A stretch of DNA of 38,421 nucleotides, taken from positions 1 to 38,421 of the forward strand of contig PKSY01000068.1 in the NCBI GenBank assembly GCA_002869405.1, written 5' to 3'. Numbering within the stretch: the stretch's first letter is position 1; each line of letters opens with the position of its first letter. The notes under the pieces are model-generated. The model saw only the letters and a program-made list of their open reading frames with translations, had not been told where the DNA came from and searched no databases. Positions 1 to 38,421 of the stretch are shown one piece after another. The DNA comes from Marinilabiliales bacterium. GTDB taxonomy: Bacteria > Bacteroidota > Bacteroidia > Bacteroidales > BM520. A program made the translations under genes and the position numbers.

Positions 1-343
1 AAGCCCTGATGGCTACAACAACTTACTACCTTGTAGTTACAGATTACTGTGGTGTAATTACTACAAATGAAGTAACTATTACAGTATATGATGAGTTTGT
101 TGCAAGTATCGCAGCCGACCAGACAATATGTTACAACACTGTACCTGAAGCACTGACTTCTACAGTCAGCGGTGGTATGGGCGAGTACACATATCAGTGG
201 TACGAAGGCGAAACAGCTATCGAAGGCGCTACAGCTGCTACATATCAGCCTGAAGCCCTGATGGCTACAACAACTTACTACCTTGTAGTTACAGATTACT
301 GTGGTGTAATTACTACAAATGAAGTAACTATTACAGTATATGA
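1..343 (+). repeat. Exact 91-bp direct repeat (1-91 and 253-343; period 252 bp = 84 codons) inside the adhesin gene
   Basis: The string aagccctgatggctacaacaacttactacc...acagtatatga is identical at 1-91 and 253-343. Confidence 0.95.
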
Positions 344-3260
344 AGACCTCGCTGCAACTGCTGCAGCCGATCAGACTATCTGTTACGGTACTGCTCCTGA
401 ACCAATCGTTGCAACTGCAACAGGTGGCGCAGGTAACTATACTTATCAGTGGCAGGTTGAAGGTGAAGATGGATTTATCAATATTGAAAATGCTTCTGAC
501 GCTACATATCAGCCGGAAACAATTTACGCTGCTACAAATTACCAGTGTGTTGTTACCGACGACTGTGGTACAGTTACTACCAACGTTGTGAATATCACAA
601 TGTATGAAGAGTTCCTGGCTACTGCAGCTGCTGATCAGGTGATTTGCTACGGTACAACTCCTGAGCCTATCGTTGCTACTGCAACAGGAGGCCTCGGTAA
701 CTATACTTACCAGTGGCAGATTGAAGGCGAAGACGGATTTATCAATATTGAAAATGCTTCTGACGCTACATATCAGCCGGAAACAATTTACGCTGAAACT
801 GATTATCAGTGTGTTGTTACTGACTTCTGTGGTACTGTTACTACTAATGTAGTTAGCATTACTATGTACGAAGATGTTGTAGTTACAATTGCTGCTGACC
901 AGCTGATTTGCTACTTCACAGCTCCGGAACCATTAACATCTGTTGTTACAGGTGGTGCAGGAAACTACACTTACCAGTGGCAGATTGAAGGTGAAGAAGG
1001 CTTTATGGATATCGAAGGCGCAACTGATGCAACATATCAGCCTGAAGCACTTACCGGTGAAGCTCACTATCAGTTAGTGGTAACTGATGATTGTGGTACT
1101 TTCACTTCCAATATGGTGATGATTACAATTATTCCATTGCCAACTGCTGATGCAGGTGACGATCAGTATGTATGTGAGGCTGACGATGTACAGCTTGACG
1201 GATACGCTGAAAATGCCGGTTCTGTAATGTGGACTACTTCAGGTGACGGTACTTTTGTAGACGCTACTCTCCTGGATGCAGTTTATATGCCTGGTGCTGA
1301 TGATGTTGACGCAGGATCTGTTGTACTTACACTCACTGCTTATGCTGTTGAGCCTTGTACTGACAGTGACATGGATATGGTAACTATTGACTTCGCTCCA
1401 TCAGTAACTGCTAATGCAGGTGAGGATGGAACAATTTGCGAAGGTGATACTTACCAGACAATGGGCTTCACAACAGCTGCCAACTCTATTATGTGGAGTA
1501 CAGCCGGTGACGGTTCATTTGACGATCCTACTTCTATTGCTGCTGTTTATACTCCCGGTGCTGCTGATATCGCTGCAGGATCTGTAATCCTCACTATGGG
1601 TGCTGAACCAATTGGTCCTTGTACTCAGTGGGCTTACGATGATGTTGAAGTAACTATTGTTCCGAATCCGACTGTTAACGCCGGACCTGACGCAACAATC
1701 TGTGGTACTTCTACTCACGTATTGAGCGCAACTGCAACAAACTATATGACTGCCCTCTGGAGTACAGATGGTGACGGTGAATTCGATAACCCAGCCAGTC
1801 TTACTGCTGAATATACTCCCGGTGCTAATGATATCGCCAATGGTGGTGCCACTCTGACACTCACTATTACCGGTTATGCACCATGTTATGTTGAGCTTAC
1901 CGACATGGTTGAACTGACTATCATTCCATTACCTGAAGTATTTGCCGGTGAAGATGCATTTACTTGTGAAGGCCTTGCCTACACTATTGCTGATGCAACT
2001 GCTGCCAATGCTTCTATAATGTGGACTACAGACGGTACAGGAACATTTGATGATCCTACGCTTGTGAATCCTACTTATACTCCAAGTGGTGTTGACCTTG
2101 CAATGGGTGTTGTTACACTTACTATGACAGGTACTAACGGCGATCCTTGTAATGACGAGGTTATGGATTCCATGGAGCTGACAGTTCAGAATGCACCTAC
2201 TATTAATGGTGGTCCTAATCAGGATCTCTGTGAAAATGATGTAGCTGATCTGTATGCTATTGCTGAGAATTATCTTAACGTTGAATGGACAACATCAGGT
2301 GATGGTACATTCGGTGATCCTTCACTCCTTGAAACAGCTTATACTCCTGGTACAAATGATATTGCAGGTGGCGAAGTTGTGCTTACAATTACTGCTTATG
2401 GTGAATCTGTTTGTGGTAATGTCAGCGACGACGTAATCGTTACCATCGCAATGCGTCCTGATGTATTTGCAGGTGAAGATACCAAGGTATGTGAAGGTGA
2501 AAGCCTTGAACTGACAGAAGCTACAGCTGACAATTTTGTATCAGTATTGTGGACTACTGCCGGTGACGGTACTTTCGATGATGCTACTGCCGTAAATCCT
2601 GTTTATACACCCGGTGATTTCGACATCATGTATGGTTCTGTTGAACTTACTATCACTGCTGAAGCATATGCTGCATGTGGCGGTACAGTTGATGATGCAA
2701 TTGTTGTTAGTATTGACAAAGCTCCGGAACAGCCTGATATGCCAATGGGTGACGAACATACTTGTGTTTACACCGTTAGTTCAATCTATGAAGTTGATGC
2801 CGTAACAGGTGCCAACGGATATACCTGGGAGATTTCTCCTGAAGAGGCCGGAACTATTGAAGGCGCCGGTGCTGAAGCTACCGTAACCTGGAATGCTGAC
2901 TTTATCGGAACATGTGTGATCCGTGTGAAAGCGTTTAACGACTGTGGTGAAAGCGACTGGTCTGATGGTATCGAAGTACTCCACGACGAGTGTGTTGGAA
3001 TCGACGAAGGCAATGATATTCATATCAATATCTTCCCGAACCCGACTACCGGAGTGTTTACTGTGACTATCGAAGGTCTTAACGAAGGTGTGGAACTCTC
3101 TGTTATGAATTACGACGGACGTCTGATTCATACTGAAACTCTCGAAAATGTTAGCAATTACGAACATAACTTTAATCTTACACAATACCCCACAGGGGTT
3201 TACTTCCTGCGTCTGCAGGGCGACAACTTCCTGAAGGTAGAACGTATTGTTGTTCGTTAG
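1..3260 (+). CDS. 3' part of a giant secreted repeat adhesin (SprB-like, PKD/Ig-like repeats) with a T9SS C-terminal sorting domain; the 5' end lies upstream of the window
   Basis: Frame is open from the window edge. Repeats of type A (ADQxICY...YTYQW...ATYQPE...VVTDxCGxxTTN) and type B (AGxDxxICE...W(T/S)T(S/D/A)GDGxFDDP...YTPGxxDI...LT). C-terminus FPNPTTGVFTVTIEG...YPTGVYFLRLQGDNFLKVERIVVR is a typical T9SS type A sorting domain. Confidence 0.9.
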   Translation, partial: ALMATTTYYLVVTDYCGVITTNEVTITVYDEFVASIAADQTICYNTVPEALTSTVSGGMGEYTYQWYEGETAIEGATAATYQPEALMATTTYYLVVTDYCGVITTNEVTITVYEDLAATAAADQTICYGTAPEPIVATATGGAGNYTYQWQVEGEDGFINIENASDATYQPETIYAATNYQCVVTDDCGTVTTNVVNITMYEEFLATAAADQVICYGTTPEPIVATATGGLGNYTYQWQIEGEDGFINIENASDATYQPETIYAETDYQCVVTDFCGTVTTNVVSITMYEDVVVTIAADQLICYFTAPEPLTSVVTGGAGNYTYQWQIEGEEGFMDIEGATDATYQPEALTGEAHYQLVVTDDCGTFTSNMVMITIIPLPTADAGDDQYVCEADDVQLDGYAENAGSVMWTTSGDGTFVDATLLDAVYMPGADDVDAGSVVLTLTAYAVEPCTDSDMDMVTIDFAPSVTANAGEDGTICEGDTYQTMGFTTAANSIMWSTAGDGSFDDPTSIAAVYTPGAADIAAGSVILTMGAEPIGPCTQWAYDDVEVTIVPNPTVNAGPDATICGTSTHVLSATATNYMTALWSTDGDGEFDNPASLTAEYTPGANDIANGGATLTLTITGYAPCYVELTDMVELTIIPLPEVFAGEDAFTCEGLAYTIADATAANASIMWTTDGTGTFDDPTLVNPTYTPSGVDLAMGVVTLTMTGTNGDPCNDEVMDSMELTVQNAPTINGGPNQDLCENDVADLYAIAENYLNVEWTTSGDGTFGDPSLLETAYTPGTNDIAGGEVVLTITAYGESVCGNVSDDVIVTIAMRPDVFAGEDTKVCEGESLELTEATADNFVSVLWTTAGDGTFDDATAVNPVYTPGDFDIMYGSVELTITAEAYAACGGTVDDAIVVSIDKAPEQPDMPMGDEHTCVYTVSSIYEVDAVTGANGYTWEISPEEAGTIEGAGAEATVTWNADFIGTCVIRVKAFNDCGESDWSDGIEVLHDECVGIDEGNDIHINIFPNPTTGVFTVTIEGLNEGVELSVMNYDGRLIHTETLENVSNYEHNFNLTQYPTGVYFLRLQGDNFLKVERIVVR
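471..794 (+). repeat. Exact 60-bp direct repeat (471-530 and 735-794; period 264 bp = 88 codons) inside the adhesin gene
   Basis: ggatttatcaatattgaaaatgcttctgacgctacatatcagccggaaacaatttacgct occurs at both positions. Confidence 0.95.
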
Positions 3261-3278
3261 CAGCTTTTCTGAATAAGT

Positions 3279-3313
3279 AAAAAGCGGGGCCGGAAACGAC
3301 CCCGCTTTTTTTT
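3279..3313 (+). terminator. Rho-independent terminator after the adhesin gene
   Basis: AAAAAGCGGGG-CCGGAAACGA-CCCCGCTTTTTTTT hairpin with T-run just after the stop codon. Confidence 0.9.
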
Positions 3314-3412
3314 ATATCTTTATGGTACACTATGGGGCCACACTACCCCTGTGAAAAGAATATTCGAAAAACATTGTTTTGAGGCCTTTTTCGGCTTTAA
3401 AACCTAAAAGCG

Positions 3413-4018
3413 ATGATTATGTCAGAAAATACCGAACGTACGCTCAGAAAGGCTTTTTTTGCTTATTTAATCCTCATGTTTTCTTTTTCAGCACATGCTC
3501 AGGTGATGAATACTCAGGTGAAAACAATATTTGCAAACTTTAATACTACGTTGCTTCTGAATATTGATAATTCAGCCGTAGAGTTTGAGTTTAATACTTT
3601 TGAGGATTACCATAATGGTGTGGGATCGCATAACGGAGACTATTACTCCGAGGGTAGTATCGCCGCAACCACAAACTGGGAGTTATCTTTCATGGCTGCG
3701 GAGCCGTTTCTGCATGATGACGGGGTTACGACAATGCCTCTGGATAATCTTGGCGTAACTGTTAAATGGACTGGATATAATAAGGTGAAGAACAGGGCTA
3801 AGAATCAGGCTAAAGCACTTGAATCAAGTGAAGTTACGCTTATCGAGCAGCAGGGAAATAAATCCAATGCCGGAGATGAAACTGCCAATAGTTTTATTCT
3901 ATACTGGCAACTTGGCACGGGCGATGGAAATATGAACAGCCAGTCTATCTTCGATCAGGACCTTAAAAAAGGAAGTTATTCTACGAGTGTGGAGTTTATT
4001 GTAAGTGAAGCATTATAA
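3413..4018 (+). CDS. Small secreted hypothetical protein (predicted beta-rich)
   Basis: N-terminal signal peptide (AFFAYLILMFSFSAHAQ). 201 aa, bounded by terminators on both sides. No confident family. Start could also be the ATG at 3419. Confidence 0.75.
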   Translation: MIMSENTERTLRKAFFAYLILMFSFSAHAQVMNTQVKTIFANFNTTLLLNIDNSAVEFEFNTFEDYHNGVGSHNGDYYSEGSIAATTNWELSFMAAEPFLHDDGVTTMPLDNLGVTVKWTGYNKVKNRAKNQAKALESSEVTLIEQQGNKSNAGDETANSFILYWQLGTGDGNMNSQSIFDQDLKKGSYSTSVEFIVSEAL

Positions 4019-4021
4019 ATG

Positions 4022-4050
4022 AAAAAAGCACCTCATTAAGGTGCTTTTTT
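4022..4050. terminator. Bidirectional rho-independent terminator between the convergent 3413-4018 CDS and tRNA-Lys
   Basis: AAAAAAGCACCT-CATTA-AGGTGCTTTTTT: perfect 12-bp stem with A-run on the left and T-run on the right, so functional on either strand. Confidence 0.9.
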
Positions 4051-4053
4051 CAG

Positions 4054-4126
4054 TGATTGAGCCGGGGCTCGAACCCGGGACCCTATGCTTAAAAGGCATA
4101 TGCTCTACCAACTGAGCTACTCAATC
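4054..4126 (-). tRNA. tRNA-Lys (anticodon UUU)
   Basis: Reverse complement GATTGAGTAGCTCAGTTGGTAGAGCATATGCCTTTTAAGCATAGGGTCCCGGGTTCGAGCCCCGGCTCAATCA: 7-bp acceptor stem, D-arm, CTTTTAA anticodon loop, TTCGAGC T-loop. Confidence 0.96.
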
Positions 4127-4253
4127 TCCCGTTTGGGACTGCAAAGATACAGGTAAAATTTAAATCTCCAAGTCCAAATCCTTAATATCTTAAGCTTGAA
4201 TTTTTATTTTATTGAAAATCAGTTTTCTATAAATGAAATTTCTTTGCAAAAAG

Positions 4254-4868
4254 TTAAATTTTGCCCTTTCCTTCACGAATAACCTCGACTTCACCGCTGG
4301 TGCAATCCAGAATTGTAGAGGGTTGATTGTCCCCATATCCGGCATCAATAACCAGGTCCACAAGCTGATTATATTTCTCATGAATAAGTTCCGGGTCAGT
4401 AGTGTATTCAATGACCTCATCATCATCATGAACAGATGTGGACATAATAGGATTTCCCAGTTCTTCAACAATGGCTCTTGTGATAGCGCAGTCAGGCACC
4501 CTGATACCTACGGTTTTCTTTTTGTTTTTGAAAATCTTTGGCACATTGTTGTTGGCTTCCAGGATGAATGTATAAGGACCCGGTAAAACAGCCCGCATCA
4601 TTTTATACACGGGATTTGATATCGGCTTGGCATAATCAGAGAGCTGACTTAAATCGTGGCAAATAAAAGAGAGATTTACCTTATCGCCTTTAATGCCTTT
4701 GATTTGTTTTACTCTTTCAACGGCTCTGGGGTTAGAAATGTCGCAACCGATGCCATATATGGTGTCGGTAGGGTATATAATCACACCTCCGTCGCGCAGG
4801 CAGTCCACCACCTGACGGATATGTTTAGGATTCGGGTTTTCAGGGAAAATTCTGATCAGCATACACAA
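4254..4868 (-). CDS. Sua5/YciO/YrdC-family protein, closest in motifs to YciO
   Basis: GGVIIYPTDTIYGIGCD, PGPYTFILEANNNVPK, TVGIRVPD, MSTSVHDDDE, QPSTILDCTSGEVEVIREGKG. Confidence 0.88.
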   Translation of the reverse strand: MCMLIRIFPENPNPKHIRQVVDCLRDGGVIIYPTDTIYGIGCDISNPRAVERVKQIKGIKGDKVNLSFICHDLSQLSDYAKPISNPVYKMMRAVLPGPYTFILEANNNVPKIFKNKKKTVGIRVPDCAITRAIVEELGNPIMSTSVHDDDEVIEYTTDPELIHEKYNQLVDLVIDAGYGDNQPSTILDCTSGEVEVIREGKGKI

Positions 4869-4886
4869 TATTTTAAATACAAAAAA

Positions 4887-4985
4887 CGGGTAAGCTACTT
4901 ACATCGCACCGCTACGACCGCCTACCCTTGCTTCCTTCCGGACCTGGGGGAGTTCAGCGGGAGCTGGTCGTATAAGACTTACCCG
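4887..4985 (-). ncRNA. ffs: Bacterial small signal recognition particle RNA (4.5S-type)
   Basis: Reverse complement carries the conserved apical element CAGGTCCGGAAGGAAGCA and complementary ends GGGTAAG...CTTACCC. Confidence 0.93.
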
Positions 4986-4990
4986 GACGG

Positions 4991-5019
4991 CAAAAATACA
5001 AAAAATTATTAATCACCAA
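4991..5019 (-). promoter_or_regulatory. Bacteroidetes-type promoter for the SRP RNA
   Basis: On the minus strand: TTG-N18-TATTTTTG, ending about 6 nt upstream of the SRP RNA 5' end; matches the Bacteroidetes -33 TTTG / -7 TAnnTTTG pattern. Confidence 0.7.
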
Positions 5020-5057
5020 GAAAATGCATTCTTTTTCTCCACTTTAAAGGGATTTAT

Positions 5058-5065
5058 TAAATTTG
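5058..5065 (+). promoter_or_regulatory. Candidate -7 element (TAAATTTG) upstream of the DUF4199 gene
   Basis: Matches TAnnTTTG, 28 bp before the ATG; no clear -33 element. Confidence 0.4.
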
Positions 5066-5092
5066 TAGAACGTTGAACTAATACACTGTCTC

Positions 5093-5635
5093 ATGAATAC
5101 CCCAACTACAAAGCCCGGCCTCGGAAGTTATATGCTTCGCTACGGCCTTATGATTGCTGCAATTCAAATTGTTGTTTTGTTGATTTTTTATCTTTTGGAT
5201 TTCAATCCTTTTACTCCCGGGAAATCCATTATTAACCTTCTCGTAAACCTTCTTGTTAATGTAATTATCTTGCGTGTGGCAATGATAAAATACCGACAGG
5301 TAAATATGGAGGGTCGAATAACATTCGGGCAACTTTTTGTTCTGGGTGCACTCATCTTAGTATTTTCCGGAGCAGTAGCATCACTGTTTAGTTTTGCTTT
5401 TTATACTTATTATGAGCCTGATCTTATGATGCGTTACGCTCAGGATGCACTGGAATCATATGAAGGTAGGATTCCTGAAGTGCAATTCGAAAGAATGGAG
5501 GAACGAATGATGGACGGTGTAGAAAATGCTATGTCCCTTTGGCGTATTTTACTAAATATTGCAATTTCTTCAGTAGTTATCTCTGCCATTGTATCTCTTT
5601 TCATTAAAAAAGATACTACCCTGATACCTGAATAG
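5093..5635 (+). CDS. DUF4199-family membrane protein
   Basis: LGSYMLRYGLMIAAIQIVVLLIFYLLDFNP..., four predicted TM segments, arrangement typical of DUF4199; next to a GT2 gene. Confidence 0.8.
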   Translation: MNTPTTKPGLGSYMLRYGLMIAAIQIVVLLIFYLLDFNPFTPGKSIINLLVNLLVNVIILRVAMIKYRQVNMEGRITFGQLFVLGALILVFSGAVASLFSFAFYTYYEPDLMMRYAQDALESYEGRIPEVQFERMEERMMDGVENAMSLWRILLNIAISSVVISAIVSLFIKKDTTLIPE

Positions 5636-5638
5636 TTT

Positions 5639-6601
5639 ATGTCTGAATCTATACAATTAAGTGTTGTTGTCCCTTTGTACAATGAAGAGGAGTCATTACC
5701 ACGCCTTATAGAGTGGATTGATGAAGTTTTGTCGGTCCACTCATATCATTATGAGGTGGTGCTGGTCGACGACGGAAGTAGTGATAAGAGCTGGGAAATA
5801 GTATGTGACCTGCGCAGGAAGTATGCTTTTGTACGTGGCATACGTTTTCAGCGGAATTACGGGAAAGCAGCAGCGCTGAATGAAGGCTTTAAGGCTGCAG
5901 GAGGAGATGTGGTAATAACCATGGATGCTGATCTTCAGGACAGTCCGGAGGAGATTCCTGAACTGTACCGTATGATTACGGAAGAACAGTTTGATTTGGT
6001 GAGCGGATGGAAAAAGAAACGCTATGACTCATTTCACAAGCGCTTTCCTTCGAAGTTTTACAATGGTATTACCCGCATGGTATCGGGTATAAAGCTTCAT
6101 GACTTCAACTGCGGCCTGAAAGCATACCGCCTGCAGGTAGTAAAAAGCATTGAAGTGTATGGAGAGATGCACCGATACATTCCCCTGATTGCAAAAAAAG
6201 CAGGCTTCAGGAAAATAGGGGAGAAGGTGGTGCAACACCGTAAGCGTGAATTCGGGGAGCCCAAGTATGAGAGTTTTTCAAGAGGTATAAAGGGAATTCT
6301 TGACCTGATATCGCTGACCTTTATGCATCGTTTCGGCAAACGACCGATGCATGTCTTTGGCTTTGGAGGTTCATTGCTGTTTATCATTGGTTTTCTGATT
6401 TTTTTATGGCTCGCAATAGCTAAGTTTGTATTAAATCAATATGGCATGACCGACAGGCCGTTGTTTTATTTTGGTTTGTTATGTATGGTTATCGGGACGC
6501 AGCTTTTCATTGCGGGATTTTTAGGTGAGATGATAACGCGCAGTGCCGCCGACAGGAACAAGTATCTTATATTGGAGCGAAAAGGTTGGGATGAAGAGTA
6601 A
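5639..6601 (+). CDS. Glycosyltransferase family 2, DPM/GtrB-like, with two C-terminal TM helices
   Basis: SVVVPLYNEEESLPRLIEWI, VLVDDGSSDKSWEI, DADLQDSPEEIPEL, FNCGLKAYR; C-terminal hydrophobic helices. Confidence 0.93.
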   Translation: MSESIQLSVVVPLYNEEESLPRLIEWIDEVLSVHSYHYEVVLVDDGSSDKSWEIVCDLRRKYAFVRGIRFQRNYGKAAALNEGFKAAGGDVVITMDADLQDSPEEIPELYRMITEEQFDLVSGWKKKRYDSFHKRFPSKFYNGITRMVSGIKLHDFNCGLKAYRLQVVKSIEVYGEMHRYIPLIAKKAGFRKIGEKVVQHRKREFGEPKYESFSRGIKGILDLISLTFMHRFGKRPMHVFGFGGSLLFIIGFLIFLWLAIAKFVLNQYGMTDRPLFYFGLLCMVIGTQLFIAGFLGEMITRSAADRNKYLILERKGWDEE

Positions 6602-7727
6602 AAGAAGGGTTTTTATTATTGGCCCTGCTCATCCGTTACGGGGTGGGCTGGCAACTTTTAACCAGCGTTTTGCCGAAGAATTTTTAAATCAGGGGTACGA
6701 TGCAGAAATTTATAATTACAAACTGCAGTACCCCGGTATTTTTTTCCCGGGGAAGAGTCAGTATACTGATGAACCGGCTCCGGAAAGAGTTTTAATTCGA
6801 ACTATCATAAATTCAGTAAACCCTTTTAACTGGATTAAGGTTGGCCGGCAAATCCGCAGGGAAAGGCCTGATATTATTATTTTCAGATACTGGATGCCGT
6901 TTTTTGCCCCATGTATCGGAACAATCGCCCGAATAGTGAGAAAGAACAGATTTACCAGAATTCTGGCAATTGCAGATAATGTGATTCCTCATGAAAAAAG
7001 ACCCGGCGATTCCCTGCTGACAAAATATTTTGTGAGTTCCATGCATGGGTTTATCACAATGTCTGAAGCAGTAAAAGAGCAATTGCAGACATTTACATCA
7101 AAAAAGCCCATATTGTATAATCCGCATCCATTATATGATAATTTTGGTGAGGCTCTTGAAAAGAATGATGCCAAACTCGAGCTCGGGCTGAATACTGATA
7201 CAGATTACATACTTTTTTTTGGCTTCATCAGAGCCTATAAAGGTCTGGATATTTTGCTTGAAGCTTTTTCTGACCAAAGACTGGTGGAGAAAAATATAAA
7301 GCTACTTGTGGTTGGTGAGTTTTATGATGATGAGGAGAAATATTATCGCATTGTAAAAGCAAATAATCTTAGTGAAAGAATTGTATTTGTAAAAGATTTC
7401 GTTCCCGACAGCAGGGTGAAATATTATTTCTCGGCCTCGGAGATTGTTGCCCAGCCATATAAAGATGCCACACAAAGCGGAGTTACTCAAATTGCATATC
7501 ATTTCAATAAGCCCATGATTGTTACAAATGTAGGTGCCTTACCGGAAATGGTTCCTGACGGTAAGGTGGGATATGTAACCGATGTCTGTGCTGTTGCAGT
7601 TGCAGATGCTTTGCTAAAGTATTTTGATCATCCCGATAAGGAGCTTTTTATAGCTCATATAAAAGAGGAAAAGAGAAAGTATTCATGGGATAATTTTATT
7701 AAAAAAATTGTCGCTGAGTGTTGTTAG
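6591..7727 (+). CDS. Glycosyltransferase, GT-B fold (GT4/GT1-like)
   Basis: Start set at ATG 6591 (MKSKRRVFIIGPAHPLRGGLATF), overlapping the upstream stop. C-terminal SEIVAQPYKDATQSGVTQIAYHFNKPMIVTNVGALPEMV. Confidence 0.88.
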   Translation: MKSKRRVFIIGPAHPLRGGLATFNQRFAEEFLNQGYDAEIYNYKLQYPGIFFPGKSQYTDEPAPERVLIRTIINSVNPFNWIKVGRQIRRERPDIIIFRYWMPFFAPCIGTIARIVRKNRFTRILAIADNVIPHEKRPGDSLLTKYFVSSMHGFITMSEAVKEQLQTFTSKKPILYNPHPLYDNFGEALEKNDAKLELGLNTDTDYILFFGFIRAYKGLDILLEAFSDQRLVEKNIKLLVVGEFYDDEEKYYRIVKANNLSERIVFVKDFVPDSRVKYYFSASEIVAQPYKDATQSGVTQIAYHFNKPMIVTNVGALPEMVPDGKVGYVTDVCAVAVADALLKYFDHPDKELFIAHIKEEKRKYSWDNFIKKIVAECC

Positions 7728-7749
7728 ATTATTGAATTTTGTATCTTTG
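7721..7749 (+). promoter_or_regulatory. Candidate Bacteroidetes-type promoter upstream of the DNRLRE-like T9SS cargo gene
   Basis: TTG-N18-TATCTTTG, 27 bp before ATG 7777. Confidence 0.5.
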
Positions 7750-7776
7750 GATAGTTATCCTGAAACAAAATTGATC

Positions 7777-9120
7777 ATGAAAACTTACCTTACTATTTTG
7801 CTTCTTTTCGTTTCTTGTACAGGCATATTTTCACAAAATACTTTTATAACGCTACGTCCCGGACCGGATAAAGGGAAAGACTGTATAATTAATGATTATT
7901 TTGATACCAGAAATTATGGAGATGAAATTGAATTAAACGCCTTTGCCTGGACTGATGATGGTGAATTCTTCATATCCAGATTTCTATTGGAGTTTGATTT
8001 GTCTAAGCTTCCTGACAATAACCTTAAAAGTGCAATGCTCAGTTTGTACTGCAATTGGGAAAGCACTAATACTATGCTTAGCAGTGGTGAAAATGAATCC
8101 GGATTATATATGGTAACCGAGCCGTGGGATGAAGATATCGTGACATGGAGTACGCGTCCTCATTACCGAACAGATATATTTGCGAATGTTCCTGCGACGC
8201 AGAATAACGATGATGATATATTGGATATAGATGTTACTGAAATAGTTTCTTACTGGATTCTTCATCCCGAAGAGAATCATGGTTTTTTGTCTAAGCTGAT
8301 TACAGAAGAGGTCTATGCGTGTATTGTCATGTCTTCCAGTGATCATGCATATCCTGAGCGCTGGCCAAAACTCGAATTGGAATTTACTAACTGTCCCGTG
8401 ATTGATCCTGATTTTCATTATTCGGTCGACGGGAAGCAAGTTACTGTAAAATATCATAATGATGAGGTAGCGGGGTTATGCAGATGGAATTTTGATGATG
8501 GTGCCATAATTTCCGGCGATTCACTGGTTCATACCTATCTTGAGGGAGGCAACTATAATATTACTCTGGAGTATATAACTGAAGACTGTGGAGTTTTCAC
8601 TAAAACAAAGCAAATTTGCATATGTGAAAACGTACCCTGGTTCGAGCAGTTTATTAATGATGAAAAACCAAACAGAATGGCCTTTTATCCCGGTGTTGGA
8701 ATCGCTTCCGTAAATTTATGGGATTTTGGTGATGGCTGGTACTCAAACGAAGAGTTTCCAATACACGATTTTCTGGAAGTTGGTGAATACAATGTATGTT
8801 TATACTGCATAAACGAATGCGGTGATACTGATACAATATGCAGAAACATTGATATTTCTACCCTTGGAATCTTTGATGACGGTAGAAATTATCAATTATT
8901 TCCTAACCCGGCAGATGAATATGTAAAGGTGCTTTTCCCGCTTAATTTCTCAGGTGATATTCAGCTTACTTCACTTACAGGTGAAACTATCAGGCATCAG
9001 CGAATTAGAAATACAAATGAATTTACGATAGATGTTTCAGACCTGAATACCGGTGTGTATTTCATCCGTTTTCTTTCCGACAACGAGGAATTGCTATTTG
9101 AGAAACTAGTGGTATATTAG
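7777..9120 (+). CDS. T9SS-sorted secreted protein with N-terminal DNRLRE-like domain and PKD-like domains
   Basis: Signal peptide from ATG 7777 (MKTYLTILLLFVSCTGIFSQ); FISRFLLEFDLSKLPDNNLKSAMLSLYC...WSTRP resembles DNRLRE; CRWNFDDGAIISGDSLVHTYLEGGNYNITL and NLWDFGDGW...EVGEYNVCLYC are PKD-like; LFPNPADEYVKVLFP...LNTGVYFIRFLSDNEELLFEKLVVY is a T9SS domain. Confidence 0.82.
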   Translation: MKTYLTILLLFVSCTGIFSQNTFITLRPGPDKGKDCIINDYFDTRNYGDEIELNAFAWTDDGEFFISRFLLEFDLSKLPDNNLKSAMLSLYCNWESTNTMLSSGENESGLYMVTEPWDEDIVTWSTRPHYRTDIFANVPATQNNDDDILDIDVTEIVSYWILHPEENHGFLSKLITEEVYACIVMSSSDHAYPERWPKLELEFTNCPVIDPDFHYSVDGKQVTVKYHNDEVAGLCRWNFDDGAIISGDSLVHTYLEGGNYNITLEYITEDCGVFTKTKQICICENVPWFEQFINDEKPNRMAFYPGVGIASVNLWDFGDGWYSNEEFPIHDFLEVGEYNVCLYCINECGDTDTICRNIDISTLGIFDDGRNYQLFPNPADEYVKVLFPLNFSGDIQLTSLTGETIRHQRIRNTNEFTIDVSDLNTGVYFIRFLSDNEELLFEKLVVY

Positions 9121-9147
9121 CGGAATAAACAGAATCGCTGAATACAG

Positions 9148-10176
9148 ATGATCATAAGAAGTAAAGCTCCTCTGCGTATCGGCCTTGCCGGTGGCGGAAC
9201 AGACGTCTCTCCCTACTCTGATATTTATGGAGGTACAATCCTCAACACCACAATCAGTATGTATGCTTATGCGACAATAATTCCCCGTAACGATGGAAAG
9301 ATTGTGCTGCGCTCTATTGATAAGGATGAGGTTTATACCATGGATGCCACAGATGCACTTCCCGTAAACGGGGAACTGGATCTGCACCGCGGAATCTATA
9401 ACCGGGTAGTAAAGGATTTCTCCGGTGAACCGCTCTCTTTTGAGCTGATTACCTGGGTTGACGCTCCTCCGGGCAGTGGCCTTGGCACTTCTTCTACTTT
9501 GGTAGTAGCGATTCTGGGTGCTTTTGCAGAATGGTTGAAACTGCCTCTGGGTGAGTACGATATGGCCAAACTGGCTTACGATATTGAACGCGTTGATTTG
9601 GCCATGGCCGGCGGAAAACAGGATCAGTATGCCGCAACTTTCGGAGGTGTGAATTTTATGGAATTCTATGCCGATGATAAGGTCATTGTAAACCCGCTGC
9701 GCATAAAGCAATATTATCTCATGGAGCTGGCGCATAATCTGGTATTGTACTACACTGAAACGAGCCGCCTTAGCTCGAAGATTATCGCCTCCCAATCGAA
9801 AAACGTTACTGAAAAAAATCAACAAACCATTGAAGCGATGCATCACCTGAAAAAGCAGGCTGTTATGATGAAGGAGGCCCTGCTTCGTGGCAAAGTGAAT
9901 GATATTGGTGAAATCCTCGATATGGGTTGGCAGCATAAGAAAAAGATGGCTGAAGGCATTACCAATCCGTTTTTTGATGAGATTTATCAGACTGCCATGG
10001 ATGCCGGAGCTACGGGCGGTAAAATCTCCGGTGCCGGAGGTGGTGGTTTTATGGTATTCTATTGCCCCGGAAATTTACGCGATAACGTAATTAAAGAATT
10101 GGGTCGCTTTGGAGGACAGTCGAAACGGTATGACTTTACCACTCAGGGCGTACAGACATGGAAAATCAAGCACTAA
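9148..10176 (+). CDS. hddA: D-glycero-alpha-D-manno-heptose-7-phosphate kinase (GHMP kinase)
   Basis: MIIRSKAPLRIGLAGGGTDVSPYSDIYGG, PPGSGLGTSSTLVVA, GATGGKISGAGGGGFMVFY; clustered with gmhA, hddC and gmhB. Confidence 0.92.
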   Translation: MIIRSKAPLRIGLAGGGTDVSPYSDIYGGTILNTTISMYAYATIIPRNDGKIVLRSIDKDEVYTMDATDALPVNGELDLHRGIYNRVVKDFSGEPLSFELITWVDAPPGSGLGTSSTLVVAILGAFAEWLKLPLGEYDMAKLAYDIERVDLAMAGGKQDQYAATFGGVNFMEFYADDKVIVNPLRIKQYYLMELAHNLVLYYTETSRLSSKIIASQSKNVTEKNQQTIEAMHHLKKQAVMMKEALLRGKVNDIGEILDMGWQHKKKMAEGITNPFFDEIYQTAMDAGATGGKISGAGGGGFMVFYCPGNLRDNVIKELGRFGGQSKRYDFTTQGVQTWKIKH

Positions 10177-11531
10177 AAAGGTTTTTACTCTTTCTGTCTC
10201 TTTTTATCGCTTCTGCATTCCATATGAATGCACAAACTTACCTTTTCCCTGATCGCGAAATTATAACTCATGGCGCAAATGACTGGAAAGCCTTTTCTAT
10301 AGACGGGCATCAGTATCTTGCAGTAGCCTCATTTCAGGATAACAACAGTGTTGAAATAGAGTCAGTAATTTTTGATGTGGATGCGGGATATGATACTTTG
10401 CAGTTAATACCTACTTCAGGCGCATCCGACTGGGAGTTTTTTTCAGTTGATGGAGAATATTTCCTGGGTGTAGCAAATTTTATTGATGATCAGGGAGTAT
10501 ATACTGTTAATTCTACCATTTACCGTTTTGAAGATGGATCATGGGAGTATTTTCAGCATATCCCCACTGAGGGAGCATATGATCTTGAGTTTCTGGATGC
10601 CGGAGAGGAGAAATTTCTTGCTGTGGCTAATCAGCGTGATGGGGAAAACAGCTATTTTATAGCTTCAGATATTTACCGGTGGAATGGAGATTCTTTAGTT
10701 CTTTTTCAGGAAATTCCAACTTACGGAGCATCTGACTGGGAAGGATTCATGTTAAATGATGTGCCCTGTTTTGCAGTTGCCAATACATTTTATCCTGCAA
10801 GCCAGATATATGTTTTTAATGGAAATACTTTCTCTCTTTTGCAATCCATCCCATCTCTTGGCGCTACGGGAATAGAAACTTTCTCCATTGGTGATCAATT
10901 CTTTCTGTCCATTGCAAACGGAAGGTCAATTTTTTCATATACCACAGAAAGTGTGATTTATACATTCAATGGCGATGACTTCCAGTTTTTTCAGTCTGTG
11001 GAAACCACCGGTGCATTTGATTGGGAGTATTTTACTTTCGATAACCAACACTTTCTTGCCTGTGCCAGTTATCGTGATGATAATGCGAGCTATGACCTCG
11101 ATTCCCCGCTTTTCCGCTGGCAAAATGAAAGTTTTGAGTTAATAGATCTGGTACCAACTCATGGTGCTGTGGACTGGGAGTTCTTCGTGGATAATGGAGA
11201 GCCTGCGCTTTCCGTTTCAAATTACAAACTTGGAGCTAATCACATTACAAATTCCGTAATCTATCATTTTGACCGGAATGCTCTGTTTGCAGAGACTTTG
11301 ACACAACCTGAACCTCCGGTTTTATTCCCGAATCCTTCGTCGGAGATGGTGAATATTCAGGGGGTTACCGGCTCAGGAAGATATGCCATTTTTGACAGCT
11401 ACGGCAGGGTTATTCAGGACGGGTCGTATTCCGGAGATTTTTCATTTAGAGTCTCCTCAATCTCAAATGGTATGTATCATATCATGTTTTATGAATCAGG
11501 CCTTTCAATTTCCTTTTCCGTAGCACAATAA
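10158..11531 (+). CDS. T9SS-sorted secreted protein with seven EAR/EPTP-like repeats (predicted seven-bladed beta-propeller)
   Basis: Signal peptide (FLLFLSLFIASAFHMNAQ); seven copies of (P)T.GA.DWE.F...G..FL.VAN(F/Y); C-terminal LFPNPSSEMVNIQGV...ISNGMYHIMFYESGLSISFSVAQ is sorting-domain-like. Confidence 0.8.
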   Translation: MENQALKRFLLFLSLFIASAFHMNAQTYLFPDREIITHGANDWKAFSIDGHQYLAVASFQDNNSVEIESVIFDVDAGYDTLQLIPTSGASDWEFFSVDGEYFLGVANFIDDQGVYTVNSTIYRFEDGSWEYFQHIPTEGAYDLEFLDAGEEKFLAVANQRDGENSYFIASDIYRWNGDSLVLFQEIPTYGASDWEGFMLNDVPCFAVANTFYPASQIYVFNGNTFSLLQSIPSLGATGIETFSIGDQFFLSIANGRSIFSYTTESVIYTFNGDDFQFFQSVETTGAFDWEYFTFDNQHFLACASYRDDNASYDLDSPLFRWQNESFELIDLVPTHGAVDWEFFVDNGEPALSVSNYKLGANHITNSVIYHFDRNALFAETLTQPEPPVLFPNPSSEMVNIQGVTGSGRYAIFDSYGRVIQDGSYSGDFSFRVSSISNGMYHIMFYESGLSISFSVAQ

Positions 11532-11561
11532 AAGTTCCTTCCGGGGTGTTTTAATCTTTTC

Positions 11562-11569
11562 TATCTTTG
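11562..11569 (+). promoter_or_regulatory. Candidate -7 element (TATCTTTG) upstream of gmhA
   Basis: Matches TAnnTTTG, 16 bp before ATG 11586; -33 element not evident. Confidence 0.4.
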
Positions 11570-11585
11570 CAAAAAACAAGATCTG

Positions 11586-12161
11586 ATGGACAAAATAACG
11601 CAGGCGATCAGTGAGTCGCTGGAAGTGAAGAAGGATATCCTTGAGAATAAAGATTTAATTGAAAATATTGAAAAGGCAGCATGTGTTATCACTGATTGTC
11701 TTCGTGGCGACGGGAAAGTACTGTTTTGCGGTAATGGTGGTTCAGCTGCTGATGCCCAGCACCTTGCTGCCGAGCTGAGTGGCAGGTTCTATTACGACCG
11801 TCCTCCGCTCTTTGCAGAAGCATTGCATGTGAATACCAGCTACCTGACAGCTGTTGCAAACGACTATTCGTACAATGATATATACGCCAGAAGTATAAAG
11901 AGCAAAGGCCGTAAAGGGGATGTGCTGGTAGGGATTTCAACATCAGGAAACAGCGAGAATATAATCCGTGCCATGGAAGAAGCTAAGGCACGGGGCATGA
12001 TTACCATAGGAATGACGGGAAAAGGTGGTGGGAAAATGGCTCAGTGCAGTGATTATTTGCTGGATATGCCTTCGGGTTGTACTCCGAGAATTCAGGAGGC
12101 ACACATTCTCGTTGGTCATATTCTCTGTGAACTCGTTGAGGCAGATATTTTCCCACAATAA
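11586..12161 (+). CDS. gmhA: Sedoheptulose-7-phosphate isomerase
   Basis: SIS-domain protein: VLFCGNGGSAADAQHLAAELSGRFYYDRPPLFAEALHVNTSYLTAVANDYSYNDIYARSI, GISTSGNSENIIRAM. Confidence 0.95.
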   Translation: MDKITQAISESLEVKKDILENKDLIENIEKAACVITDCLRGDGKVLFCGNGGSAADAQHLAAELSGRFYYDRPPLFAEALHVNTSYLTAVANDYSYNDIYARSIKSKGRKGDVLVGISTSGNSENIIRAMEEAKARGMITIGMTGKGGGKMAQCSDYLLDMPSGCTPRIQEAHILVGHILCELVEADIFPQ

Positions 12162-12871
12162 TGACTATGCTTACCAAAGAGGCAGTGATACTGGCAGGAG
12201 GTTTCGGAACACGCCTGCAATCGGTAGTGAAAGATGTCCCGAAACCTATGGCTCCGGTTTGCGGACGACCATTCCTTGAATACCAGCTGGATTACCTGCG
12301 TGCTTTTGGAATTGAAAAAGTAGTCCTCTCTTTGGGTTATCTTCCTGAAGTTGTTAAAGATCATTTCGGTGATGATTATCATGGTATGGAGATAGCGTAT
12401 GCTGTTGAAAAAGACCCGCTTGGAACAGGTGGAGCAATAGCTTTTGCTGCTGAACAGATTAGTGGAAAGAATTTCTGGGTATTTAATGGTGATTCACTTT
12501 TTGAAGTAAATCTGCCCATGATGGAAGAGATCTTTTTCGCCACAAGAGCTGATATAGCACTTGCCCTGCGAACCGTTGAGGATGTTTCGAGATATGGCAT
12601 GGTTGAAACTGATGAGCTTTCAAAAATCACTTACTTTCGTGAAAAGAGTGATGTTAAAGGTCCCGGTACCATTAACGGTGGTGTTTATCTGATTAACAAA
12701 ACAAAATTCCTGGAAGTAGCTCCCCAAGGGCGGTTTTCTATTGAGAAAGAAATTTTTATGCCCGATGACCGATTGTTATCCTTGTCAGGAGTTGTGAGTG
12801 ACACATATTTTATCGATATTGGCATTCCTGAAGACTATCAAAGAGCCCAACATGAATTTATTACCCGGTAA
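12161..12871 (+). CDS. hddC: D-glycero-alpha-D-manno-heptose 1-phosphate guanylyltransferase-like nucleotidyltransferase
   Basis: EAVILAGGFGTRLQSVVKDVPKPMAPVCGRPFLEYQLDYL, FWVFNGDSLF; starts inside the gmhA stop (TAATG overlap). Confidence 0.88.
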   Translation: MTMLTKEAVILAGGFGTRLQSVVKDVPKPMAPVCGRPFLEYQLDYLRAFGIEKVVLSLGYLPEVVKDHFGDDYHGMEIAYAVEKDPLGTGGAIAFAAEQISGKNFWVFNGDSLFEVNLPMMEEIFFATRADIALALRTVEDVSRYGMVETDELSKITYFREKSDVKGPGTINGGVYLINKTKFLEVAPQGRFSIEKEIFMPDDRLLSLSGVVSDTYFIDIGIPEDYQRAQHEFITR

Positions 12872-13424
12872 ATTATCACAATACACTTTATTTCTGGATC
12901 GTGACGGAGTGATAAACCGTCGTATTCCTGATGGTTATGTAACCTGCATCTCCGAATTTGAATTTCTCCCGGGCGTACCTGAGGCAATTTCTTTTTTCTC
13001 CGTGGTTTTCCATCGTATTATTGTTGTTTCCAATCAGCAGGGAGTAGGGAAGGGGTTAATGACTGCCAAAGATGTGGGGGCAGTGCATGCACATCTGCGA
13101 AAGCAAATAGAAAATGCAGGAGGAGAAATTGACGGGATTTATTTTTGCCCTGCACTGAAGAGCGATAATGACCCTTGCCGGAAGCCGGAAACAGGAATGG
13201 CTGAACAGGCTGGAAAAGATTTCCCTGATATCGACCCATTGAAGTGCATTATGGCCGGAGATTCCCGCAGCGACCTGCTTTTTGCGCGAAATCTTAATAT
13301 GGTTTCGGTTTATATTCAGACTGAGCCAGAGCGGAAACAGGATTGTGACGGGCTCTATGACCTGAAGTTTGATTCGCTGAATGATTTCTCAAATTATCTG
13401 AAAGAAATGCTTAAAAACCAATAA
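12852..13424 (+). CDS. gmhB: D-glycero-D-manno-heptose 1,7-bisphosphate phosphatase (HAD family)
   Basis: LFLDRDGVINRRIPDGYV, VVSNQQGVGKGLMT, CRKPETGM, IMAGDSRSDLLFA. Start ATG 12852 overlaps the end of hddC. Confidence 0.9.
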   Translation: MNLLPGKLSQYTLFLDRDGVINRRIPDGYVTCISEFEFLPGVPEAISFFSVVFHRIIVVSNQQGVGKGLMTAKDVGAVHAHLRKQIENAGGEIDGIYFCPALKSDNDPCRKPETGMAEQAGKDFPDIDPLKCIMAGDSRSDLLFARNLNMVSVYIQTEPERKQDCDGLYDLKFDSLNDFSNYLKEMLKNQ

Positions 13425-13425
13425 T

Positions 13426-14886
13426 ATGGCTCCGGGATATATCTTCATTACCTTTATTCTTTATACTGCTTTACTGTTTTTGATTTCATGGCTTACAACC
13501 AGAAAATCAGTTAGTAATGAAGGTTTTTTCTCTGCAAACCATCGTTCTCCGTGGGTTCTGGTGGCTTATGGTATGATCGGAGCTTCCTTGTCGGGTGTGA
13601 CTTTCATCTCTGTTCCCGGCGATGTTGTGAATTCCTCTTTCAGCTACATGATGATAGTTTTTGGCTATCTCATTGGGTATTACATTATTGCTAATGTGTT
13701 GATGCCTGTTTATTATAAACTCAGACTGACATCCATATACACATACCTCGGGAACCGTTTCGGAAATACATCATATAAAACAGGCTCGTTTTTCTTTCTG
13801 CTTTCAAGAGTAATTGGCGCTTCATTCAGGATGTACCTGGTGATTAATGTGCTGCATCTCTTTGTTTTCAGCCAATGGAATATTCCTTTTATGGTGACAG
13901 GAGTATTTTTTATGATTCTGATTCTTCTGTACACTTTCCGTGGTGGAATCAAAACGATTGTCTGGACCGATACTTTGCAAACCACCTTTATGCTTGTGGC
14001 TCTTGTAGTGACTATTGTGCTGATTACCGGAGAGATGAACGAGAGTTTTTTCTCCTTGAGCAGGAAAGTTTTCGCCGATGATATTTCAAAGCTGATATAT
14101 ACTGATTTCAATGATGCGAGGTTCTATCTTAAGCAATTCCTCAGTGGTATTTTTATTACTATTGTGATGACCGGCCTTGATCAGGATATGATGCAAAAGA
14201 ACCTGACCTGCAGGAATCTTAAGGAAGCTAAAAAGAATATGTACTGGATGAGCGCATCACTTGTACCGGTGAATTTTCTCTTTTTATTGCTTGGAGGATT
14301 CCTTATTCTGTTTGCCCGCAGCAAGGGTTTACTGATTCCTGAAACTACCGACGACCTGTTTCCAATAATTGCACTGCAATATCTGGGGCCTGCAGCGGGG
14401 ATTGTTTTTGTAATTGGTCTTATTTCTGCCGCATACAGCTCAGCTGATAGTGCTTTGACTTCCCTTACAACAGCTTTTTGTGTGGATTTTCTCAACTTTG
14501 AGACACGTGATGACCTGGAGGAGAAGCGTGCGGTAAAAATACGACACATGGTTCATATAGGAACAGCAGTAACTATTATGCTGGTTATTATAGTCTTTCA
14601 TGCCATTAATGACGCCTCTGTTATATCTAAACTGTTTACTGTTGCAGGGTATACCTATGGCCCGCTGCTGGGATTATTCTCTTTCGGTTTGTTTACCAAA
14701 TATCGTGTTCGCGACAGGTTGATACCTGTTGTCGCCTTGCTCTCCCCGATGATTTGTTATGTGTTAAGCGCTAATTCTGTTCTATGGTTTAATGGCTATT
14801 CCTTTGGTTTTGAATTGTTGATTCTGAATGGGATGATCACCTTCGCAGGGTTATTCCTTATCAGGAAAGGAAGGTTGGAAAAGTAA
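13426..14886 (+). CDS. Sodium:solute symporter (SSS family)
   Basis: Polytopic membrane protein; FFSANHRSPWVLVAYGMIGASLSGVTFISVPG, GGIKTIVWTDTLQTTFM, LISAAYSSADSALTSLTTAFCVDF. Confidence 0.93.
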   Translation: MAPGYIFITFILYTALLFLISWLTTRKSVSNEGFFSANHRSPWVLVAYGMIGASLSGVTFISVPGDVVNSSFSYMMIVFGYLIGYYIIANVLMPVYYKLRLTSIYTYLGNRFGNTSYKTGSFFFLLSRVIGASFRMYLVINVLHLFVFSQWNIPFMVTGVFFMILILLYTFRGGIKTIVWTDTLQTTFMLVALVVTIVLITGEMNESFFSLSRKVFADDISKLIYTDFNDARFYLKQFLSGIFITIVMTGLDQDMMQKNLTCRNLKEAKKNMYWMSASLVPVNFLFLLLGGFLILFARSKGLLIPETTDDLFPIIALQYLGPAAGIVFVIGLISAAYSSADSALTSLTTAFCVDFLNFETRDDLEEKRAVKIRHMVHIGTAVTIMLVIIVFHAINDASVISKLFTVAGYTYGPLLGLFSFGLFTKYRVRDRLIPVVALLSPMICYVLSANSVLWFNGYSFGFELLILNGMITFAGLFLIRKGRLEK

Positions 14887-14931
14887 CAGATTTTGGGATA
14901 TTCACTATCTTTACCACAGAAAAATTCTATC

Positions 14932-16044
14932 ATGAAAAAAATATTACTTGCATCTCTGGTTTTTGCATTCTCTCTGAGCCTTTTTGGTCAGGAGTTAAAA
15001 GTTAATTCAGGCACTCCTGACGGCATTGCATATACGTTGCCGGCCAAGGCTTTTATTGTGAATATTGATGTTGAGCGTACTGATTATTTTAGCGGTCCTC
15101 TGGCAGCGTACGCTGAACCTTTATTAGGTATACAAAACCCTGTGTCAACGAATAAATCAGTGTACAGGATTATTGATGTAAGAATTATAGAGACAGTTTA
15201 TCCTGAGAATAAAATTGCAGGAACACTGGGATATGTTGGCGAGCGAAACTCACGGGAAAAGCAGTCGGGGCAGGTGATGATGAATGAAAATGGAACACTT
15301 GCAGGGTTAAATATCCAACCTTTTGAAGCAATGGTATCTGATGGTTTTTCCTGGTCTAACCCTGTGTGGAATATTCAAAGTCCTGATTTTGAATATTTGC
15401 TGGCAGCACCAAATCAGGTAATGGAGACAGATACGATTGTTAAATTTATTACTGTTGATACTGCCACTATAAAGGATGTGAGTTACAAACATCGTCTTGT
15501 TGCAAGGTCGGAGGAAGATAAAGCGAATGAAATTGTGGAGAAGATTCTGAAAATCCGTCGTGACAGACTAAGCCTTTTGTCGGGTTATCAGGAAGTTGCT
15601 TATTCTGAAGGTACAATACGCTATATGGATGGACAGTTTCAGGAGATGGAGAAGAGTTATCTCTCTTTATTCAGAGGAGCCTCTTCTTCTGATCAAAACC
15701 GTTATACTTTTGTAATATTTCCGGGTGCTGACGACAGGAATAATACCATAAAGATCTGTAATTTCTCTGACGATGCCGGGATATCACAGAATAATTCAGG
15801 ACAGGCAATAACAGTTACTTTTACCACAGAAGAATTTGCTGAAGCCGCAGGTACTCAGAAGGGTGTGGTATACCGGATTCCGGCAACCTCAGAAGTGACC
15901 ATAAAGCATGGGAAAGAGGACCTTGGAGGTGGTATATTTACGGTTCCGCAGTTTGGGGTAGTAAAAGCAGCTCCCGCAGTCAGCAATCCGAAAGTACTTC
16001 TTTCGCCGAATACAGGAGCTGCCTTACAAACTACTATCGAATAG
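14932..16044 (+). CDS. DUF4831-family secreted protein
   Basis: Signal peptide from ATG 14932 (MKKILLASLVFAFSLSLFGQ); YTLPAKAFIVNIDVERTDYFSGPLAAYAEPLLG is DUF4831-like. Confidence 0.75.
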   Translation: MKKILLASLVFAFSLSLFGQELKVNSGTPDGIAYTLPAKAFIVNIDVERTDYFSGPLAAYAEPLLGIQNPVSTNKSVYRIIDVRIIETVYPENKIAGTLGYVGERNSREKQSGQVMMNENGTLAGLNIQPFEAMVSDGFSWSNPVWNIQSPDFEYLLAAPNQVMETDTIVKFITVDTATIKDVSYKHRLVARSEEDKANEIVEKILKIRRDRLSLLSGYQEVAYSEGTIRYMDGQFQEMEKSYLSLFRGASSSDQNRYTFVIFPGADDRNNTIKICNFSDDAGISQNNSGQAITVTFTTEEFAEAAGTQKGVVYRIPATSEVTIKHGKEDLGGGIFTVPQFGVVKAAPAVSNPKVLLSPNTGAALQTTIE

Positions 16045-16045
16045 T

Positions 16046-16348
16046 TTACCGGATTCCCTCAAAGATTCTTTGAAAAAAGTTTCCAAATATTGGTATAGGC
16101 TCTGCTCTGTACTGAATGGCATTTAGAAGCCCGATAATCCAGAAAACAAAGAGTACGACCCCCAGTATCCATCCTAAGACAGGAATCCAGACAAAGAGCA
16201 TTGCTGTCAGGTTAATGCCCAGTGCCTGTCTGAGATGGAAAGATACAAACTCTGTTCTGCGGTCACGTATTGCCAGTAACGCGATTACCCATCCGAGTAT
16301 TGTGATGTAACTTAGTGTACCAAAAAGTACTTCATCCTGTTTGTGCAT
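16046..16348 (-). CDS. Small membrane protein, DUF4870/Tic20-like
   Basis: EVLFGTLSYITILGWVIALL, EFVSFHLRQALGINL, hydrophobic C-terminus. Confidence 0.7.
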   Translation of the reverse strand: MHKQDEVLFGTLSYITILGWVIALLAIRDRRTEFVSFHLRQALGINLTAMLFVWIPVLGWILGVVLFVFWIIGLLNAIQYRAEPIPIFGNFFQRIFEGIR

Positions 16349-16352
16349 AGTT

Positions 16353-17171
16353 TTATGAATTTATTGCTGAATAGATGTTTTTAAGCCTTTTAAGCAGCGC
16401 CTCCATTTTGTCGAGCTGCAGCATATTGGCACCATCCGATTTGGCATTCAGCGGATCGGGGTGTGTTTCAATGAAAATGCCGTCGGCACCGGCAGCGATA
16501 CCTGCGGAAGCAATGGTTTGAATCAGTTCGGGCAAACCACCTGCTACGCCGTTCGACTGGTTTGGCTGCTGCAATGAGTGAGTTACATCGATAATTACGG
16601 GTGTGTCATGAGCTTTCATCCAGGGTATGGAGCGCATATCCACAATAAGATCCTGATATCCGAATAAAGTACCGCGTTCGGTAAGCAGCACTTCAGCATC
16701 ACTAACAGAGCGGACTTTCTTAACTGCATGGCTCATGGCCTGCGGACTTACAAACTGCCCTTTTTTAATGTTAATGATTTTTCCGGTGCGAGCCGCCGCA
16801 ACCAGAAGGTCTGTTTGCCGGCATAAGAACGCCGGAATCTGAAGTATATCAACATATCCGGCAGCCTGAACAGCTTCTTCAGGTGTATGCACATCTGTAA
16901 TCACAGGAATATTATACCTGTTCCTTATCTCTTTGAGAATCTCAAGCCCTTCGGTATCGCCAATACCTGTAAAACTATCAATGCGGCTTCTGTTCGCCTT
17001 GCGGTACGAAGCTTTAAAGATAAACGGGATTTCAAGTTTTTGGGTGATTCCGACAAGTTCCTTTGCGATAATATCAGGCATCTCAGTGTCTTCAATAACA
17101 CACGGGCCTGCAATAAGGAAAAAAGAGTTGTTCAGGTGCAACAGCTCCTTCAGTTTTTGATCCATATTCAT
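16353..17171 (-). CDS. kdsA: 3-deoxy-8-phosphooctulonate (Kdo-8-P) synthase
   Basis: LIAGPCVIEDTEM, FKASYRKANRSRIDSFTGIG, PVITDVHTPEEA, QIPAFLCRQTDLLVAAA, IDVTHSLQQPNQ. Confidence 0.96.
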   Translation of the reverse strand: MNMDQKLKELLHLNNSFFLIAGPCVIEDTEMPDIIAKELVGITQKLEIPFIFKASYRKANRSRIDSFTGIGDTEGLEILKEIRNRYNIPVITDVHTPEEAVQAAGYVDILQIPAFLCRQTDLLVAAARTGKIINIKKGQFVSPQAMSHAVKKVRSVSDAEVLLTERGTLFGYQDLIVDMRSIPWMKAHDTPVIIDVTHSLQQPNQSNGVAGGLPELIQTIASAGIAAGADGIFIETHPDPLNAKSDGANMLQLDKMEALLKRLKNIYSAINS

Positions 17172-17218
17172 TATTTTATCACAAAGATAACAAATCTGAT
17201 TATCTGATATAACAGTGC

Positions 17219-17245
17219 ATTTTGCATAGTCATGTGACGCAAAAT
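17219..17245. promoter_or_regulatory. Imperfect nested inverted repeat upstream of kdsA (possible operator)
   Basis: ATTTTGC-ATA-GTCA-TG-TGAC-GCAAAAT; outer 7-bp and inner 4-bp arms. Confidence 0.3.
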
Positions 17246-17287
17246 CGCCATAAGGTTACAACAATAAATAAGCATATAGGCATATAC

Positions 17288-17319
17288 AGTCAGATACGCA
17301 CCGCTGTGCGTATCTGACT
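17288..17319. repeat. Perfect 14-bp-stem hairpin in the pepE-kdsA intergenic region
   Basis: AGTCAGATACGCAC-CGCT-GTGCGTATCTGACT; a third copy of the core (tgcgtatct) lies at 17333-17341. Confidence 0.9.
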
Positions 17320-17377
17320 TATTTCAATGAGCTGCGTATCTACATAAAAAACACTCGATAGAGTACTGCAGAGTTTA

Positions 17378-18112
17378 TTACATCAGGAATTGCAGGTCCT
17401 GTGTTTTATCCATCTCTATAATCTCTTCACCAAACTTAAATATGCGAAGTGGTCTGTCTCCTTCGAGGGTAAGTTTTCCGTTTTCCACCAGCAGGAAACA
17501 ACCTTCTCTGAGGCCGGCAACATACATATCTCTGTTTACAGAGAGGAACTCCAGAATTCTTTGTTCTCTGGTTTCACCGCCATGACCTTCAGGATTTGCA
17601 TCCAGATAGTGAGGGTTAATCTGGAAAGGAATAAGGTTAAGGCAGTTAAAGCTTTCAGGCTCAATAATGGGCATGTCATTGGTTGTTCTCAATGTAGGGC
17701 AGGCAACATTACTTCCTGCACTCCATCCCATATAAGGTACACCTTCAATTACTCTTTTACGAATAGCTTCCATGATACCTGTTTTGTGCATCATATAAAC
17801 CAGGTGGAAAGTATTTCCTCCGCCCACGGCTATAGCTTCAGCCTTTTCAACTGCGGCCACCGGGTCGTCGCAGGTATGGATAGATTTGATCTTATATCCG
17901 AGGGTTTCATATACTGATGCTACTTTCTGCTCGTATGCATCATATGAAGCTTCAATGCTGTTAGTTTTAAGATTTACTCCTGCATAGGGCACGAAAAGTA
18001 CCTCTTTGGCTGTTGTAGCGTCGAGGAAATTTTTAATGTGTTCGCGCGGCCAACCCAGGTATTCTTCTCCGTAATTTGTTGAGTTGCTGATTAGTAGCAT
18101 CTTTTTTTTCAT
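17378..18112 (-). CDS. pepE: Dipeptidase E / peptidase S51
   Basis: MLLISNSTNYGEEYLGWPREHI, VGGGNTFHLVYMMHKTG, GVPYMGWSAGSNVACPT, INPHYLDANPEGHGGETREQRI. Confidence 0.93.
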   Translation of the reverse strand: MKKKMLLISNSTNYGEEYLGWPREHIKNFLDATTAKEVLFVPYAGVNLKTNSIEASYDAYEQKVASVYETLGYKIKSIHTCDDPVAAVEKAEAIAVGGGNTFHLVYMMHKTGIMEAIRKRVIEGVPYMGWSAGSNVACPTLRTTNDMPIIEPESFNCLNLIPFQINPHYLDANPEGHGGETREQRILEFLSVNRDMYVAGLREGCFLLVENGKLTLEGDRPLRIFKFGEEIIEMDKTQDLQFLM

Positions 18113-18220
18113 AGTTATCTTTTTTTATGTGTATTGATATTCAGTGATATTCTACAAATATATTGATTCTCCTATTTTTCTGCTGCCTATTTTGTAATTT
18201 TACGCTCTAAAGCCATTGAA

Positions 18221-18907
18221 ATGGGAGAAAACAATGTTATTTCACTTAAGGATGTACGTTTATATCAGCGGGAAATGCTGGTATTGAATGATGTTAATTT
18301 TTCAATTGAAAAGGGTCGCTTTGTTTATCTTGTAGGTAAAACCGGTACGGGAAAGAGTACGCTTTTACAATCACTCTATGGTGAGATTTCAGTGGATTCA
18401 GGAGAGGCATTTGTAGCAGGCTATGATTTAAGAAATATTTCAAAAAAAGATATTCCGTATTTACGTCGAAAACTAGGGATTGTATTCCAGGATTTTCAAT
18501 TGCTTTCCGACCGCTCTGTTAATGATAATCTTCAGTTTGTTCTGAAAGCTACAGGATGGAAAGACAAGGTGAAAATGGCAGACAGAATGGAGGCTGTACT
18601 CGATATGGTGGGTTTGAAAACCAAAGGTTATAAGATGCCTCATGAACTATCCGGCGGCGAGCAGCAGCGTGTTGTGATTGCCCGGGCACTGCTAAATGAT
18701 CCGGAACTGATTCTTGCTGATGAGCCTACCGGAAACCTGGATCCTGAAACTTCTCACGGAATCATGAAACTCCTGTTTGATATCAGTAAAAAGGGAACAG
18801 CAATACTTATGGCAACACATGATTACAGCCTGTTCCGAAAGTTTCCGTCGCATATTCTGAAATGTGAAGATGGAAAAGTGAATACCTCGGATTATATGTT
18901 CTATTAA
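18221..18907 (+). CDS. ftsE: ABC transporter ATP-binding protein, FtsE-like
   Basis: [50 protein letters not shown]; size and sequence FtsE-like. No ftsX adjacent. Confidence 0.8.
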
Positions 18908-20049
18908 TCCCTGCCGTTAAAGATTAGCTCAATAAGTTTTTCCGAGTTGCTTTTGTTGGAGTAGAATCCGTTGAGCGTTTTCTTCCTGAAATCAATATCC
19001 TCTTTTGTAAATGGCAGGCTTGCCACTTTATTGAGTTGTTCGATAAATTCAGTCTCATTTTCAGCATGGTGAACCAGCTTGCCGATAACAGTTCCGTTAT
19101 ACATTGCTTTGTTGGCGATAATATGACGGCCCTGATAAATAGTATTCAGAAGTTTAAGTTTGAGGCCTGTTGCCTGAAAAGTAATCATCAGGTGAATATG
19201 TGCCTGTTCAATAAGTCTGGTCATTTCAAGATGAGAAGGGTTGGGTACCAATCGAATGTGATTGTTTTTGGTGGCCGCTTCAATAAGTTGTTCATCAGGA
19301 TTAAGACCGGCAAATACCAGGGGCATTTCACAGTGTGGTGCAATTTTTTCAGCAATATAGTTTGCGGCTTTTATATTTTCAGCCACGGATAAGTTGCCAT
19401 GGTAAAGGATATATGACCCCGAACCCTCTTTTCCTCTGAAAGTTTCATTGGCATGAAAACTTGGCAGGTGAATCACGTTTTTCTCCGGGAATTTTGATTT
19501 TAGGTACTGTGTATCACTTTCACTGACTACCAGCATCAGGTCTGCATGATGGAGTACCTTCTCATAAAACCTGAGTTTCAAGGCTTCAATGAGGTAGTAC
19601 ATTTTTGGTCCCGGTTTATACTCCGCCTTAAAGAGATTAAAATAGTACTGATGTTCAATATTGCTTTCGCGATAAATTTTTATTCTGCCATTGAGCCTTT
19701 TATCGTCGAGAAAGAAACAGGAATGCAGCCCTTCAAAAAGAACCGGATGATTATCTTTAAGCAGATTGTTGATTAAAACCTCAGACTGACGGCTTTGGAC
19801 GATATATGGCTTGAGGCTTCCTGCAGAAGAGAGGCCTGTTTTTCTGGGGTAGTACTGTACTTCTTCGCAAATTTCTTCAAGTTCGGGAGCCGGTCCTCTG
19901 TCGTATTCATAGCAATGCAAATGGGTTTTGATTCCCGCGTGATGCAATGCGAGGAGCTTATAATATACATCTATCACACCACCGTAGTTTGGAGGATACG
20001 GCACACTAAAAGAGATGATATGCAGATGTTTATCAGGCATAGCGGGCAA
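18904..20049 (-). CDS. Glycosyltransferase, GT-B fold
   Basis: HIISFSVPYPPNYGGVIDVYYKLLALHHAGIKTHL; SYILYHGNLSVAENIKAANYI; KLKLLNTIYQGRHIIANKAMYNGT. The start may be ATG 20037 rather than 20049. Confidence 0.82.
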   Translation of the reverse strand: MPAMPDKHLHIISFSVPYPPNYGGVIDVYYKLLALHHAGIKTHLHCYEYDRGPAPELEEICEEVQYYPRKTGLSSAGSLKPYIVQSRQSEVLINNLLKDNHPVLFEGLHSCFFLDDKRLNGRIKIYRESNIEHQYYFNLFKAEYKPGPKMYYLIEALKLRFYEKVLHHADLMLVVSESDTQYLKSKFPEKNVIHLPSFHANETFRGKEGSGSYILYHGNLSVAENIKAANYIAEKIAPHCEMPLVFAGLNPDEQLIEAATKNNHIRLVPNPSHLEMTRLIEQAHIHLMITFQATGLKLKLLNTIYQGRHIIANKAMYNGTVIGKLVHHAENETEFIEQLNKVASLPFTKEDIDFRKKTLNGFYSNKSNSEKLIELIFNGRD

Positions 20050-21145
20050 ATATAGATAAAAGAATCTTCTCTTCCTGTTCCCATGAAAGTTCCGATGCCG
20101 CTACTTTCAGGTTTTCTTTCCATTTCAGGTATCGTGTCCGGTCTTCAAAAGCACTGTTTATAGTTTTGGCAATGCTTTCAGGCTTATGATCGGGAATGAA
20201 GGTACCGATATCGTATTGAGTAATTATTCTTTCAATTTCCGGTAGCTGTGACGCAAGGACCGGCACCCCGGAGTGTATGTAATCAAAGAGTTTATTCGGC
20301 AGGCTGTAGCGGTAGTTGAGGTTTGTGTTTTTATCCACAGTAAGGCCAAGATCAGCCAGCAAAGTATATTGCCGTAATTTCCCGGGCGACTGCTTTGGCA
20401 GCACAAAAACCTTCTCCTGAAGGTTATGGTCTTTAATAATCCAGGGCAGAAGCCGGAACACATCTCCTGCTCCGATTATATACAATACTGCGTCATTAAC
20501 ATATTTCATGGCTTCCACAGCCTCTTCTGCTCCACGCTGTATGTTTATTCCTGCACCCTGAATCAGAATCATTTTTTTATCTTCAGGAATTCCCAGTTCA
20601 GCTTTGGTTGCCGGCGAGATAATGTTCCGCTCCGGAGGTATGTTTCTGACAACGTGCAGCTTTATTCCGTACTCTTTTTCGTATATCCGGGCAATGCTTT
20701 TATTTACTGTGATAACATCCTTTAGTTTTGGGAAAATGCCTTTCTCGATATTTCGCCAGAATGACTGAACAAACTTACGGTTTACGAGCTCCGGTGTTTC
20801 AGTGTAATATTCGTGGGAATCGTAAACCAGGTCGCAGCGCTTAATGTTTTTTGCCAGCCATGCCGCAGGAAGTGTATCAAGGTCGTTGGCTACTATTAGT
20901 GAGACATCAGAAAAGAGAAGAAACAGAAATAACCGGATGTTGTATTCTGCATAGAATAATGCGGACCTTCGGAAGAGTAAATGCATGCGTTTTGTGCGGT
21001 AGGGTCGCTTCAGCGGTAAGCTGTCGGGTAGTAAGCGGCCAACCTCAAGCACCTCAAAGCCACTTTTCTGTAATGCAATGCAAGTTTTATGGACGCGCTG
21101 ATCTGTTGCCAAATCGTTTGTCACGCAAACAATTGCTCTCTTCAC
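20033..21145 (-). CDS. Glycosyltransferase, GT4-like
   Basis: CVTNDLATDQRVHKTCIALQKSGFEVLEVG, DLVYDSHEYYTETPELVNRKFV, LPNKLFDYIHSGVPVLASQLPEIERII. Confidence 0.87.
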   Translation of the reverse strand: MKRAIVCVTNDLATDQRVHKTCIALQKSGFEVLEVGRLLPDSLPLKRPYRTKRMHLLFRRSALFYAEYNIRLFLFLLFSDVSLIVANDLDTLPAAWLAKNIKRCDLVYDSHEYYTETPELVNRKFVQSFWRNIEKGIFPKLKDVITVNKSIARIYEKEYGIKLHVVRNIPPERNIISPATKAELGIPEDKKMILIQGAGINIQRGAEEAVEAMKYVNDAVLYIIGAGDVFRLLPWIIKDHNLQEKVFVLPKQSPGKLRQYTLLADLGLTVDKNTNLNYRYSLPNKLFDYIHSGVPVLASQLPEIERIITQYDIGTFIPDHKPESIAKTINSAFEDRTRYLKWKENLKVAASELSWEQEEKILLSIFARYA

Positions 21146-21256
21146 TATATAACCTGTTTTTGTGTGTGTTTTGTAAAAGTATAAAATTGAAACGATTTAG
21201 GAAGTCAAAAAATTGTATGATTTGCCATATTTTACCTGTTGGTTTTGGTTTATGAC

Positions 21257-21264
21257 TATTTTTG
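21257..21264 (+). promoter_or_regulatory. Candidate -7 element (TATTTTTG) upstream of murB
   Basis: Matches TAnnTTTG, 12 bp before ATG 21277. Confidence 0.4.
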
Positions 21265-21276
21265 TGAAAAAGCAGC

Positions 21277-22308
21277 ATGAAATTCTTTACCGATTATAAT
21301 ATTTCCGGTTTTAACACCTTTCACCTTGAAGGAAAAGCTTCATGTGTAATTGTTGTTGAAAGGGAAGATGAGTTCGGCCTTTTGCCCGGGAAGCTCAATG
21401 AATTGCCCGGGCCGCATATGGTAATTGGCAGTGGCAGCAACCTGCTCTTTTGTGGCGACTTCAGCGGTACTTTGATAAAAATTGAAACAAAAGGAATTAT
21501 TGTAAAAGAGTTATCTTATGAATCCGTTGTGTTATCTGTTGCTGCCGGAGAGGATTGGGAGGATCTGATTGATTATTGCCTGAAGAACAATTATGGAGGA
21601 TTGGAAAACCTGACCCTGATTCCCGGACAGGCGGGGAGTGCAGCTGTTCAGAATATTGGTGCTTACGGTGTTGAGGTTAGCGATGTAATAGAGCGTGTTG
21701 AGGTTGTGGATATATACACCGGTGAAATTATTTTATTTAGTGCCCTGGAGTGTGATTTTGGATACCGGAGTTCAGTTTTTAAAACAACGCATTCCGGGAA
21801 ATTCATAATCAGGCGTGTTGATTTCCGGCTCTCCCTAAACCCTCAAGTATATACCACCTATGGAGCAATTTCTGGTAAGCTGAAAGAAAAAGGGATTTCT
21901 GATCCCGGAATTGTTGATGTAGCTGAGATTATTCGCGAGATCAGAAGATCTAAACTACCTGATACGGAAGAGGTTGGTTGCGCAGGAAGCTTTTTTAAAA
22001 ACCCTGTTGTTTCACCACGTAAATATGAGGCGCTGAAAGAGTTATTCCCTGAAATGCCCGGCTATATATTGGAAAATGGTGAGGTGAAACTCGCTGCAGG
22101 CTGGATGATTGAAAAGGCCGGATGGAAGGGCTTTCGTCGCGGTGATGCCGGGGTTTATCCTTTGCAGGCACTGGTGCTGGTGAATTATGGCAATGCTTCC
22201 GGAAAGGAAATCTTTACGCTCTCCGAAGAGATCAGAGATGATGTCATGGAGAAATTTGGCGTTAGGCTTGAACGTGAAGTTCAGGTTATCGGATTGGAAT
22301 GTAGATGA
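21277..22308 (+). CDS. murB: UDP-N-acetylmuramate dehydrogenase
   Basis: NTFHLEGKA, VIGSGSNLLF, LTLIPGQAGSAAVQNIGAYGVEVSDVIERVEV, GCAGSFFKNPVVS, LAAGWMIEKAGWKGFR. Confidence 0.96.
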   Translation: MKFFTDYNISGFNTFHLEGKASCVIVVEREDEFGLLPGKLNELPGPHMVIGSGSNLLFCGDFSGTLIKIETKGIIVKELSYESVVLSVAAGEDWEDLIDYCLKNNYGGLENLTLIPGQAGSAAVQNIGAYGVEVSDVIERVEVVDIYTGEIILFSALECDFGYRSSVFKTTHSGKFIIRRVDFRLSLNPQVYTTYGAISGKLKEKGISDPGIVDVAEIIREIRRSKLPDTEEVGCAGSFFKNPVVSPRKYEALKELFPEMPGYILENGEVKLAAGWMIEKAGWKGFRRGDAGVYPLQALVLVNYGNASGKEIFTLSEEIRDDVMEKFGVRLEREVQVIGLECR

Positions 22309-22909
22309 CCTTTTTAGATTCAAAGAAGGGTTCATCAAACCATTGTGAAACAGGCTCTTCGGTAATCTGATAACTAAGCCCGGCGAACTCTTCCGTTAAA
22401 TCTCCTCCTTTAAGCGCGATAATTCCGTTTTTCAGGGTGTTTTTTTGATGTTGTGAGATTTTGTTTTTTGTCCATCCTATAAATTTTGGCATAGCAGTTA
22501 CTGCACGCGAAACCACAAAGTCATACTTTTCTTTCAGGTTTTCAGCTCTAACTTGCTCAGCTGTTGCGTTCTTTAACCCTGAATCCTTAATAAAACTGTC
22601 AACCACCAGGATTTTCTTTCCTATTGAGTCCACAAGATGAAAGTTCACTTCCGGGAACATTATGGCCAGCGGGAGCCCGGGAAAACCACCTCCTGTGCCA
22701 ATATCCAATACTTTTGTTCCGTTATTAAAAGATGTAAACCGGGCAATTGCCAGGCTGTGAAGCAGGTGGTTTACAAGGAATGCATCAGTATCTTTTCTTG
22801 AAATAACATTTATACGGTCGTTCCAAAGCATTATATGTTCATGCAGATGCGCGAACTGTTGTAATTGAGTATCCGATACTTCGGGAAAATATTTTTTTAT
22901 AATCTCCAT
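22286..22909 (-). CDS. rsmG: 16S rRNA (guanine527-N7)-methyltransferase
   Basis: WNDRINVISRKDTDAFLVNHLLHSLA, VLDIGTGGGFPGLPLAIMFPEVNFHLVDSIGKKI, VVSRAVTAMPKF. Confidence 0.95.
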   Translation of the reverse strand: MEIIKKYFPEVSDTQLQQFAHLHEHIMLWNDRINVISRKDTDAFLVNHLLHSLAIARFTSFNNGTKVLDIGTGGGFPGLPLAIMFPEVNFHLVDSIGKKILVVDSFIKDSGLKNATAEQVRAENLKEKYDFVVSRAVTAMPKFIGWTKNKISQHQKNTLKNGIIALKGGDLTEEFAGLSYQITEEPVSQWFDEPFFESKKVIYIPIR

Positions 22910-22992
22910 AATAATGCGCCAAAGATACAGTTTTCCATTTTATGATCTCTGCCTTTGCTTTTTGTTTTATTTTTGTTGTGAAAAGAAAAATT

Positions 22993-23994
22993 ATGCAAAG
23001 AATCATCCTTGTTATATTCCTGTTTCCACTGGCCAATGTTTTGTTTGGGCAGAGTGCGGATTTACAGGCCCGTTATGATTATGTTGAGAAGTACTATCCT
23101 ATAGCGATTGAGAAGATGCAGGAGTACGGTATTCCTGCCAGTATCACGCTGGCTCAGGGGATTCTGGAATCCGGCAGCGGGAAGAGTGAGCTGGCCGTAG
23201 AGGCAAACAACCACTTTGGTATCAAGTGTCATAAGGAGTGGGATGGTGAGACCTATTATATGGATGATGACAGTCCCAACGAGTGTTTCAGGAAGTATGA
23301 TGATCCGGCAGAGTCGTATAACGACCACTCGCTGTTTTTAACCACACGCAGCAGATACGATTTTCTGTTCAGCTATCAGAAGGATGATTATAAGAAATGG
23401 GCTAAAGGTTTAAAGAAAGCGGGATATGCTACAAACCCCCATTATGCAAATCTTTTGATTAAGATTATTGAGGAAACAGGCCTTGCAGAGTATGATAAGA
23501 AGGCGTTGGATCCGGGCTACAAGCTCCCTCAGCGCGATGATTTGGTAAAAGAGGTTAAAAGCAACAGCGATGTATCTCATGATGATCTCAAAATAGAAGA
23601 TTATGACACTCCGACTGTCTATTCGCGCGAGAACTTCGAAGTTGTGAAACACAGTGATGCGGGTAGACCTGTTTATGAGAATCATGATGTGAAATTTGTT
23701 TTCGCTGAAAAAGGAGACACTTTTTTTACCCTTGCAGAAGAGTTTGGGCTATACTCTTATCAGATATACAAGTATAATGAGTTGGAACGCAGTTCATTGC
23801 TTACGGTAGGTGAGATTGTTTATCTTGAAAAGAAGAATAAAAAAGCGGCTGAACAGGAACATGCTGTTCAGCCGGGCGAATCGTTACGTTTTATTTCTCA
23901 GTACTACGCAATTCAGTTAAAACATCTTTTAAAAATCAATGGCCTTGAGCCGGGAGTTATTGTTGAACCCGGCACTGTTCTCCGTTTACGCTAA
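22993..23994 (+). CDS. Secreted glucosaminidase-domain protein with C-terminal LysM-like repeats
   Basis: Signal peptide from ATG 22993 (MQRIILVIFLFPLANVLFGQ); GIPASITLAQGILESGSGKSELAVEANNHFGIKCHKEWDGETYYMDDD; LysM-like VFAEKGDTFFTLAEEFGLYSYQIYKYNEL and VQPGESLRFISQYYAIQLKHLLKINGL. Confidence 0.92.
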   Translation: MQRIILVIFLFPLANVLFGQSADLQARYDYVEKYYPIAIEKMQEYGIPASITLAQGILESGSGKSELAVEANNHFGIKCHKEWDGETYYMDDDSPNECFRKYDDPAESYNDHSLFLTTRSRYDFLFSYQKDDYKKWAKGLKKAGYATNPHYANLLIKIIEETGLAEYDKKALDPGYKLPQRDDLVKEVKSNSDVSHDDLKIEDYDTPTVYSRENFEVVKHSDAGRPVYENHDVKFVFAEKGDTFFTLAEEFGLYSYQIYKYNELERSSLLTVGEIVYLEKKNKKAAEQEHAVQPGESLRFISQYYAIQLKHLLKINGLEPGVIVEPGTVLRLR

Positions 23995-24252
23995 TCAGGC
24001 AAGAAATGGTTTTCTGTTACTGATTTTTTCGTTTTCCAGAGTTCCGCTGCGGGTCAGGTTCATGTACGATATTCCCATCTCTTCTTCCCAGCCTCCGAGG
24101 CAAAGCCTTTTTTCAGGGTAGGCTTCAGGAAACTCTTCATTTATCGCATCCATTACACTAATTGTGACCATGCCCATGTATAACGACATCGCATAGTCAT
24201 ATTCAAATACATTATTTGACGCAGGGTTTTTTACGGATTCTTTCTTAGCCAT
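23995..24252 (-). CDS. Small hypothetical protein
   Basis: 85-aa ORF between convergent and terminator elements; not antisense to another gene; no recognised domain. Confidence 0.6.
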   Translation of the reverse strand: MAKKESVKNPASNNVFEYDYAMSLYMGMVTISVMDAINEEFPEAYPEKRLCLGGWEEEMGISYMNLTRSGTLENEKISNRKPFLA

Positions 24253-24318
24253 GATGTTGTTCTGTTGTGTTGTGTGCGCTTATAGTCTATGTTCATGCCA
24301 ATTGCCACAACAGTACAT

Positions 24319-24353
24319 AAAAAAATCAGGACTATTTGTTATAATCCTGATTT
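24319..24353 (-). terminator. Rho-independent terminator downstream of the NtrC-type regulator gene
   Basis: Minus strand: AAATCAGGA-loop-TCCTGATTTTTTT, 9-bp stem plus T-run. Confidence 0.8.
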
Positions 24354-24450
24354 GCAATAGCTTGAGTGTTTTTTTGTGAAGCTAAAAAGGGAGTTAAAAT
24401 ATTGTCTGTGCGGATTTGTGATTGCAAAAGCGCACATTTGTATGAAAACG

Positions 24451-25836
24451 CTACATGGCTTTTTGGATTCTGATATCGTATTTCTTTAATCTTCTAACCA
24501 GGGCATCGCGGGAAATACCAAGTATCTGCGAAGCATTATTCTGGTTATAGTCGCACCTTTCAAGCGCAATAATAATCAGGCGCTTTTCATTTTCTTCAAT
24601 ATTCAGGTTTACATCGTTATGTGATACCTGCTTCTTGATACTGTCCTTTAACGGGAAGTCGGCTGCTGACAGCTCTTTTCCTTTCTGGAAGATCATGGCT
24701 CTTTCCACCATGTTTCTTAATTCCCTGACATTTCCGGGGAAGTTATAAGATGCAAGGTGATCGATAAGGGTCGGATTATATATAGGAATGGTTTTATTCA
24801 TTTTTCCGGCAAACTCTTTCAGGAAGAAATCCAGCAGTAAAGGGATATCCTCTTTTCTCTGGCGCAGAGGCGGGATGTGAATCTCTACAGTGTTAAGCCT
24901 GTGCAGCAGGTCGAGACGAAATTTCTTTTGTTCTACCAGGTCGTGCACCACATGATTTGTGGCAGAGATTATTCTTAATTCCACATTAATTTCCTCACTG
25001 CCACCGATACGGGAAACCCGTTTTTCTTCGAGGGCACGCAACAACTTCGCCTGCAGGTTAAAGGGCATATCGGCAATTTCATCCAGGAACAGCGTTCCTT
25101 GATTTGCTACCTCGAAGAATCCGCTTTTATCACCTATTGCACCCGTGAAAGAGCCTTTTTTATGACCAAAGAACTCACTCTCCAGAAGTGTTTCAGGAAC
25201 TGCAGAGCTGTTGACAGCCACAAAAGCATTCTCCTTGTTCGGAGAGCTGTAATGGATAATCCGGGCTACATTTTCTTTACCTGTTCCGCTTTCGCCGGTA
25301 ATCAACACATTAGTGTAAGGGTATTGGGATGCTGTAATTGCCAGGTTCAGAACCTCTTTTATGATTTTGCTTTCGCCGATAAAATTGCGTTGTATTCGCT
25401 GTTCCAGATCAAGAGATATCAGCGAACTTCTGTTTTTCATCTCTTTATATTTATGGAAAAGCTTCAGATATTTTTGTGTTCTTTCAATGGCGATCTGAAT
25501 ATCAAGGTGCCGGAAGGGTTTTCTGAGGTAATCGATGGCTCCGTTTCGCATGGCCTGAATAACTGTGTCCATATCGCCATGTCCGCTAACGATAATAACC
25601 TCCATGTCGGGGTAAGTTTGCTTCACGTCTTTAAGGATTTCGATTCCGCTCATTCCCGGGAGCCTGACATCAAGGATCATCAGGTCGATAGTTTTTTTCT
25701 GCAGAATTTTAAACCCTTCAGCAGGAGTGTTAGCGGTAAATGCCTCAAAATCTTTTATCTCGAGATATTCCTGAAGTTCTTCCGTAAAATTGACTTCATC
25801 ATCGAGAATGAGAACAGTCATCTTTTTATTTTCCAT
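24451..25836 (-). CDS. Sigma-54-dependent response regulator (receiver, AAA+, Fis-type HTH)
   Basis: VLILDDEVNFTEEL, MILDVRLPGMSGIEIL, GESGTGKENVARIIH, ESEFFGHKKGSFTGAIGDKSGFFEVANQGTLFLDEI, NNASQILGISRDALVRRLKKYDI. Confidence 0.96.
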   Translation of the reverse strand: MENKKMTVLILDDEVNFTEELQEYLEIKDFEAFTANTPAEGFKILQKKTIDLMILDVRLPGMSGIEILKDVKQTYPDMEVIIVSGHGDMDTVIQAMRNGAIDYLRKPFRHLDIQIAIERTQKYLKLFHKYKEMKNRSSLISLDLEQRIQRNFIGESKIIKEVLNLAITASQYPYTNVLITGESGTGKENVARIIHYSSPNKENAFVAVNSSAVPETLLESEFFGHKKGSFTGAIGDKSGFFEVANQGTLFLDEIADMPFNLQAKLLRALEEKRVSRIGGSEEINVELRIISATNHVVHDLVEQKKFRLDLLHRLNTVEIHIPPLRQRKEDIPLLLDFFLKEFAGKMNKTIPIYNPTLIDHLASYNFPGNVRELRNMVERAMIFQKGKELSAADFPLKDSIKKQVSHNDVNLNIEENEKRLIIIALERCDYNQNNASQILGISRDALVRRLKKYDIRIQKAM

Positions 25837-25854
25837 AAACCTGTGTGCGTCCTG

Positions 25855-27513
25855 TTAGTTGTTTACCGGTATTACCACCCTGACATTTGTTCCTGAACCT
25901 ACAGTACTCTCAATATCTATGGTTCCGTTCATGTCTTTGATAATACCAAAAGCAATGGATAATCCCAGTCCGGTACCTTTGCCTTCTTCTTTTGTTGTAA
26001 AGAAAGGTTGCATAATCTTATTAAGGATATGCTCGGGGATTCCGCAACCGTTATCCTTTACTTCAACAAATATATTCTTTTTTTGTTGATATGTTAAGAC
26101 CGTGATACTTCCATAATAGGACGATCCTTCTTTCTCTTTTCTTGAATCCACAGCATGCATTGCATTGGAAAGCATATTTAATATTACTTCCTCAAACTTA
26201 TATGTGTTGCCTATTGGTTTTTCAATATTATCATCCAGCTCCGACTCCAGAGAGATACCATGGTTGCTGTATTGTTCTGAAACAAGACTGATCGCATTAC
26301 GAATAGAATCGTTAACATTAAATTCTGTGTTAATATAGCCGTCCTGATCGCGGGAGAATGTTCTGACATGATCAATTATAGCTCTGGTTCTTAAGATATT
26401 ATCGTGGATTTTTTTGGTTTTTTTATCAAGATACTCTTCGGTAGCCTTTCCTGATTTTACAGCAAGAAGGATGTTGTCAAGACCAAGAGAGATGGTGTTC
26501 AGTGGCTGGTTTAATTCATGGGCAATTCCTGTAGCTATTTCTCCCAATCCGGCCAGTCGTTCTGTATGTCTTAGTTTTTTATGTACTTCCATTCTTTCCA
26601 GTGCACTGGAAATCAAGTCGATGAATATTGATGTGCTTTCAAATTTATCGAAAAAGGAGAGGGGATATTCGCGATTGTAGAAAACCAGTATAACCTGTAA
26701 TTCATTAAAAACATGAATAGGGAGCATGAGGAAATCGGTGGCCGGCGCCAAAACTTCTGCAGCATTTTTTACCAGTTCGCGGTTTTTGAGTTTTTCTCTG
26801 TTTTGACCAATGCTATCCAGAAAGAGGGTATTAATTTCATCTTTTTCGGAATATCCGCCGTTTTGATTCCATGCAACTCTTGGTACAAATGTATTCTGTA
26901 CAGGCTTCAGGTCGTACATTATCGCACCGGAGGCACCAATAAGTTCACCAATAATCTGAAGGGCATCACGCATGGAGGTGTCAGCTTCAAAATCACCGAC
27001 AAACTTTCCGGAAACCTTTGAATAGGATTTTTCAAGTTTAAGCTGTTCAGAGATAGTCTTTTGGGAAAGCATTTGTTCCTTAAAAAGCTCTTCAAGCCGC
27101 TCCGACTGTTCTTTAAGTTCAATCTGCTGTCGAGCCATGGCAATGAATACCTTCACCTTGCTAATGAGAAATTCATTGTTGAATGGTTTTCTGATATAAT
27201 CTACTGCTCCTGCTTTGTACCCTTGTGAAATACTCATCTCATCAAGATTATTGGCTGAAATAAATATAATGGGCATATTTATATGGTCGGGATCTCTGCT
27301 TATCCTGGACGCCAATTCAAAGCCATCCATCCCGGGCATATGAACATCCAGTAATGCAAGTGAGAAAGTATGCTCTTCAAGAATCTTTAAGGCTTCTTCA
27401 CCCGAGCCTGCAGTATGTATTTCAGCGTCAATCTTTTTTAATACTGCTTCCAAAAGCATGAGATTCTGCGGAAGGTCATCAACAAGAAGTATTTTGGGCT
27501 GGTATTCACTCAT
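25855..27513 (-). CDS. Soluble receiver-(GAF-like)-histidine kinase
   Basis: N-terminal receiver (ILLVDDLPQNLMLLEAVL, LALLDVHMPGMDGFEL); central GAF-like region; H-box IATGIAHELNQPLNTISLGLDN; HATPase motifs NAMHAV, DNGCGIPEHI, GKGTGLGLSIAFGII. No TM segment. Confidence 0.93.
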   Translation of the reverse strand: MSEYQPKILLVDDLPQNLMLLEAVLKKIDAEIHTAGSGEEALKILEEHTFSLALLDVHMPGMDGFELASRISRDPDHINMPIIFISANNLDEMSISQGYKAGAVDYIRKPFNNEFLISKVKVFIAMARQQIELKEQSERLEELFKEQMLSQKTISEQLKLEKSYSKVSGKFVGDFEADTSMRDALQIIGELIGASGAIMYDLKPVQNTFVPRVAWNQNGGYSEKDEINTLFLDSIGQNREKLKNRELVKNAAEVLAPATDFLMLPIHVFNELQVILVFYNREYPLSFFDKFESTSIFIDLISSALERMEVHKKLRHTERLAGLGEIATGIAHELNQPLNTISLGLDNILLAVKSGKATEEYLDKKTKKIHDNILRTRAIIDHVRTFSRDQDGYINTEFNVNDSIRNAISLVSEQYSNHGISLESELDDNIEKPIGNTYKFEEVILNMLSNAMHAVDSRKEKEGSSYYGSITVLTYQQKKNIFVEVKDNGCGIPEHILNKIMQPFFTTKEEGKGTGLGLSIAFGIIKDMNGTIDIESTVGSGTNVRVVIPVNN

Positions 27514-27518
27514 ACAAA

Positions 27519-29465
27519 TTAGTTTAGTTTGGTGCTGTATAATTTTTTATCCTGAACAGAGAATATGGTATTGGAGCCTGAATAGTAAAGATATTCTCCG
27601 CTGCAAGGTATTATTATATCTGACATCCCGGTTTTTTCATATAGCTCCAGTAATGATGTTTGCGGATTAACAACTCCTATTCTTGTTTTTCCGTTGTTTC
27701 TTATTATTAGTGGCTTTATGCTTATGGGAGCCAGTGTGTTTGCTTCAAAAACAATGCGTTTAAACCGGTTGAATACAGAGATTTTTTTATCATCCATAAA
27801 GAAAAAATCCTTGTTGCCATCAAAGTCATAATCTTCATAAAAGAAATAGTGTGCCTGCGAGTAGGTTCCAAAGACTGTTTTCTTCACATTCCCAAATTTT
27901 GGAATATAGATGAGGTTGCCGTAATTATCTGTTGTTATTAGGTTTCCTTTGCTGTTTGTTTCATTGAAATAGAATTTTGAATTAGGATTGTTTGTAAATG
28001 AATTCTTAATTCTCATTCTGATATCACCGGTTTTATCAACCATAATAACTTCCCCGTTATCTCCTGCAACCACCACATAATGTTCTGAATTCTGATACAA
28101 ATATTGAATAGGTTCAGTGACTGTAAAATTAACGGTTTGTGTTTTCCATTCGGGTACGATTGCCGGGGTTAGGTTTATATTTACGAGCTTTTTGCTATTG
28201 TCAATGAGAAGAATATTGGGATATGTGTACCCTTTAAAATGTATTATTGAGACTCCTCCTGATATCTTGCCGGGAACTGAGAACGGGAACCCCTCCACTT
28301 CATTTCCTGTAATATCAATAAGATGAATATTATCTGTTGAATTCCATAAGTACTGATATTTCCCGTTATTGTATTTGTCAACCTGATAAATATTCCCAAG
28401 GATTTTATCCCGGAATCTTTTTTTCCAGATCAGATTGCCTTTTAAATCAAAGAGATACATTTGATTTGATACATCGAAAACAATGATATTTTTTTCTCCG
28501 GTTTGGTGATTATCGACGCTGAAAGGACCTTTTGCCACTGGTTGCTCCAGGGCTGCAAAGTGATTTTTTTCAGAGGATATATTGGTAGATCTGAAAGCCT
28601 GCGCAATGGTGTTGCTACCACCTTTACTGAGTTCGAGTGCCTGCAGTCTTTCGTCTTTTCCTTCAGATTTCCTTATGAGGCATCGGCTGTTTCCGGGAAA
28701 GGGTTGTGGCAGCGAAAGGTCACCGGAGGACGGAATTGCGGCAGATATGCCGGAACTCATACTCTCTTCCCTGGCTTTCAACGCATTGAAATAGAGTTTG
28801 TCCTGATATTGAACAACATCAAACTGAAAAACTGTATCGCCCTCAGTCTCTATTATGCCAGGAATAGTTCCTGAAACAAAAATTTGTGTTCCACTGCATA
28901 CATGACCATATTTATGCCATTGACCGGTTTGATTAAGTATCCCGGAAATGAAATTCAGGGTGAAATTATCTTTTGAAATGAGGTAGTAGTGGTCAACAGT
29001 TTTCACACTCCACTTAATTTGATCTTTCTGGACAACTATTGTTTCAGAATCAGACTTAAATTTAGATAAAGCATCCTTTTTTACTGGCAAGGTTACCTCT
29101 GAAACCGGAATCAGCATAGCAGAAGAGGCAATGGAGTCGTCGGTAAAAATCCAGGCCACATGGTTTTCTGTTGCTTCTTTTTTATGAATATCTTTAAGAA
29201 GAGGTTGGTAAGAGGCAATTTCAGTTGCGGGAAACAAGCCTTCAAGATTACTGTATTCACCGGCTATATTTGATAGTTCAAGAGGATTATCGGCAGATAT
29301 TACCAGATGGAATTTTTCGGACAATGCCATGGGGTTGATTCTCTTTCCTGAATTTTGAAGGGTAAGAAAGAGAATTACAGCTATAACTAAAATAATAAGG
29401 GTTGGTATGGTAACAGCCAGATACCGTGAAACTTTCTTCATCAGACATTTTTTTTCCTTATTCAA
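27519..29465 (-). CDS. Membrane-anchored protein with predicted C-terminal beta-propeller-like (PQQ-like) repeats
   Basis: One N-terminal TM (YLAVTIPTLIILVIAVILFLTL); later segments NIIVFDVSNQMYLFDLKGNLIWKKRFRDKILGN, YLWNSTDNIHLIDITGNEVEGFPF, VVVAGDNGEVIMVDKTGDIRMRI, KGNLITTDNYGNLIYIPKFGNVKK look like propeller blades. Confidence 0.7.
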   Translation of the reverse strand: MNKEKKCLMKKVSRYLAVTIPTLIILVIAVILFLTLQNSGKRINPMALSEKFHLVISADNPLELSNIAGEYSNLEGLFPATEIASYQPLLKDIHKKEATENHVAWIFTDDSIASSAMLIPVSEVTLPVKKDALSKFKSDSETIVVQKDQIKWSVKTVDHYYLISKDNFTLNFISGILNQTGQWHKYGHVCSGTQIFVSGTIPGIIETEGDTVFQFDVVQYQDKLYFNALKAREESMSSGISAAIPSSGDLSLPQPFPGNSRCLIRKSEGKDERLQALELSKGGSNTIAQAFRSTNISSEKNHFAALEQPVAKGPFSVDNHQTGEKNIIVFDVSNQMYLFDLKGNLIWKKRFRDKILGNIYQVDKYNNGKYQYLWNSTDNIHLIDITGNEVEGFPFSVPGKISGGVSIIHFKGYTYPNILLIDNSKKLVNINLTPAIVPEWKTQTVNFTVTEPIQYLYQNSEHYVVVAGDNGEVIMVDKTGDIRMRIKNSFTNNPNSKFYFNETNSKGNLITTDNYGNLIYIPKFGNVKKTVFGTYSQAHYFFYEDYDFDGNKDFFFMDDKKISVFNRFKRIVFEANTLAPISIKPLIIRNNGKTRIGVVNPQTSLLELYEKTGMSDIIIPCSGEYLYYSGSNTIFSVQDKKLYSTKLN

Positions 29466-29511
29466 AGATATAAAAACAAATGATAGCAGAAAAGATATCC
29501 GGATACTCTGT

Positions 29512-30108
29512 TTAGAACTCTATTTTTAATTGCCGGTGAAGATGAAAGGATTTTCTATGGTGGGGTGTTGGGCCATATTGCAACATGGCATCAATATGTT
29601 TTTGTGTTGCATAGCCTTTATTTTTATCCCAGCCATACTCCGGAAAATCATTGTGTAGTTTTATCATGTATTCATCGCGTGCTGTTTTGGCCAGAATACT
29701 TGCCGCAGCAATACATTGAAACTTTCCATCACCTTTTATTATGCATGAATAGGGTGTGTCCTTATAGGGATGAAATCTGTTTCCGTCAACCAGAATATGT
29801 TCAAAAGGGATATTTATGTTATCTAATGCTTCATGCATGGCTTTAATAGCTGCATTTAGAATATTGATTTCATCAATAACACCGGGGTTTATAAATGCAA
29901 CATGATATGCTTTTGCTTTTTCCCTGATCTCCAGAGCCAGCGACTCCCGTATTCGCGGTGACAACTTTTTGCTATCATTAAGCACTTCAACAGGGTTTTC
30001 GGGGTCCAGAATTACAGCAGCAGCAACTACGGGTCCGGCCATGCAGCCTCTTCCGGCCTCATCACAACCTATCTCAGTAACGCCTTCTTTAAAAACACTT
30101 TTTAGCAT
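29512..30108 (-). CDS. rnhB: Ribonuclease HII
   Basis: EIGCDEAGRGCMAGPVVAAAVIL, LNDSKKLSPRIRESL, HILVDGNRF, SILAKTARDEYM, WDKNKGYATQKHIDAM. Confidence 0.96.
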   Translation of the reverse strand: MLKSVFKEGVTEIGCDEAGRGCMAGPVVAAAVILDPENPVEVLNDSKKLSPRIRESLALEIREKAKAYHVAFINPGVIDEINILNAAIKAMHEALDNINIPFEHILVDGNRFHPYKDTPYSCIIKGDGKFQCIAAASILAKTARDEYMIKLHNDFPEYGWDKNKGYATQKHIDAMLQYGPTPHHRKSFHLHRQLKIEF

Positions 30109-30109
30109 G

Positions 30110-31093
30110 CTACATGAATTTTAGAATCAAAATCATTGTAACCAGAGTAAGTAGTATCACATCTGCCAGTTTGCTGTTTCTGATTTCTGCAATAAATTTC
30201 CCTATTATGATAACTGAAACAGGGAAGAAAAGCATAAGACCCTCTTTAAACGGATCTGCTGCAAGGCTGAGCCCAAAGAAAATTCCGATCGAGATAACAA
30301 TAAGGAAAACAATTTTTCTCCGCATGGCTATCACTATCTCAAAGAGTGATGCGAGAGTTCTTGTCAGTGCGATCAAAAATATTATCACCAGTAATCCAAG
30401 CATGATGTATTCTTTTGCACTTAGATTAAGGGAGAAATTTAGAAAGTCATGAAAGATTTTTGTATACTCATTGGCGGTGAACCGAAATCTGTTCTGCATA
30501 AAAAGAGTAAATGCATAGAAGTAATAAGGTAGAAACAGACCGGCAATGTAAATGAAAATTTCTTTTAGAGGCTTTGCACTCACTGATGGAACCAGGAAGA
30601 GTATAAAAGGAAAAATCAGTAATACCGGAAAATAGAATAATGATGCAGCGCCAAGATAGACGCCAATACTTATCACTGACTGCAGGTTTCCCGGTTCATC
30701 ATTCGCTGAAAAGAGGTTTTGCAAAATAAGTATAAGGAATAGATTTGCGAACAGGGTAGGGTGTATTGTTAGTCCGGCAGGATGGAAACTCATTAGCAGC
30801 ACATATATTAATGCCGGTAAAAAGGTTGTTTTACTAATGAGGTTATGGCTGTTAACAATCCTGTTAATTAAGAGAGCCTGAAGGAAAATTAATATTATGG
30901 CAACAACTGAATTCAGGATTGTATTGTTCAGTAAACTGTATTTTACCAACAGGTTGTATATAGGTTGGTAATGACTATAATGCAGGTTAGGAGAAACAGG
31001 GTTAAAAAATGCCGGAATCCAGAGAGCTACCAGTGTCATGAACACTAATACAATCTGAACAGGGTACGTGTTCTTAAAAAACCTGACTATCAT
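30110..31093 (-). CDS. Polytopic membrane protein, DUF6427-like
   Basis: MIVRFFKNTYPVQIVLVFMTLVALWIPAFFNP, about ten hydrophobic segments. Confidence 0.7.
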   Translation of the reverse strand: MIVRFFKNTYPVQIVLVFMTLVALWIPAFFNPVSPNLHYSHYQPIYNLLVKYSLLNNTILNSVVAIILIFLQALLINRIVNSHNLISKTTFLPALIYVLLMSFHPAGLTIHPTLFANLFLILILQNLFSANDEPGNLQSVISIGVYLGAASLFYFPVLLIFPFILFLVPSVSAKPLKEIFIYIAGLFLPYYFYAFTLFMQNRFRFTANEYTKIFHDFLNFSLNLSAKEYIMLGLLVIIFLIALTRTLASLFEIVIAMRRKIVFLIVISIGIFFGLSLAADPFKEGLMLFFPVSVIIIGKFIAEIRNSKLADVILLTLVTMILILKFM

Positions 31094-31096
31094 AGG

Positions 31097-32392
31097 TTAA
31101 CAATACTTTTGTAAGTCTTTTCCCAAATCATTGCGGAAGGTTTTTCCTTCAAAATTCACTTCAGGAACATGGTTATATGCTTCTTTGAGGGCTTCATCCA
31201 TTGTATTACCATAGGCAGTAACGGCCAGCACTCTTCCTCCATTTGATACCACGAAATCATCAGATTTTTTTGTTCCTGCATGGAAAAGCACACCTTTAAA
31301 TGCTTTTTCACTGATGGTCATTTTTTTTCCTTTTTCATAGCTTCCGGGGTATCCTTCCGATACAAGCATCACAGTTGCTGCAAAACGAGCATCAGTCTGC
31401 AGATTATATTCTGACAGTTTACCTGTTGCGCATGCTTCAAAAGCTTCCAGCAAATCTGATTCGATACGGGGGATTACAGATTCTGTTTCCGGATCACCCA
31501 TACGCACATTATACTCAATTACAAAAGGAGCGTCATTGCAAATCATTAAACCAAAGAAAATGAAACCTGTATAAGGGATGTTGTCCTTTTTAAGTCCTTT
31601 TATTGTTGGGATAACCACTTCTTTTTCAATGCGTAGCATAAGATCCTTGTCGGCGAATGGCACCGGCGAAATAGATCCCATCCCTCCTGTGTTGGGACCT
31701 GTATCTCCTTCTCCGATTCTTTTGTAATCTTTTGCTTCAGGAAGCAGAATGTACTTTTTCCCGTCGGTAAGCACAAAAACTGACATCTCAATACCATCGA
31801 GAAACTCTTCGATTACAACTTTGCTGCCTGCCTCACCAAATTTTTCATTTTTCAGTATTTCATCAATGGTATTTATAGCCTCATTTTTTTTATCGCAGAT
31901 AATAACACCTTTCCCGGCTGCCAGTCCATCGGCTTTGATGACATAAGGAGGATTAAGCGTGTCGAGGAAGCTATGTGCCTCATTAATAGTTTCGTAAGTG
32001 AAAGTGCGATATGCTGCAGTTGGGATATGATGCCTGTGCATAAATGCTTTTGCAAAATCTTTGGACCCCTCCAGCATAGCGCCGGCTTTTTGAGGTCCGA
32101 TTATTTTAAGCCCTTTAAGTTCGGGTTTAGAAATAAGATAATCATGAATTCCTTCTACCAGGGGTGCTTCCGGACCCACTACCAGCATCCCGATATCATT
32201 ATTAATGATAAAGCTTTCGACGGCACTAAAATCACTGATATTAATATTGACGTTTTTTCCGCATTGATCTGTGCCGGCATTTCCCGGAGCAATATATAGA
32301 GTTTTAAGTAGCGGGCTCTGTGCGATTTTCCATGCCAGGGCATGTTCTCTGCCGCCTGATCCTAAAAGAAGTACGTTCATAATATTATTCAT
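31097..32392 (-). CDS. purD: Phosphoribosylamine--glycine ligase
   Basis: NVLLLGSGGREHALAWKIAQSPLLKTLYIAPGNAGT, VVGPEAPLVEGI, YVIKADGLAAGKGVIIC, GPNTGGMGSISPVPF, EYNVRMGDPETESVIPRI. The start may be ATG 32380. Confidence 0.97.
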   Translation of the reverse strand: MNNIMNVLLLGSGGREHALAWKIAQSPLLKTLYIAPGNAGTDQCGKNVNINISDFSAVESFIINNDIGMLVVGPEAPLVEGIHDYLISKPELKGLKIIGPQKAGAMLEGSKDFAKAFMHRHHIPTAAYRTFTYETINEAHSFLDTLNPPYVIKADGLAAGKGVIICDKKNEAINTIDEILKNEKFGEAGSKVVIEEFLDGIEMSVFVLTDGKKYILLPEAKDYKRIGEGDTGPNTGGMGSISPVPFADKDLMLRIEKEVVIPTIKGLKKDNIPYTGFIFFGLMICNDAPFVIEYNVRMGDPETESVIPRIESDLLEAFEACATGKLSEYNLQTDARFAATVMLVSEGYPGSYEKGKKMTISEKAFKGVLFHAGTKKSDDFVVSNGGRVLAVTAYGNTMDEALKEAYNHVPEVNFEGKTFRNDLGKDLQKYC

Positions 32393-33512
32393 TTATCGTT
32401 TTTTCAATAGCGTTCCATAGCAATTCAGATGTTCTCTGCCAGGAAAATTCCTGTTTCCTGATATTACCTTTTTTTACCAATGAAGTTTTTAAATCTTCGT
32501 TTTTAAATATTTTTCCCAGTTGCTCAGAAATGGACTTCGGGCTTGAGGGGTCGGCATAAAGGGCTGCATCAGCAGCTATTTCCGGCATTGAGGTGATATT
32601 TGATGTTATCAGTGGTACCCCGGCATGGAAAGCTTCAACGATTGGTAACCCAAAACCTTCGAAGTTACTAACATAAGTCATAGCTTCAGCACCTGAGACC
32701 AGAGCATTCAAGTCTTCATCTGACACCCTGCCGGTTAGCACTACTTCATTCTTAAATTTCATGTTGTCGTATGCTTCACGAAGTTTTTCCGTCCACCATT
32801 TCTTTTGACATACAACCAGCAGCCGGGCTTCAGAGTTGTTTTCAGTACGAAAAATGTCGTAAGCTTTGAAAAGGTTATGCAGGTTTTTTCTCGGATGTAA
32901 CGACCCGACAAATATGAAGTAGGGCATTCCCTGAGCAAATTTTTCAATGGCTTCTTTTCTCTCCGGTTCAGGTACATGCTTTCTGACCGTATTAATTCCG
33001 GAATAGACTACATCAATTTTTTCAGGGTTCACATTGTACTGCTTAATGATATCCTGTTTTGAGAACTCAGATACAGTGCAGATTCTGTTAGCTTTCCTGG
33101 CGAATTTCGGGAAATACTTTTTATAGAAGTTGGTTTCTGCTTTTGGCAGATCTTCCGGGAAATGTTCCCAGTTAAGATCATGAAATACCGTAAGGCATTT
33201 TATGCTGGTTTTAAGTGGAAGGTAACCGTCGGGAGAAACGAAAATATCCGGCTGCAGCCGTTTAAGGAAAATCCTTACAGAGTATTGAAACCAAATATGG
33301 TAGAGAACAGGATGTCGTGCCTGAGGTGGAAGTATAACAGGTGTGACATTGTCTCCAAAAATAAACCCGGGATCATACTTTCTGTCGAAAAGAAAATAGA
33401 ATTTATGCTCCGGATGTGCTTTTGTTATACGACTGAGATTTTCATACTCAAACGATCCAATACCTTCAAGCTTGTCTTTCAGGAGTAATCGTGTGTTAAC
33501 GGCTATTTTCAA
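32385..33512 (-). CDS. Glycosyltransferase family 4
   Basis: TRLLLKDKLEGIGSFEYENLSRI, ICTVSEFSKQDIIKQYNVNPEKIDVVYSGI, YFIFVGSLHPRKNLHNLFKAYDIF, YVSNFEGFGLPIVEAFHAGVPLITSNITSMPEIAADAAL. Confidence 0.94.
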   Translation of the reverse strand: MKIAVNTRLLLKDKLEGIGSFEYENLSRITKAHPEHKFYFLFDRKYDPGFIFGDNVTPVILPPQARHPVLYHIWFQYSVRIFLKRLQPDIFVSPDGYLPLKTSIKCLTVFHDLNWEHFPEDLPKAETNFYKKYFPKFARKANRICTVSEFSKQDIIKQYNVNPEKIDVVYSGINTVRKHVPEPERKEAIEKFAQGMPYFIFVGSLHPRKNLHNLFKAYDIFRTENNSEARLLVVCQKKWWTEKLREAYDNMKFKNEVVLTGRVSDEDLNALVSGAEAMTYVSNFEGFGLPIVEAFHAGVPLITSNITSMPEIAADAALYADPSSPKSISEQLGKIFKNEDLKTSLVKKGNIRKQEFSWQRTSELLWNAIEKTINE

Positions 33513-33640
33513 TCTTCGTGTGTGTTTTTGTGTCCTTTAAACCTGTTGCATGCCAGAAAGTAGGCTGCAATGTGGCAAATATCCGAAAAAATGCTGAATA
33601 TTGCAGAATTATTCATTCGTGGAGGGAATGCCCCAAGTCT

Positions 33641-35104
33641 ATGCAACGAAAATTTATTACCAATCTGGTTTTATTGCTTTTTCTGAACCTTCTGGTAAAG
33701 CCGTTTTGGATTTTTGGTATTGACCGGGTGGTGCAAAACACTGTTGGCGCTTCTGAGTATGGCTTCTACTCCGCAGTTTTCAGTTTCTCATTTCTCTTTA
33801 ATATTCTTCTGGATTTTGGAATAACCAATTTCAATAACAGGAATATCGCGCAAAACAGTCAGCTTCTGAATAAGCACTTTTCAAGTATAATTGTTATGAA
33901 GCTGATGCTGGGTCTGGGATATCTTATGCTGGCGTTTGTAATTGGAATGATTATCGGGTATAATGAGCCACGGCAAATGATGTTCATTGGATTTATGGCA
34001 CTTAATCAGTTTCTGATATCCTTTATATTATACCTGCGCTCAAATATCTCCGGTCTGTTATTGTTTAAAACCGATAGTCTGATATCTGTTTTAGACCGTG
34101 TGCTGATGATAGTGTTTTGCGGTATTTTACTTTGGGGAGGCATAACAGATAAAACATTCCGGATTGAGTGGTTTATCTATTCACAAACAGCTGCATATAT
34201 TTTTACTGCAATGGTGGCCTTTCTTGTTGTGGTAAAAAAATCATCTTTCCGCAAGTTTCATTGGAACAGGCCATTCTTTATAATGATATTAAAGCAGAGC
34301 CTGCCGTTTGCCCTGCTGACATTTCTGATGAGCTTTTATAACCGTATTGATTCAGTGATGCTGGAGCGTTTACTCCCTGAAGGTGTGGGTGCTTTACAGG
34401 CCGGAATCTATGCGCACTCATTCAGGTTGCTGGATGCGGGAAATATGATTCCTTACCTGTTTTCAGTGCTGTTGTTGCCAATTTTCAGCCAAATGACCAA
34501 ACAGGGAGATAATGTTGCCAAACTGATAAAGCTTTCTTTTACAATGTTGACAGTGATTAGTGTTACTGTGGTGGCCTGCAGTTTTTTCTTCAATTATGAA
34601 CTTATTGATCTTCTTTACACTTCACATATTGAAGAATCAGCTGTTATTTTCAGGGTTTTAATGATTGGGTTTATTGCAATCTCCTCGACTTATGTTTTTG
34701 GAACCTTACTTACCGCCAATGGCAGCTTGAAAGAGTTAAATATTATTGCCGGCTCAGGTATGGTACTTAATCTGGTGTTAAACCTGGTGTTAATTCCAAA
34801 ATACCTTGCCCTTGGTTCTGCATATGCGAGTGTTATTACACAATTTTTAATTGTTGTTTGTCAGATTGTGGTGGTTACACGTAAGTTCCGGTTAAAGCCA
34901 GATATATCATACCTTTTGCGTCTGGCATTCTATATTCTGCTGGTTTTTGCAACCGGTTGGTTCGCTTCGGGCTCAGGCTATTCATGGTATATTGGTTTTG
35001 GCGCTACGGCCTTGCTATCTGTGATTTATGCAGCATCCCTGAAACTACTGCATGTCAGGGGACTCATATCAATCATCCGTGAGAAGCCGTTAATAAGAAG
35101 TTAA
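33641..35104 (+). CDS. Oligosaccharide/O-antigen flippase (Wzx-like, MOP superfamily)
   Basis: Polytopic; KFITNLVLLLFLNLLVKPFWIFGIDRVVQNTVGASEYGFYSAVFSFSFLFNILLDFGITNFNNRNIA; PFALLTFLMSFYNRIDSVMLERLLPEGVGALQAGIYAHSFRLLDAGNM. ATG 33641 preferred over the ORF start at 33518. Confidence 0.9.
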   Translation: MQRKFITNLVLLLFLNLLVKPFWIFGIDRVVQNTVGASEYGFYSAVFSFSFLFNILLDFGITNFNNRNIAQNSQLLNKHFSSIIVMKLMLGLGYLMLAFVIGMIIGYNEPRQMMFIGFMALNQFLISFILYLRSNISGLLLFKTDSLISVLDRVLMIVFCGILLWGGITDKTFRIEWFIYSQTAAYIFTAMVAFLVVVKKSSFRKFHWNRPFFIMILKQSLPFALLTFLMSFYNRIDSVMLERLLPEGVGALQAGIYAHSFRLLDAGNMIPYLFSVLLLPIFSQMTKQGDNVAKLIKLSFTMLTVISVTVVACSFFFNYELIDLLYTSHIEESAVIFRVLMIGFIAISSTYVFGTLLTANGSLKELNIIAGSGMVLNLVLNLVLIPKYLALGSAYASVITQFLIVVCQIVVVTRKFRLKPDISYLLRLAFYILLVFATGWFASGSGYSWYIGFGATALLSVIYAASLKLLHVRGLISIIREKPLIRS

Positions 35105-35119
35105 TTGATTTTTGCGGGG

Positions 35120-35149
35120 TTGTTTACATCAGATAATTTCCTATTTTTG
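35120..35149 (+). promoter_or_regulatory. Bacteroidetes-type promoter upstream of the double-Wzz gene
   Basis: TTG-N19-TATTTTTG, 16 bp before ATG 35166. Confidence 0.65.
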
Positions 35150-35165
35150 AGCTTGAAAATTTATC

Positions 35166-37373
35166 ATGTCTCATATGACTCAGAAAACACCGTCGGACAA
35201 GGCCTTTAATTCAATAAGTTTGATTGCCTTCTTGTATAAATGGAGACGTCCGATACAAATTCTTTCGGGAGCGGCATTTCTTCTGTCAATTATTTTCTCC
35301 GGGCCGGCGTTCATCACACCAAAATTCCGGTCAACAGTAGTCCTTTTTCCTACTTCTTCAAACTCTGTTTCCAAAGCACTTCTTTCAGAACGAGTGGATG
35401 CAAAGCAGGACATTCTGCAGTTTGGAGAGGATGAACAGGTGGAGCAAATGCTTCAAATTCTCTCTTCCAATCGTATTCGCGACAGGATAGTGGAGAAGTA
35501 TGACCTTTTTACACATTATAATATTGATTCAACAGAAAGGTTTCGGTATACAAGGCTGTATAAGGAATATGAAAGTAATATTAAGTTCCGCAGAACAGAA
35601 TACATGGGCGTTCTTATCCAGGTAATGGATAAAGATGCCAATACTGCTGCGCTTATCGCCAATGATATTGCAGAACTGCTCGACAGTACGAAAAGTGAAA
35701 TGCAGCATACCAGAGCCCGAAGAGCTTTACAAATTGTTGAGGTAGAGTATTTTCAGCTGCGTGACGAAATTCAGGCCATGGAAGACAGCCTGACAAAATT
35801 GCGCCATTTTGGTGTGCATGATTATGAAACACAGGCTGAGATGATTAATCAGCAGCTTGCAATAGAGATTGCTGACGGAAACCAAAAAGGTGTTAACGCC
35901 CTGGAAGCAAAACTGGAGATATTGGCGAAATACGGTGGCCCTTATGTATCTCTGCGTGATCAGCTTGAACATGAGAAAAAACAGCTTAGCCTAATAAAGT
36001 CAAAATATGAGGAAGCCAAGGTTGATGCTGAAGAAGTATTGCCACAGAAATTTGTGGTCAGCAAAGCCTATAAGGCAGAACGTAAATCCTATCCGGTGCG
36101 CTGGTTGATTGTGCTTCTGGCTACCATAGGAACTTTCTTTGTAACTGTTCTTTCTATTCTGATCCTCGATAATATAGATCAGCTTCGGGGTGAAAAAAAA
36201 AAGAAAGAACAAAAGGAAAAAAAAGAAAAAAAAGTAAGCAAGAGTAAAGAAAAGAAGGATGCATCACCTCTTTCCGTAAATAAAACTGAGGTGGTGGTTA
36301 ATCCTGAGCCAAAGCAAAAAGCATCTACAACGAAGCCCGAAGCTCAGGATAAAAATGAAAAGCAAAAAACACGGTTGGTATTATCAAAAAGTAAAAATCA
36401 AATGGAGAACTATTTTAGTAATTTACACCTCCTGAAGCTGATTCTTAAGTGGAAATTCCATTTATTGATTATTCTTCTGGTGGCATTAGTTGCATCAGCA
36501 TTTATCTCCGGGCCAAAGTTCATTAAGCCCAGATATAAATCAGTAGCAGTGGTTTATCCTTCCAACATCGCGCCCTATTCCGATGAAAGTGAAACAGAGC
36601 AAATGTTGCAATGGTTTAATTCACAGGATATTAAGGACAGTATAATTGATTATTTTGATCTGGATAAAAATTGGGGAATCGATAAGAATTATAAGTACTA
36701 CTACTCAACAATGATGTATGAGTATGGTAAGAATATCAAAGTCTCCAAAACCATGTATGAATCGGTAATGATTGAAGTTACTGATTATGATCCGCAAAGG
36801 GCCTGTGATATTGCAAATAAGCTTATTGAATTATACAATCGTAAAATTCGCAGAATTCATCGTGCAAAGTATGGCGAAGTTGTCGATGCGTATGACAATA
36901 TGTTAACCTGGAAAATGTCGAAAATCGACTCCGTTGAGATGGCACTGTCCAGACTTAGAAAGCAATACGGCATAATTGATTATAATAATCAGACTTTGGA
37001 AGTAACACGTGGTTTCCTTCGCACTGTTGATGGAACAGGTAACCTAAACATCAATACGCGGGAAGTAAACAGGCTTAAAGATAATATTGAGATGTACGGC
37101 GGTCAGTTTATTATTCTGAATACGCGTTTGTATGACCTTATCGACGAGTATAACCTTCTGGCCAAGGAGTATGATATTGCCAAGAAAGAGAATGAAAAGG
37201 AGTTTACATACACCAATATGGTTTCACCTCCTTATCCGGCTGATAAGAAGAGTTCTCCAATACGTTGGCTGATTGTAATGGTATCATTAATTGCCACTTT
37301 CCTGGTATCATTGTTTGTTATCAGTTTGGTTGAAAACCGCAAACTGCGTGAAGAACTGAAGAAATCATTGTAA
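35166..37373 (+). CDS. Tandemly fused double Wzz (polysaccharide chain-length determinant/co-polymerase) protein, no kinase domain
   Basis: Two similar halves: FSGPAFITPKFRSTVVLFP/ISGPKFIKPRYKSVAVVYP; EQVEQMLQILSSNRIRDRIVEKYDL/SETEQMLQWFNSQDIKDSIIDYFDL; YPVRWLIVLLATIGTFFVTVLSILIL/SPIRWLIVMVSLIATFLVSLFVISLV. Four TM segments with a Lys-rich linker. Confidence 0.88.
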   Translation: MSHMTQKTPSDKAFNSISLIAFLYKWRRPIQILSGAAFLLSIIFSGPAFITPKFRSTVVLFPTSSNSVSKALLSERVDAKQDILQFGEDEQVEQMLQILSSNRIRDRIVEKYDLFTHYNIDSTERFRYTRLYKEYESNIKFRRTEYMGVLIQVMDKDANTAALIANDIAELLDSTKSEMQHTRARRALQIVEVEYFQLRDEIQAMEDSLTKLRHFGVHDYETQAEMINQQLAIEIADGNQKGVNALEAKLEILAKYGGPYVSLRDQLEHEKKQLSLIKSKYEEAKVDAEEVLPQKFVVSKAYKAERKSYPVRWLIVLLATIGTFFVTVLSILILDNIDQLRGEKKKKEQKEKKEKKVSKSKEKKDASPLSVNKTEVVVNPEPKQKASTTKPEAQDKNEKQKTRLVLSKSKNQMENYFSNLHLLKLILKWKFHLLIILLVALVASAFISGPKFIKPRYKSVAVVYPSNIAPYSDESETEQMLQWFNSQDIKDSIIDYFDLDKNWGIDKNYKYYYSTMMYEYGKNIKVSKTMYESVMIEVTDYDPQRACDIANKLIELYNRKIRRIHRAKYGEVVDAYDNMLTWKMSKIDSVEMALSRLRKQYGIIDYNNQTLEVTRGFLRTVDGTGNLNINTREVNRLKDNIEMYGGQFIILNTRLYDLIDEYNLLAKEYDIAKKENEKEFTYTNMVSPPYPADKKSSPIRWLIVMVSLIATFLVSLFVISLVENRKLREELKKSL
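36193..36233 (+). other. Slippery poly-A cluster (A10, A8, A8) inside the double-Wzz gene
   Basis: A10 at 36193-36202, A8 at 36217-36224, A8 at 36226-36233. Off-frame stops follow at 36235-36237 (+1) and 36245-36247 (-1). Confidence 0.85.
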
Positions 37374-37374
37374 T

Positions 37375-38421
37375 ATGCGCCTTTTCAACAGGAACTTTAA
37401 AATATCCGATGAAAAGCAGAAGCTGCTATGGGTATACGGTGCCAGCGGGTTGTTTATCCTCTTCTGTGTAGCCCTTATCTTAAAGCAGCATTTCTGGTTA
37501 CCTATTGCCGTGCCGTTGGCATTGGGAATGGCTCTGATGTACATCTTTGCATTGGATAAAGTCTTGTTATTCATTGTTTTTCTTACTCCATTTGCTGTAA
37601 ATATTCAGGATTTTAATTTAAATGTGGGCGTGTCGCTGCCCACTGAGCCCATGCTGATGGCTGTTCTGGCGCTCGGATTAATGCGGCTTCTTTTTAATTA
37701 TAGTTTTGATAAAAAGGTGATGCGTCATCCTGTAACTGTTGCGATAATAATATACTTGTTATGGATGCTGCTAACTTCTATCACCAGCGAGATGCCAATC
37801 GTCTCCTTTAAGTTCCTGCTTGCAAAACTCTGGTTTATAATCCCGTTTTATTTTATGGGAACGCAGCTGTTTCGTGATTTTAAAAATATTCGTCGCTTTA
37901 ACTGGCTGTATATTATTCCTCTGATTGTTGTGATAGGTTATACCACTTTCAATCATGCGAGGAATGGTTTTACCGAACAATCGGGGCATTGGGTTATGAC
38001 TCCGTTTTATAACGACCATACAGCATATGGCGCAATCCTGGCATTCTTTCTCCCTGTGTTGGCAGGCTTTTCGTTCAGTAAAGAGTTCTCTTCTACCAGC
38101 CGATGGCTCTCCATGCTTGCTTTCGGCGTTGTCGCAATGGCTCTTTTTCTAAGTTATTCGCGGGCTGCATGGGTTAGTGTAACCGCATCATTAATGGTTT
38201 TTCTGGTCGTAAGATTTAAGATTAAATTCCGGTATCTCTTTATTACTTTTGCTACGCTTGTGGCGCTTTTCTTTACTTTCCGGTGGCAGATTATTGATGC
38301 GTTGGAAGACAATAAACAGGATAGTTCCCAGGATTTCATTGAGCACATTCAGTCAATTGCAAATATCTCCTCTGATGCGTCAAACCTTGAAAGGATTAAT
38401 CGCTGGCAAAGTGCAATAAGG
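37375..38421 (+). CDS. Wzy/O-antigen-ligase-like polytopic membrane protein, truncated by the window end
   Basis: Open frame from ATG 37375 to the window end: MRLFNRNFKISDEKQKLLWVYGASGLFILFCVALILKQ...; includes TPFYNDHTAYGAILAFFLPVLAG and FLSYSRAAWVSV, typical of the O-antigen ligase/Wzy_C family. Absent from the supplied ORF track. Confidence 0.87.
   Translation, partial: MRLFNRNFKISDEKQKLLWVYGASGLFILFCVALILKQHFWLPIAVPLALGMALMYIFALDKVLLFIVFLTPFAVNIQDFNLNVGVSLPTEPMLMAVLALGLMRLLFNYSFDKKVMRHPVTVAIIIYLLWMLLTSITSEMPIVSFKFLLAKLWFIIPFYFMGTQLFRDFKNIRRFNWLYIIPLIVVIGYTTFNHARNGFTEQSGHWVMTPFYNDHTAYGAILAFFLPVLAGFSFSKEFSSTSRWLSMLAFGVVAMALFLSYSRAAWVSVTASLMVFLVVRFKIKFRYLFITFATLVALFFTFRWQIIDALEDNKQDSSQDFIEHIQSIANISSDASNLERINRWQSAIR

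Follow-up and report, generated by a model that had tools for sequence, protein, structure and literature searches.

A single plus-strand ORF (35166-37373) in the 38,421-nt stretch of Marinilabiliales DNA analysed here (hereinafter the window) encodes a 735-aa tandem Wzz protein, and an uninterrupted run of adenines lies where its first module ends. This arrangement raises the question of whether the gene makes only the two-module fusion (A-B) or also its first module alone (A). The comparison of related loci described below leads us to conclude, with reasonable confidence, that this gene for a two-module polysaccharide co-polymerase uses the run as a programmed site of transcriptional slippage, by which both A and A-B subunits would be made.

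Hydropathy analysis identifies four TM-like segments in the 735-aa protein (aa 32-50, 315-333, 431-449 and 702-720), which form two modules, each consisting of a TM, a large domain and a TM. Module A (35166..36200, plus strand), defined by a profile of relatives and an AlphaFold model, is of the Wzz/PCP co-polymerase type with a periplasmic helical domain between its TM segments; module B (36402..37373, plus strand), assigned through Pfam Wzz, is a second Wzz/PCP module comprising two TM segments and the stop codon, and is about 28% identical to module A. A charged linker (36203..36401, plus strand, template-encoded frame), delimited by sequence and cytoplasmic by TM count, connects the two. 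The window protein as a whole matches Pfam Wzz weakly (20 bits; curated cut-off 25.5), and the match in the module B region (aa 421-470, E=8e-4) also lies under the curated cut-off. When relatives of module A are examined by profile, 22 of 23 match Pfam Wzz (best E=3.8e-8). A sequence search against solved structures returned nothing useful, but a Foldseek search with the AlphaFold model of module A (pLDDT 78) retrieved WzzE (8p3p, E=7e-8), Wzc and KpsE, so that hydropathy, model and fold search all place two TMs around a periplasmic alpha/beta-helical domain, as in Wzz co-polymerases. The gene sits between an upstream Wzx-like flippase gene (33518..35104, plus strand; Polysacc_synt, E=2.7e-18) and a downstream O-antigen polymerase/ligase-like gene that is incomplete at the contig end (37375..38421, plus strand; Wzy_C, E=4e-10). 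Both the fold and this position between Wzx and Wzy are shared with the co-polymerases WzzE, FepE, Wzc and KpsE; unlike the known Wzz co-polymerases, the window protein carries two modules in tandem, has a recoding-like junction and falls under the Pfam cut-off.

The A10 tract (36193..36202, plus strand) lies ten residues behind the second TM of module A and covers codons 343-346 (GAA AAA AAA AAG). Two A8 runs follow in the sequence (36217..36224 and 36226..36233, plus strand); both are lineage-specific and may add to slippage. Translation of the slipped frames indicates that, whichever of the three runs loses one A, the frame ends at the same TAA (36235..36237, plus strand) with a product of 356 aa, and that gain of one A leads to a TAA at 36245..36247 (plus strand), ending a product of 360 aa. 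Slips in the window thus close the frame and would leave module A alone in either case. The original prediction, which had located A10, A8 and A8 at the end of module A together with the two slip stops, is exact in all these coordinates. It had treated the three tracts as one cluster, and here only the A10 stood: the tract recurs at the same site and with the same sequence in 3/3 species of the genus, but the A8 pair is not conserved as a set, one of these species (L073) having neither run. A10 sites are rare, numbering about seven in the 3.49-Mb genome with both strands counted.

To place the junction in context, we searched the whole gene in 149 relatives, 100 of which gave a match, and compared the junctions. 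A public genome collection supplied 80 further loci, nearly all of them MAGs titled as Bacteroidota, and removal of near-copies left 109 non-redundant tandem-Wzz loci with both modules, of which 23 are fused in one frame and 86 consist of two adjacent genes. These loci derive mostly from MAGs, with one genome per species, and are related to one another, so the raw counts below overstate independence. The original prediction had named interrupted A tracts in homologues as the finding that would count against it; we find instead that 71 of the 109 loci carry an uninterrupted A9-A12 tract in the stretch that separates the two modules, most of them just behind module A. These 71 comprise 57 split loci, with separate, out-of-frame A and B genes, and 14 fused loci, in two of which (L096 and L139) an A9 lies deep in the linker rather than behind TM2. 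Runs of the length associated with slippage, about nine or more uninterrupted residues in the coding strand, are thus present both in the window and in its relatives. Their conservation exceeds what the encoded amino acids need, as Lys-Lys-Lys elsewhere in these loci is rarely encoded by AAA throughout (AAAAAAAAA in only 3 of 56 instances). Background AT-richness is ruled out by the flanks, whose 656 kb hold 9 runs of A9 or longer vs 71 in 24 kb of junctions, and an assembly artefact is ruled out by recurrence of the pattern in independent assemblies of many species. The tract is absent from 38 of the 109 loci, nine of which are plain fusions, and the slip is therefore not indispensable everywhere. 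One relative also carries a separate, extra module-B-like gene (L070:4023-4979, G079) about 1.7 kb downstream of its fused pair.

The 57 split loci that carry a tract all have A and B in different frames, and in every one of them the B frame runs without a stop from the tract to module B; shuffled linkers would leave it open in 10.7. The linkers of these loci contain no stop in 1995 B-frame codons vs 268 stops in the third frame, and the B frame stays open in 14/14 representatives that are less than 60% identical (P about 1e-16). Joining the two genes takes one added A in 54 loci and one lost A in the other three (L035, L055 and L114), and the resulting fusions would for the most part measure 667-727 aa, close to the 735-aa window protein. 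In 48 of the 57 loci, the B frame contains no ATG, GTG or TTG between the upstream stop and the tract end; a start of B upstream, inside A, is thereby ruled out in these 48, and translation could enter the stretch only through a shift. Synonymous change in B-frame linkers exceeds expectation (0.62 vs 0.22), although the alignments were protein-guided, which biases them towards such an excess. A slip would therefore open a meaningful frame in every one of these 57 loci, and the original claim that slippage yields single- and double-Wzz products receives strong support from the comparison, 71 of 109 loci having tracts and 57 being one slip from joining. Three further loci (L040, L043 and L116) have no tract and are out of frame, with a B frame that extends back past the stop of A, either as a chance overlap or possibly through another recoding signal.

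Within the genus of the window, the arrangement is the mirror image of this common form, as read from the sequences: A-B is already encoded by the template, and slippage would yield A alone. All three species encode A-B in frame, and the other two (L072 and L073) have an A10 at the identical place, within GAA AAA AAA AAG, followed by a diverged linker. A slip in either direction meets a stop within 0-28 codons, leaving module A plus a short tail; the A-only product is here a truncation, which sequence comparison tests less well than an added frame. In the wider family, L038 needs one added A and L035 one lost A, with the tract kept in both, and L010 and L011 have an in-frame UGA in place of the tract. 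The tract is retained under each of the three frame relations, as would be expected were both products important. The tree places fusions with a tract here and there among pairs with a tract, requiring 10 changes, although long branches leave parts of it unsure.

In the mechanism that we propose, RNA polymerase, assumed to slip in these organisms as in other bacteria and to do so at useful rates, would add or drop A's on the tract and thereby generate two mRNA populations from one gene. In the window, unslipped mRNA or mRNA altered by three A's would encode the four-TM A-B fusion, and a frame-changing slip would give a product that ends after module A in a short Lys-rich tail. Most relatives would work in reverse, the template encoding A alone and one added A producing A-B. 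Next to Wzx and Wzy, the two forms would then be subunits of a single membrane oligomer, with a tract-set A : A-B ratio that influences chain-length control; the slip site would thus probably determine how the machinery that controls surface sugar length is composed. Module B may additionally start at its own ATG.

Slippage of the ribosome rather than of RNA polymerase would supply the same two proteins for the same role. Such programmed -1 frameshifting, on an A_AAA_AAN heptamer inside the tract, produces the frame needed in 54 of the 57 split loci, and any tract of A9 or longer contains the heptamer in phase. Six or seven A's would suffice for a heptamer, however, yet the tracts are never shorter than nine. 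The longest junction A-run is bimodal, at most 7 or at least 9 and in no case exactly 8, and nine A's is the threshold described for bacterial transcriptional slippage, a length at which many genomes select against slippage (PMC1088944). The empty class at eight favours RNA polymerase over the ribosome. In only 11 of 71 tracts is G the final base of the last in-phase heptamer, and three loci (L035, L055 and L114) call for the opposite direction. Frameshift sites pair a heptamer with a stimulator; here downstream structure gives no signal (mean z -0.14), and upstream Shine-Dalgarno-like sites occur in only 2 of 57 loci. A structured stimulator can accordingly be dismissed both upstream and downstream of the tract, and ribosomal frameshifting appears improbable. 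Reports of slippage on A-tracts describe addition of an A (PMC5009743; tssM, PMC4256274), and the 54 loci that need one added A fit this direction.

The original prediction had left the choice between transcriptional slippage and phase variation open, and the comparison favours the former. Were tract length to differ between cells at the DNA level, switching them between A-only and A-B states, tracts of A9-A12 would be suitable substrates, as they mutate readily, and the close relatives L097 (A9, one added A needed) and L114 (A10, one lost A needed) do differ in both length and phase. Random switching would nevertheless mix the three phases, whereas a single relation, that of one extra A, prevails whether the tract is A9, A10, A11 or A12 (S2: 11, 35, 5 and 3), and a lost frame is restored elsewhere in the linker. 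We regard DNA-level phase variation as very unlikely. Similarly small is the probability that we assign to a junction with no recoding function, in which the Lys-rich anchor behind TM2 is merely AT-rich, slips are waste and B is translated from an ATG of its own. Positive residues are indeed common behind a TM, nine fused loci have no tract at all, and the Met at the B start is conserved, but such a reading leaves the avoidance of AAG, the empty class of eight and the 57/57 open second frames (0 stops in 1995 codons) unexplained. Under programmed slippage too, B may start at this Met: the ATG at 36402..36404 (plus strand; Met 413, MENYFSN) aligns with the start codon of separate B genes, and nearly all split loci, as well as most fused ones, retain a Met at this place (MENYF or a similar sequence). 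The earlier suggestion of internal initiation at this ATG gains support from its retention in fused loci, and B alone may be a third product, since the Met is conserved.

Some loci lacking the tract point to a probable second device at the same junction. Outside the order, 69 loci of the same class yielded no tract of A9 or longer; one locus found later, in a family of another order (L276, identical to L230), has an A10 with which one added A would give a 686-aa fusion, reflecting either independent origin or transfer. In tract-less split pairs, A and B share a frame in 17 of 29 cases (P 0.005), and of the 13 same-frame linkers that measure at least 30 nt, 10 contain no further stop (2.3 expected). 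Nine of these ten open linkers have TGA as the stop of A (P 7e-6 vs the stops of B genes). A genus of another order (f139), together with L181 (family f155), contributes 19 loci with a long same-frame ORF directly behind the stop of A, which is TGA in 18 and TAA in one (L265), and most of the 19 share the context TGA-[A/C]TA-CGG-AAA-CC. TGA-bridged loci with the conserved context (L174, L181, L244, L245, L249, L251-L256, L258, L261, L263, L264 and L267-L269) have open linkers of 90-240 nt behind the TGA. These relatives thus show what is expected of a readthrough gene, an in-frame UGA with an open and conserved extension behind it, making UGA readthrough likely there, and readthrough of the junction UGA could make the same A-B fusion. 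An alternative genetic code is ruled out, as module A contains no UGA and UGA ends other long ORFs in these loci, so that the codon is not reassigned. L138 and some other tract-less loci also carry the f139-type junction motif, and L009, L010, L011, L024, L046, L101, L115 and L141 have an in-frame TGA bridge with neither this motif nor an A tract. That tract-less lineages often bear a leaky-looking UGA at the same junction counts in favour of A plus A-B recoding. We lean, by a modest degree, towards a wider reading in which the tandem Wzz of Bacteroidia form a recoded family that has repeatedly used interchangeable devices (A-tract insertion, A-tract deletion, in-frame fusion slip and readthrough of UGA-[A/C]UA-CGG-AAA-CC) to keep A and A-B, the ratio being conserved rather than the mechanism.

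A literature search found no paper on slippage or readthrough in Wzz, and the nearest parallels lie in other genes. Thermus thermophilus dnaX makes tau and gamma through slippage on an A9 tract (PMC1088944). As in dnaX, the window gene has a coding A-tract, with the longer subunit proposed to come from unslipped mRNA and the shorter from slipped mRNA, and the ability of both dnaX forms to share one complex resembles the proposed A/A-B oligomer; unlike dnaX, a different gene is involved, and the tandem Wzz arrangement occurs in both orientations across the family. Citrobacter rodentium tssM1, also a membrane protein gene, has an A11 with about 20% RNA-polymerase slippage and needs both length variants; its slip lengthens the product, and that of Yersinia tssM3 shortens it (PMC4256274). 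Tandem Wzz loci include a similar mirror pair of lengthening and shortening slips, but the tract is reported to be uncommon among tssM genes (PMC4256274) and is kept in most tandem Wzz loci examined. Porphyromonas gingivalis WzzP, with proven chain-length activity, is likewise a Wzz of unusual size from the same phylum (560 aa, one module plus a C-terminal extension; PMC3684754), although no second module or slip site has been described for it. The A10-type junction would be a conserved slip site by which one DNA stretch gives a single- and a double-module protein in dozens of related species. If true, it would be a widespread, evolutionarily conserved example of programmed transcriptional slippage in genes that are cellular and non-mobile, in which mirror-image and UGA-based variants are natural answers to one need; co-polymerase length control through the ratio of one-module to two-module subunits would become testable, and annotation would be corrected for many genes called two separate Wzz proteins or frameshifted genes.

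Elsewhere in the window, at 24451-27513 on the minus strand, a response regulator - histidine kinase hybrid adjoins a sigma-54 activator with a response-regulator domain.
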